Shown here: positions 1 through 64,000 of the stretch, one piece after another | How the letters are laid out: each line of letters begins with the position of its first letter | How positions within the stretch are numbered: the first letter of the stretch is position 1 | Assembly: GCF_000756375.1 (NCBI RefSeq) | Contig: NZ_JNFD01000014.1 | Span: 1 to 64,000 of the forward strand | From: Sphingopyxis sp. LC81 | GTDB lineage: Bacteria; Pseudomonadota; Alphaproteobacteria; Sphingomonadales; Sphingomonadaceae | Length of the DNA stretch: 64,000 nt | Direction of reading: 5' to 3' | Program-made: the position numbers and the translations under genes | Notes under the pieces: generated by a model | Told to the model about the DNA's origin: nothing | The model's database searches: none | The model's input: only the letters and a program-made list of their open reading frames with translations

Positions 1-354
1 GGGCTTCTTGGGGGGAGGGGGGGCAGCATCTTCGGCGCGCAGCAGCCGTTCGAGCGTATCGAGCCGGTCGGTCCAGAAGCGGCGGTACATGCCGATCCAC
101 TGGTCGGCGCTCATCAGCGGCACCGGGTCGAGGGTGCAGACATGGGTGCGCCCGCGCACGTCGCGGCGGACCATCCCGGCGCTTTCCAGCACCTTGATAT
201 GCTTCGATGCCGCGGCGAGCGACATCGCGAAAGGCTCCGCCAGCTCGCCGACCGTCCGTTCGCCGGCGGCCAGTTCGCCGAGCATCGCCCGGCGCGTTGC
301 ATCGCCGAGCGCGTGGAAAATCGTATCGAGCGTTTGCGAATCATCTTCAACCAT
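1..354 (-). CDS. ArsR-family transcriptional repressor (3' end beyond window)
   Basis: A winged-helix DNA-binding regulator of the ArsR type; 118 codons are visible and the gene continues past the left edge. The N-terminus has the usual dimer helix with LGDATRRAML (residues 16-25). It is followed by the helix-turn-helix (about 34-60, with SLAAASKHIKVLESAG) and a wing with RRDVRGRTHVCTL. The later segment with QWIGMYRRFWTDRLDTLERLL-like residues resembles ArsR proteins that usually sit beside an SRPBCC/AHSA1 protein; this is inferred, since the partner would lie outside the window. No metal-binding ELCVC-type cysteine box is seen, so metal sensing is unlikely. The ATG at 354 lies inside one of two palindromic operators, which suggests autorepression. 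Confidence 0.88.
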   Translation of the reverse strand, partial: MVEDDSQTLDTIFHALGDATRRAMLGELAAGERTVGELAEPFAMSLAAASKHIKVLESAGMVRRDVRGRTHVCTLDPVPLMSADQWIGMYRRFWTDRLDTLERLLRAEDAAPPPPKKP

Positions 355-361
355 GTGGTTG
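348..361. promoter_or_regulatory. Palindromic operator 1 of the ArsR gene
   Basis: A perfect inverted repeat CAACC-ATGT-GGTTG; with flanking bases the arms reach 7 bp (TTCAACC/GGTTGAA, 346-363). It overlaps the start codon of the ArsR-type gene. A second copy with the same arms lies 39 bp away (387-400). The paired arms suggest binding by the homodimeric ArsR product itself; that assignment is inferred. Confidence 0.7.
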
Positions 362-389
362 AATATGAGGCGTCCGATCCAATTGTCAA
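361..389 (-). promoter_or_regulatory. Predicted sigma-70 promoter of the ArsR gene (leaderless)
   Basis: On the minus strand a perfect TTGACA (389-384) is followed after 17 bases by ATATTC (366-361), or after 16 by CATATT. The expected transcription start, about 7 bases downstream, falls on or next to the ATG at 354, so the mRNA would have little or no leader and no Shine-Dalgarno sequence. Both operator palindromes flank or overlap this promoter. Confidence 0.6.
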
Positions 390-400
390 CCGATTGGTTG
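387..400. promoter_or_regulatory. Palindromic operator 2 of the ArsR gene
   Basis: An inverted repeat CAACC-GATT-GGTTG with the same arms as the copy at 348-361. It overlaps the predicted -35 element on the minus strand, so an occupied site would block RNA polymerase. Confidence 0.7.
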
Positions 401-402
401 AA

Positions 403-1089
403 TTACTTCACGTCGACCCCGGCGATCCGGTTTCCTGCATCCTCGCGATAGAGCGACCAGTTGGCGGGGCATTTGTTCACGGCCTTCGGCAATCCCTGCA
501 TGCCTTCGGTGATCCAGCAATCGTTGAAGATCGAACAATAGCAGGCACGGACCTTGAGCTTCCACCGCTCCTTGTTGAACGTCTGCCAGACCTGTTCGGA
601 CGCAGGCGTGCGCGGAAAGCTGACGAATTCGATCGTCTCGCCGGGCCGCACGGCGATCCCGGTCGAAGGCGAGGTGGAAAAGGTCAGGGCCTGCGTCTCG
701 GTTTGCGTACAGCATGTCCTGAGCAAGTCGATCGGGGTGTTTACCGGCTTGCCTTCATAGCGGATTTCAATGGGGCCGAGGATCGCGGGGCCGACGCCGT
801 TGTTCGTCAGTGTCAGCGCGATATCCTGATTGCCTTCCTTGTCGCCATTGCTTGTCCCGAAGGTGACGAACGGCATCACCCCGCCACTCTGCATCTTCTG
901 CGTCGCGTCGGCCTGAACGAAGGCGAAATAGGCGAGCGCGAGCGAGGCGATCAGCGCGGGCAGGCCGATGAGGAAATGCGCGATCGTAATGAATGGCAAA
1001 TAACGCAGAAAGCGCGAACCGATCGTCGCAACGTCGGATGCGGATACGGCAGGTCCGGGCGTGGTGTCGCGGTCCGGCGTTTCGCTCAT
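403..1089 (-). CDS. Membrane-anchored protein of unknown function (228 aa)
   Basis: I do not recognise a family. The ATG at 1089 is chosen because GAGGA lies 7 bases upstream; an in-frame ATG further upstream (1119) lacks this. A short polar N-terminus is followed by one hydrophobic segment (about residues 36-58), then a charged stretch (ADATQKMQSGG). The C-terminal region is probably a periplasmic beta-rich domain, with the segment IALTLTNNGVGPAILGPIEI. Several cysteines in the C-terminal half (CCTQ, CYCSIF, and the C of NKCPANW) could form disulfides. The topology (N-in, C-out) is inferred. It is separated from the ArsR gene by the twin-operator promoter and is not obviously in an operon. 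Confidence 0.7.
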   Translation of the reverse strand: MSETPDRDTTPGPAVSASDVATIGSRFLRYLPFITIAHFLIGLPALIASLALAYFAFVQADATQKMQSGGVMPFVTFGTSNGDKEGNQDIALTLTNNGVGPAILGPIEIRYEGKPVNTPIDLLRTCCTQTETQALTFSTSPSTGIAVRPGETIEFVSFPRTPASEQVWQTFNKERWKLKVRACYCSIFNDCWITEGMQGLPKAVNKCPANWSLYREDAGNRIAGVDVK

Positions 1090-1206
1090 TGCTATCCTCT
1101 TTCGCTGCTGGGGGCGCATGCCTAGACCGACTTACGGACTTTTCCAATCGGCACTGTTCCCGGCAACCATTCTGAAACCGCTCGCATCGATCGGCGCATT
1201 GCGTTT

Positions 1207-1917
1207 ATGATCGGCGCCATGCTGACCATGCTTCTTTCCGCGCTCGCGCTCGCCGCCCAATCGGCTCCCGTCCCGCCGCAGGCGACGCAATTGCCGCCCG
1301 CTACGCTGCCGCCGATTCCCGCGCCCGTCACCCCGGTGGTCGAGGCCGACACGCGGCCCTATGTCGCGCTCGCCACCGATCTCGGGACGATCACATTGCG
1401 GATCGAAAACAAGCGTGCGCCGATCACCGCCACCAATTTCCTCCGCTATGTCGATGCGAAGCGGATGGACGGATTTAAATTCTATCGCTCGACCAAAAGC
1501 TGGGGACCGGCGAACCAGCTGGTGCAGGCGGGCAACCGCGGCGATGCGCGCAAGAATTTTCCGCCGATCGCGCACGAGCCGACGACGAAGACGGGGCTGA
1601 CCAACTGCAAGGGCGCGCTGTCGATGGCGCGGCTCAACCCCGGCGATGCAACGAGCGATTTCTTCCTGCTCTTGTCCGACATCAAGGGCTTCAACGCCGA
1701 CGCGCCCGGCGGCGACGGCGCGGGTTTCGCGGTGTTCGGCGAGATCGTCGGCGGCGCCGACATCGCCGAGGCGATCTTCAACGCCCCGATCTCGCCGACC
1801 GCTGGCGAGGGTGTGATGGTCGGCCAGATGCTCGAACCCCAGGTCACGATCAAGACCGCGCGCCGCGTCCCCGCGCCCGTTGGCGCTCCGCAAGGGTGTG
1901 TCGTCAAGGCGCCGTAA
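1207..1917 (+). CDS. Secreted cyclophilin-type peptidyl-prolyl isomerase
   Basis: A cyclophilin-fold prolyl isomerase, likely periplasmic. The N-terminus is a signal peptide (about residues 1-18, ending AAQSA), followed by a proline-rich linker (20-45) and one cyclophilin domain to the C-terminus. Typical blocks are present: VALATDLGTITLRI, the APITATNFLRYV helix, FKFYRS with the catalytic-type arginine, GALSMAR, and the SDFFLLLSD strand. The usual IQGGD is replaced by LVQAG, so this is a divergent cyclophilin. An in-frame ATG at 1219 would also leave a good signal peptide. The role, folding of envelope proteins, is inferred; it lies just upstream of bamD, an outer-membrane assembly gene. Confidence 0.9.
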   Translation: MIGAMLTMLLSALALAAQSAPVPPQATQLPPATLPPIPAPVTPVVEADTRPYVALATDLGTITLRIENKRAPITATNFLRYVDAKRMDGFKFYRSTKSWGPANQLVQAGNRGDARKNFPPIAHEPTTKTGLTNCKGALSMARLNPGDATSDFFLLLSDIKGFNADAPGGDGAGFAVFGEIVGGADIAEAIFNAPISPTAGEGVMVGQMLEPQVTIKTARRVPAPVGAPQGCVVKAP

Positions 1918-1978
1918 AGCTGCGCCGGACCCCCATCATTTATTTTGCGTTCATCCGCGCTGTGGCTATACCGCGCGC

Positions 1979-2773
1979 ATGACTCAACATGCCCCTTCGC
2001 GCGCGACCCTGCGCCTGCTCGCCGCCGCACTTGCGATTACCCCCATGCTGGCGGCCTGTGCCGGGGGCGGCAATGTGAAGAAGGACACGCGTTACGTCGC
2101 GCGCGACGTCAACACGCTGTACCGCGCGGCGCAGGACCGCCTCGAGCGCCGGCAGTACGGCCTCGCCGCGGCACTGTTCGACGAGGTCGAGCGCCAGCAT
2201 CCCTATTCGCCGTGGGCGCGCCGCGCGCAGCTGATGAGCTCGTTCAGCTATTATATGGACCGCGAATATACCCCGGCGATCGAGGCGGCGCAGCGCTTCC
2301 TCGCGATCCATCCGGGCAACAAGGACGCGGCCTACGCCTATTATCTGATCGCGCTCAGCTATTATGAGCAGATCAGCGATGTCACCCGCGACCAGAAGAT
2401 CACGCAGCAGGCGTCGGCCGCGCTCGGCGAAGTGATCCGCCGCTACCCCGACAGCCGCTATGCGTCGGATGCGCGGCTCAAGGTCGACCTGGTGCAGGAT
2501 CATCTGGCGGGCAAGGAAATGGAAATCGGCCGTTTCTATCAGCGCAGCTCGAACTGGCTCGCAGCGTCGATCCGCTTCCGCGAGGTCGTCGACAAATATC
2601 AGACGACGAGCCACGCGCCCGAGGCGCTCTACCGCCTGACCGAATCCTATCTCGCGCTCGGCATCCCCGCGGAAGCGAAGAAGTCGGCCGCGGTGCTCGG
2701 CGCCAACTATCCCGGCAACGAATGGTATGCGCGCGCTTACAAGCTGATGCAGAAGAACGCACCGAGCGCCTGA
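1979..2773 (+). CDS. bamD: Outer membrane assembly lipoprotein BamD
   Basis: BamD is the essential lipoprotein partner of BamA in the complex that inserts beta-barrel proteins into the outer membrane. The start at 1979 gives 264 aa with a lipoprotein signal ending in the lipobox LAAC (Cys27). Tetratricopeptide-like repeats follow, with hallmark blocks YRAAQDRLERRQYGLAAALFDEVERQ-like and QHPYSPWA. Further blocks are AIEAAQRFLAIHPG, DVTRDQKITQQA and RRYPDSRYASDA. The length matches the family. It precedes recN by 47 bases on the same strand, a gene order common in alphaproteobacteria. Confidence 0.96.
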   Translation: MTQHAPSRATLRLLAAALAITPMLAACAGGGNVKKDTRYVARDVNTLYRAAQDRLERRQYGLAAALFDEVERQHPYSPWARRAQLMSSFSYYMDREYTPAIEAAQRFLAIHPGNKDAAYAYYLIALSYYEQISDVTRDQKITQQASAALGEVIRRYPDSRYASDARLKVDLVQDHLAGKEMEIGRFYQRSSNWLAASIRFREVVDKYQTTSHAPEALYRLTESYLALGIPAEAKKSAAVLGANYPGNEWYARAYKLMQKNAPSA

Positions 2774-2820
2774 TCGCGCCGGGAATAGATTCTGCCTTTG
2801 TTCTGCGGTAAGGACGGCCT

Positions 2821-4491
2821 GTGCTAACCGCTCTATCTATCGCCAATATCGTCCTGATCGAACGGCTCGACCTCGATTTCGAGGCCGGGCTGGGCGCGCT
2901 GACCGGCGAAACGGGGGCGGGCAAGTCGATCCTGCTCGACGCATTGGGCCTCGCGCTCGGCGCGCGCGCCGACAGCGCGCTGGTGCGGCAGGGCACCGAC
3001 AAGGCGCAGGTGACGGCGAGTTTTGTCGCGCCCGCACCCGGTACGAAGCTTGCCGCGCTGCTCGCCGAAAACGAGATTGCGCTGGAAACCGGCGAACCCT
3101 TGCTGATCCGCCGTACGCTCAAGGCCGACGGCGGCAGCCGCGCCTTCATCAATGACCAGCCCTGTTCGGCGGCGCTGCTGCGCGAAGTCGGAACCTATCT
3201 GGTCGAAATCCACGGCCAGCACGACGACCGCGGCCTGCTCGCCCCCGCGGGGCACCGCGCGCTGCTCGACGCTTATGCGCGCGCCGATACCCGCGGCGTT
3301 ACGGCCGCCCACGCCGCATGGCGCGCGGCCGAGGACAGGCTCGCCGCTGCGCGCGCCGCTATTTCGGAAGCCGAACGCGACCGCGAATGGCTCGAGCATT
3401 GCGTCGCCGAACTGCAGACGCTGGCTCCCCAACCCGGCGAGGACGCCGAACTCTCCGAAGCGCGCGCCACGATGCAAAAGGGCGAAAAGGTCGCGGGTGA
3501 CCTCGGCGCGATCATGGAAGCGTTCGAGGGCAGCGACAGCGGTCCCGCGCAACTGCGCGGTGCGGCGCGGCGGCTCGACCGGCTCGCGGGCGATCATCCG
3601 TTGCTCGCCGAAGCGCTCGCGGGGCTCGACCGCGCGATCATCGAGGCCGACGAGGCCGAGAGCAAATTGCACGAAGCCGCGCGCGCGATGGAATATGATC
3701 CCGAGCGGCTCGAGGCGACCGAGACGCGCCTGTTCGAACTGCGTGCGATGGCGCGCAAGCACAATGTCCAGCCCGACGAACTCGCCGAACTCACCGGCAC
3801 GCTCGCGGCAAGGCTCGACGCGATCGAAGGCGGCAGCGCGGGGCTGGCCAAGCTCGAAACCGCGGTCGCCGAAACCGCCGCGGCTTATACCCACGCCGCG
3901 ACGGCACTATCCGACCAGCGCAGCAAGGCCGCGACCCGCCTCGATGCCGCGGTCGCGGGCGAACTCGTGCCGCTGAAACTCGACGCCGCGCGCTTCCAGA
4001 CGCTTGTCGAGCGCCTCCCCGCCGAGCGCTGGGGGTCGGAGGGCATGGACCGCGTCGAATATCTCATCTCGACCAACCCCGGCGCGCCCTTCGCGCCGCT
4101 CGCCAAGATCGCCTCGGGCGGCGAACTCTCGCGCTTCATCCTCGCGCTCAAAGTCGCGCTCGCCGAAGAGGGCGGCGCCGACACGATCATCTTCGACGAA
4201 ATCGACCGCGGCGTCGGCGGCGCGGTCGCCTCGGCGATCGGTGAGCGGCTCGCGCGCCTTGCGGGCGCCGGAAAACAATTGCTCGCGGTGACGCACAGCC
4301 CGCAGGTCGCCGCCAAGGGCGCGGCGCATTTCATCATCGCCAAATCGAGCCAGGGAACGGTGACGCGCACCAGCGTCCACGCGCTCGACGAAGCCGGCCG
4401 CCGCGAGGAAATCGCGCGCATGCTCTCGGGCGCCGAAGTCACGGCCGAGGCGCGCGCGCAGGCCGAGAGGCTGCTGGAGGTCGCGGTGTGA
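2821..4491 (+). CDS. recN: DNA repair ATPase RecN
   Basis: An SMC-like ATPase that holds DNA together during double-strand-break repair. GTG start; 556 aa is the normal length. The N-terminal half-ATPase has Walker A GETGAGKS (residues 29-36) and a coiled-coil arm spans the middle. The C-terminal half-ATPase has the signature ASGGELSRF and Walker B TIIFDEIDRGVGG (about 456-468), followed by LLAVTHSPQVAA. The stop overlaps the next gene's GTG start by 4 bases (4488-4491), so recN is translationally coupled to the acetyltransferase. No LexA site was recognised upstream. Confidence 0.97.
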   Translation: MLTALSIANIVLIERLDLDFEAGLGALTGETGAGKSILLDALGLALGARADSALVRQGTDKAQVTASFVAPAPGTKLAALLAENEIALETGEPLLIRRTLKADGGSRAFINDQPCSAALLREVGTYLVEIHGQHDDRGLLAPAGHRALLDAYARADTRGVTAAHAAWRAAEDRLAAARAAISEAERDREWLEHCVAELQTLAPQPGEDAELSEARATMQKGEKVAGDLGAIMEAFEGSDSGPAQLRGAARRLDRLAGDHPLLAEALAGLDRAIIEADEAESKLHEAARAMEYDPERLEATETRLFELRAMARKHNVQPDELAELTGTLAARLDAIEGGSAGLAKLETAVAETAAAYTHAATALSDQRSKAATRLDAAVAGELVPLKLDAARFQTLVERLPAERWGSEGMDRVEYLISTNPGAPFAPLAKIASGGELSRFILALKVALAEEGGADTIIFDEIDRGVGGAVASAIGERLARLAGAGKQLLAVTHSPQVAAKGAAHFIIAKSSQGTVTRTSVHALDEAGRREEIARMLSGAEVTAEARAQAERLLEVAV

Positions 4492-5170
4492 CCACGGCGC
4501 ATCCGCTCGACCGGCCGGTCTGGAGCATGCTCACCGGGCGGCAGGCGCATCTCGCCGAGGGCGATGGCCGCGCGGTGCGGATCGATCGCGGCTATGGCGT
4601 CTTTGGTGCCGCACCCGACACGGGGGCCGAAGCGCTCGCCGCGCTCGCCGCACTCGTCCCCGATGAAGGCGAAATCTGGATCGTCGAGGGCGAGCCATGG
4701 CCCGTTCCGCCCGGCACGCGCGAAGTGAAGCGCGCGGTGCTCGCGCAGATGGTCGCCGAGGGCGCGCCGCCGCCGCCGCGCGAAGGCGAGCCCGTCATCA
4801 TCGCGCTCGGCGACGATGACGCGCCCGAAATGGCGTCGCTCGCCGAGCATGCGAAGCCCGGGCCATGGGGTCCGAAGACGCATCGTTACGGCCCCTTCTT
4901 CGGAATCCGCGAAAACGGCCGGCTGCTCGCGATGGCGGGGCAACGCATATTGGTTCCCGGCATGGCGGAGGTCAGCGGCGTCGCGACATGGGAGGATTGC
5001 CGCGGCCGCGGGCTCGCACGCGCGCTGATCGGCCATGTCATGCGCGAAATGGCCCTGCGCGGCGAGCAGCCGTTCCTGCACAGCTATGCCGACAATGCCG
5101 GCGCGATCGCACTCTATGAATCGCTCGGTTTCCGCATCCGGCGCGAGGTGTATGTGCTGGCGATCGCGAA

Positions 5171-5174
<4 letters not shown>
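4488..5174 (+). CDS. GNAT-family N-acetyltransferase
   Basis: An acetyl-CoA-dependent acetyltransferase of 228 aa with an unknown acceptor. The C-terminal third holds the GNAT core: a central strand (GRLLAMAGQRILVPG), the acetyl-CoA loop as GRGLARALIGHVMREMA, then DNAGAIALYESLGFRI, the FR47-like ending. The N-terminal 100 residues are less conserved and may form a second degenerate GNAT lobe. It starts at a GTG overlapping the recN stop and ends in an ATGA overlap with the next gene, so it sits inside the recN-ligA transcription unit. Confidence 0.88.
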
Positions 5175-7740
<2,566 letters not shown>

Positions 7741-7756
7741 GCAAAACACCCTTTCT

Positions 7757-7825
7757 CGTCACCCCGGACTTGATCCGGGGTCCATGACGCCGAAGCAGAA
7801 ATGGATGCCGGATCAAGTCCGGCAT
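7757..7825. repeat. Paired-hairpin intergenic repeat, copy 1
   Basis: Two head-to-head copies of an imperfect palindrome: CCCCGGA-cttga-TCCGGGG (7762-7780) and ATGCCGGA-tcaag-TCCGGCAT (7805-7825). The same unit with perfect arms occurs at 62727-62799. This is a REP-like family widespread in sphingomonads and other alphaproteobacteria. It lies downstream of ligA and may also act as a transcription terminator or mRNA-end stabiliser. Confidence 0.8.
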
Positions 7826-7966
7826 GCGAAGAGGAGAGCCGCGCAGCTATTGGGGCCAGTTCCCGTGCCCCTGGACGCGCACCGGCAAAAAGACCGACGA
7901 AACGCCCGCTGAATAGGGCAATCTGTCCGCTTGCCAGCATAGCGGGCGCGCCATAAGGCGCGGGGC

Positions 7967-8359
7967 GTGAGCCTGCTCGCCGCCTTTCGCCGTCCCGGCA
8001 TCTTGCTGCTCCTGCCGTTGCTGCTCGCGCTCGCTGCGCGGGTGCTCGTCGCGCCGGGCTGGATGATCGAAAGCGATGCGGGCGGGTCAATCACGGTGCG
8101 CATCTGTTCGGACCCTGCCAACCCCGGCGGCACGATGACGATTCCGCTTGAGAAAGCGGGGAGCCACGATGGGAGCGAAGCGCAGCAGCATTGCCCGTGG
8201 GGCGCGCTCGCCAATGCGCCGATCGTCCCCGGCGTGCCGGTACTCGCCGCCGCGCCAGTCACGGTCGAACCCGTCCCAGTTGCGGTTCGATCACTCGGCT
8301 TCGCACCGGGCATCGCCTCACCGCTGCCGCCGAGTACCGGACCACCCGCCTTCGCCTGA
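7967..8359 (+). CDS. DUF2946-type small secreted/membrane protein
   Basis: A 130-residue protein with an N-terminal hydrophobic segment (about 12-30) and the motifs I associate with DUF2946: the APGWMI segment after the helix, an ICSD-type cysteine strand, and a QHCPWGALA motif. The C-terminus ends in a PSTGPPAFA-like RGPPA motif. DUF2946 genes often stand directly upstream of TonB receptors, as here (69-bp gap), and are thought to relate to metal, probably copper or iron, uptake; the function is not established. GTG start; no strong ribosome-binding site is seen. Confidence 0.7.
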   Translation: MSLLAAFRRPGILLLLPLLLALAARVLVAPGWMIESDAGGSITVRICSDPANPGGTMTIPLEKAGSHDGSEAQQHCPWGALANAPIVPGVPVLAAAPVTVEPVPVAVRSLGFAPGIASPLPPSTGPPAFA

Positions 8360-8428
8360 TCCAGAGCAATCGGCTGCCCGCGCTTTCGCGCGGCGCGGCC
8401 CGTGACTGTATTCAGCGAAGGAAAATCT

Positions 8429-10438
8429 ATGAAAACCCGTATCCATGGGGCGGCGCCGTTGCTGGCGCTTGCGACCTGTCTTGTCGCCGCTCCCGTCCGT
8501 GCCGAAGAGGCCGACTCGACGATCATTGTTACCGCACCCACCGCCATCGACGCCGCCGAGGTGCGCGCCGCACGCACGCCGGGCGGCACCGACGTCGTGT
8601 CTTACGAAGATTATGCCGACAAATCGGTCGTGAGCCTGCGCGACACGCTCGCTTTCTCGCCCGGCGTCTATCTCCAGCCGCGTTATGGGCAGGAGGTGCG
8701 CCTTTCGATCCGTGGTTCGGGCCTGTCGCGCGGTTTCCACATGCGCGGGCTGACGCTCCTGCAGGACGGGGTGCCGATCAACCTTGCCGACGACAATGGC
8801 GACTTCCAGGAACTCGAACCGATCTTCTTCGACCATCTTGGAGTCTATCGCGGCGCCAATGCGCTGCGTTTCGGGTCGGGTACGCTCGGCGGTGCGATCA
8901 ACGGGGTGACGCCGACCGGACGCACCGCTCAGGGCATTTACTTGCGCGCCGACGCCGGCAGTTTCGACAGCGTACGCGGCCTCGTCTCGGCGGGCGTCGT
9001 GGACGACCGCGTCGATGCATGGGGCGCGATCAGCGCAGACACGTCGGACGGCGACCGCGACCACGCAAAGCGCCGCAGCCTCCGCTTTCAGGGCAATGTC
9101 GGAATGCGTTTCAGCGACGTGGTGAGCACGCGTTTCTACGCCAGCGTCAATCATATCCGGCAGGATATCCCCGGCGCGCTGACGATGGCAGAGGCGCTGT
9201 CGACCCCGCGCAAGGCCAATGCGGGGGCGGCCCAGGGTGATCAGGCGCGCGACATCGACTCGCTGCGCGTTCAGAACCGCACGCGTTTCAATTGGGGCGC
9301 GCTGACGCTCGACGTCGGCGGCTTCGTCAATGCCAAGTCGCTGCATCATCCGATCTTCCAGCTCATCGACCAGAAGTCGGTCGATGTGGGCGGCTTCTTT
9401 CGCGCCGACTATGCAGGCGGGCCGGTCGAGGTGACGCTCGGCGGCGAGATCCGCCGCGGCAGCACCGACGCGCGCCAGTTCGTCAACAATGGCGGGCGCC
9501 GCGGGGCGCTGACCTTCGACGCCGACCAGAAGGCGCAGACCGCGACGCTCTATGGCGAAGTGCGCGTGCGGCCGGTCGAGGCGCTGACGCTGATCGCGGG
9601 CGGTGTCTATGCCGACGGCTGGCGTAAGCGGACCGTCAACTTCTCGGTCACGCCGGCGACCGACGGCCGGATCGACCTCGACGCCTTCTCGCCCAAAATC
9701 GGCCTGCTGTTCGAACCTGCCGCCGACATCCAGCTCTTCGCGAACTACAGCCGCTCGGCTGAATTCCCTGGCTTTGGCGAAGTCTTTCAGACGATCGGCA
9801 CCCCGCCGACCAGCACGGTCGTCTCGGACATCCGCCCGCAACGCGCCTGGACCGCCGAGATCGGCACGCGCGGCAAGCTTGGCTTCGCGCGCTGGGATAT
9901 CGCCGTCTACCGCTCGACGCTGAAGGGCGAACTGCTTCAGTTCACGACCAACGCCAGCATTCCCGCGGCAACCTTCAACGCCGACCGCACGCTCCATCAG
10001 GGCGTCGAGGCCGGATTGGATCTCGCACCGACCGACTGGCTACGGCTGCGGCAGGTCTATACCTACAGCGACTTCCGCTTCCGGGGCGACGCGCAGTTCG
10101 GCGACAACCGCCTGCCGGTCGTGCCTCGCCATGCCTATCGCGCCGAACTCCGCCTCGGCAGCGACACGCTCCATATCGCGCCGAACCTCGAATGGGTTCC
10201 CGATGGCCCCTTCGCCGATTACCGCAATTTGGTGCGCGCGCCCGGCTATGCGCTGATCGGTATCACCGGCGGCGCGACGATCGCGAAGGGCATCGACGCT
10301 TTCGTCGACGTCCGCAACATCACGGGCAAGAAGGCGATCGGCGATATCAGCGCGGCGATCGCCGTCACCCCCGCCTCGGCGATCTATTACCCGGTCGAAC
10401 GCCGCGCGGTCTCCGCCGGTCTCCGCGCGCGCTTCTGA
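8429..10438 (+). CDS. TonB-dependent outer-membrane receptor
   Basis: An outer-membrane beta-barrel for active uptake, probably of a metal chelate. ATG 8429 follows AAGGA by 6 bases and gives 669 aa. The signal peptide ends PVRAEEA, followed by a TonB-box-like STIIVTAP. The plug domain has SLRDTLAFSPGVYLQPRYGQ, IRGSGLSRGFHMRG and LGVYRGANALRFGSGTLGGA. The barrel ends in ...SAGLRARF with the terminal phenylalanine. The adjacent PepSY gene supports an iron- or metal-siderophore substrate. No clear Fur box was seen, so substrate and regulation remain open. Confidence 0.93.
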   Translation: MKTRIHGAAPLLALATCLVAAPVRAEEADSTIIVTAPTAIDAAEVRAARTPGGTDVVSYEDYADKSVVSLRDTLAFSPGVYLQPRYGQEVRLSIRGSGLSRGFHMRGLTLLQDGVPINLADDNGDFQELEPIFFDHLGVYRGANALRFGSGTLGGAINGVTPTGRTAQGIYLRADAGSFDSVRGLVSAGVVDDRVDAWGAISADTSDGDRDHAKRRSLRFQGNVGMRFSDVVSTRFYASVNHIRQDIPGALTMAEALSTPRKANAGAAQGDQARDIDSLRVQNRTRFNWGALTLDVGGFVNAKSLHHPIFQLIDQKSVDVGGFFRADYAGGPVEVTLGGEIRRGSTDARQFVNNGGRRGALTFDADQKAQTATLYGEVRVRPVEALTLIAGGVYADGWRKRTVNFSVTPATDGRIDLDAFSPKIGLLFEPAADIQLFANYSRSAEFPGFGEVFQTIGTPPTSTVVSDIRPQRAWTAEIGTRGKLGFARWDIAVYRSTLKGELLQFTTNASIPAATFNADRTLHQGVEAGLDLAPTDWLRLRQVYTYSDFRFRGDAQFGDNRLPVVPRHAYRAELRLGSDTLHIAPNLEWVPDGPFADYRNLVRAPGYALIGITGGATIAKGIDAFVDVRNITGKKAIGDISAAIAVTPASAIYYPVERRAVSAGLRARF

Positions 10439-10452
10439 GGGAAGGGCAGGGG

Positions 10453-11805
10453 ATGACCGACAACAACCGGGTTCCGCTCTATCGCACGATCTGGCGCTGG
10501 CATTTCTACGCCGGGCTGTTCGTCATCCCCTTTGTCCTGATTCTCTCGGCGACGGGGGCGGCCTATCTGTTCAAGCCTGAGCTTGACCATTGGGAGGAGC
10601 GCGCTTGGCGCGGCCTGCCAACGGCGGGCAAGGTCGATGCCGATGCGCAAGTCGCCGCGGCGCTCGCGGCGAATCCCGGTGCGAGCTTTCATTACTACCG
10701 CATCCCCGAGGCACCGGGGGACGCGGCGGTCGTCCATATCGGCCTGCCGGGCGGCGGAATGCGCGACATTGCCGTCTCACCCCAAGGCAAGGTTATCGGC
10801 GCAGCAGACCCCGAGCAGCGCATCTCGGCGTGGCTGTCGCGCATTCATGGCACGTTGCTGATCGGCCGCACCGGCCGTCTGCTCGTCGAACTCGCCGCGA
10901 GCTGGGCGATCGTGATGATTCTGACCGGCCTTTATCTGTGGTGGCCGCGCGGACGCGGCGCCGCGGGCGTGCTCTGGCCGCGGCTGTCGCTCGGCGGGCG
11001 GATGGCGCTGCGCGATCTCCACGCCGTCACCGGCTTCTGGGTCTCGGGCCTCGCGCTCATCCTGCTCTTCACCGCGCTGCCATGGACCGAGGTCTGGGCG
11101 AGCGGCTTTCGCACGGTGCGCGCCGAAATGGGCTGGGTGTCGGGGGTGCAGGACTGGAAGGGCGGCGCCAACCCGCACACGGCGCACGATCATCATGCGA
11201 TGGCGGCGGCCGAACCCGCCGGACCACCGCCGCGTGCGCGTCTCGAATATATCCTGCTCCGTGCCCGCGCCGAACATATGCCCGCCCCCGCGATCATCCA
11301 GCCGCCGGGCGCTCCCAATGCCTTCGGTCCGCCGAACGGCGATGTCTGGACGCTGACGACGCTCACCCAGAACCGCCCGCTGGTCCGCAAGGTCAGCTAC
11401 GACCCCGAAACGAGCCTCGAGGTGTCGCGCAGCGGCTTTGCTGACAAGCACGCTATCGACCGCGCCGTCGGCTATGGCATCGCGTGGCACGAGGGCCAGC
11501 TCTTCGGCCTCGCCAACCAGCTGATCGGCGTCGCGACCGCGCTCGCGCTCTTCACCCTCGCCATCTCGGGTTTCCTGATGTGGCGCCGCCGGAGGCCCGA
11601 TGATGCGCTCGGCGCGCCGCCCGCCGCGCGCGATCCCGCGAAGCTCAAGGGCGTCGCCGCGCTGATTCTGCTCCTCTCCGCGCTCCTTCCTTTGCTCGCC
11701 GCCTCGCTGATCCTGCTCTGGATTGTTGAGAGATTGATCCTCCCACGCCTTCCGCGCGCCGCACGCTGGCTCGGCGTTGCGGCAAAGGCTCCGGCGCGGC
11801 TATAG
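10453..11805 (+). CDS. PepSY-associated transmembrane protein
   Basis: An inner-membrane protein of the PepSY-TM family, often paired with TonB receptors and proposed to reduce ferric siderophores in the periplasm. ATG 10453 follows a GGAAGGGCAGGGG region; 450 aa. About four membrane helices are visible: near 15-40 (FYAGLFVIPFVLILSATGAA), 145-170, around 200, and near 360-385 with another close to the C-terminus. RIHGTLLIG and DLHAVTGFW carry the conserved histidines that may bind haem. A histidine-rich loop (HTAHDHH, about 242-249) is a possible metal site. It lies 14 bp after the receptor gene, clearly the same operon. Confidence 0.9.
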   Translation: MTDNNRVPLYRTIWRWHFYAGLFVIPFVLILSATGAAYLFKPELDHWEERAWRGLPTAGKVDADAQVAAALAANPGASFHYYRIPEAPGDAAVVHIGLPGGGMRDIAVSPQGKVIGAADPEQRISAWLSRIHGTLLIGRTGRLLVELAASWAIVMILTGLYLWWPRGRGAAGVLWPRLSLGGRMALRDLHAVTGFWVSGLALILLFTALPWTEVWASGFRTVRAEMGWVSGVQDWKGGANPHTAHDHHAMAAAEPAGPPPRARLEYILLRARAEHMPAPAIIQPPGAPNAFGPPNGDVWTLTTLTQNRPLVRKVSYDPETSLEVSRSGFADKHAIDRAVGYGIAWHEGQLFGLANQLIGVATALALFTLAISGFLMWRRRRPDDALGAPPAARDPAKLKGVAALILLLSALLPLLAASLILLWIVERLILPRLPRAARWLGVAAKAPARL

Positions 11806-11812
11806 GTTGCCA

Positions 11813-12577
11813 ATGACCCGCGCCCTCCCCCTGCTGATCGCGTTCATCGCGCTCCTCCTCGCACCAACCGCCTTCGCGCAGGAACGCGGCCCGGTGGTGC
11901 TCGCGGCGGCAAGCCTGCAGGAATCGCTGACCGAGGCGGCGAACGCCTGGGCAGCGAAAGGGCACGCCAAACCCGTTCTCTCCTTTGCCGCCTCGTCGGC
12001 GCTCGCGCGGCAGGTCATGGCGGGTGCCCCCGCCGACCTTTTCCTCTCGGCCGATGAGGAGTGGATGGACGCGGTCGCAAAGGCCGGCCTGCTTCGCGCG
12101 GGCACGCGCACGACCCTGCTCGGCAACCGCCTCGTGCTGATCGCCCCCGCATCGAGCCAGGTCCGGCTGACCCCGGCGCGCGGTTTCGCACTCGCAAAAG
12201 CACTCGGCACCGGCCGCCTCGCGCTCGCCGATCCCGACGCGGTGCCCGCGGGTAAATATGCCAAGGCCGCGCTCACGCATCTCGGCGTCTGGTCCAGCGT
12301 CGCGGCCAAGGTCGCCCCCGCCGAGAATGTCCGCGCGGCGATGGCGCTCGTCGAACGCGGCGCCGCGCCGCTCGGCATCGTCTACGCGACCGACGCGCGC
12401 GCGTCGAAAGCCGTGCGCGTCGTCGGCACTTTCCCCGCATCGAGCCATCCGCCGATCCGCTACCCCGTCGCGCTGCTGAAAGCGTCGCGGATCAAGGACG
12501 CCGCGGGTTTCCGCGCCTTCCTCCTTTCGAAACAGGGCCGCGCGATCTTCGCGCGCCACGGCTTCTCGGCCCCTTGA
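11813..12577 (+). CDS. modA: Molybdate ABC transporter, periplasmic binding protein
   Basis: Periplasmic molybdate/tungstate receptor of the ModABC importer, 254 aa. The signal peptide ends APTAFAQ. The mature part begins with VVLAAASLQESLTEAANAW, the standard ModA start; the oxyanion-contacting serines lie in SLQES and the FAASSALARQV segment. Further hallmarks are GAPADLFLSADEEWMD, LALADPDAVPAGKYAKAAL and GIVYATDA. The ATG lies 7 bp after the PepSY stop, so mod transcription probably continues from the TonB/PepSY genes. Confidence 0.95.
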   Translation: MTRALPLLIAFIALLLAPTAFAQERGPVVLAAASLQESLTEAANAWAAKGHAKPVLSFAASSALARQVMAGAPADLFLSADEEWMDAVAKAGLLRAGTRTTLLGNRLVLIAPASSQVRLTPARGFALAKALGTGRLALADPDAVPAGKYAKAALTHLGVWSSVAAKVAPAENVRAAMALVERGAAPLGIVYATDARASKAVRVVGTFPASSHPPIRYPVALLKASRIKDAAGFRAFLLSKQGRAIFARHGFSAP

Positions 12578-13272
12578 TGCTGTCACCCGAGGAATGGGAG
12601 ATCGTCGCGCTGTCGCTGAAGGTCGGCGGCGTCGCCGTGCTCGCCACGCTTCCCATCGCCTTTGCCATCGCGTGGGTTCTCGCGCGCTACCGTTTCCCGG
12701 GCCGCGTCGTCCTCGATGCGCTCGTCCATTTGCCGCTCGTCCTGCCCCCCGTCGTCACCGGCTGGCTGCTGCTCATCGCCTTCGGCCCGTTCGGCCCCAT
12801 TGGCCGCTGGCTCGAAAGCTGGTTCGGGGTGAGTTTGATGTTCCGCTGGACCGGCGCCGCGCTCGCTGCGGCGATCATGGCGCTGCCGCTGATGGTGCGC
12901 GCGATGCGGTTGTCGATCGAGGGGGTCGACAGGCGGCTCGAGGGCGCGGCGCGCACGCTCGGCGCGAGCCCCTGGCACAGTTTCTGGACGATCAGCCTGC
13001 CGCTCGCGCTCCCCGGCATCCTCGCGGCGCTCGTGCTCGGCTTCGCGCGTTCGATCGGCGAGTTTGGCGCGACGATCACCTTCGTCTCGAACATCCCGGG
13101 CGAAACGCGCACCTTGCCGCTCGCCATCTATTCGGCGCTGCAGGTGCCGGGCGGCGAAGCGATGGTGACGCGCCTCGCGCTCCTCTCGGTCGCGCTCTCG
13201 CTCGGCGCGCTGATACTGTCCGAATGGCTCGTGCGCCGCACCCATGGCGAAAGGCAGCGCCATGGCGATTGA
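12577..13272 (+). CDS. modB: Molybdate ABC transporter, permease
   Basis: Inner-membrane permease of the molybdate importer, 231 aa with about five to six membrane helices. The ABC-coupling EAA loop reads EGAARTLGASPWHSFWTISLPLA. PPVVTGWLLL and SIGEFGATITF are typical of ModB. The ATG at 12577 shares one base with the modA stop (TGATG); an in-frame TTG directly before it is less likely. Confidence 0.95.
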   Translation: MLSPEEWEIVALSLKVGGVAVLATLPIAFAIAWVLARYRFPGRVVLDALVHLPLVLPPVVTGWLLLIAFGPFGPIGRWLESWFGVSLMFRWTGAALAAAIMALPLMVRAMRLSIEGVDRRLEGAARTLGASPWHSFWTISLPLALPGILAALVLGFARSIGEFGATITFVSNIPGETRTLPLAIYSALQVPGGEAMVTRLALLSVALSLGALILSEWLVRRTHGERQRHGD

Positions 13273-13882
13273 TATCGACGTCGCCCGGCGCCTCGGCGAC
13301 CGCAGCATCGCCGCGCGCTTCACCGCCGGTCCCGGCCTGACCGCCTTGTTCGGCCCGTCGGGCGCGGGCAAGACGAGCGTGCTCAACATGGTTGCGGGGC
13401 TGCTGAGGCCCGACCGGGGGCATATCCGTATCGGCGACCGCACGCTGTTCGATGGCGCCATCGACCTGCCACCCGAGGCGCGCCGCGTCGGCTATGTCTT
13501 CCAGGACGGGCGGCTCTTCCCGCACCGCCGCGTCCGCGCGAACCTGACCTACGGCCATGACATTGTGCCAGCCGCGAACCGCTGGATGACCCTCGACGAG
13601 GCGGTGCAATTCCTCGGCATCGGGCACCTGCTCGATCGCTGGCCGCACAGCCTGTCGGGGGGCGAGGCGCAGCGCGTCGCGATCGGACGCGCTTTGCTCG
13701 CAGGGCCCGAAATCCTGCTGATGGACGAACCCCTGTCGTCGCTCGACACCGCGCGGCGCAGCGATATCATGGTGGTGATCGAGCGGATTCGCGACGAGCT
13801 CAAACTGCCGATCCTCTACGTCAGCCACGACCGCGCCGAGATCGACCGGCTCGCGACCTCGGTGGTGGAGATTGGCGAATAA
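13262..13882 (+). CDS. modC: Molybdate ABC transporter, short ATPase without TOBE domain
   Basis: The ATPase that powers molybdate import. Walker A is GPSGAGKT (31-38), the Q-loop lies in GYVFQDGRLFPH, the signature is LSGGEAQR, Walker B is ILLMDEP, and the H-loop is VSHDRAEI. With the start at 13262 (AAAGG about 9 bases upstream) it has 206 aa; an in-frame ATG at 13244 is possible. Classical ModC is about 350 aa, with a C-terminal TOBE/Mop domain that binds molybdate for feedback inhibition. That whole domain is absent, while the nucleotide-binding domain is complete. It overlaps modB by 11 bases. Confidence 0.93.
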   Translation: MAIDIDVARRLGDRSIAARFTAGPGLTALFGPSGAGKTSVLNMVAGLLRPDRGHIRIGDRTLFDGAIDLPPEARRVGYVFQDGRLFPHRRVRANLTYGHDIVPAANRWMTLDEAVQFLGIGHLLDRWPHSLSGGEAQRVAIGRALLAGPEILLMDEPLSSLDTARRSDIMVVIERIRDELKLPILYVSHDRAEIDRLATSVVEIGE

Positions 13883-13883
13883 A

Positions 13884-13897
13884 GTTTCACATGAAAC
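13884..13897. promoter_or_regulatory. Palindrome upstream of phenylalanine hydroxylase gene
   Basis: A perfect inverted repeat GTTTCA-CA-TGAAAC placed between the modC stop and the phhA start (25 bases before the ATG). The position and symmetry suit an operator for a dimeric (for example MarR-like) repressor of aromatic amino-acid catabolism. The regulator is not in the window and the assignment is inferred. Confidence 0.5.
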
Positions 13898-13921
13898 CAC
13901 TTTGATGATAGAAGCCTGTCC

Positions 13922-14794
13922 ATGGAAAGCCAATTTACCCATGTCCACGACACGCCGCCGCCGGGTGCCGCGGCCGACTGGACGATTCCGCAGAATTGGG
14001 ACGCCTTCACCGCCGACGAGCATGCGATGTGGGACCGCCTCTTCGCGCGCCAGTCGGACATGCTGCCCGGCCGCGCCGCCGACGCCTTTCTGCGCGGGAT
14101 CGACGTGCTGCGCCTCGAAAAGCCGGGCATCCCCGATTATCGCGAGCTCAACGCGCGGCTGATGGCCGCGACGGGGTGGCAGGTGATCGCGGTGCCGGGG
14201 CTCGTCCCCGACGAGGTCTTCTTCGACCATCTCGCGAATCGCCGCTTTCCCGCGGGCAATTTCATCCGCACCCCCGAACAGCTCGATTATCTCCAGGAAC
14301 CCGACGTCTTCCACGACGTCTTCGGCCATGTCCCGATGCTCGCCGACCCGGTGTTCGCCGATTATATGGTCGCATACGGCGAAGGCGGGCTGCGCAGCCT
14401 CAAGTTCGACGCGCTCAAACAGCTCGCGCGGCTTTACTGGTACACCGTCGAATTCGGCCTGATCCGCGAAGCGGGCGGCCTGCGCATCTATGGCGCGGGC
14501 ATCGTCTCCTCCTTTGCCGAAAGCGTCTTCGCGCTCGATTCGGACAGCCCGAACCGCATCGGCTTCGACCTCGCGCGCGTGATGCGCACCGATTACCGGA
14601 TCGACGATTTCCAGCAGAATTATTTCGTCATCGACAGCCTCGATCAGCTGCTCGACACGACTGTGAACACCGATTTCGCGCCGCTCTATGCCAAAAATGC
14701 CGCGCTGCCGCCGATTCCGATCGCCGACTTCCTGCCGGAGGATGAGGTTATCACGCGCGGTACACAGGAATATGCGCTCGCCAAGAGCCGCTGA
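13922..14794 (+). CDS. phhA: Phenylalanine 4-monooxygenase
   Basis: Pterin- and iron-dependent aromatic amino acid hydroxylase that converts phenylalanine to tyrosine. 290 aa, the bacterial length without the eukaryotic regulatory domain. The two iron histidines lie in FHDVFGHVPML, and the iron glutamate in YWYTVEFGL. Other family blocks are FPAGNFIRTPEQLDYLQEPD and GAGIVSSFAES. It needs a tetrahydropterin cofactor; a pteridine-reductase-like SDR and folB occur at 44.5-45.6 kb, a link that is only suggestive. Confidence 0.96.
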   Translation: MESQFTHVHDTPPPGAAADWTIPQNWDAFTADEHAMWDRLFARQSDMLPGRAADAFLRGIDVLRLEKPGIPDYRELNARLMAATGWQVIAVPGLVPDEVFFDHLANRRFPAGNFIRTPEQLDYLQEPDVFHDVFGHVPMLADPVFADYMVAYGEGGLRSLKFDALKQLARLYWYTVEFGLIREAGGLRIYGAGIVSSFAESVFALDSDSPNRIGFDLARVMRTDYRIDDFQQNYFVIDSLDQLLDTTVNTDFAPLYAKNAALPPIPIADFLPEDEVITRGTQEYALAKSR

Positions 14795-14797
14795 CCG

Positions 14798-15610
14798 TCA
14801 CTCGTCGCTTTTGCGGATCGTCGTCACCAGCTGGCGCCGCTGCTGATAGGCTTCGCGGTCGGGCGGCACGGTGTAGATTCCGCGCAGCAGCGCCGCATCG
14901 TGGCTCGATAGCTCGCGGCGCTCCGCCTCGCCGTCGAACAGCGCCAGGATCGAATCCTTTGGCGGCGGAGGATTGCTCCGGAACTCGGCGAGCGCGACCA
15001 TCGCGGCATAAGAAGCGACGGCATCGAGCGGCGTGCCGTCGGCCTGTTCGACGTCGATCACGACCGTCGCGGTCTGGAGCGCGCGCACGACCTGCGTGCT
15101 GACGATGCTGCTGTTGTAAAGCTTCACGAAAAAGTCGCTGATCGGCATCCCGTCGCGGCTTTCGTCGCGCGTCGTGTACCACCAGCGGATCGCGCCCATG
15201 CCGTCGAGCACACGATCGCGCGCCACCGGCGCCAGCTCGGCGAATTGGTCGGGCGCCTTGCGGCGCACCGCGCGCGCGAGGCTCCGGCCGTCCGAGCTGA
15301 AGGCGACGACGATATTGGCCTGGCACTCCGCGGGGGCGATCGGGGCGCCCGCCGCCGTGGCGACCGTTCGGACACGCGCGTTCACGATGGCCGCGACCGC
15401 ATCATCGACCCCGACCGTGCGCGGGCACACGGGATCGACCCACCGCGCGAGCGGCTTGAGCTGTGCGATCCCGGCGCGCCGCACATATTCGGCCGCGCGT
15501 TTCTTGGCTTCTTCGCGGGTGACGGGCGTCCCCGTGACGATGATCGCATCGGGATCGTCACCGGCAACGGGCGCGGCGGCGAGCAGGGCGATCGTGGCAA
15601 GCAGGCTCAT
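14798..15610 (-). CDS. Exported protein of unknown function, tandem paralog B
   Basis: A 270-aa protein of unrecognised family. The start at 15610 gives a short signal peptide (MSLLATIALLAAAPVAG). The mature N-terminus is IIVTGTPVTREEAKKRAAEYVRR, then ARWVDPVCP with a cysteine and a second cysteine in PAECQANIVVAF. The C-terminal half has QTATVVIDVEQADGTPLDAVASYAAMVAL, then DSILALFDG, SSHDAALLRGIYT and DREAYQQRRQLV. The last part faintly resembles DUF2927 secreted proteins (weak inference). It is clearly homologous along its whole length to the gene 7 bases upstream (15618-16499). It ends 3 bases from the phhA stop, convergent. Confidence 0.75.
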   Translation of the reverse strand: MSLLATIALLAAAPVAGDDPDAIIVTGTPVTREEAKKRAAEYVRRAGIAQLKPLARWVDPVCPRTVGVDDAVAAIVNARVRTVATAAGAPIAPAECQANIVVAFSSDGRSLARAVRRKAPDQFAELAPVARDRVLDGMGAIRWWYTTRDESRDGMPISDFFVKLYNSSIVSTQVVRALQTATVVIDVEQADGTPLDAVASYAAMVALAEFRSNPPPPKDSILALFDGEAERRELSSHDAALLRGIYTVPPDREAYQQRRQLVTTIRKSDE

Positions 15611-15617
15611 GGCCGGG

Positions 15618-16499
15618 TCAATCTCCGCTCTTGGATTTGGCGATCGCGGTAACCAGCTGGCGGCGGTGCTGATGGGCCTCGCGGTCGGGCGGCAGGCTAT
15701 AGATGGCGCGCAGCAGCGTCTGATCCTCGCTCGACAAAGCGCGCCGATCGTCCTCGCCGTCGAACAGCGCGAGGATCGAATTTCCGGGGGGCGGCGGATC
15801 GCTGTCCATTTCGGCCATCGCGACCATCGCGGCGAAGGAGGCGATGGCATCGAGCGGCGTGCCGTCGGCCTTTTCGACATCGATCACGACGGTCGCGGCG
15901 GTCAGCGCGCGCACCGCCTGGGTGCTGACGAGGCTCGATCCATAATGCGATAACATCGGACCCGCGCCGTTGATGACCGGACCGCCGCCTTCGCTATGTC
16001 CGAACGTCCAGGGCAGCGGCGCGGTCGAGGCCGACACGGCATCGCGGCTTTGCACGCGCGTGCTGTACCACCAGCGGATCGCATCGCCGCCCTGCGCCGT
16101 CCGCTCGCGCGCCGCCGGCGACAATTCGCCGAGTTGCATGGGCGATTTGCGCAGCATCGCGCGCGTCAATGCGCCGCCGTTCGACGTGAAGACGATCGCG
16201 ATATTGGTGTCGCAGCCCGATGGGGCGACCCGCGCGCCGGCCGCGACGGCAACCTCGCCGACCCGCTTTTCGACGATGGCCGCCACTGCGTCGTCGACCC
16301 CGATGACGTGCGGGCAGACCGGTGCGATCCAGCGCGCGATCGGGCGCAATTCGGCGACACCCGTCCGGCGGACGAATTCGAGCGCGCGCTTGCGGGCTTC
16401 GTCGCCGGTGACGGGGGTGCCGGTCACGACGATAGGGTTGGGGGCGTCGTTGGCGACGGGCATGGCAGCGAGCAAAGCGACGGCGGCAAAAAGGCTCAT
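15618..16499 (-). CDS. Exported protein of unknown function, tandem paralog A
   Basis: The first gene of a tandem duplicated pair, 293 aa. It has the same architecture as its neighbour: signal peptide MSLFAAVALLAAMPVAN, PIVVTGTPVTGDEARKRALE, ARWIAPVCPHVIGVDDAVAAI, the conserved cysteine in PSGCDTNI, AIRWWYSTR and the ending DREAHQHRRQLVTAI. It differs by an insertion of about 20 residues (PLPWTFGHSEGGGP region) where the partner has PISDFFVKLYN. The two conserved cysteines could form a disulfide in the periplasm. The function is unknown. Confidence 0.75.
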   Translation of the reverse strand: MSLFAAVALLAAMPVANDAPNPIVVTGTPVTGDEARKRALEFVRRTGVAELRPIARWIAPVCPHVIGVDDAVAAIVEKRVGEVAVAAGARVAPSGCDTNIAIVFTSNGGALTRAMLRKSPMQLGELSPAARERTAQGGDAIRWWYSTRVQSRDAVSASTAPLPWTFGHSEGGGPVINGAGPMLSHYGSSLVSTQAVRALTAATVVIDVEKADGTPLDAIASFAAMVAMAEMDSDPPPPGNSILALFDGEDDRRALSSEDQTLLRAIYSLPPDREAHQHRRQLVTAIAKSKSGD

Positions 16500-16563
16500 G
16501 GCCGATTTCTCCCGATGACTGGCGTCAGACTAGCAAATCACCCGGATATTTCCAGCGTTTAGC

Positions 16564-17535
16564 TTACCAGCTTCCGAAGCTCGCATCCGACGGGCTCGCG
16601 CGGTGGAACGCGCGTTCCTTGCGGCGCCAGCCATAGCGGCGGCGTTTGACCAGCAACAGGCACGGCCACTCGGCGCTGCCGCCGCGCGCGGCGAGGCGAA
16701 AGCCCTGCGCGCGGTAGGCGGCGAGCACCGGCTCCATCTGCCGCGCGATGAGGCCGGCGAGGATCGCATGGCCGCCCGGCGCCGTCGCGGCGGCGATGTC
16801 CGGGGCCAGCGTGATCAGCGGTCCGGCAAGGATGTTCGCGATGACCAGGTCATAGGGCGCGCGGTGCTTGATCGACGGGTGATTCGTCCCCGGCGCCACC
16901 GCGAGCGCGAGCCGCCCGCCGCCGCGTCCCAGCGGCACATTGTTGATGCCCGCATTGTCGCGCGTCACGAAAATGCTCGCGGGGTCGATGTCCGACGCGA
17001 TCGTTTTGGCGCGCGGCCACAGCGCCATCGCGGCGAAGGCGAGCAATCCCGTGCCGGTGCCGATGTCGGCGATATTGCGCGGGCTTGCCCCTTGCTGTGC
17101 GAGCTGGTCGAGCATCGACAGGCAGCCCGCGGTAGTGTCGTGCCCGCCGGTGCCGAACGCCTGGCTCGCGTCGATCAGGAAGGGGGTGCTGCCCGCGGGC
17201 ACGCGGTCGGCATAGCTGCTGGTGTGGACGAAAAAGCGCCCCGCCTGCACGGGCTCCAGCCCCTGCTGGCTCAGCGTCACCCAATCCTCTTCGGGCAATT
17301 GCGCGACGACGGGTTTCTTGCCCTTCGCGCTCGGCACGAACGACTGCAGCAGCGTCAGCAGCGCCGCTCCGGGCTTGGCGTCCATATAGGCGTCGAGTTG
17401 CCACAGCCCCGCATCCTCGTCGATCTCGCGCGTCACGACGACCGGCGCCTCGGGCGCGGCATCGACTTCGGGAATTTCGCCCGACAACGCTTCGGCTTCG
17501 TCGCGGGTGCAGGGGAGGGAGACGATCCAGCTCAT
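16564..17535 (-). CDS. prmA: Ribosomal protein L11 methyltransferase
   Basis: An S-adenosylmethionine-dependent enzyme that trimethylates ribosomal protein L11. 323 aa. SAM-binding motif I is IADIGTGTGLLAFAA; FLIDASQAFGTGGHDTT precedes it as in all PrmA proteins; the catalytic-region motif is YDLVIANILAGPL. The C-terminal 20 residues (RRRYGWRRKERAFH) are a basic extension seen in sphingomonad versions. It follows the SDR gene with no gap, so the two are co-transcribed. Confidence 0.93.
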   Translation of the reverse strand: MSWIVSLPCTRDEAEALSGEIPEVDAAPEAPVVVTREIDEDAGLWQLDAYMDAKPGAALLTLLQSFVPSAKGKKPVVAQLPEEDWVTLSQQGLEPVQAGRFFVHTSSYADRVPAGSTPFLIDASQAFGTGGHDTTAGCLSMLDQLAQQGASPRNIADIGTGTGLLAFAAMALWPRAKTIASDIDPASIFVTRDNAGINNVPLGRGGGRLALAVAPGTNHPSIKHRAPYDLVIANILAGPLITLAPDIAAATAPGGHAILAGLIARQMEPVLAAYRAQGFRLAARGGSAEWPCLLLVKRRRYGWRRKERAFHRASPSDASFGSW

Positions 17536-18228
17536 TTAGCGCACATAGCTCGCGCCGTTCACGTCGAGCACCGCACCGGTCATCGACGCGGGGGCATCGA
17601 GCGCGCACCAGCGCGCCATTTCGCCGACTTCGTCGGGCATTGCGACACGGCCCAAGGGGATGTCGGCGAGCAATTTGTCGCCGCCGCGGCTCGCGAGATA
17701 ATCGTCGGCCATCCCGGTCATCGTGAAGCCGGGGCAGATCGCAAAGGCGAGGATGCCGTCCTTCGCATAGGCGCGTGCGATCGTCTTGGTCATCGCGACC
17801 ATGCCCGATTTCGACGCCGCATAATGCCAGTGCGCGGGGCTGTCGCCGCGATAGGCGGCGCGGCTCGCGATATTGACGATGCGGCCGGGAACGCCGCGTT
17901 CGTGCCAGTGCAGCACCGCGTGGCGGCAGAGTTGCGCGCTCGCGGTCAGATTGACCTGCATCGTGCGGTTCCAGCTGGCGAGCCAGTCGGCGTTGGGGTC
18001 GCCCAGCGGGTTTGCCTCGAACACGCCGGCATTGTTGACGAGCACGTCGATGCGGCCGCCCAGCCGGTCGAGGCTTGCCTGCCACAGCCGGTCGGGGGTC
18101 GCGGGATCGGCGAGGTCGCCGTCGGCGCTCGACAGCGCGACAACCTTGGTCGCGCTGGTGGTGAGGGCCTCGGCGATCGCGGCGCCGATACCGCGGCTCG
18201 CGCCGGTGATCAGGATATGCGTGCTCAT
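17536..18228 (-). CDS. Short-chain dehydrogenase/reductase
   Basis: A classical SDR oxidoreductase of 230 aa with unknown substrate. The Rossmann motif is TGASRGIG (8-15), then NNAG, the active serine in NIASRAAY, and YAASK for the YxxxK pair. ICPGFTMTGM is the usual post-catalytic segment. It directly precedes prmA; there is no metabolic clue from this neighbour. Confidence 0.9.
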   Translation of the reverse strand: MSTHILITGASRGIGAAIAEALTTSATKVVALSSADGDLADPATPDRLWQASLDRLGGRIDVLVNNAGVFEANPLGDPNADWLASWNRTMQVNLTASAQLCRHAVLHWHERGVPGRIVNIASRAAYRGDSPAHWHYAASKSGMVAMTKTIARAYAKDGILAFAICPGFTMTGMADDYLASRGGDKLLADIPLGRVAMPDEVGEMARWCALDAPASMTGAVLDVNGASYVR

Positions 18229-18281
18229 GCCCCCGCCTTAGGCAGCGGGGCGGGGCTTGCCAAGCGGGGGAAGCGGGTGAG

Positions 18282-19634
18282 TTATGCCACCCGGCGGCTG
18301 AATTCGCTCGCGGCCTGTTCCAGCTGCTGCAACCGGCCGCCCATCTTGCCGAATTCCTGGCTCAGCACGCTGATCTCGTTCGCGACCATGCCCGAATCGT
18401 TGCGGATGCTCGCGATCGTCGACGACATGCTGTCGGCGGCGAGCGCGGTCTCGTCGACCGCCGCGGTGATCGAGGTGACCGTCTGCGCCTGCGCGTCCAT
18501 CGCGTCGCGAATGCGCTGCGCCGAGGTCTGCACCTCGACGATCGTCGCCTGGATCGACTCGTTCGCGCTCACCGACCCGCGCGTCGCCTGTTGGATCGCG
18601 GTGATCTTGCCCGCGATATCGTCGGTCGCGCGCGCGGTTTCGTTGGCGAGGCTCTTCACCTCCTGCGCGACGACGGCAAAGCCGCGGCCCGATTCGCCCG
18701 CTCGCGCCGCTTCGATCGTGGCGTTGAGGGCGAGGAGGTTGGTCTGGCCCGCGATTTCGCGGATCAGACCCAGGATCGATTCGATCGATTCGGCATGGTG
18801 CGACAGCGTCGCCGACATCGCGACGGCTTCGCCCGCCTGCTCCGACGCGCGCGTCGCGACGCTGGCCGAGGCTTCGACTTCGCTGCGCGCATCCTCGATC
18901 GCGCGGATCAGTCCCGCGGCGGTCGAAGCGGCTTCGCGCATCGCCATCGCCGATTGTTCGGAGGCGGCGGCGACTTCGCTCGTCTTCGCGATCATGCCCT
19001 TCGCCGCCTGATCGGCCGAGGCCGCCTGCTTGGCGAGCTGTTCGCGCACGCCGTCGGTGTCCTGCACCAGCGACGCGATCGAGCGGTCGAAATCGCCCGC
19101 CAGCGCCTGCCGCTCGCTCGAAAAGACGGCGCGGTCGAGCTTGTTCGCATAGCGCTGCATGATATCGAATTCGAGCAGCGCGAGGCGGTTCACCGCGCTC
19201 GTCAGCCGTGCCAGCCGTTCGGCATCGCCGAAACAGGCTTCGACGACATATTCGATCGTCAGCCGCTGGCTTTCGGCGATGCACGACATCACCGATGCGA
19301 GCGGCAGCTTCACGCGCCGCGCCATATGGGCGTTCTGGCAGGCGATCGTCGCGACCTCCTGACCCGCGGCATCGGCATATTTCGCCACGGTGTGGCGCGC
19401 GCTGCCGCGGACATAGGATTCGAAAAGCTCACCCTCGACGCGGCGGTCGACGCTGGGCAGCGTGTTGAACGCGTCCCAATAGGCTTTGGCGATCGCTTCC
19501 TCGCGCCCGGCGATGATGGCGTGAATTTCGGTCGCATTGGCGACAAGGCGCCCGTCGAGGTCGTAAAAGGAAAAGCGATCGGCCATCGGCACCGGATCGA
19601 TCTGCTGCTTATGAATCGGATTTTCCTTCACCAT
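18282..19634 (-). CDS. Globin-coupled methyl-accepting chemotaxis transducer
   Basis: A soluble oxygen- or gas-sensing chemoreceptor, 450 aa. The start at 19634 follows AGGA by 5 bases; a second ATG at 19586 is possible. Residues 20-160 form a protoglobin-type sensor, with proximal haem histidine most likely H103 in [17 protein letters not shown] coiled-coil signalling domain follows, whose tip reads [20 protein letters not shown] and [18 protein letters not shown], the CheA/CheW contact site. There is no transmembrane helix. It would feed aerotaxis or another Che-like pathway; no che genes are in the window. Confidence 0.9.
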
Positions 19635-19738
19635 GATCCTGCTTCCCCGATCGACCCGAAAGGCGCGCGGGTCTGCCGCCCGCATGCGTCCCATGAAACT
19701 GGTGAACGGGATATGCGGTAGAAATGGTAAAGACGGTG

Positions 19739-20206
19739 TTAACTCGCTGCTGGCACCGGATAGCCCACAAACGCCTTGATCGTGCGCAGCGCAAAGGCGC
19801 TGTGCATCGCCGCAACCCCGGGCAGGCGCGACAGGCAGTGGCGGTGCAGCCGGTCGAAATCGGCGACGTTGCGCGCCGCGACGCGCAGCCGGTAATCCGA
19901 CGCCCCCGACAGCAATTGGCATTCGAGGATCTCGTCGAAACTCTTCACCGCGCTCTCGAACGCGGTCAGCGCCTCCTCGCTTTGCGACGTCAGGCTGATG
20001 TCGACGAACACGTCGAGCCCGAGCCCGATGCTATCGGGGTTCAGCCGCGCGCTATAGCCCGTGATGATCCCCGCCGCCTCCAGCGCGCGGATGCGCCGGT
20101 GGCATGCCGATGCCGACAGGCCGACCACCTCGCCAAGTTCGGCCGCCGGTCGCGGGCCCTGTCGTTGCAGCAAGTCGAGCAGCTTGACGTCGATCCTGTC
20201 AATCAT
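19739..20206 (-). CDS. Lrp/AsnC-family regulator, probable regulator of ald
   Basis: A leucine-responsive-type regulator of 155 aa. The start at 20206 ([17 protein letters not shown]) matches the family's N-terminus; the frame is open further upstream. The helix-turn-helix is [26 protein letters not shown], and the C-terminal RAM ligand-binding domain contains [23 protein letters not shown]. It is divergent from alanine dehydrogenase with 158 bases between the starts and a good palindrome, so it probably activates ald in response to alanine. Confidence 0.92.
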
Positions 20207-20222
20207 TGTGCGCCATCGATCC

Positions 20223-20237
20223 ATTTTACGCCAAAAT
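20223..20237. promoter_or_regulatory. Palindrome in the Lrp-ald intergenic region
   Basis: ATTTT-ACGCC-AAAAT, a 15-base interrupted palindrome of the size and AT-rich-arm character of Lrp/AsnC binding sites. It lies 17 bases upstream of the regulator start and about 130 bases from the ald start. Binding by the regulator is inferred. Confidence 0.5.
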
Positions 20238-20364
20238 CGTGCAAGTATGTCGCGAATCCGCAACGGATATGCAAGCACCTCGCGAGCCATTTCTGCTAAA
20301 AGCGCCGACAAGTTTTCGGCGGCGATAGTCGATCGCCGATGACACCCATATTCGGAGAGTGATC

Positions 20365-21480
20365 ATGATCATCGGCACCCCCAAGGAAATCAAGAATCAC
20401 GAATATCGCGTCGGCCTGACCCCCGAGAGCGCACGCGAACTCGTCGTCCACGGCCACCGCGTGCTGGTGCAGACCGGCGCGGGCGAGGGGATCGGCGCGC
20501 ACGACCGCTATTATGTCGAAGCGGGCGCCGAAATCGTCCAGACCGCCGAAGAGATTTTCGCGCAGTGCGAGATGGTCGTGAAGGTCAAGGAACCCCAGCC
20601 CGTCGAGCGCGCGATGCTGCGCCCGGGGCAGATCCTCTACACCTACCTCCACCTCGCGCCCGATCCCGACCAGACGCGCGACCTGATGGCGTCGGGCGCG
20701 GTGTGCATCGCCTATGAAACCGTCACCAGCCCGCACGGCGGCCTGCCGCTGCTGAAGCCGATGAGCCAGGTCGCGGGGCGTATGTCGATCCAGGCCGGCG
20801 CGACCGCGCTCGAAAAGGCGCACGGCGGCCGCGGCGTGCTGCTCGGCGGCGTGCCGGGTGTGGCGCCGGGCAAGATCTGCGTGATCGGCGGCGGCGTCGT
20901 CGGCTTCAACGCGGCGCAGATGGCGGCTGGCCTCGGCGCCGACGTCACGATCCTCGACCGCGATCCCGAAGTGCTCGAACGCGTCGGCACCTTCTTCGAG
21001 GCGCGCGCCAAGACGCGCTTCTCGAACCGCGCGAACCTCGCCGAATGCGTCGCCGAGGCCGATCTGGTGATCGGCGCGGTGCTGATCCCCGGCGCCGAGG
21101 CGCCGAAGCTCGTGACGCGCGAGATGCTCGGCACGATGCGCCCCGGCTCGGTGCTCGTCGACGTCGCGATCGACCAAGGCGGCTGCTTCGAGACGAGCCA
21201 TGCGACGACGCACGCTGACCCGACCTATGTCGTCGACGGCATCGTCCATTATGCGGTCGCGAACATGCCCGGCGCGGTCGCGCGCACCAGCACCTATGCG
21301 CTCAACAATGTCACGCTGCCGCACGCGCTGCGCATCGCCGATCTGGGGTGGAAAGAGGCGTTGAAACGCGACGTGCATCTTGCGCAGGGTTTGAACGTTT
21401 GGAATGGTAAGGTGACGTTCGAGGCCGTAGCCGAAGCGATCGGAACCGATTATGTGCCTGTCGAACAGGCGCTCGCCTGA
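20365..21480 (+). CDS. ald: Alanine dehydrogenase
   Basis: NAD-dependent reversible deamination of L-alanine to pyruvate and ammonium. The ATG at 20365 gives 371 aa, the family length. The N-terminus is [20 protein letters not shown]. The catalytic lysine is in VVKVKEPQ and the histidine in YTYLHLAPD. The NAD fold is [28 protein letters not shown], and [12 protein letters not shown] carries the conserved aspartate. It is divergent from its likely Lrp-type regulator and 20 bases upstream of a small membrane protein gene. Confidence 0.97.
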
Positions 21481-21500
21481 CGAAAAGGACATAAGAGAAG

Positions 21501-21740
21501 ATGACCGACCAAGTGCCACCTCCCCCGCCGCACGACGACGAGCAGGAAGAAAATGAAGTGCTGCGCGCCGCGCGCGAGCGCCAGCAGCAGCGCGAAGCCG
21601 CCGAAGCGGCGCAGGCCGCCGATGCGGAAGCGGCGAAGGGCAAGCGCGGCTGGAAGACCGCGGCGGCGGCTGGCCTCGGCATCGGTTCGGCCGCGGTGAT
21701 CGCGGCCTTGCTCTACGCGAACCGCGGCAAGATCAAGTGA
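21501..21740 (+). CDS. Small single-pass membrane protein (79 aa)
   Basis: No family recognised. An acidic, proline-rich start (QVPPPPPHDDEQEENE) is followed by a glutamine/alanine/arginine-rich helical stretch likely to form a coiled coil. One C-terminal membrane helix (AAAAGLGIGSAAVIAALLYA) comes next, with a basic NRGKIK tail. It lies 20 bp behind ald; co-transcription is likely. The ATG is preceded by AAGAGAAG. Confidence 0.7.
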   Translation: MTDQVPPPPPHDDEQEENEVLRAARERQQQREAAEAAQAADAEAAKGKRGWKTAAAAGLGIGSAAVIAALLYANRGKIK

Positions 21741-21780
21741 CGCATGCCCCCGTGCTCACTGCCGGGCCGGGGGCTCCTTG

Positions 21781-22848
21781 ATGCGGATGATCACCGCCCT
21801 TTGCGCTGCCGCGGCCGGGCTCGCCGCGTTCCAGCCGGCGGTTGCGGTGCCCGCGCCTGCTTTTCCATGGACCGCTCCGGCGACGACAGAGGTCGTCACC
21901 GAGGAGCGCCGTTTCAGGAGCGGCGACACCGAACTGTCGGGAACGCTCATCCTGCCGGCGAGCACCAAGCCGGTGGCGGCGGTCGTCGTGACGCACAGCG
22001 CGTCGTCGCCGCTCCGGGGGGCGTCGCTTTACGATCATCTCAAGACCGCCCTGCCGGCGCTCGGCATCGCGGTCTTCGTCTATGACCGGCGCGGATCGGG
22101 CCAGTCGGGCACGAAGACGGCCGGCGGCGACTTCACGCTGCTCGCCGACGATGCCATCGCCGCGGCGCAGAGCCTGAAGGGCGATCCACGCATCGACCCG
22201 AAGCGCATAGGGACCTGGGGGCTGAGCCAGGGCGGGTGGATATCGCCGCTGGCCGCGTCGCGAAGCCCCGATATCGCCTTTGTGATCGCGGTGTCGGCGC
22301 CGGTCGTCACCGCCGATGTGCAGATGCTCTTCTCCTCGACCAATCACCTGAGGGCGAACGGCCATTCGCAGGCCGAGATCGACCAGATGACCGCGACGCG
22401 AAAAGCGGTCGACGACTATATGCGCGGAACGGGAAGCCGTGAGGCCGCGCAGAAAATGATCGATGCGGCCAAGACCCAGCCGTGGTTCAAATATACCTAT
22501 ATGGGCGAAACGATCCGCGACCGCGCCGTTTCGGGCTGGCGCCGCGAAATCGAGAATGATCCGCTGAAGAATCTGTCGGCGGTCACCGTGCCGACGCTCG
22601 TCCTGTACGGTGCCGACGATGCGGTGGTGCCGGTCGCCGTCTCGGTCGAGCGCCTGAAGGCCGTCGCGGCGCGGATGCCGAAACTGACGGTGCACAGCAT
22701 CGCGGGCGCCGATCACGCGATGGCGATGTCGACCGATCAGAAAATCTCGCTCGATCCCAAGCATGACGGCACCGAACGACCGGATTCGGCCGAATATATG
22801 GCCATTCTTGCAAGCTGGCTCGCGCTCAACGGGTATGTGACGCGCTGA
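21781..22848 (+). CDS. Secreted alpha/beta-hydrolase
   Basis: A 355-aa alpha/beta-hydrolase with a signal peptide (MRMITALCAAAAGLAAFQPAVA). The nucleophile serine is in GLSQGGW, preceded by YDRRGSGQSG. The acid is probably the aspartate of YGADDAVVP, and the histidine that of IAGADHAMAM. The domain resembles prolyl-oligopeptidase-like or acyl-esterase hydrolases; the substrate is unknown. An in-frame TTG precedes the chosen ATG. A short hairpin with a T7 run follows the stop. Confidence 0.85.
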   Translation: MRMITALCAAAAGLAAFQPAVAVPAPAFPWTAPATTEVVTEERRFRSGDTELSGTLILPASTKPVAAVVVTHSASSPLRGASLYDHLKTALPALGIAVFVYDRRGSGQSGTKTAGGDFTLLADDAIAAAQSLKGDPRIDPKRIGTWGLSQGGWISPLAASRSPDIAFVIAVSAPVVTADVQMLFSSTNHLRANGHSQAEIDQMTATRKAVDDYMRGTGSREAAQKMIDAAKTQPWFKYTYMGETIRDRAVSGWRREIENDPLKNLSAVTVPTLVLYGADDAVVPVAVSVERLKAVAARMPKLTVHSIAGADHAMAMSTDQKISLDPKHDGTERPDSAEYMAILASWLALNGYVTR

Positions 22849-22850
22849 AT

Positions 22851-22874
22851 ATCGCGAAAGACGGCGATTTTTTT
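22851..22874 (+). terminator. Weak intrinsic terminator after the hydrolase gene
   Basis: A 5-bp stem ATCGC/GCGAT with an 8-base loop, followed directly by a run of seven T (22868-22874). The stem is short, so strength is uncertain. It would separate the ald unit from the sdh operon. Confidence 0.45.
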
Positions 22875-22959
22875 GCCTATGCTCCTAAGCAATTGCATAT
22901 CGCGGCGGGAAGGCTTAACCGGCACCGCATCGACCGTTTAGAGTCAAGACAGGGCTGAT

Positions 22960-23403
22960 ATGGCTGGCAACGAACCGAGTGCGCGTCCGCGCTCCCCGCA
23001 TTTGCAGGTATATAAATGGACCCCCGCGATGGCGGTCTCGATCCTTCATCGCGCGAGCGGTGACGGTCTCGCGATTGTTGGTGCGTGCATGTTCCTCTGG
23101 TGGCTTGGCGCGCTCGCGGCCGGTCCCGACGCTTATGCCGCATTCCTCGCCTGCGTCTGGCACGATCCCAGCCCCGAGGTCGGCATCGTTCACCAGATCA
23201 CCAATATCGTCGGCAAGGTCGTGCTTGTCGGCCTGACCTGGGCCTTTTTCCAGCATCTCTTCTCGGGGCTGCGCCACTTCGTGCTCGATACGGGTGCCGG
23301 TTACGAACTGAAGACCAACAAGCTGTGGTCGATCGCCGTGATCACCGCGGGCGTCCTCGCGACCGCCGCGACCTGGCTCTATATCATGGCGGGGGCACTC
23401 TGA
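22960..23403 (+). CDS. sdhC: Succinate dehydrogenase cytochrome b556 subunit
   Basis: Membrane anchor of complex II that helps bind haem b and ubiquinone. 147 aa with three membrane helices. Family motifs: RPRSPHLQVYKW near the start, SILHRASG for the quinone-site serine/arginine region, and HLFSGLRHFVLDTG holding the haem-ligand histidine. It is the first gene of sdhCDA; its stop shares one base with the sdhD start. Confidence 0.95.
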   Translation: MAGNEPSARPRSPHLQVYKWTPAMAVSILHRASGDGLAIVGACMFLWWLGALAAGPDAYAAFLACVWHDPSPEVGIVHQITNIVGKVVLVGLTWAFFQHLFSGLRHFVLDTGAGYELKTNKLWSIAVITAGVLATAATWLYIMAGAL

Positions 23404-23810
23404 TGGGCAATGGCACGCATCTGGGCAAGGTTCGCGGGCTCGGCTCGTCGGGGCATGGCTCGCACCACTGGCTGCAACAGCGGTTGACCGCGCTCGCCAA
23501 CATCCTGCTCGTCGGCTTCCTGTTCGTTTCGCTGGTCCGCCTGCCGCTCGGCGATCATGCCGCGGTGCTGCGCTGGGCCTCGAATCCGACCGTCGCGCTC
23601 GCGCTGATCCTGATGGTGGTCAGCGTCTTCTGGCACCTGCGGCTTGGCCTGACGGTGCTGATCGAGGACTATGTCCACGGCGAGGCGACGCGTCTGCTGT
23701 CGCTCGTCCTTCTCAACTTCTATGCGATCGGCGGCGCCGCCTACGGCATTTTCGCCATTGTCCGTATCGTGCTTGCGCCCGCCGCCGGGCTCGCTCCGGG
23801 GGGCATGTAA
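23403..23810 (+). CDS. sdhD: Succinate dehydrogenase hydrophobic anchor subunit
   Basis: The second membrane anchor of complex II, 135 aa with three membrane helices. The N-terminus has [19 protein letters not shown], and [17 protein letters not shown] contains the conserved histidine for haem and the quinone-site aspartate-tyrosine pair. ATG 23403 overlaps the sdhC stop (TGATG). The sdhA start follows after one base. Confidence 0.94.
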
Positions 23811-23811
23811 G

Positions 23812-25614
23812 ATGACCGACGCCTACAAGATCATCGATCATATCTATGACACCGTCGTTGTCGGTGCCGGCGGTTCGGGCCTGCGCGCCACGATGGGCAG
23901 CGCCGAAGCGGGGCTGAAGACCGCGTGCATCACCAAGGTGTTCCCGACGCGCAGCCACACCGTCGCGGCGCAGGGCGGCATCGCCGCGTCGCTCGGCAAC
24001 AATTCGCCCGACCATTGGCAATGGCATATGTACGACACCGTCAAGGGCTCCGACTGGCTCGGCGACCAGGACGCGATCGAATATATGGTGCGCGAAGCGC
24101 CGAACGCGGTCTACGAACTCGAGCATGCCGGCGTCCCGTTTTCGCGTAACGCCGACGGCACCATCTATCAGCGCCCCTTTGGTGGCCATATGCAGAATAT
24201 GGGCGAAGGCCCGCCGGTGCAGCGCACCGCCGCCGCGGCCGACCGTACCGGCCATGCAATGCTGCATGCGCTCTATCAGCAGTCGCTGAAATATGACGCC
24301 GACTTCTTCGTCGAATATTTCGCGCTCGACCTGATCATGGAAAATGGCGCCTGCCGCGGCGTCATCGCGATGTGCCTCGAAGATGGCAGCATCCACCGCT
24401 TCCGTTCGCAGGCCGTCGTGCTCGCGACGGGCGGTTACGGCCGCTGCTATTTCACCGCCACCTCGGCGCACACCTGCACCGGCGACGGCGGCGGCATGGT
24501 GCTGCGCGCCGGCCTGCCTTTGCAGGACATGGAATTCGTCCAGTTCCACCCGACCGGCATCTACGGCGCCGGCGTCCTCATCACCGAAGGCGCGCGCGGC
24601 GAGGGCGGCTACCTCACCAACTCCGAGGGCGAGCGTTTCATGGAACGCTATGCCCCCTCGGCAAAGGATCTGGCGTCGCGCGACGTCGTCTCGCGCTCGA
24701 TGGCGCTCGAAATCCGCGAAGGCCGCGGCGTCGGCGCGGACAACGACCATATCTATCTGCACCTCGACCATATCGATCCCGCGGTGCTCGCCGAGCGCCT
24801 GCCGGGGATCACCGAGAGCGGCAAGATTTTCGCCGGTGTCGATCTGACGCGCCAGCCGCTCCCCGTCGTCCCGACGGTCCATTACAATATGGGCGGCATC
24901 CCCTGTAACTATCACGGCGAAGTCGTGACGCTCGGCAAGGATGGCCCCGACACCGTCGTCCCCGGACTGTTCGCGGTCGGCGAAGCCGCGTGCGTGTCGG
25001 TCCACGGCGCGAACCGCCTCGGCTCGAACAGCCTGATCGACCTCGTCGTCTTCGGCCGCGCGACCGGCCATCGCCTCAAGGAAATCCTGAAGCCTGGCGC
25101 CGCACAGGCCGCGCTGCCCAAGGACAGCGCCGACCTCGCACTCAGCCGCCTCGATCATTTCCGCAACGCCAATGGCGGCTCGCCGACGGCGGAAATCCGC
25201 ACCGAGATGCAGCGCGCGATGTCGGCCCATGCCGCGGTGTTCCGCACCGACGAACTGATGGCGGAGGGCAAGGAAAAGCTCACCAAAACCTATCAGCGGA
25301 TGAACGACGTCCATGTCACCGACCGCAGCCTGATCTGGAACACCGACCTCATCGAAACGCTCGAGCTCGACAATCTGATCGCGCAGGCGACGGTGACGAT
25401 GCATTCGGCGTTCAACCGCAAGGAAAGCCGCGGCGCCCACGCGCACGAGGATTTCCCGAACCGCGACGACGCGACCTGGATGAAGCACACGATCAGCTGG
25501 TTCGACGGCTGGGGCGGCAAGGGCGGCGGCGTCCGCCTCGATTACCGCCCGGTCCATGAATATACGCTGTCCGACGACGTCGAATATATCAAGCCGAAGG
25601 CGCGCGTTTATTGA
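23812..25614 (+). CDS. sdhA: Succinate dehydrogenase flavoprotein subunit
   Basis: Catalytic FAD subunit that oxidises succinate to fumarate. 600 aa. Motifs: dinucleotide fold [15 protein letters not shown], covalent-FAD histidine in [11 protein letters not shown], substrate region [46 protein letters not shown], and the C-terminal [18 protein letters not shown]. The iron-sulfur subunit gene sdhB does not follow; the next gene is convergent. A terminator-like hairpin lies just after the stop. Confidence 0.97.
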
Positions 25615-25632
25615 TCGGTTTTAGCGGATAAG

Positions 25633-25658
25633 CGGGGTCGCGGGCGATCGCGGCCCCG
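25633..25658 (+). terminator. Hairpin after sdhA, between convergent genes
   Basis: A 9-bp GC-rich stem (CGGGGTCGC with GCGGCCCCG, one G-U pair) and a 7-8-base loop, followed by TTCGTTCGATT. There is no uninterrupted T-run. It lies between the sdhA stop and the end of a convergent gene, so it may serve both strands. Confidence 0.5.
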
Positions 25659-25678
25659 TTCGTTCGATTATCGGCCTG

Positions 25679-25972
25679 TCATTCGCCGAACAGGCTGCGC
25701 ACCGGGTTGATGTCGGAAAAGGGCACATCGACGTCGTTGCCCATGATCCACAATTTCTGGCACGCGATGGCAAAGAACATCACCGCGATCGTCCAGACGA
25801 TAAAGGTCTTGCGGGCGATCCAGCGGCGCTCGGCCTCTGCGGCCCTGGCGCGGGCCTTGTGGTCGATGCCCAGCTCACCTTCGAATTCGGCGACAAGCTG
25901 TGCGCGGCGGGTACGCGAAATATTCGCGATACTCGCGTCGCCTTCCACGCGTTTCGATCGGCGTTTTGCCAT
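25679..25972 (-). CDS. Small membrane protein of unknown function (97 aa)
   Basis: No family recognised. A very basic N-terminus (MAKRRSKRVEG), a predicted helical stretch rich in alanine, arginine and glutamate (RARAAEAERRW), then one membrane helix (TFIVWTIAVMFFAIAC) and a short acidic tail. It occupies the place where sdhB would be expected but reads the opposite way. Confidence 0.7.
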   Translation of the reverse strand: MAKRRSKRVEGDASIANISRTRRAQLVAEFEGELGIDHKARARAAEAERRWIARKTFIVWTIAVMFFAIACQKLWIMGNDVDVPFSDINPVRSLFGE

Positions 25973-26043
25973 GATCCACCTTGGCCCAGCTAGTCCTCCT
26001 GACGGCTATAGCACCCAGCCCCTGCCAATTGGTTAACCCGGCG

Positions 26044-26325
26044 CTATCGGCTCGTCGCAATCCCGATCAATTTGATGCGCGCGCTCGCCCCGCGAAGCAG
26101 CGTCAAATCGCGCGGCGGGCGGCAGAGCGCCGCGGCGAGCAGGCGCAGCACCGCGTCGTTCGCGGCGCCGTCGGCGGGCGGCGAGGTGACGCGGATATGC
26201 ACGGTTTCGCCCTCGACCCGAATCTCGTCGTGCCGCGCGCCGGGCGTGACCCGCACTGCAATCCGTCCCGACGCTGCAAGGTCGCTGAGCGCCTCGGTCA
26301 GCGCCGGGTCGGGCCGGATTTTCAG
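26044..26325 (-). CDS. DUF167 (YggU-like) protein with apparent CTG start
   Basis: A small alpha-beta protein of the DUF167/YggU family, function unknown. Family core: GRIAVRVTPGARHDEIRVEG, then VTSPPADGAANDAVLRLLAAAL and a final RGASARIKLIGI strand. No ATG, GTG or TTG is near the expected start. The best start is a CTG at 26325 that overlaps the preceding stop as CTGA, the same geometry as the ATGA/GTGA overlaps elsewhere in this window; this gives 93 aa. An ATG at 26442 would add 39 residues of low-complexity basic sequence antisense-like in character and is less likely. Confidence 0.82.
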   Translation of the reverse strand: MKIRPDPALTEALSDLAASGRIAVRVTPGARHDEIRVEGETVHIRVTSPPADGAANDAVLRLLAAALCRPPRDLTLLRGASARIKLIGIATSR

Positions 26326-27317
26326 ACGGTGACGACCAGCTTGCCGACCGCGGTCCGGTCGCCGAGCTTGGCGATCGCCTTGCCGCCGTCGGCGAGGGCA
26401 AAGCTCTCGGTCACCCGCGGCTGAATCTTGCCCTGCTCCCACAGCTGGAACAGCCGCGCGATATTGGCGCGGTTACGCGCGGGTTCGCGGGCCACAAAAG
26501 CACCCCAGAACACGCCCGCGACATCGCAGCTCTTGAGCAAGGTGAGGTTGAGCGGCAGGCGCGGAATGCCCGCAGGGAAACCGACGACGAGATAGCGACC
26601 CTCCCACGCGATCGAACGCAGCGCGGGCTCGGCATAATCGCCGCCGACCGCGTCATAGATGACGTTCGCGCCATTCGGGCCAACGGCTTCCTTGAACTTG
26701 TTCGCAAGCTCCTTCGACTGGTCCTTGTCGAACGGCTGGCGGCCATAGACGACGACCTCGTCGGCGCCCGCCTGGCGTGCGATGTCGGCCTTTTCCTCGC
26801 TCGACACGCCGGCAACGACGCGCGCGCCGAAGGCCTTGCCCAGCTCGACCGCGGCGATGCCGACGCCGCCCGATGCGCCGAGCACGAGCAAGGTGTCGCC
26901 TTCCTCGATATGTCCGCGATCGACAAGCGCGTGGATGCTGGTGCCATAGGTCATCAGCAGCGAGGCGCCCGCGGCGAAATCATGCGCTTCGGGCAAATGA
27001 TAGACATTGTGCACCGACACCGCGACGGCTTCGGACATGCCGCCATTGCCGCAGCCCGCGATGACGCGGTCGCCGACCTTGAACTCGGTCACACCCTCGC
27101 CGACTTCGGCGACCAATCCCGCGACTTCGCCGCCGGGGGCGAAGGGGCGTTCGGGGCGGAACTGATATTTATCCTCGATGATCAGCACGTCGGGGAAGTT
27201 GACCGCGCAGGCCTTCACGTCGATCACGATCTGGCCCTTGCCCGCGGTCGGGCGCGGCAGTTCGCCCAAGGTGAGCGTTTCGGGGCCGCCGGTTGCGGTC
27301 GACAAGAGAGCCTTCAT
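26322..27317 (-). CDS. Zinc-independent quinone oxidoreductase (MDR family)
   Basis: A NADPH-dependent quinone reductase of the medium-chain reductase superfamily, 331 aa. It lacks the zinc-binding cysteines of alcohol dehydrogenases. Motifs: ACAVNFPDVLIIEDKYQFRP, PFAPGGEVAGLV, and the dinucleotide fold LGASGGVGIAAVELGKAFGA. A strong AGAGGAG lies 6 bases before the second of two tandem ATGs, favouring 27317. It lies 31 bases after leuD on the same strand, so co-transcription with leu genes is likely. Confidence 0.92.
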   Translation of the reverse strand: MKALLSTATGGPETLTLGELPRPTAGKGQIVIDVKACAVNFPDVLIIEDKYQFRPERPFAPGGEVAGLVAEVGEGVTEFKVGDRVIAGCGNGGMSEAVAVSVHNVYHLPEAHDFAAGASLLMTYGTSIHALVDRGHIEEGDTLLVLGASGGVGIAAVELGKAFGARVVAGVSSEEKADIARQAGADEVVVYGRQPFDKDQSKELANKFKEAVGPNGANVIYDAVGGDYAEPALRSIAWEGRYLVVGFPAGIPRLPLNLTLLKSCDVAGVFWGAFVAREPARNRANIARLFQLWEQGKIQPRVTESFALADGGKAIAKLGDRTAVGKLVVTV

Positions 27318-27348
27318 CATCTTCTCCTCTTATGGTGTTCGTTTGATC

Positions 27349-27939
27349 CTATGCGGCGGGACGCATCCACGGCCGATCGGCGTCGAGTTTTGCCTCATAG
27401 GCGCCGATCGCCGCGTCGCTCTTTTCGGTCAGCGAAATCTCGTCGAGCCCTTCGAGCAGGCACATCTTGCGGAACGGGTCGATCTCGAAGCTGAAACGGT
27501 CCTGATACTGCGTCGTCACCGTCTGATGCTCGAGGTCGACGAAGACCGGATCGGTCGTGGCGACCTCCATCAGCCGGTCGATGGCCGATTGAGGAAGGAC
27601 GACGGGCAATATGCCGTTCTTCACTGCATTGCCCGAGAAAATGTCCGAATAGCTGGGCGCGATCACGACGCGGATGCCGAGGTCGCCGAGCGCCCATGCG
27701 GCATGTTCGCGGCTCGATCCGCAGCCGAAATTGTCGCCCGCGATCAGGATCGGCGCGCCCTTGAAATCGGCGCTGTCGAACAGATTGTCGGGATCGGCGC
27801 GCAGGCTTTCGAACGCGCCGCGCCCCATGCCCTCGCGCGTCGTCGTCTTCAGCCAGTGCGCGGGGATGATGACGTCGGTATCGACATTCTTGAGCCCGAA
27901 CGGGATCGCGCGGCCTTCGACCTTGTCGAGCGGGGTCAT
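27349..27939 (-). CDS. leuD: 3-isopropylmalate dehydratase small subunit
   Basis: With LeuC it isomerises 2-isopropylmalate to 3-isopropylmalate in leucine synthesis. 196 aa. Motifs: [41 protein letters not shown], and the [15 protein letters not shown] segment. The start overlaps the leuC stop as ATGA (27936-27939), so the subunits are translated in step. Confidence 0.97.
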
Positions 27940-29366
27940 GCCATCAGCTCCCGCACATCGGTGAGTTTGCCCGTCACCGCCGCTGCCGCCGCCATCGCGG
28001 GGCTGACGAGGTGCGTGCGCGCGCCCGGGCCCTGACGCCCGACGAAATTGCGGTTGCTCGTCGAGGCGCAGCGTTCGCCCGCGGGCACCTTGTCGGGGTT
28101 CATCGCGAGGCACGCCGAACAGCCGGGCTCGCGCCATTCGAGGCCCGCGTCGGTGAAGATGCGGTCGAGCCCCTCGGCTTCGGCCTGCGCTTTCACCAGC
28201 CCCGATCCGGGGACGACGATCGCCCATTTGACATTGTCGGCCTTGTGGCGGCCCTTGATCACCGCGGCGGCGGCGCGCAGATCCTCGATGCGGCTGTTGG
28301 TGCAACTGCCGATAAAGATATTCTCGACCGGCACATCCTGCATCCGCGTGCCGGGTTCGAGGCCCATGTACGCGAGCGATTTGGCGGCGGCGGCTTGCTT
28401 CGATGGATCGGCGAAGCTTTCGGGGGCGGGGACGACGCCGGTGATCGGCACGACGTCCTCGGGGCTGGTGCCCCATGTGACGCTTGGCGCGATGTCGGCG
28501 GCGTCGATGACGACACTCTTGTCATAGGTCGCGCCCGGATCGGTCGCGAGGCTTTTCCAGTAAGCGACCGCGGCGTCCCAGTCTGCGCCCTTCGGCGCAT
28601 AGGGGCGGCCCTTGAGGTATGCGAAGGTCGTCTCGTCGGGCGCGATCAGCCCGGCGCGCGCGCCGCCTTCGATCGCCATGTTGCTGACCGTCAGCCGCCC
28701 TTCGACGCTCAGCGCGCGGATCGCGCTGCCCGTATATTCGATGACATGGCCGGTGCCGCCCGCGGCGCCGATGACGCCGGTGATGTGGAGGATGATATCC
28801 TTCGCGCTGACGCCGGGGCCGACTTCGCCCTCGACGCGCACTTCCATCGTCTTCGACGGCTGGAGCAGCAAGGTTTGCGTCGCGAGCACATGCTCGACCT
28901 CGCTCGTCCCGATGCCGAAGGCGAGCGCGCCGATGCCGCCGTGGCACGCGGTGTGGCTGTCGCCGCAGACGATCGTTGTGCCGGGCAGCGAAAAGCCCTG
29001 CTCGGGCCCGACGACATGGACGATGCCCTGTTCGGGCGCCGTCGCATCGATGTAGCGAATGCCAAATTCGGGGGCGTTCTTTTCGAGCGCCGCCAATTGC
29101 GCCGCGCTTTCGGGGTCGGCGATCGGCAGCTTGTTGCCCGCCGCATCGAGCCGCGGCGTGGTCGGCACATTATGGTCGGGCACCGCAATCGTAAGATCGG
29201 GGCGGCGCACCGTGCGCCCGCTCGCGCGAAGCCCGGCAAAGGCCTGCGGGCTGGTGACTTCATGGACAAGGTGACGGTCGATGAAGATCAGGCAAGTGGC
29301 ATCGGGGCGCTGTTCGACGACATGCGCGTCCCAGATTTTCTCATAAAGGGTGCGGGGCCGAGTCAT
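27936..29366 (-). CDS. leuC: 3-isopropylmalate dehydratase large subunit
   Basis: Iron-sulfur subunit of isopropylmalate isomerase. With ATG 29366 it has 476 aa; a GTG 9 bases upstream is an alternative. The 4Fe-4S cysteines are in [12 protein letters not shown] (substrate region), FIGSCTNSR and [26 protein letters not shown] is the standard N-terminus. It leads the leuC-leuD-quinone reductase-DUF167 unit and is divergent from crtZ across 91 bases. Confidence 0.97.
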
Positions 29367-29457
29367 GCGGTTCACTTAAGCTTGCGCGACAACAATGCAA
29401 GCGAGTGGCGATCAAAAACGCAATTTTCGGTCGCACTCGATGGAGTATAATGGGGCC

Positions 29458-29976
29458 ATGTCGACGCTCGCCATCATCGCGCTCATTCTCGCCACCTTCG
29501 CGGCGATGGAGGGCGTTGCCTGGGCGAGCCACAAATATATCATGCATGGTTTCGGCTGGGCCTGGCATCGCGACCATCACGAACCGCACGACAAGATGCT
29601 TGAAAAGAACGATTTGTTCGGCCTCGTCGGCGCCGCGCTGAGCATTTCGATGTTCGTTGTCGGCAGCCCGATGATCATGGGCGCCGCTGCGTGGGAGCCC
29701 GGAACGTGGATCGGACTCGGCGTCCTCTTCTACGGCATCATCTATACGCTGGTGCACGACGGGCTCGTCCACCAGCGCTATTTCCGCTGGGTGCCGCGGC
29801 GCGGCTATGCGAAGCGGCTGGTGCAGGCGCACAAGCTCCACCATGCCACGCTCGGCAAGGAAGGCGGGGTCAGCTTCGGCTTCGTCCTCGCGCGCGACCC
29901 CGCCAAACTGAAGGCCGAACTGAGGGCACAGCGCGCGGCCGGAATCGCGGTCGTGCGCGAGGCGCTCGCCGACTAG
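29458..29976 (+). CDS. crtZ: Beta-carotene 3-hydroxylase
   Basis: A membrane di-iron hydroxylase that converts beta-carotene to zeaxanthin (or related xanthophylls such as nostoxanthin precursors in sphingomonads). 172 aa. All histidine clusters are present: HKYIMH, HRDHH, HDGLVH and HKLHH. There are about four hydrophobic segments. The start at 29458 is chosen by homology to the family N-terminus; the frame is open 21 codons upstream. No other crt gene is in the window. Its TAG stop overlaps the stop of the convergent GST gene as CTAG. Confidence 0.95.
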   Translation: MSTLAIIALILATFAAMEGVAWASHKYIMHGFGWAWHRDHHEPHDKMLEKNDLFGLVGAALSISMFVVGSPMIMGAAAWEPGTWIGLGVLFYGIIYTLVHDGLVHQRYFRWVPRRGYAKRLVQAHKLHHATLGKEGGVSFGFVLARDPAKLKAELRAQRAAGIAVVREALAD

Positions 29977-30653
29977 GCCGTCCGGTAATCGGCGGTGATC
30001 ACGCCCGCTGCCATCAATTCCGCCTCGTGACCCTCCTCGCGCCAGCTTTCGGCGAGCGCCTGCCGTTCCCATTCGACCATCGCCGGCTGCGCGAGCATAT
30101 GGTCGACCCACGCCTGTCCGGCGCCGGCGTCGAGGCCATAGGTGCGGATACGGAAGGCGACCGGGGCGAAGAAGGCGTCGACCGCGGTAAAGCGGTCGCC
30201 CGCGAGGAAGGGGCCGCCGAAGCGCGACAGGCCCTCGGCGAACAATTCGCGGATGCGCGCGACGTCGAGGCGGAGCGCACCCGACGGCGGCTTTGGCGTC
30301 ACGCGAACCCCGACATTCATCGTGCAATCGTTGCGCAGCGCCGAAAAGCCGCTGTGCATTTCCGTCGTCGCGCATTGCGCCCAGGCGCGCGCGTCGGGGT
30401 CGGCCGGCCATACACCCTCGTGCCGGTCGGCGAGATAGAGCGTGATGCCGAGCGAGTCGTAGACGGTCCGTCCTTCGTCGAGCAGCGCGGGAACCTGTCC
30501 GGTCGGCGAAAAACTGCGGAACTCGTCATAGTTGATCGGGTTGGTGAAGGGTTCGATCTGGTCCTCGAACGCGATGCCGAGCGCGCGCATCAGCACCCAG
30601 GGGCGCAGCGACCAGCTCGAATAATTGCGGTTGGCGGTGATCAGCACATACAT
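29973..30653 (-). CDS. Glutathione S-transferase family protein
   Basis: A GST-fold protein of 226 aa. The N-terminal thioredoxin domain has NYSSWSLRPWVLMRA (catalytic-type serines), FSPTGQVPALLDEG and the TVYDSLGITLYLAD G-site. An alpha-helical C-terminal domain includes GPFLAGDRFTAVDAFFAPVA. The start overlaps the end of the epimerase gene by 13 bases. The substrate is unknown. Confidence 0.9.
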   Translation of the reverse strand: MYVLITANRNYSSWSLRPWVLMRALGIAFEDQIEPFTNPINYDEFRSFSPTGQVPALLDEGRTVYDSLGITLYLADRHEGVWPADPDARAWAQCATTEMHSGFSALRNDCTMNVGVRVTPKPPSGALRLDVARIRELFAEGLSRFGGPFLAGDRFTAVDAFFAPVAFRIRTYGLDAGAGQAWVDHMLAQPAMVEWERQALAESWREEGHEAELMAAGVITADYRTA

Positions 30654-31618
30654 GCCTGGCGCTCCTGTGCGATGATGGGGGACGTATAGTCGGGGTCGTG
30701 CGCGAAGGGCAGCGGCGTGCCATCGCGGAGCGCGGCGAGCACGCTGCCGAAATCGGTCGCGGCGCGCCACCCGAAGCGGCGCTCGGCGCGCGACGGGTCG
30801 TAAACGCGGTCGATGATCTCGGGGAGTACCCAGCCTTTGGCGGCATAGAGCTCGGCAGCGTCGGGATGATGGCGCGCGATCACCGCGCGCGCCTCACGCG
30901 CCAGTTCTTCGGCTTCCTCGCGCGCGAACGGCGGCGGCGCCGAGAGGATGAAGGTATCGCAGCCGATCGACGGCGCGGTTTCGAGCGCGGCGAGATGCGC
31001 CGCGGCGGCGTCCTCGACCGTCAGGCGGCGGTTGAGCAATTCATTGGCCTTGAGATTCTCGCCGCCGGGGGCTTCGTGCGTGTCGTCATCCTCGGGGAAG
31101 AAGCGCCCGGTGCGCAGGATCGCCACCGCGATGCCATGCTCGCGGTGCACCAGCCTGCACGCCTGCTCGGCGGCGAGCTTGGTGATTCCGTAAATGTTGC
31201 GCGGTTCGATCGGACCGAAATCCTCGTCCATCCACCATGCGCCCGCCTCGCCCGCGCCTTCGCGCACATCGGCGCGTATCATCAGCGAGGTCGTCGAGGT
31301 GAAGAGGAAGCGGTCGTTGCCCGCCGCGACCGCGGCCTCGATCAGATTGAGCGTCCCGCTGACATTGACGTCGACGAAGGCTTGGCGCGGATAACGCACG
31401 ATGTCGGGCTTATGCAGCGCGCCGCCGTGGATCACCGCCTCGATCCCATGCTCGCCCATCGTCCGGTCGATCAGCGCGCGGTCGGCGACGGTGCCGATGA
31501 CTTGCGTATGCGTCCCGGGCACAACGTCGAGCCCGGTGACGTCATGGCCGTTTTGGGCGAGGAGCGGAGCCAGATAGCGCCCCAGCCAACCCGATGATCC
31601 GGTCAGCAGTACGCGCAT
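30641..31618 (-). CDS. NAD(P)-dependent sugar epimerase/dehydratase-like protein
   Basis: An extended SDR of 325 aa. Motifs: LLTGSSGWLGRYLAPLL at the N-terminus, then FTSTTSL with the active serine region, and YGITK for the YxxxK pair. Related proteins act on nucleotide sugars or small sugar acids; the substrate cannot be told. It is immediately followed by, and overlaps, the GST gene, suggesting joint expression. Confidence 0.88.
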   Translation of the reverse strand: MRVLLTGSSGWLGRYLAPLLAQNGHDVTGLDVVPGTHTQVIGTVADRALIDRTMGEHGIEAVIHGGALHKPDIVRYPRQAFVDVNVSGTLNLIEAAVAAGNDRFLFTSTTSLMIRADVREGAGEAGAWWMDEDFGPIEPRNIYGITKLAAEQACRLVHREHGIAVAILRTGRFFPEDDDTHEAPGGENLKANELLNRRLTVEDAAAAHLAALETAPSIGCDTFILSAPPPFAREEAEELAREARAVIARHHPDAAELYAAKGWVLPEIIDRVYDPSRAERRFGWRAATDFGSVLAALRDGTPLPFAHDPDYTSPIIAQERQACMC

Positions 31619-31684
31619 CGATGAATCTCCTCTCGGCCTTGTCCGCGCGCCTCATACACAGGCAGCGGACGGGGGGGAAGGCCG

Positions 31685-32992
31685 TTACCCTTTCGGCTCC
31701 GCGGCAACCGGAGCCGCCTTCGCAGCGCTCCCCGCGGGCGCGGGCAATTCGCTAAGGTCGAGCCAGCCCGCATTGTCGCGCTTGTGATAGCTGTCGATTA
31801 CCGTGAACGGGATGCGGAACGGAAATCCCCAATCGCTGTTCCACAGTGCGACGACGCCCGTCCGCGTCGCCGGTTCGAAAATCATCGTCGCGCGATAGCC
31901 CTCGACCGCGCCCGAATGGCCTTCGAGCCGGCTGCCGCCATAGGTGAAGCTCCGCCAGCCGAGGCCATAGGCCGCATCGCCCGTGGCCGCGCGCAAGGCG
32001 CCGCCATAGAGCCGCCCGGTGCCGACGCGCGGGCGATGGGCGAGCTGCAACACCGGGGCAGGCAGCACGTCGGGGCGCTTCCCCATCATCGCCTGCATCC
32101 ATGTGGCGAAATCGACGATATCGCTTTCGACCCCCGCAGCGGCGGGAACGCGCCAATAGGCTTCCTTGATCGGGCGGACCTGCGCGCCGCGATGCGGTTT
32201 CGCCCAATCCTTCGCGCCCGTCAGCCGCTCCATGCCGTACCCTGCGCTGACCATGCCGAGCGGGCGGAAAAACCGGTCCTCGACCGCTTTGCCGAACGGC
32301 TCGTTCGCCGCCCGCGCCAATATCTCGCTCGCCGCGTCGAAGGCGATATTCTGATAGGTGTGGCAGGTGCCGGGTTCGCATTGCAGCGGCGCGGCGGCGA
32401 GGCTCGCGCGCAGCGCCGCGGGGTTCTGCCCTTCCTCCAATTTCTCGTCATAGGCATTTTTGGTAAGGCCCGTGCGCTGGGCCAGCAGCTGGTCCAGCGT
32501 GACATGCGCCTCGGCGCCGCCGGGCAAACGCAGCGACGTGCCGAGGCCGGCGACCGGACGGCCCAGATCGAGAGCACCGTCGGTAGCCAGCGCGGCCGCC
32601 AGCACGCCCGTGGCGGTTTTGGAAACCGAGGCCCAGCGGAACAGCGTTTGCGGCGTTACCTGCGCCCCGGTCGACTTGTCGGAAAAGCCATAGGTGCGGA
32701 CGAAACGCAGTTCGCCGTCTTCGACCACCGCCACTGCCAGCCCCGCCATCTCGGGCCGCTGCGACAGGTCGGAGAGTTGCCGGTCGAGCGCTTGATAGTC
32801 GATTCGGCCGCGCCATTCGGCGGGGGTGTCGGGCAGGTTCTCGGGCGCCTTGATCGGGATTGCGACGCTCGCCAGCGGGTGCTTCCCGCCGAGCGCGTGA
32901 ATGCCAAACCAGCCTGCCAACCCCAAAGCGACGATCGCGATGAGATAGGTGAAAACCGGCCTTCTGGACTTGTTTTTAAACTGCGACCTCAT
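31685..32992 (-). CDS. Beta-lactamase-fold serine hydrolase
   Basis: A class C beta-lactamase/esterase-family hydrolase of 435 aa, anchored by an N-terminal membrane helix (about 14-33). Catalytic motifs: SVSK (S122-K125), YQN (213-215), and HSG in the EGHSGAVEGY segment, replacing KTG. The HSG form and the anchor argue for an esterase or peptidase role, not resistance, but this is inferred. The tail is alanine/proline-rich. Confidence 0.9.
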   Translation of the reverse strand: MRSQFKNKSRRPVFTYLIAIVALGLAGWFGIHALGGKHPLASVAIPIKAPENLPDTPAEWRGRIDYQALDRQLSDLSQRPEMAGLAVAVVEDGELRFVRTYGFSDKSTGAQVTPQTLFRWASVSKTATGVLAAALATDGALDLGRPVAGLGTSLRLPGGAEAHVTLDQLLAQRTGLTKNAYDEKLEEGQNPAALRASLAAAPLQCEPGTCHTYQNIAFDAASEILARAANEPFGKAVEDRFFRPLGMVSAGYGMERLTGAKDWAKPHRGAQVRPIKEAYWRVPAAAGVESDIVDFATWMQAMMGKRPDVLPAPVLQLAHRPRVGTGRLYGGALRAATGDAAYGLGWRSFTYGGSRLEGHSGAVEGYRATMIFEPATRTGVVALWNSDWGFPFRIPFTVIDSYHKRDNAGWLDLSELPAPAGSAAKAAPVAAEPKG

Positions 32993-33035
32993 AATTGGCC
33001 GCCGTCTTAGCGGCGACTTCCGCGGCCGTCACCCC

Positions 33036-33477
33036 TCAGGGCGCAAGATGGCGCCAGGCCTTGAATGTCCCCACGGCGTAAACCGCGCCATAGACAAAGA
33101 CGATCAGCGAAGACCAGACCGCGAAACTGTCGGTGTGTTGCGGACGCCACAAATGGAGCGGCACAAAAATAAGGCCGCGGAGCAGATAGATGGACGCGAT
33201 GACGATCAGCCCCGTCCGCAGCAGCGGCAGGCGCGGGAACGAACCGGCGCCCGAAAAGGCATAGGCGGCCCAGATCAGCAAGACGGCGCCGATCGCAAGC
33301 GTGATCAGCGTCGGGTGCAGGTCGCCGCGCGCCGCGGCACGCGCCATGCCTTCGCCCGCGCCGAAAAAGCGATACCAGTCGGGACCGCCGAAAATGCACG
33401 CGATATGGAGCAGCGCGGCCAGGACCGATAACCACCCGCCGACGATCAGCCAGGCGGAACCGGGATTGGCGGCGACA

Positions 33478-33485
<8 letters not shown>
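33036..33485 (-). CDS. Four-helix membrane protein of unknown function
   Basis: A 149-aa integral membrane protein with about four hydrophobic segments: [53 protein letters not shown] and [13 protein letters not shown]. The [20 protein letters not shown] loop recalls small DoxX-like or YphA-type proteins, but I make no assignment. A TTG start is required (33485); it overlaps the scoB stop by 8 bases, suggesting translational coupling to the CoA-transferase genes. Confidence 0.72.
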
Positions 33486-34112
<627 letters not shown>

Positions 34113-34113
<1 letters not shown>

Positions 34114-34970
34114 TATTTCGGCTCCCATTGCTTGTCGGAGGGGAAGGCATCGTCCCAGCCCAGTTTTTCCCACGGGCCGTAGACGGGGTTGGGGAAAAGG
34201 AACCAGCCCTTGTCCCAAAGTGCGGTTGCGCCCGCGCTGGTGGCGAGCGCCATGCGCTGCGCGGCGGGCAAATCCTTGACGTTGAACTGCTGGCTAAAAT
34301 CGCCGAGCTGGTCGCCGCCCAAAATGATCACGCAATATTTCGACGCGATCGCCGCGCGGCGTCCGTCCTTGCTCGATCCGTCGGCATAGTCGCCCATCAG
34401 GAACAAAGTCTCGCCATGCTTGAATTCGCCGAGCCCGGCGGCGCGCAGCGTGTCCTCGCTGCCCCTGGCGTTGGCGGCGCTGCGGTTGGTGTTGGCGATG
34501 ACGGTGATCCCCGCGGCGCGGAGTTTGTTCACCATCTCGACCGAGCCGGGCATCGCGGCTGCCTTGCCCGCACCGGTCTTTTCCCACTGGTCCCAAACCT
34601 TCGGATCGTAGGCGGAGTGCGCGAAATGGCGCATCGGACCGAGGTTCCAGATCAGCGTCTCGTCGGCGTCGAACACCGCGGCGAAAGGCTTGCCGCCGCA
34701 CGGCTCGAACGCCGGCGCATCCATCGTCGCACCCGCCGCCAGCACGACGCTGTCCTTCGGCCGCTGCTTGATCCGCCACACGCCATAGTCGGCGATCCGC
34801 GCATTGGTCGCGCGCACCGCCACCGCAGCCTCGGGCGAGCCATAGAGATATTGCAGCGCGACCGGCGGTTTGGCAGCTTCGGTTGGCGCAGGCGGCGCGG
34901 TCGACACGTCCGCGGGCGCGCTGGCGCACCCGGCAAGGAGCAGCGCGGCGCCAATGGCGAAGTCCCGCAT
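34113..34970 (-). CDS. HAD acid phosphatase / 5'-nucleotidase, lipoprotein e(P4)-like
   Basis: A class B/C acid phosphatase of the haloacid dehalogenase superfamily, 285 aa, probably anchored as a lipoprotein: lipobox LLAGC with Cys15. The catalytic motif is [10 protein letters not shown] (DxD), followed by NTNRSAANA, the threonine/asparagine motif II region. [17 protein letters not shown], with the lysine, is motif III, and GGDQLGDFS the acidic motif IV. Family members release phosphate from nucleotides such as NMN. It sits between scoA and scoB with one-base stop/start overlaps on both sides. Confidence 0.9.
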
Positions 34971-35680
34971 CAGGCCGTCTCGCGCGGGCGCGTCGTGCGG
35001 AATTCGATCTTCTTGTCGTAGGGCGCGCCGAGGACGAGGCGCTTCACATAGATGCCCGGGAGATGGATCGCATCGGGATCGAGGCTGCCGACGGGAACGA
35101 TTTCCTCGACCTCGGCGACGCAGATCTTCGCGGCGGTCGCCATCGGCTGGTTGAAGTTGCGCGCGGTCTTGCGGAAGATGAGGTTGCCGCTCTCGTCGGC
35201 CTTCCACCCCTTGATGATCGCAAGGTCGGCGAAGATGCCGCGTTCGAGGATATAATCCTGCCCGTCGAAATTCTTCACTTCCTTGCCCTCGGCGACGAGC
35301 GTGCCGACGCCGGTCTTGGTGTAGAAGCCGGGGATGCCCGCACCGCCGGCGCGGCAACGCTCGGCGAGTGTGCCCTGCGGGCAGAATTCGACCTCGAGCT
35401 CGCCCGCCAGATATTGCCGCTCGAACTCCTTATTCTCGCCGACATACGACGAGATCATCTTCTTGACCTGCTTGGTACGGAGCAGCTTGCCGAGCCCTTC
35501 GCCGTCGATCCCGGCGTTGTTGCTGGCGATGGTGAGGTTCTTCGTCCCCGCATCGCGGATCGCGTCGATCAGCCGCTCGGGGATGCCACAAAGGCCGAAA
35601 CCGCCTGCGCAAATCTGCATGCCGTCGAACAGCAATCCTTCGAGGGCGGTGGCGGCGTCGGGATATTGCTTCTTCCCCAT
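34970..35680 (-). CDS. scoA: 3-oxoacid CoA-transferase subunit A
   Basis: The alpha subunit of the CoA-transferase, 236 aa. Motifs: [19 protein letters not shown], the [12 protein letters not shown] segment, [18 protein letters not shown] and the C-terminal [20 protein letters not shown]. The first gene of the scoA-phosphatase-scoB-membrane-protein unit, divergent from a LysR regulator. Confidence 0.95.
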
Positions 35681-35732
35681 GGGACGGCTCTCCTGAATGA
35701 TTTCGTGCGCGACCTTGGCGTATTTGATCCAT

Positions 35733-35744
35733 CAATTCTAATTG
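35733..35744. promoter_or_regulatory. Palindrome between scoA and its divergent LysR gene
   Basis: CAATT-CT-AATTG in the 90-base gap between the divergent starts, an AT-rich island in GC-rich surroundings. Its position fits a LysR-type binding site controlling both directions; this is inferred from position only. Confidence 0.4.
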
Positions 35745-35770
35745 TTCGATTTTTGGATTATACATAGACG

Positions 35771-36664
35771 ATGTCTATCAATCGCGTCTCGCTCTATCAT
35801 CTCGAAACCCTGCTGTGGATCGACCGGCTCGGCACCTTTTCGGCCGCCGCCGAGCGGCTCAACACGACCCAGCCGACGGTGTCGGCGCGGATGCGCGAGC
35901 TCGAACAGCGCCTCGGCACCGCGCTGTTCCGCCGCGAGGGGCGCGCGATGTCGCTCACCGCGGCGGGGCGCAAGCTGGTGCGCGACTGTGACCCGCTGCT
36001 CCGCGACATGCAGGTCGCGCTGCTCGGCAGCGGCGGCTATGGCGAGGCGAGCGGAGTGGTGCGGATCGGCGCGGGCGAGATCGCGGCGGCGAGTTGCCTT
36101 CCGGCCTTCGTCGCGGGATTGAAGGCCGATATGCCGAATGTCGGGCTCGAGATCGAAATCGACCTCACCGCGAACCTGATCCAGCAGCTGCTCACCGGGC
36201 GCACCGACATCGCCTTTGCCGCGGGGCCGATCGCGCATCCGGCGCTGAAAACGAGCCCGATCGGCGCGGTCGAACTCGTCTGGCTCGCGAGCCGCGCGGT
36301 GGCATCGGCCTTTACCGGTGGCGAAGCCGCGCTTCCGGTCTGGTCGCTCGCCAGCCATTCGCCGATCCATGGCCGGATGCGCGAGGCGATCGCGGCGTCG
36401 CGCATCGCGCAGAAGTCACTCAACTTATGCAACAATGCCAGAACGATGATCGACATCGCGAAGGCGGGCGGCGGCATCGGCATCTTCCCGCAACCGATGG
36501 TGCGCGGCGAAATCGCGAGTGGCGCGCTCACCCAAATCGACGGCATGCCGACGCTGGCGCCCGTCGAGTTTCACGTCGCGATGCGCGTTGCGGATACCGA
36601 GCCTGTCCTCACGCAGATCTTCGAGCGCGCGGCAAAGCTGAACCTCGCCGAAGCGTCAGGGTAG
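35771..36664 (+). CDS. LysR-family transcriptional regulator
   Basis: A LysR-type regulator of 297 aa. The winged HTH is at residues 1-65, with FSAAAERLNTTQPTVSARMRELEQRLG. A periplasmic-binding-protein-like effector domain follows (VVRIGAGEIAAASCLPAFVAGL). Divergent from the CoA-transferase operon, it is likely its regulator, perhaps responding to a 3-oxoacid or short-chain acid. It overlaps the convergent HAD gene by 9 bases at the 3' end. Confidence 0.92.
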   Translation: MSINRVSLYHLETLLWIDRLGTFSAAAERLNTTQPTVSARMRELEQRLGTALFRREGRAMSLTAAGRKLVRDCDPLLRDMQVALLGSGGYGEASGVVRIGAGEIAAASCLPAFVAGLKADMPNVGLEIEIDLTANLIQQLLTGRTDIAFAAGPIAHPALKTSPIGAVELVWLASRAVASAFTGGEAALPVWSLASHSPIHGRMREAIAASRIAQKSLNLCNNARTMIDIAKAGGGIGIFPQPMVRGEIASGALTQIDGMPTLAPVEFHVAMRVADTEPVLTQIFERAAKLNLAEASG

Positions 36665-37318
36665 GGGCATTCCCAGCACCCCCGACAGGTCGGCGAGCGC
36701 CTGTTCGCCGCTCGTCACCTTGATCGCGTGCATGCCGAGCTGGCTCGCGGGTTTGCAGTTGATCCCGAGGTCGTCGAGATAGATGCATTCGCCGGGCTCG
36801 ACGCCGAGCTTTTCGCACATCATCAGATAAATCCGCGGGTCGGGTTTGCGCACCCCCGCCTTGCTCGACTCGATGACATGCGCAAAGCGCGCCATGATAT
36901 CGGCGACCTCGATCGCGGCCTCCTCGCTCCGCGTCATTCCCGCGCCGAGAACGCCCATCTTGCCGCCCGGCACATTGTTCGTGATGCACGCGATGGTGAA
37001 GCCGCGATCCTTCAACGTATCGAGCGCCGCGACCATCGCCGGACGCACCGCCCCCGCGATGACGGCAAGCACGGCTTCGCCTTCCAGCTCATGCCCCAGC
37101 GCGCGCGCCTCCTCGGCGAACAGCGCGTCGAACGCGGCAGCATCGATTTCGGCGCGCTCGAACTTCGCCCAGGCATTGCCGTCGGGGTTGGCCGCGTTGA
37201 CGCGGCGGACGAAATCGCGTGGCAGCCCGCGCTCGTCCTCCAACCGGTTGAACGCCTCGAAGGGCGAGGCGGTGATGACGCCGCCAAAATCGAAAATCAC
37301 GGTCGTGAAGCGACCCAT
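36656..37318 (-). CDS. HAD-superfamily hydrolase (subfamily IA)
   Basis: A 220-aa haloacid-dehalogenase-type hydrolase. Motif I reads VIFDFGGVIT, the DFGG form seen in epoxide-hydrolase-N-terminal-like and dehalogenase-like HADs, not DxD. Motif II is the asparagine in CITNNVPG, motif III the lysine in SSKAGVRKPDPRIY, motif IV ECIYLDDLGIN. Substrate unknown. It is convergent with the LysR gene and upstream of no obvious partner; a GST gene lies 33 bases before it on the same strand. Confidence 0.88.
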   Translation of the reverse strand: MGRFTTVIFDFGGVITASPFEAFNRLEDERGLPRDFVRRVNAANPDGNAWAKFERAEIDAAAFDALFAEEARALGHELEGEAVLAVIAGAVRPAMVAALDTLKDRGFTIACITNNVPGGKMGVLGAGMTRSEEAAIEVADIMARFAHVIESSKAGVRKPDPRIYLMMCEKLGVEPGECIYLDDLGINCKPASQLGMHAIKVTSGEQALADLSGVLGMPLP

Positions 37319-37351
37319 GGATGGTTCCTGTCGTTGGGAGAGTTGGAAGGA

Positions 37352-38092
37352 TCAGCGCAGCATGATGCTGGCGCGCGGATTGTCGGCGCCGAAGCTCTGT
37401 TCGGCGACCTTCACGCCCGCCGCTTCGAGCGCGGCGCGGCGCCCATCGGCGCGCGTCGCGAGGATCGCGGGTTCGAAGGAGAGGGTGCGCGCATAGCAGG
37501 GGAGCGCCGCGATGCGGTCGAGCCAGGCTGCCGTCCTGGGCCAGCGCGCCGGGTCGGGCGTCCAGCCGGCAATCGCGGCGTTGCGCAGCGGACAGGCGAC
37601 GGCGAGGTCGGCAATGCTGACCGCGTCGCCGAACAGGAAGCCGCCCGCCGGCGCGCGTTCCTCGATCCAGTCGATCGCTTCGGGCAGGTCGGTGTCGGTG
37701 ACCTTCGCGATCGCCGCCTCGTCGGGCGGACGCTTGAAGACATGCGGCGCAACAATCTTCGGAAAGAAGAGGCTCCAGATGCAGAGGTCGCCGAGCCGGC
37801 TGTCGGCATATTCCTCGATCCAGCGTGCCTGTGCCCGTTCGCGCGGGCCCTTGGGCAGCACCGGGACATCGGGGTAGGCTTCGTCGAGATATTCGGCGAT
37901 CACGGTCGAATCATTGATGACAAGGTCGCCGTCGACCAGCACCGGGATGCGGCGCAGCGGGCTCAGCTTCGAAAATTCGTCGTTACCGTAAAAGGGCGTG
38001 ATCGGATCGAGTTCGTAATCGAGCCCCTTCAGGTGCAGGATGGCGAGGATCTTGCGCACATAGGGCGACACAGGACTTCCGACGATCAGCAT
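37352..38092 (-). CDS. Glutathione S-transferase family protein
   Basis: A GST of 246 aa. The N-terminal thioredoxin domain has GSPVSPYVRKILAIL and SPLRRIPVLVDGDLVINDSTVIAEYLDE, whose DST is the glutathione site. The alpha-helical C-terminal domain includes GGFLFGDAVSIADLAVACPL. AAGGAAAAGCG precedes the ATG. Unlike the GST at 29973, it has the classical SxxV active-site start. Probably stress or xenobiotic related. Confidence 0.92.
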   Translation of the reverse strand: MLIVGSPVSPYVRKILAILHLKGLDYELDPITPFYGNDEFSKLSPLRRIPVLVDGDLVINDSTVIAEYLDEAYPDVPVLPKGPRERAQARWIEEYADSRLGDLCIWSLFFPKIVAPHVFKRPPDEAAIAKVTDTDLPEAIDWIEERAPAGGFLFGDAVSIADLAVACPLRNAAIAGWTPDPARWPRTAAWLDRIAALPCYARTLSFEPAILATRADGRRAALEAAGVKVAEQSFGADNPRASIMLR

Positions 38093-38101
38093 CGCTTTTC
38101 C

Positions 38102-38509
38102 TTATTTCTTCACGGGCGGCGTCGCGACGCGCTGGCCCGACCAGCTCGCATCGTCGATAGTGAGGTCGAGCCGGTCGGGCGAGCGTACGGTATCGAGCAG
38201 AAAGACATAAGGCCCGCTCGCCGCGAGGACCGCATCCATCGCCTTTTCCAGCGGGATGGTGACGGTCGGGATGCGCGCATAGCTCGATTTGATCTCGACC
38301 TTGTTCGCCCCGATGCGCGTCACGGTGATCGTGACGCCATTTTTCGAGGAGCCGCGTGCATCGGAAATGACGTCGCCCTTATAGGTGCCCGCTACGCGGT
38401 CGGCGAGATCGGGTTTGTGCGCGGGTGCGGCCTTGGGCGTTTCGGCAAGCGCGGCGCCCGCCGGAAGCAGGAGCGCGAGCGAGGTGGCGAAAACAAGCGT
38501 GCGAAGCAT
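38102..38509 (-). CDS. Periplasmic protein of unknown function (135 aa)
   Basis: Signal peptide MLRTLVFATSLALLLPAGAALA, then a lysine/proline-rich linker and a beta-rich domain: VAGTYKGDVISDARGSSKNG, VTITVTRIGANKVEIKSSY, LDTVRSPDRLDLTIDDASW. The pattern resembles small secreted lipocalin-like or ligand-binding domains, but I cannot name a family. It lies 9 bases before the GST start, likely one unit. Confidence 0.72.
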   Translation of the reverse strand: MLRTLVFATSLALLLPAGAALAETPKAAPAHKPDLADRVAGTYKGDVISDARGSSKNGVTITVTRIGANKVEIKSSYARIPTVTIPLEKAMDAVLAASGPYVFLLDTVRSPDRLDLTIDDASWSGQRVATPPVKK

Positions 38510-38556
38510 GGCCGATCCTTTCTTGCGGTGAGAAAAGCGGCTGGTCGCCCCAGCCC

Positions 38557-39660
38557 TCATGGAACGACGACAATCCCTTTTTTGGGGTCGGCCTGTCCCG
38601 AGAGCATCTCCCGATAGGCGGCGAGCGCCGCATCGCCGCCGCTGCGTTTATCGACCGAAGTCAGCCGCGGTGCAACGTCCATGAAGGCAAGCCAGGCTTC
38701 GGCGATCTTCTGCCCGAACGCCGCGCCGCCCCAGTCGGCGATGCGTTTTTGACTGCGGCCGGGCGCGAAAAAGCCCTGCCGTTCGGGGCCGGGGAGCCCC
38801 TCGCCATCGACCTGCGCATCCCAGTGCGACTTGCCGACGATGATCGAGGCTTTGAGGTTGTTCCCGTAATGGCTGTGCACCACGCGTGTCACCGCGCCAT
38901 TGCCCGCCATGTCGACGAGCGCTGCGGGGGTCGATGCATTCAGCGTCATGATCTGGTCATAGCTGATGACGCGGTCGTAGATGCCTTGCGCCGCGAGCGC
39001 CTCGACATTGGCGGCGCTCGTCAGGCCGATCGTTTCGGGGCGGTCGGTACGCAGCTTGAGTGCGAAGCCGAGGCCGATCGCGGTTTTGCTCGACGCGCTC
39101 GCGATCAGGATCTGCTGGACGCCATAATCGCCCTCATCCTCGAACTGGTCGGCGATCAGCCAGCCGGTGAGGAACAACGGGCGGAACACCGGCCAATAAT
39201 CATGGTCGGCGGCGCGATAATCGGGCAGCGCCTCGATCCGCTGATAATTGTTATAGATGGGGGGCAGGGTGGTGCGCCGCGGCGTCACATCGGTGAAGCC
39301 GCCCGCTCCCGCCTTGCCGACGGTCAGCACGGCATCGCTTGCCATCGGGTAATAGCCATAGAAACGGTCGCCGACCGCGACGCCCTCGGCGGCGCTTTCG
39401 GTCACCGTCGCAAAGCCCCAGACGGGCAGGCGGCCCGGCGTATCGCGCTCGGCGAAGAAATCCCAATAGCCCTGATCATTGCCGAACAGCCCCGCGGGCT
39501 TGCCGAACACGGCATAAGTGATGTTGTTCGCGGTCATCGCATAGCTGTCCAGATGCACGCGCACCTGCCCCGGCGCGAGCGGCGCGCCCGCGTCCTCGAC
39601 CAAATGGGCTTGCGTGATATCGTCGCGATCGATGTCGATCGCCCAGCTCTTTGCGCTCAT
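38557..39660 (-). CDS. DUF2855 family protein
   Basis: A 367-aa protein of the DUF2855 family, distantly like the medium-chain reductases. Recognisable parts: VRVHLDSYAMTANNITYAVFGKP, AVGDRFYGYYPMAS, DVTPRRTTLPPIYNNYQR, LFLTGWLIADQ, and a dinucleotide-binding-like ILIASASSKTAIGLG. The substrate and reaction are not established for the family. The start at 39660 is taken from the first conserved ATG; the frame is open further upstream. Confidence 0.85.
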   Translation of the reverse strand: MSAKSWAIDIDRDDITQAHLVEDAGAPLAPGQVRVHLDSYAMTANNITYAVFGKPAGLFGNDQGYWDFFAERDTPGRLPVWGFATVTESAAEGVAVGDRFYGYYPMASDAVLTVGKAGAGGFTDVTPRRTTLPPIYNNYQRIEALPDYRAADHDYWPVFRPLFLTGWLIADQFEDEGDYGVQQILIASASSKTAIGLGFALKLRTDRPETIGLTSAANVEALAAQGIYDRVISYDQIMTLNASTPAALVDMAGNGAVTRVVHSHYGNNLKASIIVGKSHWDAQVDGEGLPGPERQGFFAPGRSQKRIADWGGAAFGQKIAEAWLAFMDVAPRLTSVDKRSGGDAALAAYREMLSGQADPKKGIVVVP

Positions 39661-39717
39661 GTCCGGACCCCTCCGATTGTCTTGCCCGCGAATGCGGGAT
39701 GACCGATAGTCATACAG

Positions 39718-40101
39718 ATGGCACCGCCCCTGACAATCGCGGTCAAACGCATTCACGAACCGGCCGGTCCCGGCGACGGGACGCGCTTCCTCGTCGACCG
39801 GCTGTGGCCGCGCGGCGTGTCGAAGGAGAAAGCGGCGCTGGCGGCATGGCTCAAGCCGCTGTCGCCGAGCGACGGCCTGCGCAAACGCTTCCACGGCGAA
39901 ACCGCCGGTTCGGACGAGGCATGGGATGCGTTCCGCCTCGATTATTTCGCCGAACTCGATGCCGGCGGCGAGGAGGTGAAGGCGGCGCTCTTCACGCTCG
40001 ATGCGGCGGCGCAGGCGGGGCCGGTGACCTTGCTCTACGCCGCGAAGAATGAGGAGCGGAACAACGCCGTTGCGCTCCGCGAATGGCTCGCGCGGCGCTA
40101 G
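39718..40101 (+). CDS. DUF488 family protein
   Basis: A 127-aa member of the DUF488/YeaO-like family of unknown function. The conserved block is KRIHEP...GTRFLVDRLWPRGVSKEKA, then LSPSDGLRKRFHG and PVTLLYAAKNEERNNA. Its TAG overlaps the stop of the convergent VIT-type gene as CTAG (40098-40101). Confidence 0.9.
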   Translation: MAPPLTIAVKRIHEPAGPGDGTRFLVDRLWPRGVSKEKAALAAWLKPLSPSDGLRKRFHGETAGSDEAWDAFRLDYFAELDAGGEEVKAALFTLDAAAQAGPVTLLYAAKNEERNNAVALREWLARR

Positions 40102-40775
40102 CCGAGCAGCGATCCGATCGCGATCGTCGCCGCCATCGCGAAGGCGCCCCAAAAGGTCACGCGCAAGACCGGGCGCAGCATCGGTGCATTGCCCGCCCAC
40201 GCGCCGAGCGCGCCGAGGATGGCAAGGAAGACGAGCGATGCCGCCGAGACCGTAAACGGCAACGAATCGCCGCGGTCGAGCATCACGGTCGCGAGCGGTA
40301 GCGCGGCACCGACCGCGAAGCTTGCAGCCGAGGCGCCGGCGGCCTGCACCGGCCGCGCCGCCATTTCGCGGGTGAGCCCCAGTTCGTCGCGCAAGTGGCT
40401 CTTGAGCGCATCATGTGCGGTGAGCTGCGCCGCGACCTCCTCAGCAAGCGGTCGGTCGAGTCCGCGCTGTTCGTAAATTTGCGTGAGTTCCTCGAGCTCA
40501 TACTCGGGGTCCGCCGCGAGATGCCGTTTCTCCAGCTCGACATCGGCCCTTTCGGCGTCGCCCTGCGAACTCACCGACACATATTCGCCTGCCGCCATCG
40601 ACATCGCGCCTGCAACGAGGCCCGCCGTGCCGGTGACGAGGATCGACGAGGGCGCAACGCCCGCCGCCGCGACGCCCGCGATCAGGCTGGCGGTCGACAC
40701 GATCCCGTCGTTGGCGCCGAGGATCGCGGCGCGCAGCCAGCCGATCCGCGTGACGGCGTGGGTTTCGCGGTGCAT
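40098..40775 (-). CDS. VIT1/CCC1-family iron/manganese transporter
   Basis: A membrane transporter of 225 aa with about five helices, related to plant VIT1 and yeast CCC1, which move Fe2+ or Mn2+. Motifs: WLRAAILGANDGIVSTASLIAGVA and GLVAGAMSMAAGEYVSVSSQGD. A cytosolic helical hairpin rich in glutamate (ADVELEKRHLAADPEYELEELTQIYEQRGL) is the probable metal-binding domain. A good GGGAGG lies 7 bases before the ATG at 40775. Confidence 0.93.
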   Translation of the reverse strand: MHRETHAVTRIGWLRAAILGANDGIVSTASLIAGVAAAGVAPSSILVTGTAGLVAGAMSMAAGEYVSVSSQGDAERADVELEKRHLAADPEYELEELTQIYEQRGLDRPLAEEVAAQLTAHDALKSHLRDELGLTREMAARPVQAAGASAASFAVGAALPLATVMLDRGDSLPFTVSAASLVFLAILGALGAWAGNAPMLRPVLRVTFWGAFAMAATIAIGSLLG

Positions 40776-40813
40776 TGGCGGGCCTCCCTGTTGCGGGCGA
40801 CGCGCCGTGACAG

Positions 40814-41278
40814 TCAGCGAGCGCGCTCCGACTTCAGCCCTGCTGCCGCGATCCCGGCCACGGCGCAAGCGGCATCGTCGGAGGGCGCCTCGCCCGACGC
40901 GCCGACTCCGCCGAGCCGGGTGCGGCCGTCGGCGGAGAAGACGGGGATGCCGCCGGGGACGGGGACGACGTGAGGCGCATCCGCAAAACCCGGCGTGCCT
41001 TTGACCGCTTCTTCCATCCCGCTGGTCGGGAAACCCCACGCCGCGACGGCGCGCGCCTTTTCAATCGAGAATTCCATGCTGCCAAACCCATTGCCGTCCA
41101 TCCGCCACGCGGCGACGAGCTGCCCGCCCGTATCGACGACCGCGATTGCATGGCTCTGGCTTTTGGCGCGTGCATGCGCCGCGCAGCCCTTGACGATCGC
41201 ATCGGCCTGCTCGGCGTTCAGCCCCTGCGCGCTTGCGGGCGCCGCGATCAGCAGCGCCGCCATCCCCAACATCCTCAT
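40814..41278 (-). CDS. Secreted GlcG/HbpS-family haem-binding-like protein
   Basis: A 154-aa protein with a signal peptide (MRMLGMAALLIAAPASAQG) and a GlcG/HbpS domain. Family parts: AIAVVDTGGQLVAAWRMDG, SIEKARAVAAWGFPT, VPVPGGIPVFSADGRTRLGGVGASGEAPSDD. Streptomyces HbpS binds haem, but most relatives are uncharacterised. It follows the SMP-30 gene by 25 bases on the same strand, so the two probably act in one pathway of small carbon compounds. Confidence 0.88.
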   Translation of the reverse strand: MRMLGMAALLIAAPASAQGLNAEQADAIVKGCAAHARAKSQSHAIAVVDTGGQLVAAWRMDGNGFGSMEFSIEKARAVAAWGFPTSGMEEAVKGTPGFADAPHVVPVPGGIPVFSADGRTRLGGVGASGEAPSDDAACAVAGIAAAGLKSERAR

Positions 41279-41303
41279 CCTTGCCTCCCCAACGGGCGCG
41301 GGG

Positions 41304-42224
41304 TCAGTACTGCAGTTGCAGCCCCGGTCTGGCCCAGCGCGTCTTCACGAGCCGGCCCGTCCCCGACAGGGTGATATAGGCATCCTGACGGTCGGGTCCG
41401 CCGAAGGCGATGTTGGTCGTGAAAATATCGTCGGTCGCGACAAATTCGACGAGCGCGCCATCGGGGCCGACGACCGAAATCCCGCACTCGCCGATCGTCG
41501 CGACGCAGATATTGCCGTTCGCCTCCATCGCGAGGCTGTCGAAGAATTTATAGCCCGCGGGGCGATAGAGCGGGATGCCGGGGCCACCGGGGCCCGCGCT
41601 GTCGTCGACCTTGCCCGGCGCGACGATGTTGAACTGGGTCAGGCGGCAGGTATAGGTTTCGGCGGCATAGAGCTTGGTTCCGTCGGGCGAGATGCCGATG
41701 CCGTTGGGGTTATAGCTCGGGAAGATCACTTCCTCGATGAAGCTGCCGTCGGCCTTGGCGTAGAAAATGCCGACGATGTCGTGGCACCGCGCGGCATAAT
41801 CGACCTTGCCATGATCGGTGAACCAGAAGCCGCCGTGCGCGTCGAACATGATGTCGTTCGGGCCGCGCAGCGTCACACCATGGTCGCCCGATTTATACAG
41901 CACCTCGACTTCGCCCGTCTCGATATCGATACGCTCGATCCGCCCGCCCGAATAATCCTCGGCGATGCCGTGCGGCGCGAGATAACCGTTCGCCTCGACA
42001 TAGTTGAACCCGCCGTTGTTGCAGCAATAGAGCTTGCCGTCGGGACCGATCGCGAGACCATTGGGGCCGCCGCCGGGGGTCGCGATGACCTCCTTCTTCC
42101 CGCCGGGCCAGCAACGCGTGATGCGCTTCGCCTCGATCTCGACGACGATGACGCTGCCGTCGTCCATCACGACCGGCGCCTCGGGAAAGCGCAATCCGTC
42201 GGCGATCAGTTCGAACTCGGCCAT
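41304..42224 (-). CDS. SMP-30/gluconolactonase-like protein
   Basis: A six-bladed propeller lactonase of 306 aa. It starts MAEFELIADGLRFPEAPVV, whose glutamate is a metal ligand. GGPNGLAIGPDGKLY, GPNDIMFDAHGGFWFTDHG, and NPNGIGISPDGTKLYAAET carry the other asparagine/aspartate ligands. It likely hydrolyses a sugar or other lactone. The start at 42224 follows GGGAGACGAGG. It is divergent from the oxygenase gene (46-bp gap). Confidence 0.92.
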   Translation of the reverse strand: MAEFELIADGLRFPEAPVVMDDGSVIVVEIEAKRITRCWPGGKKEVIATPGGGPNGLAIGPDGKLYCCNNGGFNYVEANGYLAPHGIAEDYSGGRIERIDIETGEVEVLYKSGDHGVTLRGPNDIMFDAHGGFWFTDHGKVDYAARCHDIVGIFYAKADGSFIEEVIFPSYNPNGIGISPDGTKLYAAETYTCRLTQFNIVAPGKVDDSAGPGGPGIPLYRPAGYKFFDSLAMEANGNICVATIGECGISVVGPDGALVEFVATDDIFTTNIAFGGPDRQDAYITLSGTGRLVKTRWARPGLQLQY

Positions 42225-42270
42225 CCTCGTCTCCCTTGCTCTTGCACATTGGCTGTGCTTTGCGCGCATC

Positions 42271-42870
42271 ATGCCCGTTCGCACGCTCTTCGCCACCAAT
42301 TTTTACGAAGCCGATATCGGCACGCCCGACCTGCTCGATGAGCTGGAGGAAAGCAGCCGTCTGTTCGCCGAAGAGGATGGCGCGGGCCGGCGCTGGAGCC
42401 GCGACCATGGCTATAAGGGCTACACCAGCTACGCGAGCCTCGGCGACCTGCCCGAACGCGATCCGGCGTTCCACGACCTGAAGCGCCTCCTCGACAAGGA
42501 GGTGAAGGCCTTCGCCAAGGCGTGCCACTTCGACCTCGCGAAACCGCTGAAGCTCGACAGCCTGTGGGTCAACATATTGAAACCCGGCGGCACGCACAGC
42601 GGCCACATCCACCCGCACAGCATCGTGTCGGGCACCTTCTATGTCGCCGTCCCGCCCGGATCCGGGGCGCTCAAGCTCGAAGATCCGCGCCTCGCGATGC
42701 TGATGGCCGCGCCGGGGCGCACCGACGATGCGCCCGAGCATCTGTTGCCCTTTATCTATGCCGAACCCGCCGCGGGCCGCGTCTTCCTGTGGGAAAGCTG
42801 GCTGCGCCACGAAGTGATGCCGCACTCGGGCAAGGGCGAACGGATCAGCATCAGCTTTAACTATCGCTGA
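42271..42870 (+). CDS. TIGR02466-like 2OG-Fe(II) oxygenase
   Basis: A putative 2-oxoglutarate/iron oxygenase of 199 aa. It begins MPVRTLFATNFYEADI. Possible iron ligands lie in GTHSGHIHPHSIVSGTFYV (first histidine) and WESWLRHEVMPHSG (second histidine), with the arginine in ERISISFNYR contacting 2-oxoglutarate. The substrate is unknown; relatives are mostly of phage or marine bacterial origin. Confidence 0.85.
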   Translation: MPVRTLFATNFYEADIGTPDLLDELEESSRLFAEEDGAGRRWSRDHGYKGYTSYASLGDLPERDPAFHDLKRLLDKEVKAFAKACHFDLAKPLKLDSLWVNILKPGGTHSGHIHPHSIVSGTFYVAVPPGSGALKLEDPRLAMLMAAPGRTDDAPEHLLPFIYAEPAAGRVFLWESWLRHEVMPHSGKGERISISFNYR

Positions 42871-42919
42871 GACGGCCTATATCGGCGCCGTCCCCCATTT
42901 CCTTGAGCAAGGATCTTAT

Positions 42920-44353
42920 ATGACCGCGACCTACGACGCCGACCTTCAGCTCTTCATCAACGGCGCCTGGCGGAGCGGCGAGGGTCGCGACGAGCGGCCG
43001 GTGTTCAACCCCGCTACCGCGGGCACGATCGCCGAACTGCCGGTCGCGACCGCAGCCGACCTCGACGAAGCGCTCGCCGCGGCCGAACGCGGCTGGCCGG
43101 TATGGCGCGCGAAGACACCCGACGAGCGCGCCGCGCTGATGCACAAGGCGGCGGGCATCATCCGCGAGCGCGTCGACCATATCGCGACGCTGCTCACGCT
43201 CGAACAGGGCAAGCCGATCGCCGAGGCGCGCGGCGAGGTGCTGTCGGCGGCGGGGCTGTTCGATTATTTCGCCGAACAGGGCAAGCGCATCGAGGGCCGC
43301 GTGCTCCAGCGTCCGGCGGGCCAGCGCGCGATGGTCACCAAACATCCGGTCGGCCCGGTCGCCGGCTTCTCGCCCTGGAACTTCCCGGTCAATCTGATGG
43401 TCAAGAAGATCGCGCCCGCGCTCGCCGCCGGCTGCGTCGTGATCGCGAAGGCGCCCGAGGAAACCCCGGGCTGCACCAGCGCGATCATGCGCTGCATCGC
43501 CGATGCGGGCATCCCTGGTGATGTTGTCCAGCTCGTCTATGGCGACCCCGACCAGATCAGCCGGCATCTGCTGGCGAGCCCGGTAATCCGCAAGGTCAGC
43601 TTCACTGGCTCGACCGCGGTCGGCAAGCATCTGATGAAGCTCGCCGCCGACGGGGTGAAGCGCATCACGATGGAGCTCGGCGGCCATGCGCCGGTGCTGG
43701 TATTCGACGATTGCGATCTCGAAAGCACGCTCGACAAGGTCGTGTGGCAGAAGTTCCGCAACGCCGGGCAGGTGTGCATCTCGCCGACGCGCTTCTATGT
43801 GCAGCAGGGCATCTACGACGCCTTCGTGAAGGGCTTTGCCGAGCGGACGGCAAAGGTGAAGATCGGTAGCGGCCTCGACGCCGACACGCAGATGGGCCCG
43901 CTCGCGAACGCGCGCCGCATCCCCGCATTGGAAGCGCTGGTCGCCGATGCCAAAGCGAAGGGCGCACGCGTCATCGCGGGCGGCGAAGCGACGGGCAACG
44001 GCTATTTCTTCCAGCCGACCGCGATCGCCGATGTGCCGATCGAGGCCGATGCGATGAACAACGAACCCTTCGGCCCGATGGCACTGATCCGGCCCTTCGG
44101 CACGGAAGAGGAGGCGTTGGAGCAAGCGAACCGGCTGCCCTACGGCCTCGCGGCGTTCGCCTTCACCGAGAATGGCCGTCGCATCAATCGCATCGTCGAC
44201 ACGATCGAAAGCGGGATGGTCGGCGTCAACAGCTTCGTGATCTCGGCGATCGACACGCCGTTCGGCGGGATCAAGGAATCGGGCTTCGGCAGCGAAAGCG
44301 GGCCCGAAGGGCTCGATGGCTATCTCGTCACCAAGGCGGTGCATATTTACTGA
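42920..44353 (+). CDS. NAD(P)-dependent semialdehyde dehydrogenase (succinate-semialdehyde type)
   Basis: Aldehyde dehydrogenase superfamily, 477 aa. The catalytic cysteine is in NAGQVCISPTRFYV, and the general-base glutamate in TMELGGHAPVLVF. The coenzyme site has GPVAGFSPWNFPVNLM and VSFTGSTAVGK. The sequence is closest in appearance to succinate- or glutarate-semialdehyde dehydrogenases (GabD-like), but substrate prediction in this family is uncertain. AAGGA lies about 7 bases before the ATG. Confidence 0.9.
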   Translation: MTATYDADLQLFINGAWRSGEGRDERPVFNPATAGTIAELPVATAADLDEALAAAERGWPVWRAKTPDERAALMHKAAGIIRERVDHIATLLTLEQGKPIAEARGEVLSAAGLFDYFAEQGKRIEGRVLQRPAGQRAMVTKHPVGPVAGFSPWNFPVNLMVKKIAPALAAGCVVIAKAPEETPGCTSAIMRCIADAGIPGDVVQLVYGDPDQISRHLLASPVIRKVSFTGSTAVGKHLMKLAADGVKRITMELGGHAPVLVFDDCDLESTLDKVVWQKFRNAGQVCISPTRFYVQQGIYDAFVKGFAERTAKVKIGSGLDADTQMGPLANARRIPALEALVADAKAKGARVIAGGEATGNGYFFQPTAIADVPIEADAMNNEPFGPMALIRPFGTEEEALEQANRLPYGLAAFAFTENGRRINRIVDTIESGMVGVNSFVISAIDTPFGGIKESGFGSESGPEGLDGYLVTKAVHIY

Positions 44354-44360
44354 GGCTAAT

Positions 44361-44491
44361 GATCCTCCCTGTGGCGAAGCCATGGGGAGGGGGACCGCTC
44401 GCGAAGCGAGTGGTGGAGGGGTCGCGCGTCAAAGCCCCTCCGTCAGCGCTTCGCGCTGCCACGTCCCCAACGCTGCGCGATGGGGAGGATC
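44361..44491. repeat. Complex palindromic intergenic repeat (about 130 bp)
   Basis: The element fills the gap between two convergent genes. A 9-bp outer inverted repeat (GATCCTCCC at 44361-44369, GGGAGGATC at 44483-44491) encloses three inner hairpins: CTCGCGAAGCGAG; GGAGGGG paired with CCCCTCC; and CAGCGC-TTC-GCGCTG. The arrangement is like a folded clover and matches sphingomonad intergenic repeats I recall. It is distinct from the hairpin repeats at 7757 and 62727. It may terminate both neighbours. Confidence 0.75.
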
Positions 44492-44495
44492 CTAT

Positions 44496-45257
44496 TCAAT
44501 CCCGCTCCAGCGCCACGAAATCGCGCGCCATCGGCGCCAGATGCGCGCCGCCGTCGACGAAGATCGTCTGCCCCGTCACCGCCTCGGCGCGCGCGAGGTA
44601 GACGACCGCGTCGGCGATCTGTGCGGGCGTCGGCAGCGCGCCGAGCGGCATAAGCTTCGCCAGCCGCTCGACCTGCGCCGCCGAATAATCCTCGGTCGCC
44701 ATCGTCAGCCCAGGCGCGACGGCATTGACCCGCGCGCGGTTGCCGAACGCGACCGCCAGCGTCGCCGTCGCCTGCCACAGCGCCGATTTCGCCAGGCTGT
44801 ACGCGATCTGGTCGGGCACCGGATGGACGACGCGCTGGTCGACGATATTGACGATCACCGGGCGCTTGCCCTCGCTCGCCGCGACGAGCGCCTTTGCCAG
44901 CATCACCGGCGCATGATGATTGACCTGCATCATCTCGGTCAACGCGCCCGCCGACAGGCCGGCCCACTCGCCCTCGGCAAACAGCGCCGCATTGTTCACG
45001 AGCAGGTCGGGAGCGCGACCGAACTTCTCGATCACCGCCGGCAACAACGCATCCACGGCCGCGGGATCGGCCAGATCGGCGGCGAAGCGGTGGCTGAGCG
45101 CCCCGGTCTCGGCCAGCGCGTCGGCCAGCACCGGATCGGCGTCGCCCGGACTGCGCTTGTGGATCGCCAGTGCATAGCCTTCGCGCGCCAGCCGCGCCGA
45201 AATCGCGGCGCCGACGCGGTGGAGCCCGCCCGTGACGAGAGCGAGCTTTTGCGTCAC
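44496..45257 (-). CDS. Pteridine-reductase-like SDR (FolM-like)
   Basis: A short-chain reductase of 253 aa. The N-terminus TGGLHRVGAAISARLA has the TGxxxRxG form typical of pteridine reductases in place of TGxxxGIG. NNAA follows, then NIVDQRVVHPVPDQIAYSLAKSAL with the catalytic tyrosine-lysine, and MATEDY later. FolM reduces dihydromonapterin or dihydrofolate. Its start overlaps the folB stop (ATGA), which strongly supports a pterin substrate. Confidence 0.85.
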   Translation of the reverse strand: MTQKLALVTGGLHRVGAAISARLAREGYALAIHKRSPGDADPVLADALAETGALSHRFAADLADPAAVDALLPAVIEKFGRAPDLLVNNAALFAEGEWAGLSAGALTEMMQVNHHAPVMLAKALVAASEGKRPVIVNIVDQRVVHPVPDQIAYSLAKSALWQATATLAVAFGNRARVNAVAPGLTMATEDYSAAQVERLAKLMPLGALPTPAQIADAVVYLARAEAVTGQTIFVDGGAHLAPMARDFVALERD

Positions 45258-45637
45258 TTGCGGACCCCCAAACGACTTCGGCGCATCGTGATGCCGATCT
45301 CTTCGCCTTCCTCGGCGATCGCGAGCTTGACGATCTTGACCTCGACCTCTTCGACCTTGTCGTCCTGCAGGAACAAAGTGTCGATGATATGGTCGGCGAC
45401 GCTTTCGATCAGCACGAAATGCACATCCTTGGGGATGCCCTCGGTCGCCGCGAATTTCAGGTGCATATAGTTTTTCGACGCGCTGAGCGGCGTCACCGGA
45501 TCATAATGATCGGCCATCGCCAGCTTCGCGCGCACCGAGATGCGCAGCGGCTGCGGCAGATGGGTTTCTTCGGAATAAATGCCGGTCAGCACCTGGACGG
45601 TCAGCCCGTCCACTTCCAGCCACAAACTATCGGTCAC
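45254..45637 (-). CDS. folB: Dihydroneopterin aldolase (FolB-like)
   Basis: Acts in folate synthesis or pterin interconversion, on 7,8-dihydroneopterin or its epimer. With GTG 45637 (AGGA 6 bases upstream) it has 127 aa. Family parts: LWLEVDGLTVQVLTGIYSEE, PLRISVRAKLAM, KNYMHLKFAATEGIPKDVHFVLIESVADHI. Coupled to the downstream pteridine-reductase-like gene. Other fol genes are absent. Confidence 0.9.
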   Translation of the reverse strand: MTDSLWLEVDGLTVQVLTGIYSEETHLPQPLRISVRAKLAMADHYDPVTPLSASKNYMHLKFAATEGIPKDVHFVLIESVADHIIDTLFLQDDKVEEVEVKIVKLAIAEEGEEIGITMRRSRLGVRK

Positions 45638-45726
45638 ACGATCATCCTGCAGGTGGGCGCGACATTCGGCTTTGCAATACCGACGCCGGACCCTAAAGCG
45701 CCGCCGCATTAGCGAAAGGGTACGCG

Positions 45727-46230
45727 TTGGTCGAGTTACTTCCATTGTCCGATATCGAGCCGCAGGCCGTCGAGGATCTCCTCGACGCCGCTTTCGGAAC
45801 GGATCGCTTTGGACGAACCGCCTATCGCATCCGCGAAGGCGTGGATGCGGTGCCCGCGCTCAGCTTTGCGCTGGTCGAGGATGGCGCGCTGATCGGCACG
45901 ATCCAGTGCTGGCCCGTGGCGCTGCGTGCGCCCGATGGCGGCGAAGCCCCGCTGGTGATGGTCGGTCCGGTCGCGATCCGCCCCGACGTCCAGCGCGGCG
46001 GCCACGGCCGCGCATTGATGGCGCAGATGCTCGATGCCGCCGAAACCGAGGCCGACGGCGCGCTGATGATGATTGGCGATCCCGAATATTATGGCCGCTT
46101 CTTCGGTTTTACGGCTGACGCCACGGGCGGATGGGATTTGCCCGGCCCATTCGAGCGCCGCCGTCTGCTCGCCCGGGCGGTGAACGGCCACAGCCTGCCG
46201 ACGGGCGCGGGAATGATCGGGCCGCGCTGA
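45727..46230 (+). CDS. GNAT-family N-acetyltransferase (YhbS-like)
   Basis: A 167-aa acetyltransferase. TTG start, supported by AAAGG 9 bases upstream. Acetyl-CoA site: VMVGPVAIRPDVQRGGHGRALMAQML, followed by IGDPEYYGRFFGF, typical of YhbS-type proteins. Acceptor unknown. Divergent from folB with an 89-base gap. Confidence 0.88.
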   Translation: MVELLPLSDIEPQAVEDLLDAAFGTDRFGRTAYRIREGVDAVPALSFALVEDGALIGTIQCWPVALRAPDGGEAPLVMVGPVAIRPDVQRGGHGRALMAQMLDAAETEADGALMMIGDPEYYGRFFGFTADATGGWDLPGPFERRRLLARAVNGHSLPTGAGMIGPR

Positions 46231-46276
46231 CCGCGCACGGGGTTGCACCCTTCGCCCGTCCGCCTATGTCGGAAAC

Positions 46277-46861
46277 ATGGTCACCCCCGCGGCATCGCTT
46301 CCCAAAGAATTCTCGCAGCTTTCGCTGACCGAGGCCGCCGAACTGCTCGCGGCGCGCGAGCTGCCGCCGGTCGAACAATGGCACCCCGAGCGGACCGGCG
46401 ACAGCTTTATGGAAATCCGCGCCGACGGCAGTTGGTATCACGAGGGCGGCCGCATCAACCGTCCCGCGATGGTCAAGCTGTTCTCGACGATCCTCCGCCG
46501 CGAGGGCGACGGCAGCCATGTGCTCGTCACCCCCGCCGAGAAATTGAGCATCGTCGTCGAAGACACGCCCTTCCGCGCGGTCGAGATGAAGAGCGAAGGC
46601 GAGGGGGCGGCGCGCAAGCTGGTGTTCCGCCTCGACACCGACGATCTCGTCATGGCCGGCGCCGACCATGTGCTCAGCTTCGGCAGCGATGCCGACAATC
46701 CCGATCCGAGGCTGCATGTGCGCGGGGAAATCGGCAACGGGCTCGAGGCGCGGATCGACCGCGCGCTCTATTACGAACTCGTCGAAATGGCGCTCGCCGA
46801 GGATGCCGACACGCCCGCGATCTGGTCGAACGGCACGCGCTTCCCACTGGTGGACAGCTGA
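46277..46861 (+). CDS. DUF1285 family protein
   Basis: A 194-aa cytosolic protein of the DUF1285 family. Conserved blocks: PPVEQWHPERTGD, MEIRADGSWYHEGGRINRPAMVKLFSTILRREGDG, VTPAEKLSIVVEDTPFRAVEM. The structure is known in relatives but the function is not. It shares one base with the next start (TGATG), leading a DUF1285-NUDIX-cca unit. Confidence 0.92.
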   Translation: MVTPAASLPKEFSQLSLTEAAELLAARELPPVEQWHPERTGDSFMEIRADGSWYHEGGRINRPAMVKLFSTILRREGDGSHVLVTPAEKLSIVVEDTPFRAVEMKSEGEGAARKLVFRLDTDDLVMAGADHVLSFGSDADNPDPRLHVRGEIGNGLEARIDRALYYELVEMALAEDADTPAIWSNGTRFPLVDS

Positions 46862-47445
46862 TGCTGTCGGAGAAATTGCGCGCCGCGCTCGACAATCTGC
46901 TGCCCGACGCGGGCGAGGACGAGGCGTATCTCGGCGCCCCGACCTTGCGCGATGCCGCGGTGCTCATCGCCTTCACCGACCGTCCCGACCCCGGCGTCAT
47001 CCTGACCCAGCGCCCGCAATGGCTGCGCAGCCATGCGGGGCAGGTCGCCTTTCCGGGTGGCAAGATCGATCCGGGCGACCGCGACGCGATCGACGCCGCG
47101 CTGCGCGAGGCGGAGGAGGAAATCGGCCTCAACCGCCGCGACGTGATGGTGGCGGGCGTGACCGAACCCTATCGTTCGGGCAGCGGCTATATCATCACGC
47201 CGGTGCTCGGGGTTGTCCCGCCAGACCTGCCGCTCGACCCCAATCCCGACGAAGTCGAGGACTGGTTCGAGGTGCCGCTCGACATCCTCTTCGATCCCGA
47301 CAATTATGCGCGCCACCATGCGAATTTTCAGGGGCACGACCGCCATTATTACGACATGGATTGGCAGGGACGACGGATTTGGGGCGTGACGGCGGGAATC
47401 ATCATCAATCTGGCGCGGCGGATGCCGGCTGGCTGGCACCGGTGA
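46861..47445 (+). CDS. NUDIX hydrolase, CoA pyrophosphatase type
   Basis: A 194-aa NUDIX enzyme that likely cleaves coenzyme A or its derivatives. QVAFPGGKIDPGDRD is the CoAse-type motif before the NUDIX box, followed by AALREAEEEIGL. SGYIITPVLGVV is also typical. ATG 46861 overlaps the DUF1285 stop; the TGA overlaps the cca GTG as GTGA. Confidence 0.92.
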   Translation: MLSEKLRAALDNLLPDAGEDEAYLGAPTLRDAAVLIAFTDRPDPGVILTQRPQWLRSHAGQVAFPGGKIDPGDRDAIDAALREAEEEIGLNRRDVMVAGVTEPYRSGSGYIITPVLGVVPPDLPLDPNPDEVEDWFEVPLDILFDPDNYARHHANFQGHDRHYYDMDWQGRRIWGVTAGIIINLARRMPAGWHR

Positions 47446-48650
47446 CGGTGCTGCCCCTCGCCGAGTGGCGCGACCGGCCCGGACTGCGGCGCATCGTCGC
47501 CGCGTTGGCGGCCGATGGCGGCGCGGTGAAGATCGTCGGCGGCGCGGTGCGCGATACGTTGCTCGGCCTGCCCGTCACCGATATCGACCTCGCGACGCCG
47601 CTGCTCCCGCAGGACGTGACGCGGCGGCTTGAGGCGGCCGATATCAAGGTCATTCCGACGGGCATCGCGCATGGCACCGTCACCGCGATCGCCAGCGGCG
47701 ACCATCATGAAATCACGACCTTGCGCCGCGACGTCGAAACCGACGGACGCCGCGCGACGATCGCCTTCGCCGACGACTGGCGCGACGACGCCGCGCGGCG
47801 TGACTTCACGATCAACGCGCTCTACGCCGATGCCGATACCGGCGAGGTCGATGACTGGTTCGGCGGCCTTGCCGATCTGCAAACCGGGCGCGTCGCTTTC
47901 ATCGGCGACCCGGCGACGCGCATCGCCGAAGATCATCTGCGCATCCTGCGTTTCTATCGCTTCGCCGCGCGCTTCGGGCGCGGCGACCTCGATCCGGTCA
48001 GCCACGCCGCCGTGGTCACCGCGCGCCAGTCGCTCAAAAGCCTGTCGCGCGAGCGGATCGCCGACGAGCTGCTCAAGATCTTGTCGCTCCCCGATCCGCG
48101 CACGATTGTCGGGCAAATGGCGGCCGACGGGATTTTCGAGGTCTTGTTGCCCGAACGCGATGCCGGTTTCGCCGCCGCGTTCGACCGGCTGGTGGCCAAT
48201 GAGGAGGCCGCGGGCGTGGCTGTCGCGCCTTTGCGCCGTCTCGCGGCGCTGCTGCCCGCCGACGCCGCCATCGCCGAACAGGTCGCGAGCCGGCTGCGCC
48301 TGTCGACGCGGCAGCGCAAACATCTCGCCGCGCTCGGCGGACGCCGCACCGATAATGTCAGGCCGGTCCGCCAGCTGGCGCATGCGATCGGTGTCGACGC
48401 CGCGCGCGACGTGCATCTGCTCGCCGACGACGCGGCTTCGGCACGCACGGCGGTCGACGCACTATCAGACTGGACGGTCCCCGAAATGCCGCTCAAGGGC
48501 GGCGACATCGTCGCGCGCGGGATCGCGGTCGGCCCCGAGGTCGCGCGCATCCTGAAAGCGGTCGAGGCCGAATGGGTGGCCGAAGATTTCCCGGATGCGA
48601 CGCGCGTGGCGCAACTCGTCGATCAGAAGATCGGCCGCACCAGCGACTGA
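47442..48650 (+). CDS. cca: CCA tRNA nucleotidyltransferase
   Basis: Adds or repairs the CCA end of tRNA (class II, poly(A) polymerase-like). GTG 47442 overlaps the NUDIX stop and gives 402 aa; a GTG two codons later is also possible. Motifs: IVGGAVRDTLLG, the catalytic VTDIDLATPL carboxylates, TIAFADDWRDDAARRDFTINALY and EDHLRILRFYRFAARFG. The short alpha form is common in alphaproteobacteria. The 3' end overlaps the convergent GGDEF-EAL gene by 28 bases. Confidence 0.95.
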   Translation: MTVLPLAEWRDRPGLRRIVAALAADGGAVKIVGGAVRDTLLGLPVTDIDLATPLLPQDVTRRLEAADIKVIPTGIAHGTVTAIASGDHHEITTLRRDVETDGRRATIAFADDWRDDAARRDFTINALYADADTGEVDDWFGGLADLQTGRVAFIGDPATRIAEDHLRILRFYRFAARFGRGDLDPVSHAAVVTARQSLKSLSRERIADELLKILSLPDPRTIVGQMAADGIFEVLLPERDAGFAAAFDRLVANEEAAGVAVAPLRRLAALLPADAAIAEQVASRLRLSTRQRKHLAALGGRRTDNVRPVRQLAHAIGVDAARDVHLLADDAASARTAVDALSDWTVPEMPLKGGDIVARGIAVGPEVARILKAVEAEWVAEDFPDATRVAQLVDQKIGRTSD

Positions 48651-50335
48651 CGCCAATAATCGAGCGCGTCCTTGCCATCCATCGGCCGCGCGAACAGGAA
48701 ACCCTGCCCGAAATCGCATCCGAGCGCCGACAGCAGTCGCGCCTGATCGGCGGTCTCGACGCCTTCGGCCGTCGTGCGCATGCCCAGCACTTCCGCCAGG
48801 CTCTGGATCGTGCGGACGATCGCCACCTTGTCGCGGTCGTCGACCATATGTTCGACAAAGCTGCGGTCGATCTTGAGCACGTCGATGGGCAGGCGCTGAA
48901 GATAGGCGAGGTTCGAATAGCCGGTGCCGAAATCGTCCATCGCGACGCGCGCGTCGAGCGCCTTCAGCTCGCTGAGCACCGACAAAGCGAGGTCGGGATC
49001 GCCGATGATCGCGCTTTCGGTGAGTTCGATCATCAGCCGTTCGCCGCCGATCTTATGGCTTTCGAGCGCCTGGCGCACCACCGCGGCGACATCGTCGCGG
49101 ACCAGCTGGATCGCCGAGACATTGACCGAGAAATAGCAGTCGACGATTCCGCCGCCATTCTGCTTGTCCCAGTCCGCGAGCACCGCCGCCGCCTTGCCGA
49201 TCGCCCATTGGCCGAGCGGGACGATCAGGCCCGAATCCTCGGCGATCGGAATGAATTCGGTCGGCGAAACCGAATGACCGTTGCTGGTGTCCCAGCGCGC
49301 CAGCGCCTCGAACCCCGCAACGCGGCCGCTCGCCAGTTCGATCAGCGGCTGGAAGGCGAGGTGGAGCCGGTCTTCCTCGATCGCATTGCGCAGCTCGGTT
49401 TCCATCCCGAACCGGTTGTCCGACAGCATCGCCGCTTCGGGTTCATAGATTTCGATGCGGTCGGTCTGCTTCGCGCGCTTGAGCGCGATCTGGGCGTGGC
49501 GGATCTGATCGGCGACATCGGTGTCGGCTGCCGGCTGGATCGCGCAGCCGAGCGCGCAGTCGACGCTGACCTTCAATTCGCCGATGCGGAAGGGGTGGTC
49601 GAAACAGCCGCGGATGCGCCGCGCCATTTCGCGCACATCGGCACGGCCGCCCACGACGCGCGTCGATATGGCGAATTCGTCGCCGCCGGTGCGTGCTAAT
49701 ATGTCGCCGCTGCGCAGGCTCGATTTCAGCCGCCGCGCGACGGTGATGATCAGCTCGTCGCCCGCCATCGGCCCGATATGTTCGTTGATACGGCTGAACC
49801 GCGCGAGGTCGAGCAGCAGGATCGCATGGTCGGCGACGCCCACGTCGGTGATCGCGCGTTGTTCGACCAGTTCCTCGAACCCGGCGCGGTTGGGAAGGCC
49901 GGTCAGGCTGTCGGAAACGAGCTCGCGGCGCAGGTTGCGCTCGGTCATCATTTCCTGCGTCCGGTCGATCAGCGTCAGCAGGAAGAGCCCGTCGTCGCCC
50001 GATTCGGTGGGCAGCGGGCCGATCGAGCCGCGCAGGTCGCGCGCCGAGGGCCCTTCGCCCAGCTGGCAGGAAAATTCCTGCGCCTCGCCCGGATATTGCG
50101 ATGCGCGCTCGATCGCCCGCAGCATTTCGATCGGCGCCTCGACGCCCGCGGGCGACAGGCTCAATCGGTCGAACGCCGCGTTGCTTGCATGGAGCCGGAA
50201 ATTGCCGCGCGCCATCGGTCTGATCAGCGCGGCCGGAACGGGCAACGCGTCGATCCAGCCGACGAACAACAAGGGCCGGTCTTCGCCGGTTCTATCGATA
50301 GGCATAACAGAGGGTTTTGTGCGACCTTTCCCCAT
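48623..50335 (-). CDS. GGDEF-EAL domain protein (c-di-GMP turnover)
   Basis: A cytoplasmic cyclic-di-GMP signalling protein of 570 aa, or 560 aa from ATG 50305. The N-terminal 130 residues form a PAS-like sensor. The GGDEF domain (about 135-300) has DSLTGLPNRAGFEELV and an intact TGGDEFAI motif. The EAL domain (about 310-560) has EALARW, the metal-site DDFGTGYSNLAYL and TTAEGVET. Both catalytic motifs look intact, so net synthesis or breakdown cannot be predicted. A PilZ gene lies at 60.9 kb. Confidence 0.93.
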   Translation of the reverse strand: MGKGRTKPSVMPIDRTGEDRPLLFVGWIDALPVPAALIRPMARGNFRLHASNAAFDRLSLSPAGVEAPIEMLRAIERASQYPGEAQEFSCQLGEGPSARDLRGSIGPLPTESGDDGLFLLTLIDRTQEMMTERNLRRELVSDSLTGLPNRAGFEELVEQRAITDVGVADHAILLLDLARFSRINEHIGPMAGDELIITVARRLKSSLRSGDILARTGGDEFAISTRVVGGRADVREMARRIRGCFDHPFRIGELKVSVDCALGCAIQPAADTDVADQIRHAQIALKRAKQTDRIEIYEPEAAMLSDNRFGMETELRNAIEEDRLHLAFQPLIELASGRVAGFEALARWDTSNGHSVSPTEFIPIAEDSGLIVPLGQWAIGKAAAVLADWDKQNGGGIVDCYFSVNVSAIQLVRDDVAAVVRQALESHKIGGERLMIELTESAIIGDPDLALSVLSELKALDARVAMDDFGTGYSNLAYLQRLPIDVLKIDRSFVEHMVDDRDKVAIVRTIQSLAEVLGMRTTAEGVETADQARLLSALGCDFGQGFLFARPMDGKDALDYWRQSLVRPIF

Positions 50336-50394
50336 TGCCCAATGCCTAGGTCATGGGAAGTAAAGAAGGGATTTACGGCTGCAACGAAATACGT

Positions 50395-52698
50395 TCAGCC
50401 GAAGCGATTGTTCCTCGGAAAACCGGTCGGAGGCATCCGTCCGGCGGCGCCGCGCGCGACGCGCCAGGGGGCAAGGTCGGTTTCGGTGCGCGTGCGGCCG
50501 GTATCGCCGCCCATCGCCCAGCTCAATCCGTCGGCAAAGGCAAAGCTGACCGCGTCGGACAGTCCGCCGTCGCGGTAGCGTTGCAGCATCACGCCCTGGC
50601 CGCGCGCCATCACCGGCACCTCGGCGAGCGGGAAGACGACGAGCTTGCGGTTCTCGCCGACCACGGCGACGCTGTCGTCGCTCGCCAGAACCGGGCGGAC
50701 GATAGCGAGCGCGGCCTTGGGTTTCAGGTTGACGACATTGCGGCCCTTGCGCGTTTCGGCGACGACTTCGGCCATCTGCGCGACGAAGCCATGGCCGCTT
50801 GTCGAGGCGAGCAGCAGCCGGCCGTCGGCGCTCGCCGGGATCATCGCGACGATCCGCGCCTCGGGGTCGATGTCGACCATCAGCCGCAGCGGCTCGCCGA
50901 ACCCGCGCCCGCCGGGCAGCTTGTCGGCGCCGACGGTGAAGAAACGCCCGTCGCTCGCCGCGATCAGCAGCTTGTCGGTCGTCTGCGCGTGCGCGGCGAA
51001 CAGCAGCTCGTCGCCTTCCTTGAACTTGAATTCGGCCCATTGGTCCGCCGCGACATGACCGCGCTGGGCGCGAATCCAGCCGCGTTTCGACAGGATCACC
51101 GTCACCGGCTCCTTCTCGATCATCGCGTCCAATGGGATGTCGCGCGCGGGCGCGGCCTCGGCGATCGTCGTGCGGCGCGCGCCGAGCAAGGTCTCGAGCC
51201 CATAGACCGCGCGCAATTTCTCCAGATCCTTGCGCAGCCGTGTCTTCTGCCGCGCCGGGCTCTCGATCAGCTTGGCGAGTTCTTCGCGCTCGGCGGTCAG
51301 GTCGGCCTGCTCGCGCTTCAGCTCCATTTCCTCGAGCCGGCGGAGGCTCCGCAGCCGCATGTTGAGGATCGCCTCGGCCTGCCGGTCGGTCAGGATGAAT
51401 TCGGCGATCATCACGGGCTTCGGCTCATCCTCGGTGCGGATGATCTCGATGATCCGGTCGAGGTTGAGGAAGGCGATGATATAGCCCGCGACCAGCTCCA
51501 GCCGGTCGTCGATCTTCGCGATGCGGTGCTGCGCGCGGCGCACGAGCACGACGATCTGGTGCTGCAGCCATTCGGTGAGCAGCTGGTGCAGCCCCATCAC
51601 CTTCGGCGTGCGCGTCGCGTCGAGCACGTTGAGGTTGAGCGCGAAGCGGTTTTCGAGGTCGGTCAGCCGGTACAGGCTTTCCTTGAGGATGTCGGGGTCG
51701 ACATTGCGGCTCTTGGGTTCGAGCACGATGCGCAGATCCTCGGCGCTTTCGTCGCGAACATCCTCGAGGATCGGCAATTTCTTATCGGCGATCAGCTGCG
51801 CGATCTGCTCGATCAGCTTGCCCTTGGCGACGCCGTACGGAATTTCGCTGATAACGAGCTGCCAGGTGCCGCCCGACTGCTTCTCGATCCCGCTCTCTTC
51901 CCAGCTGCCGTCGTCCAGCTTGCCGGTCGAAAAACGCGCGCGGACACGGAAACCGCCGCGCCCGGTCTCATAGGCGTGCGCGATCGTCTCGGGGCTGTCG
52001 ACGACGATGCCGCCGGTCGGGAAATCGGGGCCTTTGACATGTTCGAGCAGTTCGCTGAGCTCGGCGCGCGGATTCTCGATCAGCACCAGCGCGGCGTCGA
52101 TCACCTCGGCGGCATTGTGCGGGGGGATGTTCGTCGCCATGCCGACCGCGATCCCGCTCGCGCCATTGGCGAGCAGGTTCGGGAACAGCCCCGGCATGAT
52201 CTCGGGCTCTTCATCCTCGCCATTATAGGTCGGCTTGAAATCGACCGTGCCCTCGTCGAGCCCCTGCATCAGGTCGATCGCGACGCGCGTCAGCCGCGCC
52301 TCGGTATAGCGGTACGCCGCGGCGTTATCGCCGTCGATATTGCCGAAATTGCCCTGGCCGTCGACGAGCGGATAGCGGAGCGAAAAATCCTGCGCGAGGC
52401 GGACCATCGCGTCGTACACCGCGGTGTCGCCGTGCGGGTGGAATTTGCCGATGACGTCGCCGACGACGCGCGCCGATTTCTTGTAACCCTGCGACGGGTC
52501 GAGCCGCATCGCGCGCATCGCCCAGAGCAGACGACGGTGGACGGGCTTCAGTCCGTCGCGGAGATCGGGAAGCGAGCGCGCGGTGATCGTCGACAGCGCA
52601 TAGACCAGATAGCGTTCGGACAGCGCGCTGTCGAACGGGGTATCGGTCATGCCGGGGACGGGATCGTTGCTGTCGGGATCGTCGGTGGTGGTCGCCAT
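50395..52698 (-). CDS. parC: DNA topoisomerase IV subunit A
   Basis: Breakage-reunion subunit of topoisomerase IV, which unlinks daughter chromosomes. The start at 52698 gives 767 aa; an upstream in-frame ATG at 52731 is less likely. The catalytic tyrosine is in [12 protein letters not shown]. The region that determines quinolone response reads [19 protein letters not shown]. The C-terminal beta-pinwheel is short, typical of ParC and not GyrA. The N-terminal 25 residues are an acidic extension. Confidence 0.95.
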
Positions 52699-52797
52699 TG
52701 TCCGGAGCCGATAGCAAGGCTGGCGCGTCAAGGCAAAGGCTTGCGTTGACGCTGTGCGACACTAGCTTGGGATTTCCATCTGGGGAGGGACGGTATC

Positions 52798-54138
52798 TTG
52801 AGCGAAACCACTGGCGTCGTTCGCAAAAGCATCTGGTCGCGGGCCAGGGAGATGGCGCAGCAGGCCCCGCCCGAGCGCAACCGCTACGTCGATTTCCTCC
52901 GCGCGCTGTCGATCCTCGCGGTCGTCGTCGGTCACTGGCTCGTCGCCGCGCCCTATATGAAGGACGGCGCGGTCGAGGGCGGGCATTTGCTCGGCATCCT
53001 GCCCTGGACGCAGTGGCTGACCTGGGGGTTTCAGGTGATGCCGCTCTTCTTCCTCGTCGGCGGATTTTCGAACGGCATGTCGTGGGCCGCGACGCTGCGC
53101 AAGGGCGGCTCTTACGAAAGCTGGTACAGCGGGCGGCTGCAACGGCTGATCAACCCGGTGCTGCCCTTGTTCCTGATCTGGACGCTCGTCGCGATGTTCG
53201 GGACACTCGCGGGCATCGAGCGCGGCGTCGTCGCGATGGCGGCGCAGCTCGCGCTGATCCCTGTGTGGTTCCTGTCGGTCTATCTGATGGTCGCCGCGGT
53301 CGTGCCGCTGACGTGGAAGGCGTGGAAACGCTGGGGTTTCGCCTCCTTCTGGGCGCTCGTCGCGGGCGCGGTGGCGATCGACGTCGCGGCGCTGCGCTTC
53401 GACGTGCCTTACGTCAATTTCCTCAACTTCGCCTTCGTCTGGCTCGCGATCCACCAGCTCGGCTTTGCGTGGAGCGAGGGGCGGCTGACGCCGGGCAGGG
53501 CGCTCTTGTGGGGCGTGGGCGGGCTGGCCGCGCTCGCGCTGCTCGTGGGCTTCGGCCCTTATCCCGTCGCGATGATCGGCGTCCCGGGAAGCGGCCTCAG
53601 CAACTCGATGCCGCCGACGCTCGCGCTGCTGGCGCTCGGCATCGCGCAGGCGGGCTTCGCGCTGGCGCTCGAACCCGCGGGGCGACGGATGCTCGATAAT
53701 CTCCGCATCTGGACCGGTGTCGTGCTCGTCAACGGCATGATCATGACGATCTACCTCTGGCACCTAACCGCATTCGTGCTCGTGATGATCGCCGCGTGGC
53801 TGCTCGGCGGGATCGGGCTCGATGTCGCGCCCGGCAGCGCGTCATGGTGGCTCGCGCGACCGGTCTGGTTCATCCTCTATATCGCGGCGCTCTTCCCGCT
53901 GATCACGCTTTTCGCGCGCTACGAACGCGCGAGCAAGGACAGCGGCGAGGTGCCGCACTGGCGCCTGATCACCGGGCTGCTCCTCATCTGCGCCGGGCTC
54001 GGCGCCACCGCGGCGATCAGCATCGCGAGCCCGCTCGGCGTCACCGGCGTACGCCTCTGGCTCGTCGCGCTCCCCTTTGTCGGCGCCGCGATTGCGCAAT
54101 TCGGTCCAATCCATCGGCTGGTGCAGTCGCGGGCATGA
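52798..54138 (+). CDS. Acyltransferase 3 family membrane protein
   Basis: An integral membrane acyltransferase of 446 aa with about ten helices. NRYVDFLRALSILAVVVGHW holds the conserved arginine and catalytic histidine. Such enzymes O-acylate cell-surface glycans or lipids. TTG start with a very strong GGGGAGGGA about 9 bases upstream, which settles the start choice. No neighbouring glycan genes point to its target. Confidence 0.9.
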   Translation: MSETTGVVRKSIWSRAREMAQQAPPERNRYVDFLRALSILAVVVGHWLVAAPYMKDGAVEGGHLLGILPWTQWLTWGFQVMPLFFLVGGFSNGMSWAATLRKGGSYESWYSGRLQRLINPVLPLFLIWTLVAMFGTLAGIERGVVAMAAQLALIPVWFLSVYLMVAAVVPLTWKAWKRWGFASFWALVAGAVAIDVAALRFDVPYVNFLNFAFVWLAIHQLGFAWSEGRLTPGRALLWGVGGLAALALLVGFGPYPVAMIGVPGSGLSNSMPPTLALLALGIAQAGFALALEPAGRRMLDNLRIWTGVVLVNGMIMTIYLWHLTAFVLVMIAAWLLGGIGLDVAPGSASWWLARPVWFILYIAALFPLITLFARYERASKDSGEVPHWRLITGLLLICAGLGATAAISIASPLGVTGVRLWLVALPFVGAAIAQFGPIHRLVQSRA

Positions 54139-54231
54139 TGCGCGGCGCGGTTGCGCCGGGCGCAGGGGGTGGCCGATAACGGGTAGAGCGCTGGCGCTAC
54201 GCCGTAGGCCCTGCTTCTCGGGGATTTTTCA

Positions 54232-54801
54232 TCAGGACAGCATCGTTGATGCCGCGGCCAACACAAAGGAGAAGAATGAGAATAGCACCAACAGCACGGC
54301 CATAATGCGCGCCTTGTGACCTTTGACCGGACGCTTGACGCCAAAGCGCAGCTCGCGCCGTCGCCAGGTGATAACCGCAAGCGTCAAAAGCGGGATATTC
54401 ATGAACGCCCAAATGAAGGGTATCTGGACGCCCCATGACGTCGAGAAGAGCGTAACGATTGGCATACCCAAGAAAACAGCTGCGATGGCGACACCACCAG
54501 CTACCTTGAGGCGAAGTTTCAAATCCTCTTCGGCCCATTGGGCTTCGAGCGCTTGCTCTTCGGTTTCCGGCGTTTCCACCTCGCCATCGATGGGCGCGTA
54601 TAGCCATGCCTCGAAGCCGCCATCGGCAAGTTGCTCACGCGCTTTTAGAAGCTCGTCGAATGGCGCAGGAGGTTTGCGTAAATCCTGTGGTCCTTCCACC
54701 GCGCCCCCTTCCCAGCAATCGAGCGGCAATTCTGCCATGACGCGCAGGATATGCGAGGATGCCCCAGTCCGCAATTGGTCGCTGGATGCTTTCGTGTCCA
54801 C
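54232..54801 (-). CDS. Two-helix membrane protein of unknown function, lower GC
   Basis: A 189-aa protein from GTG 54801; ATG 54738 would give 168 aa. The cytosolic N-terminal 110 residues are acidic (PFDELLKAREQLADGG, VETPETEEQALEAQWAEEDLK). Two membrane hairpins follow (VAIAAVFLGMPIVTLF with IWAFMNIPLLTLAVITW; later IMAVLLVLFSFFSFVLAAA). Two sampled stretches have about 52 percent GC by hand count against about 63 percent in the adjacent gene, so it may be acquired. The ctrA terminator sits just before the start, so it needs its own promoter. Confidence 0.65.
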   Translation of the reverse strand: MDTKASSDQLRTGASSHILRVMAELPLDCWEGGAVEGPQDLRKPPAPFDELLKAREQLADGGFEAWLYAPIDGEVETPETEEQALEAQWAEEDLKLRLKVAGGVAIAAVFLGMPIVTLFSTSWGVQIPFIWAFMNIPLLTLAVITWRRRELRFGVKRPVKGHKARIMAVLLVLFSFFSFVLAAASTMLS

Positions 54802-54814
54802 GAGGGCCCGCGCC

Positions 54815-54848
54815 CAAAAGAAAACCGGCGCGGATCGCTCCGCGCCGG
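54815..54848 (-). terminator. Strong intrinsic terminator of ctrA
   Basis: On the minus strand a perfect 10-bp stem (CCGGCGCGGA paired with TCCGCGCCGG) with a 4-base loop is followed by TTTTCTTTT. It lies 34 bases after the ctrA stop and is the best terminator in the window. Confidence 0.85.
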
Positions 54849-54881
54849 GTTCCCTCGGTAAATCTTGCGAGTTGCTACGCG

Positions 54882-55589
54882 TCAGGCAACGCGGCGCACC
54901 TCATTGCCTTCGTCGTCGATATCGCGAAGGACATAACCGCGGCCCCAGACCGTCTCGATATAATTTTCGCCGTGGCAGGCGAGCGCGAGTTTCTTGCGCA
55001 GCTTGCAGATGAAGACGTCGATGATCTTGAGTTCGGGCTCGTCCATGCCGCCATAGAGGTGGTTGAGGAACATTTCCTTGGTGAGCGTCGTGCCCTTGCG
55101 GAGCGAGAGCAGCTCGAGCATCTGATATTCCTTGCCGGTCAGATGCACGCGCGTGGTGTCGACCTCGACCGTCTTGGTGTCGAGGTTGACCGCCAGCTTG
55201 CCCGTCTTGATGACGCTCTGGCTGTGGCCCTTCGACCGGCGGACGACCGCATGGATGCGCGCGACCAGCTCGTCGCGGTGGAACGGCTTGGTGACATAGT
55301 CGTCGGCGCCAAAGCCGAACGAGCGCACCTTCGAATCCATTTCCGAAATGCCCGACAGGATCAGCACCGGCGTCTGCACCTTGGCGGTGCGCAGCTTTTT
55401 CAGCACGTCATAGCCGTGCATGTCGGGCAGATTCAGGTCGAGCAGGATGATGTCGTAATCATAGAGCTTACCCAGGTCCAAGCCTTCCTCACCGAGATCG
55501 GTGGTATAGACATTGAAGCCCTCGGTCGTGAGCATCGTATCGATCGCTTTCGCGGTCGTCGGCTCGTCCTCGATCAGCAGTACGCGCAT
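54882..55589 (-). CDS. ctrA: Cell-cycle response regulator CtrA
   Basis: The master response regulator of alphaproteobacteria, controlling cell division, motility and replication genes depending on lineage. 235 aa. The receiver domain has acidic residues ED near the N-terminus, phospho-acceptor D51 in [11 protein letters not shown] and the lysine in [11 protein letters not shown]. The winged-helix OmpR domain contains [34 protein letters not shown] and [22 protein letters not shown]7-TTAA site upstream implies autoregulation. Confidence 0.97.
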
Positions 55590-55712
55590 TGGGCACCCCT
55601 TTTTCCCACGATAATCCCGCGAACCGATCGCATGACCATCAAGGATGTCACCGACCAACCCCCGTTGCAGGACTGCCGGAACATTAACCACGAAACTAAT
55701 GAAGGGAAAAGG

Positions 55713-55727
55713 TTAATTTTGATTTAA
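55713..55727. promoter_or_regulatory. CtrA binding site upstream of ctrA
   Basis: TTAA-TTTTGAT-TTAA, exactly the TTAA-N7-TTAA spacing of the CtrA site, flanked by GG and CC so that the outer bases are palindromic. It lies 124 bases upstream of the ctrA start. A further half-site TTAACC lies at 55684-55689. Autoregulation is well known for CtrA in Caulobacter; here it is inferred. Confidence 0.75.
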
Positions 55728-55769
55728 CCCGCAGAAGTCCACGAGTCGCGGCCATTTTGCAACAGTCGC

Positions 55770-56717
55770 TCAGCCCGTTTTTCCTTCATGGTGAAGCGCG
55801 ATATATTGATCATGCGCGCCCGTGCACGACATCTTCAGCGTGTCGACCAGATGGTCGGACAGCGCGCGCACGCGCGCCGGGCGCAGCCGCGATGGCGGCG
55901 ACAAGAGGTGCAGGTGCGACTGCGGCAACGACCAGTCGGTCAGGATCGGAACCACCGCGCCCGATGCCAGTGCTTCGGCCGCGATGAAGTCGGGCAGGGC
56001 GGCGATCCCGACCCCCGCGACGACCAGCGGCACCGCGACATCGCCATTGTTCGCGAACAGCGGGCCGGTCGGCAGCACGGTTGCCTCCTCGCCCTTGCGG
56101 TGGAAATGCAGCGGCATCGCGCGCTGCCGGTGGCCGTAACCGATCAGCCGGTGGCCCGACAGTTCGAGCGGATGTTTCGGGGTGCCATGCTTCGCCAGAT
56201 AGGCGGGGCTGGCGATCACCGACGCCGCCACGGGCGCGATCGTCCGCGCGAGCAGGCTCGAATCGGCGAGCGGCGAAATGCGCAGGGTCAGGTCGATGCC
56301 TTCGGCGACGGGATCGTTGCGCGCATCACTGAGCAACACCTCGACCTCGACCGCGGGGTGCCGCTCGAGAAAGACCGCGAGCGGTGGGCCGAGCACCTTG
56401 ATCCCGAAGCTCATCGGCGCCGCCAGCCGGATCGGCCCCGCCAGGTCGACGCGGTCGCCGCGCGCCGCTTCGGTGGCCGCGGTTGCCGCCGCGACCATCG
56501 CGCGCGCCTCATCGAGCAGGCCCGCGCCCGCGGTCGACACCGCGACGACGCGCGAACTGCGGTGGAGCAGGGTAATGCCCAGCGACGCCTCGAGCCGCGT
56601 TACCGCCTTCGACACGCTCGCCTTCGACAGCCCCAGCGAGGCCGCCGCGGCGGTAAAGCTGCCGCCATCGGCGACGGCGACGAAACAGGCCCAGCCTTCA
56701 TAGTCGGGAAGTGCCAC
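55770..56717 (-). CDS. LysR-family transcriptional regulator
   Basis: A LysR-type regulator of 315 aa. HTH: FTAAAASLGLSKASVSKAVTRLEASLG. The effector domain begins GPIRLAAPMSFGIKVLGPPLAVFL, the AphB/CrgA-like subgroup. Divergent from pirin with a 140-base gap carrying an inverted repeat. It probably controls the pirin-azoreductase-dioxygenase genes in response to a quinone, flavonoid or electrophile. Confidence 0.93.
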   Translation of the reverse strand: MALPDYEGWACFVAVADGGSFTAAAASLGLSKASVSKAVTRLEASLGITLLHRSSRVVAVSTAGAGLLDEARAMVAAATAATEAARGDRVDLAGPIRLAAPMSFGIKVLGPPLAVFLERHPAVEVEVLLSDARNDPVAEGIDLTLRISPLADSSLLARTIAPVAASVIASPAYLAKHGTPKHPLELSGHRLIGYGHRQRAMPLHFHRKGEEATVLPTGPLFANNGDVAVPLVVAGVGIAALPDFIAAEALASGAVVPILTDWSLPQSHLHLLSPPSRLRPARVRALSDHLVDTLKMSCTGAHDQYIALHHEGKTG

Positions 56718-56732
56718 GCAATAGCTCCTGAA

Positions 56733-56751
56733 TGGAAACGATGGTTTTCCA
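56733..56751. promoter_or_regulatory. Inverted repeat between LysR and pirin genes
   Basis: TGGAAA-CGATGGT-TTTCCA, perfect 6-bp arms with a 7-base spacer, 15 bases from the LysR start. A partial echo (AGAAACGATCG) lies about 30 bases away. The layout resembles a LysR recognition site that represses the regulator and activates the divergent pirin gene; this is inferred. Confidence 0.55.
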
Positions 56752-56857
56752 TCTATGCTATTTTAGAAACGATCGAAATGCCTATTTTGTCCTCAACAGC
56801 AGCGCACCGGCATCGCCGATGTGCGCAACGATTGAGAAGATACGAAAGGACAAGGCC

Positions 56858-57553
56858 ATGATCGACATCCGCAAATTCGACAGCCTCGGCCACGCCAACC
56901 ACGGCTGGCTCGACGCCCGTCATCACTTTTCGTTCGCCAACTATCACGATCCGAAGCGGATGGGCTGGGGCGCGCTGCGCGTCTGGAACGACGATGTCAT
57001 CGCGGCGCAGTCGGGTTTCCCCCCGCACCCGCACCGCGACATGGAAATCATCACCTATGTCCGCACCGGCGCGATCACCCACCGCGACTCCATGGGCAAC
57101 AGCGGCCGCACCGCGGCGGGCGATGTCCAGGTGATGAGCGCCGGTACCGGCGTGACGCACAGCGAATTCAACCTCGAGGATGAGGAAACGACGCTGTTCC
57201 AGATCTGGATCATGCCCGACCATGACGGCGGCAATCCCGGCTGGGGCGCGCGCCAGTTCCCCAAGGCCGACCGGTCGGGTCAGTTCGTGACGCTGGCAAG
57301 CGGGATCGAGGGCGATGAAGCCCTGCCGATCCGCGCCAACGCCCGCGTCGCCGCGGCGACGGTCAATGCCGGTGAGAGCGTCTCGTACGACCTCGAAGCC
57401 GGACGCCACGCCTATCTGGTCGCCGCCAAGGGCCGCATCCGTGTCAACGGCACGGACGCCGATCCCCGCGACGGCATCGCGCTCCGCGATGTCGGAACGA
57501 TCGAGGTCGAAGCGCTCGACGACGCCGAACTGGTGCTCGTGGACAGCCTCTAA
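56858..57553 (+). CDS. Pirin-family bicupin protein
   Basis: A 231-aa pirin-like protein with two cupin domains. Metal ligands in the N-terminal cupin: FPPHPHRDMEIITYV (two histidines), then TGVTHSEFN with histidine and glutamate. Bacterial pirins can oxidise quercetin and respond to oxidative stress. ATG 56858 follows AAAGGA by 7 bases. First gene of the run pirin-azoR-dioxygenase. Confidence 0.92.
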   Translation: MIDIRKFDSLGHANHGWLDARHHFSFANYHDPKRMGWGALRVWNDDVIAAQSGFPPHPHRDMEIITYVRTGAITHRDSMGNSGRTAAGDVQVMSAGTGVTHSEFNLEDEETTLFQIWIMPDHDGGNPGWGARQFPKADRSGQFVTLASGIEGDEALPIRANARVAAATVNAGESVSYDLEAGRHAYLVAAKGRIRVNGTDADPRDGIALRDVGTIEVEALDDAELVLVDSL

Positions 57554-57562
57554 CCAGCCCCC

Positions 57563-57630
57563 GGGCCGCCGACGTCCCCCTCCCTGACGGCGGCCCACCT
57601 GGTGCCGCGAGTTCCCCGGCTCGCGGCACC
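57563..57630 (+). other. Two strong hairpins between pirin and azoreductase genes
   Basis: The first pairs GGGCCGCC (57563-57570) with GGCGGCCC (57589-57596). The second is a perfect 11-bp stem (57601-57611 with 57620-57630) with an 8-base loop. Neither is followed by a T-run, so a role in mRNA processing or differential stability of the two cistrons is more likely than termination. The azoreductase ATG is 34 bases further on. Confidence 0.6.
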
Positions 57631-57663
57631 CCCTCTCCCCGAAGTGAAACAGGAGTATTTGAC

Positions 57664-58260
57664 ATGACCCATATTCTTCGCATCGATGCCAGCGCCCGCA
57701 ACGAAGGTTCGACGACGCGTCCGCTCGCCGACCAGCTGGTGAACCGCCTCGTCGAACAGGGTTACGGCGCCACCGTAACGCGCCGCGACCTCAACACCGC
57801 ACCGCCCGCGCTGCTCACCGAAAGCTGGATCGGCGCCAACTTCACCGACGAAGCGGCGCGCAGCGACGAACAAAAGGCCGTGCTTGCGGGCTCGGACGAA
57901 CTGATCGCCGAACTCGAAGCCGCCGACACGATCGTCATCACCGCGCCGATCTATAATTTCGCGATCCCCGCATCGCTGAAAGCCTGGGTCGACCTGATCG
58001 CCCGCGCGCGCCGCACCTTCCGCTATACCGAGGCCGGTCCCGAAGGGCTGCTGACGGGCAAGCGCGCGTTCATCGTCTTTGCCTCGGGCGGCGTACCGCT
58101 GGGCAGCGAAGTCGATTTCGCGAGCGGCTACCTGAAGCATATCCTCGGCTTCGTCGGCATCACCGACGTCACGATCATCGCCGCCGACGGCCATATGATG
58201 GACGGCGACGCGGTCGCTCGCGCCACTTCGGCGATCGGCGAACTGAAGCAGGCGGCCTGA
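57664..58260 (+). CDS. azoR: FMN-dependent NADH-azoreductase
   Basis: A flavodoxin-fold quinone/azo reductase, 198 aa. The FMN phosphate loop is DASARNEGSTTRPLADQL; ITAPIYNFAIPASLKAWVDLIARARRTFRYTEAGPEGL is the conserved AzoR block. VFASGGV and DVTIIAADG follow. In vivo it mainly reduces quinones by two electrons. AGGAG precedes the ATG. Co-directional with pirin and the dioxygenase. Confidence 0.95.
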   Translation: MTHILRIDASARNEGSTTRPLADQLVNRLVEQGYGATVTRRDLNTAPPALLTESWIGANFTDEAARSDEQKAVLAGSDELIAELEAADTIVITAPIYNFAIPASLKAWVDLIARARRTFRYTEAGPEGLLTGKRAFIVFASGGVPLGSEVDFASGYLKHILGFVGITDVTIIAADGHMMDGDAVARATSAIGELKQAA

Positions 58261-58264
58261 ACCG

Positions 58265-59065
58265 ATGCGCCGTCTCCCGAGCCTTTTCCTTTCGCACGGC
58301 TCGCCGATGATGGCGCTTGAGCCCAGCCCGGCGCGGACCTTCCTCGCCGGGCTGGGTGCCGGGCTCCCACGCCCGCGCGCTATCCTTATTGTGTCGGCGC
58401 ATCATGACGCCGCCTATCAGGGCGGACGCGCGACCGTGACCGCATCGCCGGCGCCGCCGACGATCCACGACTTCGGCGGCTTTCCCGACGAACTCTTTGC
58501 GATGCGCTACCCCGCGCCGGGCGATCCGCTGCTCGCGGCGCGCGTCGTCGAGCTGCTCGCTGGTCACGGCCTTGCCGTCGCTGCCGACCCCGACCGCGGG
58601 CTAGACCATGGTGCATGGGTGCCGCTGACGCTGATCTACCCCGACGCCGACGTCCCCGTTGTTCAGCTCTCGATCGCCTCGAACGCCTCGCCCGAATGGC
58701 ATTATGCGCTCGGCCAGGCGCTGGCCCCGCTACGCGACGAGGATGTGCTGATCGTCGGATCGGGCAGCATCACCCACAATCTGCACGCGCTGTTTTCGGC
58801 GCGCCTGCCGATCGATGCACCGGCGCCAGCATGGGTCACCGATTTCACCGACTGGATCGCCGATCGCATGGCGGCCGGCGCGGTCGACGACGTCCTCCAC
58901 AGCGTCGAGCGCGCGCCGCATGGCCGCGACAATCACCCGACCCCCGACCATATTTTGCCGCTGTTCGTCGCGATGGGCGCGGGCGGGACACCGTTCAAGG
59001 CCGAACGGCTGCACCACAGCGCGACCTACGGCCTGCTCGCGATGGACGTTTACGCTTTCGACTGA
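58265..59065 (+). CDS. DODA/LigB-type aromatic ring-opening dioxygenase (YgiD-like)
   Basis: A class III extradiol-type enzyme of 266 aa. Probable metal ligands: LFLSHGSPMM, SAHHDAAY, HDFGGFPDELF and GLDHGAW. GSGSITHNLHALF is also conserved. E. coli YgiD-type enzymes cleave DOPA-like catechols. It lies 4 bases after azoR, a tight operon; a reductase making hydroquinones followed by a ring cleaver is a plausible pathway. Confidence 0.92.
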   Translation: MRRLPSLFLSHGSPMMALEPSPARTFLAGLGAGLPRPRAILIVSAHHDAAYQGGRATVTASPAPPTIHDFGGFPDELFAMRYPAPGDPLLAARVVELLAGHGLAVAADPDRGLDHGAWVPLTLIYPDADVPVVQLSIASNASPEWHYALGQALAPLRDEDVLIVGSGSITHNLHALFSARLPIDAPAPAWVTDFTDWIADRMAAGAVDDVLHSVERAPHGRDNHPTPDHILPLFVAMGAGGTPFKAERLHHSATYGLLAMDVYAFD

Positions 59066-59089
59066 GGGACAGCCCGCCTATAGCGCGCC

Positions 59090-59773
59090 ATGCTCCTTTC
59101 AGATCGTGTTCTCTTCCTCGACGGCGAGGCCCTTGTCATCGACAAGCCTGCGGGCCTTCCCGTCGATGCGCCGCGCGACGGCAGCCTCAGCCTCGAGAAC
59201 CACCTCGACCTCCTGAAGTTCGGCTTCAAACGCTGGCCGCTTCCCGTCCACCGGCTCGACCGCGACACCTCGGGCTGCCTGCTCCTCGCGCGCAATCCCA
59301 AAGCGCACGGCCGTTTCACCCGCGCATTCGAAAGCCGCGAAGTCGAAAAGCAATATCTCGCGATCGTCGACGGCGTGCCCGACGGCGACGGCGGCACGAT
59401 CGACATTGCACTCGCCAAAGTTTCGACCGCCGAAGAGGGCTGGCGCATGGTCGGCGATCCGCAAGGCAAGCCCTCGGTCTCGCATTGGGAAAAGCTCGCG
59501 GTCGTCGGCGACCGCAGTCTGCTGCGCTTCCGCCCCGAAACCGGTCGCACCCACCAGCTCCGCGTCCACGCGCTCGAAGGGCTCGGTTTCCCGCTCGTCG
59601 GCGATCCCGTCTACGGCCGCGGCGGTACGAAAACGCGCACCTTGCTCCACGCCGAACGGCTGGTCGTAAAACGTGACGTCAAGCCGTCCATAATTGCCGA
59701 GGCGCCGTTCCCCGACAGCTTCATCGCCTTGGGCTTCGCGGCCCCCGAAGGCGCATCGCCGACCCGTGGCTGA
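59090..59773 (+). CDS. RluA-family pseudouridine synthase
   Basis: Isomerises uridine in rRNA or tRNA. 227 aa, a short form without the S4 RNA-binding domain. Catalytic motif HRLDRDTSGCLL with the active aspartate; TGRTHQLRVHALEGLGFPLVGDPVYG is the other signature. It is closest in size to RluA/TruC types. Its stop overlaps the next gene by 8 bases. Confidence 0.92.
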   Translation: MLLSDRVLFLDGEALVIDKPAGLPVDAPRDGSLSLENHLDLLKFGFKRWPLPVHRLDRDTSGCLLLARNPKAHGRFTRAFESREVEKQYLAIVDGVPDGDGGTIDIALAKVSTAEEGWRMVGDPQGKPSVSHWEKLAVVGDRSLLRFRPETGRTHQLRVHALEGLGFPLVGDPVYGRGGTKTRTLLHAERLVVKRDVKPSIIAEAPFPDSFIALGFAAPEGASPTRG

Positions 59774-60167
59774 CATCCCCGAAAGCGCGATCAGCGAGAA
59801 GTTTCTCGCCGGCACGGGGCCGGGCGGTCAGAATGTCAACAAGGTCGCGACCGCGTGTCAGCTGCGCGTCAATGTCTATGCGCTTGGCCTCACCCCCGAT
59901 GCCTATAAGCGCCTGAAAACCCTCGCGGGCAGCCGGATGACGACCGAGGGCGAACTCGTGATCCTTGCGCGCCGTTTCCGGACGCAGGAAGCGAACCGCG
60001 CCGACGCCCGGCAACGCCTGTCTGAACTGATCGACACCGCGCTCGTCCGCCCCGAACGCCGGATCAAGACCAAGCCGAGCAAGGCGGCGAAGGCGAAGCG
60101 CGTCGACAGCAAGAAAGCGCGCAGCACGGTCAAGGCCGGCCGCGGACGGATACGCGGAACCGACTAA
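59766..60167 (+). CDS. arfB: Ribosome-rescue peptidyl-tRNA hydrolase ArfB
   Basis: Frees stalled ribosomes by hydrolysing peptidyl-tRNA. With GTG 59766 (overlapping the upstream stop by 8 bases) it has 133 aa. The catalytic GGQ lies in GTGPGGQNVNKVATACQLR. The C-terminal tail rich in lysine and arginine (KTKPSKAAKAKRVDSKKA) is the part that enters the empty mRNA channel. Confidence 0.95.
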   Translation: MADIPESAISEKFLAGTGPGGQNVNKVATACQLRVNVYALGLTPDAYKRLKTLAGSRMTTEGELVILARRFRTQEANRADARQRLSELIDTALVRPERRIKTKPSKAAKAKRVDSKKARSTVKAGRGRIRGTD

Positions 60168-60174
60168 CCTCGCG

Positions 60175-60762
60175 ATGACCAGTCTCTACCGCCTCGATGC
60201 CCCCGCCAGCACGATCGCCGCGGCGTTCGGCGCCGAGGCCGGCAACGACCCTTGGACCGGCGATTATGTCGCGCCGGGCCGTCCCGCGCCGGTGATCGTC
60301 AGCGACGGCCGCGGCGGATCGCGGCGTTATCTGCGCCCGAAACTCTGGGGCGTCCCGCCGCCGCAGGGCGACCGCCCGGTCACCGCCGTCCGCAATCTCG
60401 CCAGCCCCTTCTGGATCGGCACGCTGCGCCACGCCGAACTGCGCTGCCTGATCCCCGCGACCGCCTTTTCCTATTGGTCGGGTGCCGAAGGCGCGCGGCG
60501 CCAGCACTGGTTCTCGGTGTCGTCGCGGCCGGTGTTCGCTTTCGCCGGAATCCATCGGCAGGGCGATGACTGGCCCTGCTTCGCGGTCCTCACGACCGAT
60601 GCCAACCGGCTGGTCGCGCACCATCAGCCAAAGGGCATGCCGGTGATCCTTCATCCCGAGGATTATGCCACCTGGCTGAGCGGCGAATGGCGCGCCGCCG
60701 TGGCGCTTGCGGTCCCTTTTCCCAGCCAGTTGATGGCGGTCGCCGACACCCCGCCGGTGTAG
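60175..60762 (+). CDS. SRAP-fold protein lacking the catalytic cysteine
   Basis: A 195-aa relative of the HMCES/YedK SRAP proteins that trap abasic sites in single-stranded DNA. The fold blocks are present: YVAPGRPAPV, KLWGVPPP, LRCLIPATAF, FAFAGIHR, CFAVLTTDANRLV, and HHQPKGMPVILHPEDYATWL with the histidine. But the invariant Cys2 is Thr2 (the protein starts MTSLYRL, not MCGR), and the catalytic glutamate (FYEW/FEW) is replaced (FSYW). It is probably unable to form the DNA-protein crosslink. It lies 7 bases after arfB. Confidence 0.82.
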   Translation: MTSLYRLDAPASTIAAAFGAEAGNDPWTGDYVAPGRPAPVIVSDGRGGSRRYLRPKLWGVPPPQGDRPVTAVRNLASPFWIGTLRHAELRCLIPATAFSYWSGAEGARRQHWFSVSSRPVFAFAGIHRQGDDWPCFAVLTTDANRLVAHHQPKGMPVILHPEDYATWLSGEWRAAVALAVPFPSQLMAVADTPPV

Positions 60763-60851
60763 CCGATTTTCACCATATCGCTTCACTTTGAGGTAACCAA
60801 CGGCGGCCTAAAAGCGGCTCGACCAGGAATGAAATAACAGGGACCGAATCC

Positions 60852-61181
60852 GTGTTGGGGAATCGCACCATCGAAACCAGGAAAGCGCCCACAGCCGGGC
60901 GCGGCGCCGAGCGCGCACCCGTGACCGCACGCGCGCGCTTCCGCGAACCGGGGCTGAACCCCTTCGACGTCGAACTGTTCGACCTGTCGTCGACGGGCTT
61001 CCGCATGGTCACCTTTTTCCGGCCGGACATCGGTAAGCATATCTGGGTGAACCTGCCCGGACTCCAGCCGTTGGAAGCCATCGTCCGCCGCGCCGACGGG
61101 AACAATTATGGCTGCGAGTTCGTCAACCCGCTCCACCCGTCGGTGGCAAAGCATCTGCAGGTAAAGCTGCGCGGCCAGTAA
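60852..61181 (+). CDS. PilZ-domain protein
   Basis: A 109-aa single-domain PilZ protein. The c-di-GMP motifs are partly preserved: an arginine-rich segment TARARFREPG, where the RxxxR motif sits, and DLSSTGFRM for D/NxSxxG. GTG start after AGGGA. It probably reads the c-di-GMP pool made or broken down by proteins such as the GGDEF-EAL protein at 48.6 kb. Confidence 0.85.
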   Translation: MLGNRTIETRKAPTAGRGAERAPVTARARFREPGLNPFDVELFDLSSTGFRMVTFFRPDIGKHIWVNLPGLQPLEAIVRRADGNNYGCEFVNPLHPSVAKHLQVKLRGQ

Positions 61182-61187
61182 ACCGGC

Positions 61188-61613
61188 TCAGCCCTCCGCC
61201 TTCTCGGATTTTTTCAGGATGTGCTTCCACTCGGCGGGCGTCACGCGCCCGACCGACAAGCGCGACTGGCGGATCAGATCCATGTCGGCGAGCCCCGGAT
61301 CGGCCTTGATCGCCGCCAGCGTCACCGGATTGGCGAGCGCACGCACAGGCGCGACGCGTACCACGACCCATGGCGAGCCTTTTTCGGCGGTCGGATCTGG
61401 AAAGCTTTCCTCGGTGATCTCCATGATCCCGACGCATTCCTTGCCGATATTGCTGTGATAGAAGAGCGCCTCGTCGCCGACCTTCATCGCCATCAGGTTG
61501 AGTTTGGCGGTGTGGTTGCGCACCCCGTCCCACATCCCCGTGCCTTCACGCACGAGCTGGTCCCACGGATAGGCGTCGGGTTCGGATTTCATCAGCCAAT
61601 ATTGCTTGCTCAT
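61188..61613 (-). CDS. EVE-domain protein
   Basis: A 141-aa protein made of one EVE domain, a PUA-like fold that binds modified bases in DNA or RNA. Family blocks: MSKQYWLMKSEPDAYPWDQL, MWDGVRNHTAKLNLMAMKVGDEALFYHS, and GIMEITEESFPDPTAE. Convergent with PilZ (6-bp gap) and divergent from the oxygenase gene. Confidence 0.93.
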   Translation of the reverse strand: MSKQYWLMKSEPDAYPWDQLVREGTGMWDGVRNHTAKLNLMAMKVGDEALFYHSNIGKECVGIMEITEESFPDPTAEKGSPWVVVRVAPVRALANPVTLAAIKADPGLADMDLIRQSRLSVGRVTPAEWKHILKKSEKAEG

Positions 61614-61746
61614 GGGCCGGGGCTTAGCCCAGCGATGCGCGCCGCGAAACCGCCTTTTTCCCTTTAACCGCGGGCGCACAGCGCCTAAATCGCGACTCAT
61701 GATGCGCCGGGCCGGCGCCGCCCCTTATCAAATGGACTTCTCTCGC

Positions 61747-62676
61747 ATGACTGCTGCCGTTCCCGTTATTTCCATGTCGCTCCCCGCCGACCAGTTCGCC
61801 AAGGATTTCGGCGCGTCGTTCGAACGCTTCGGTTTCGCGATGATCACCGATCACGGCATCGATCCCGCGCTGATCGACACCGCCTGGGACAAGGCGAAAG
61901 CCTTCTTCGCGCTGCCCGAGGAAACCAAGCGCGCCTATCATATCGCCGGCGGCGGCGGCGCGCGCGGCTATACGCCGTTCGGGACAGAGATCGCCAAGGG
62001 CGCGAAGGAAGTCGACCTCAAGGAATTCTGGCACGTCGGCCGCGACCTGCCCGCCGGGCACCGCCTCGCCGCGCAGCAGCCGAACAATGTCTGGCCCGCC
62101 GAGGTCGAGGGCTTCCGCACCGCTTACGACAAGCTCTTCGCCGAATTCGACCGCGTCGGCGGTCGGCTGCTGTCGGGGATCGCGCGCTACCTCGGTCTCG
62201 CGCCCGATTTCTTCGACGACACCGTCGCCGACGGCAACAGCGTGATGCGCCTGCTCCACTATCCGCCGGTCGAGGCGCCCGCAAAGGGCATCCGCGCCGA
62301 GGCGCATGAGGATATCAACACGATCACCTTGCTGCTCGGCGCCGAGGAAGCGGGCCTCGAAATTCTCGACAAGGACGGCAGCTGGCTCCCGGTCAGCCCG
62401 CCCCCTGGCGCGATGGCGGTCAATGTCGGCGACATGCTGCAACGGCTGACCAACAACAAGCTGCCCTCGACCACCCACCGCGTCCGCAACCCCGACGCTG
62501 GGCGCGCGAGCGTCGCGCGCTACTCGATGCCCTTCTTCCTCCACTTCCGTTCGGATTATCCGATCGAGACGCTCGAAAGCTGCGTCGACGCGTCGCACCC
62601 GAATTTATATCCGACGCCGATCACGGCTGACGAATATCTGCAGGAGCGGCTGCGCGAGATCGGGTTGAAGAAGTAG
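61747..62676 (+). CDS. Isopenicillin-N-synthase-like 2OG-Fe(II) dioxygenase
   Basis: A non-haem iron oxygenase of 309 aa from ATG 61747; ATG 61732 is equally open. Iron ligands: H and D of AHEDINTITLLL and the histidine of TTHRVRNP. The 2-oxoglutarate arginine lies in SVARYSMPFFLHF. The N-terminal DIOX_N part is FGFAMITDHGIDPALID. Similar bacterial proteins are common and of unknown substrate. No antibiotic-synthesis genes are nearby. Confidence 0.92.
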   Translation: MTAAVPVISMSLPADQFAKDFGASFERFGFAMITDHGIDPALIDTAWDKAKAFFALPEETKRAYHIAGGGGARGYTPFGTEIAKGAKEVDLKEFWHVGRDLPAGHRLAAQQPNNVWPAEVEGFRTAYDKLFAEFDRVGGRLLSGIARYLGLAPDFFDDTVADGNSVMRLLHYPPVEAPAKGIRAEAHEDINTITLLLGAEEAGLEILDKDGSWLPVSPPPGAMAVNVGDMLQRLTNNKLPSTTHRVRNPDAGRASVARYSMPFFLHFRSDYPIETLESCVDASHPNLYPTPITADEYLQERLREIGLKK

Positions 62677-62726
62677 GCGAGTGACCGCTCCGGGATTGGG
62701 GAGCGGACGGCAAACTATCCCCGCTT

Positions 62727-62799
62727 CGTCATCCCGGACTTGATCCGGGATCCATAGCTGCGCCGTCGTCGTGGATCCCGGATCAAGTCCGGGATGACG
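62727..62799. repeat. Paired-hairpin intergenic repeat, copy 2 (perfect arms)
   Basis: A perfect 28-bp inverted repeat (62727-62754 and 62772-62799) with a 17-base spacer. Each arm contains its own smaller palindrome around TCCCGGA-cttga-TCCGGGA. Same family as the copy at 7757-7825. It lies between the convergent oxygenase and the conserved unknown gene. Confidence 0.88.
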
Positions 62800-62833
62800 A
62801 TGAAAGGAAGGACGGCTTCCGGTCGAAACCTTC

Positions 62834-63190
62834 CTACCGCCCCTCCCAATAATCGAACGCCAACTGCTGCTGCTCGCGAATAAACCGCGCCGCCGCCGCA
62901 CCTTCCCACGGGCCGTCATAGCCGAGCAGCAAAGCCGTCCCGCCGACCCACCAGCCTTGCCCTGGCAGCCGGTCGCTCTCGCGCACCACCAGCACCGCCA
63001 GATCGGGTTCGCCGTCCATCGCGCCAAGTCGGTCGACTTCTTCGAGCGTCCGGCACACCGCGCGCATCTTTGGCCGGGTGAAGCGGAAACCCAGATCGCC
63101 GAGCAGTTCGGAGTAGCTGACGCTGCGCCCTTCGCGCGCCGCCTCGATCAATATCGCGCGGATGCGCGGCGCGTCGCCGAGCGCCGACAC
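62834..63190 (-). CDS. Conserved small protein of unknown function (118 aa)
   Basis: I do not recognise a family with confidence. GTG 63190 follows GAGGAAAG. The N-terminal half (APRIRAILIEAAREGRSVSYSELLGDLG, RFTRPKMRAVCRTLEEVDRLG) looks like a winged helix, somewhat like the DNA-binding part of alkyltransferase proteins but without PCHR. The middle has AVLVVRESDRLPGQGWWVGG; the C-terminus is helical. It lies 35 bases after the DUF1295 gene, same strand. Confidence 0.72.
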   Translation of the reverse strand: MSALGDAPRIRAILIEAAREGRSVSYSELLGDLGFRFTRPKMRAVCRTLEEVDRLGAMDGEPDLAVLVVRESDRLPGQGWWVGGTALLLGYDGPWEGAAAARFIREQQQLAFDYWEGR

Positions 63191-63225
63191 ATCGGCCGGG
63201 CTTTCCTCGCCGCCTAAGCCCCCGT

Positions 63226-64000
63226 CTAGCGCGCCTTTGGCGGCCACGGGACGAATCCGGAGGTGCGTGCGACATAAGCGGCATAATCGGGCCGCGTCTT
63301 GTGCAGCCCCTTTTCGAGCAAAGCCTTGCCCGACCATTTGGTGAGGGTGAAGGTCAGGAAGACCGGTCCTATCACGCTCGCGAGCGCGGGGGCCCAGCCG
63401 AGGTCGGCGGCGATCAGCCAGATGCCCCACCAGGTCAGCGCGTCGCCGAAATAATTGGGATGGCGCGTGTAGCGCCACAGGCCGGTGTCGAGCACCTTGC
63501 CCTTGTTCGCGGCGTTCTTTCGAAAGGCGTCGAGCTGCGCGTCGCCAATGCTCTCAAACGCAATACCCGCGAGCGCCGCCGCCGCGCCGATCCAGCCGAT
63601 GATGCCCACGCTCGCGGCCGGGTCTCGCGCGCTCGCCCAGATGCCGATTTGCGCGGGCAGGCAGGTGATGAAGAGCAAGGGCGCTTGCGTCAGGAAGACC
63701 ATGACAAGCGCGGTCTTCGCCCAGCTCCACTTTCGCTTCTCCGTCGAGAGTGCGAGGATCTTTTTGTAGCGCGGGTCCTCGCCGTGGCTCGCCCAGCGGA
63801 TCGTCAGATGGATCGCGAGCCGCAGCCCCCATAGTGACGTGAGGCCGAGGAGCAGCTTGCCGTGTGCGCCCTCTGCGCCGACTTGCCACCATGTCCCCCA
63901 TGCGAGCAGCACCATGCCGAACGCCCAGAAGGCGTCGATGAACGACACGTCGTGGATCAGGGTCGCGATGCCCCACAAGAGCAGGATCACGGCGAGCAAT
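63226..64000 (-). CDS. DUF1295 (steroid 5-alpha-reductase-like) membrane protein, 5' end beyond window
   Basis: A polytopic membrane protein with about 257 visible residues and six or seven helices. RYTRHPNYFGDALTWWGIWL is the conserved DUF1295/isoprenylcysteine-methyltransferase-like motif that binds a nucleotide or SAM. LWGLRLAIHLTIRW and the ending KTRPDYAAYVARTSGFVPWPP are also typical. A TTG in frame at 63999 could be a start, but the frame is open to the edge, so the real start probably lies outside. Substrate unknown. Confidence 0.9.
   Translation of the reverse strand, partial: LLAVILLLWGIATLIHDVSFIDAFWAFGMVLLAWGTWWQVGAEGAHGKLLLGLTSLWGLRLAIHLTIRWASHGEDPRYKKILALSTEKRKWSWAKTALVMVFLTQAPLLFITCLPAQIGIWASARDPAASVGIIGWIGAAAALAGIAFESIGDAQLDAFRKNAANKGKVLDTGLWRYTRHPNYFGDALTWWGIWLIAADLGWAPALASVIGPVFLTFTLTKWSGKALLEKGLHKTRPDYAAYVARTSGFVPWPPKAR

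Follow-up and report, generated by a model that had tools for sequence, protein, structure and literature searches.

An SRAP homologue of Sphingopyxis that has lost its catalytic residues, and the conserved Cys2-less subfamily to which it belongs

SRAP proteins are thought to use one chemistry, and the residue at its centre, Cys2, has been called absolutely conserved by Aravind et al. (PMC3765255) and invariant in a later account (PMC9436759). In YedK, the amine of Cys2 attacks the abasic aldehyde and the thiol then closes the thiazolidine, with Glu105 serving as the main acid/base and His160 aiding ring opening (PMC9436759). As described there, no stable crosslink forms without Cys2 and lyase activity alone is left; YedK C2A is a lyase that works through its N-terminal amine, and C2A/E105Q is 25-fold slower than C2A (PMC9436759). 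Mutation of the Glu, His, or Asn of YedK and HMCES lowers crosslinking while DNA binding stays intact, although N75A alone has only a modest effect on crosslinking by YedK (PMC9436759). Many family members are associated with SOS polymerase genes (PMC3765255). The window analysed here, a 64,000-nucleotide stretch of DNA from Sphingopyxis sp. LC81, encodes an SRAP homologue with threonine as its second residue.

By sequence and by predicted fold, the product of this gene is a true SRAP-fold protein, as the first-pass annotation had held from the translation. Its match to Pfam SRAP (PF02586) scores 66 bits, above the cut-off of 27.1, and no NCBIfam model matches at E 0.001. The nearest solved structures by sequence are 2aeg (E 1.2e-9) and then 2f20. 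An AlphaFold2 model (mean pLDDT 88.4, from an input alignment of 21 rows) superposes on 2aeg with Z 23.6 over 188 residues at 2.4 Å, on 2f20 with Z 23.5, on HMCES with Z 21.7, and on YedK with Z 21.6; with 1zn6 included, scores range from 21.0 to 23.6 across 181-190 residues. The best non-SRAP structure reaches a Z of only 2.4, and Foldseek agrees. The closest named relatives are Sphingopyxis proteins, with 95% identity over the best segment to that of Sphingopyxis sp. Root154. An alternative start that exposes a cysteine, which the first-pass annotation had named among the findings that would refute it, is ruled out: the frame opens at its first ATG/GTG/TTG, no such codon lies in frame upstream, and the first cysteine of the protein is Cys91.

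Alignment to YedK through Cys2-type intermediates indicates that all four catalytic residues are gone: Cys2 is replaced by Thr2, Asn75 by Ala71, Glu105 by Tyr100, and His160 by Gln151 (Table 1). The first-pass annotation was right about the threonine and the missing glutamate, overlooked the asparagine, and was mistaken in taking the later histidine as kept, since both histidines of the motif AHHQPKGMP precede the His160 column; the relatives reading RYQPHAMP and SVHPKAMP settle the register there. Its central proposal of an SRAP homologue without catalytic residues is thus borne out beyond what it had claimed, and a large subfamily shares the loss. With none of these residues left, the protein is very unlikely to crosslink and unlikely to act as a lyase; by its four defining residues it falls outside the crosslinking class, though it is an SRAP homologue by sequence and fold. 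What is kept lies elsewhere. Arg77, Pro40, Trp106, and Arg162 of YedK are taken here to be DNA-contact residues, and the first three have equivalents in Arg73, Pro34, and Trp101, with Trp58 and Gly59 also kept and Lys153 at the Arg162 position. An active crosslinker with a shifted site, built for example on His150 next to the lost histidine position or on Cys91, is extremely improbable. Two histidines do stand immediately before Gln151, but the only N-terminal nucleophiles are the amine and hydroxyl of Thr2, and Cys91 also occurs in 16 of 16 Cys2-type rows, so it is no replacement nucleophile.

Table 1. Features of the locus and of the other SRAP-like genes in the same genome. Positions without a prefix are those of the window; L001 and L002 are separate loci with their own numbering.
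Feature	Position	Strand	Remarks
RluA-family pseudouridine synthase	59090..59773	+	context only
arfB, alternative ribosome rescue	59766..60167	+	NCBIfam NF006718, 145.8 bits (cut-off 100); GTG start inferred from a relative
Cys2-less SRAP-fold protein	60175..60762	+	195 aa plus stop, ATG start
Thr2 codon (ACC)	60178..60180	+	position of the crosslinking Cys2
Ala71 codon	60385..60387	+	YedK Asn75 position, by alignment via Cys2-type intermediates
Arg73 codon	60391..60393	+	YedK Arg77 equivalent, kept in 67/67 Cys2-less rows
Tyr100 codon	60472..60474	+	YedK Glu105 position, by alignment
Trp101 codon	60475..60477	+	YedK Trp106 equivalent, kept in 67/67 Cys2-less rows
Gln151 codon	60625..60627	+	YedK His160 position, by alignment
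PilZ-domain protein	60852..61181	+	context only
EVE-domain protein	61188..61700	-	context only; close downstream of the SRAP gene
Intact SRAP, paralog C7	L001 1423-2094	-	Cys2, Asn, Glu, and His present
SRAP-like gene beside C7	L001 2116-2628	-	without Cys2, Glu, and His; Asn column outside the alignment
Intact SRAP, paralog C38 (MCNLYT)	L002 1501-2148		Cys2, Asn, Glu, and His present
SRAP-like gene near C38 (MSRLH)	L002 70-723		none of the four catalytic residues kept

When 396 genomes of the order were searched with a profile built from the group, 133 gave matches at E ≤1e-25, with 69 places scoring at least 233 bits and the next at 204 bits. In a class-wide sample, four of 385 genomes matched at E 1e-35, all four in the same family as the Sphingopyxis protein. 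Seventy loci were read, namely the 69 profile places and one more, each with its start assigned to the ATG/GTG/TTG closest to the aligned first residue; L107 could not be given such a start and was counted as Thr2 from a CTG placed by homology. Cys2 is present in three of these 70 relatives and absent from 67. Residue 2 is Thr in 51 rows, Pro in nine, Cys in three, Ile and His in two each, with a single row apiece for Leu, Gln, and Asn (a tally of 73 for this residue also takes in three sequences from outside the group, found in the genome of the Sphingopyxis protein). All four threonine codons are in use (ACC 26, ACG 14, ACA 9, ACT 2). The 67 Cys2-less rows, which span ten genus codes, retain the Asn in no case, the His in one, and Glu or Asp in 30 (Glu in 29), whereas the three Cys2 rows keep Asn and Glu in 3/3 and His in 2/3. 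The equivalents of Arg77 and Trp106 occur in 67/67 Cys2-less rows and that of Pro40 in 66/67, while the Arg162 position varies (Arg and Lys in eight rows each, Asp or Glu in 32).

A scan of named genomes, which overlaps the numbered ones in part so that the counts are not summed, kept the best 80 of 241 relatives. Nine have Cys2, 68 are Cys2-less, and three without an identifiable start (L210, L211, L213) were excluded from the residue-2 counts; all 80 carry the Arg77 equivalent. Within this best 80, the nine Cys2 loci have Asn and Glu throughout and His in seven, and the 68 Cys2-less loci have Asn in one (L251), His in five, and Glu in 24. Four of those five histidine-keeping loci are titled Sphingopyxis. 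A rule that the His is never kept without Cys2 does not hold in either set (1/67 and 5/68). Among the titles of the Cys2-less named loci are Sphingopyxis, Sphingobium, Novosphingobium, Sphingorhabdus, Aurantiacibacter, Pontixanthobacter, and Erythrobacter.

The loss is concentrated at the active site above what chance would give, judging from the 47 columns in which 14 or more of the 16 Cys2-type relatives agree. Retention of at least 90% in Cys2-less rows was found for 25 of 43 non-catalytic columns and none of the four catalytic ones (Fisher P 0.041). The five least-retained columns are Cys2 (0/67), Asn75 (0/67), His160 (1/67), the residue following Cys2, and the residue three before His160; the Glu105 column holds Glu in 29/67. 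The median pI is 9.0 in the 67 Cys2-less rows versus 7.0 in 13 other Cys2 rows.

Could such proteins simply be functionless, decaying relics? With all four catalytic residues gone, a variable N-terminus, and one further lineage shortened (L136-L140, L143), decay might be suspected, but this reading is disfavoured and highly improbable. Besides Met1, 24 columns are kept in 67/67 Cys2-less rows from those ten genus codes, and dN/dS is low in the nine of 18 close pairs that are unsaturated (0.062-0.149 by NG86, 0.044-0.095 by YN00), the other nine being saturated. Cys2-less SRAPs are under purifying selection in the measurable pairs.

A single loss of Cys2 was considered and set aside. The first tree placed 74 Cys2-less rows in one clade (95/88), but its alignment included the catalytic columns. 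The second tree was made with these columns removed, the long-branch L142 omitted, and 14 hand-picked rows added (six Cys2-type and eight with unusual residues). On the best such tree Cys2 changes three times, Asn four times, His five times, and Glu 11 times, and two of the three Cys2 changes sit on independent, well-supported paths. With the catalytic columns out, a topology that unites all 81 Cys2-less rows is rejected (p-AU 0.0138) and one that unites the main 74-row group is not (p-AU 0.36), for groups defined after a tree had been inspected. Because the single clade is rejected, the active site has probably been emptied on two or more occasions, once in the main group that includes the Sphingopyxis protein and once in a Novosphingobium lineage (L234, L136-L140, L143). 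The members of this second Cys2-less lineage are mostly shorter. Outside the tree set, a protein on a Novosphingobium plasmid (L258; NZ_CP039697.1, 156102-156602) adjoins a pentapeptide-repeat gene and may belong to the same lineage.

Removal of the initiator methionine exposes a threonine at residue 2, and is not expected when that residue is Ile, Leu, Gln, His, or Asn. Fpg is a parallel for abasic lyases that act through an N-terminal amine. A thiol-free abasic-site lyase, in which the freed amine of Thr2 or Pro2 condenses with the abasic aldehyde to a Schiff base and the strand is cut, would resemble the action of YedK C2A through its N-terminal amine (PMC9436759). The 51 Thr2 and nine Pro2 rows among the 70, with every threonine codon in use, agree with this, as do the Glu or Asp kept in 30 of those 60 rows (9/9 for Pro2). 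The Sphingopyxis protein could likewise expose Thr2, but its Glu105 column is Tyr100, and the slowing of C2A by E105Q (PMC9436759) speaks against this reading. Furthermore, seven of the 70 rows carry a second residue with which methionine removal is not expected. A tie between the kept Glu and an exposable N-terminus was examined and dropped: Glu or Asp occurs in 0/7 rows without and 30/60 with a removable methionine (Fisher P 0.014), but L199 and L234 are counterexamples and independent tree pairs give no support. Thr2 or Pro2 members with Glu could be lyases, though the tree pattern is not supportive; as an account of the Sphingopyxis gene and its relatives, a lyase is distinctly unlikely.

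The surroundings of the gene point away from the SOS response. It sits, tightly packed, in a row with arfB and a pseudouridine synthase gene and apart from SOS genes, as the first-pass annotation had stated; its neighbours are rluA, arfB, PilZ, and EVE genes. We take GTTCN7GTTC to be the alphaproteobacterial LexA box. Neither an SOS gene nor such a box was seen upstream, and the one GTTCN7GTTC/GAACN7GAAC site in the window lies at 60945 within the PilZ gene, where about two would be expected by chance (an estimate). The order azoR-LigB-rluA-arfB-SRAP-PilZ-EVE is mostly kept in the genus: among its 13 Cys2-less loci, rluA and arfB lie upstream in 12 and EVE was assigned in nine. None of the loci read in other genera has the rluA/arfB arrangement, and in 27 of the 70 loci, from other genera, thiC lies upstream within 4.5 kb on the opposite strand. 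The arfB/rluA context is genus-specific and is therefore no pointer to ribosome rescue, a link that was dropped as a general explanation.

A gene of the UDG superfamily lies downstream on the same strand in eight of the 70 loci (L077, L080, L081, L082, L084, L086, L098, L106), all with one genus code. Its distance from the SRAP gene is smallest in L077, L098, and L106, with PF03167 confirmed for L106 only, and in seven of the eight neighbouring SRAPs residue 2 is Pro and Glu or Asp is retained. As a link to abasic sites this neighbour was rejected, being shared synteny inside one genus.

The genome of the Sphingopyxis protein contains five SRAP-like genes in all. The canonical SRAP that the first-pass annotation proposed to look for is present twice among the four others (C7 and C38; Table 1). 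In a census of 27 genomes picked among carriers of Cys2-less copies, several per genus, a second SRAP with Cys, Asn, Glu, and His occurs in 22. Of the further copies in G408, the one read has Asn in place of His; no other intact SRAP was found in G355, G076, or G298; and in G087 stops interrupt the N-terminal part of the other copy (L165), so that the Cys2-less copy is the sole open one found. In four of 27 genomes, then, no other intact SRAP was found, so a partner is not obligatory. A Pfam search at E 0.001 did not report the Cys2-less copy in six of the 27.

Some intact SRAPs lie next to SRAP-like genes that are apparently inactive. In tandem pairs from four genomes of the same genus and from G085 (L001, L146, L148, L260, L261), an intact SRAP (MCNQ/MCNL) lies just downstream of a Cys2-less SRAP-like gene of 169-184 aa; in the three short partners aligned, the Glu and His columns are substituted and the Asn column falls outside the alignment. 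Some 545 bp upstream of the C7 pair, and separated from it by an ORF, is a GAACN7GAAC site (L001:3173). Head-to-head pairs combine an MCNDY-type SRAP with a Cys2-less SRAP-like gene, as in L172 (962-1453 on the minus strand, 1501-2145 on the plus strand); others are L262, L263, L264, L265, and L269, over six genus codes, the partner start being uncertain in L263 and L264. A model of the G144 head-to-head partner (pLDDT 77.5) aligns with YedK residues 32-204 at Z 14.6. In L004, an MSRLH-type Cys2-less gene (1486-2139, plus strand) and an intact MCNLYT-type gene (2917-3513, plus strand) are separated by about 0.8 kb, and the same genes recur in L002. These L004/L002 genes adjoin an ImuA-like gene (67.2 bits to NCBIfam ImuA, short of the cut-off of 150) and an IMS-family gene, and at the C38 SRAP genes GTTCN7GTTC stands about 30 bp before the ImuA-like gene. 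The Sphingopyxis protein itself looks unlinked to SOS, in contrast to the C7 and C38 paralogs.

Taken as a whole, these observations give about an even chance that the protein is a non-crosslinking, DNA-binding SRAP pseudoenzyme, the DNA-binding part of which we infer. It would retain the SRAP fold and part of the DNA-side surface but could not be joined to abasic sites through a thiazolidine, since four residues needed for that are replaced: the nucleophile (Cys2 to Thr), its contact (Asn75 to Ala), the main general acid/base (Glu105 to Tyr), and the histidine for ring opening (His160 to Gln). Non-covalent binding to abasic or single-stranded DNA would fit the retention of residues equivalent to Arg77, Pro40, and Trp106 as well as the YedK and HMCES mutants that still bind DNA (PMC9436759), and reversible binding would be the simplest function to have been retained. 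When bound, the protein would shield, hand over, or compete for sites that an intact SRAP would otherwise cap covalently. The fold, the subfamily-wide losses, the kept DNA-side residues, the low dN/dS, the basic pI, and the intact SRAP in 22 of 27 genomes argue for this pseudoenzyme; the unconserved Arg162 position, the four genomes in which no other intact SRAP was found, the modest effect of N75A, and the absence of an SOS link argue against it. YedK, with a pI of 5.2, binds DNA though acidic, and pI is therefore weak evidence.

The scaffold may instead have been reused beyond abasic DNA, for RNA binding or for contact with another protein such as a translesion polymerase, which seems doubtful though worth weighing. 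Putative small subunits of Y-family polymerases are among the roles that a survey from 2026 gives to SRAP-like proteins (PMC12926913), Arg is not retained at the position of Arg162, and many columns outside the catalytic set are invariant in the 67 Cys2-less rows, such as D25, W27, S77-W80, R85, and W172. However, S77, P78, and W80 are conserved in Cys2-type relatives too and are thus not new to the Cys2-less group, and no polymerase domain was found among seven scanned neighbours in the window, while many neighbour families in other genera are unannotated.

A broader extension of the pseudoenzyme reading is that Sphingomonadaceae have repeatedly evolved catalytically empty SRAPs as reversible counterparts of the crosslinking ones, which would sit non-covalently on abasic or gapped DNA and decide on permanent capping by an intact SRAP. 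The subfamily described here would do so from an unlinked gene, and separate short Cys2-less SRAP-like proteins from genes that adjoin intact SRAP genes or face them head-to-head, with LexA-like boxes close to some. We regard this scheme as rather unlikely. Within the terms used, the open PMC literature yielded no report of such a division of labour between active and inactive SRAPs, nor of a natural Cys2-less SRAP.

That a subfamily without the catalytic residues is widespread and under selection suggests a second use of the fold. One consequence is that these proteins can be mislabelled or missed when genes are annotated by Pfam or by the name "SOS response-associated peptidase". Natural inactive SRAPs under selection also make a cellular role of non-covalent abasic-site binding directly testable.

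Among known systems, YedK and HMCES share with the Sphingopyxis protein the fold along the full chain (Z about 21), the Pfam SRAP domain, and the equivalents of Arg77, Pro40, and Trp106, but differ in having Cys2, Asn75, Glu105, and His160, and the Sphingopyxis gene lies outside an SOS cluster. Atu5096 of Agrobacterium (2aeg), the nearest solved structure by sequence and tied with 2f20 by fold, has the motifs VR.L..P.W and RCL.P.T.F in common with it and, unlike it, has Glu and His in place (FAEP, IHEKAMP). Within the subfamily itself, the three members of Cys2 type (G050/L114, G221/L117, G090/L135) share DPW, VRN..SPFW.G.LR, and RC..P.T, with identities of 63% for G050 and 59% for G090; they differ in keeping Cys2, Asn, and Glu, with His in two and Asn in its place in G090. 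The closest counterparts in what is missing are the laboratory mutants C2A/E105Q and C2A/H160Q of YedK, whose losses are comparable, whereas the Sphingopyxis protein has a natural, conserved loss that extends to the Asn.
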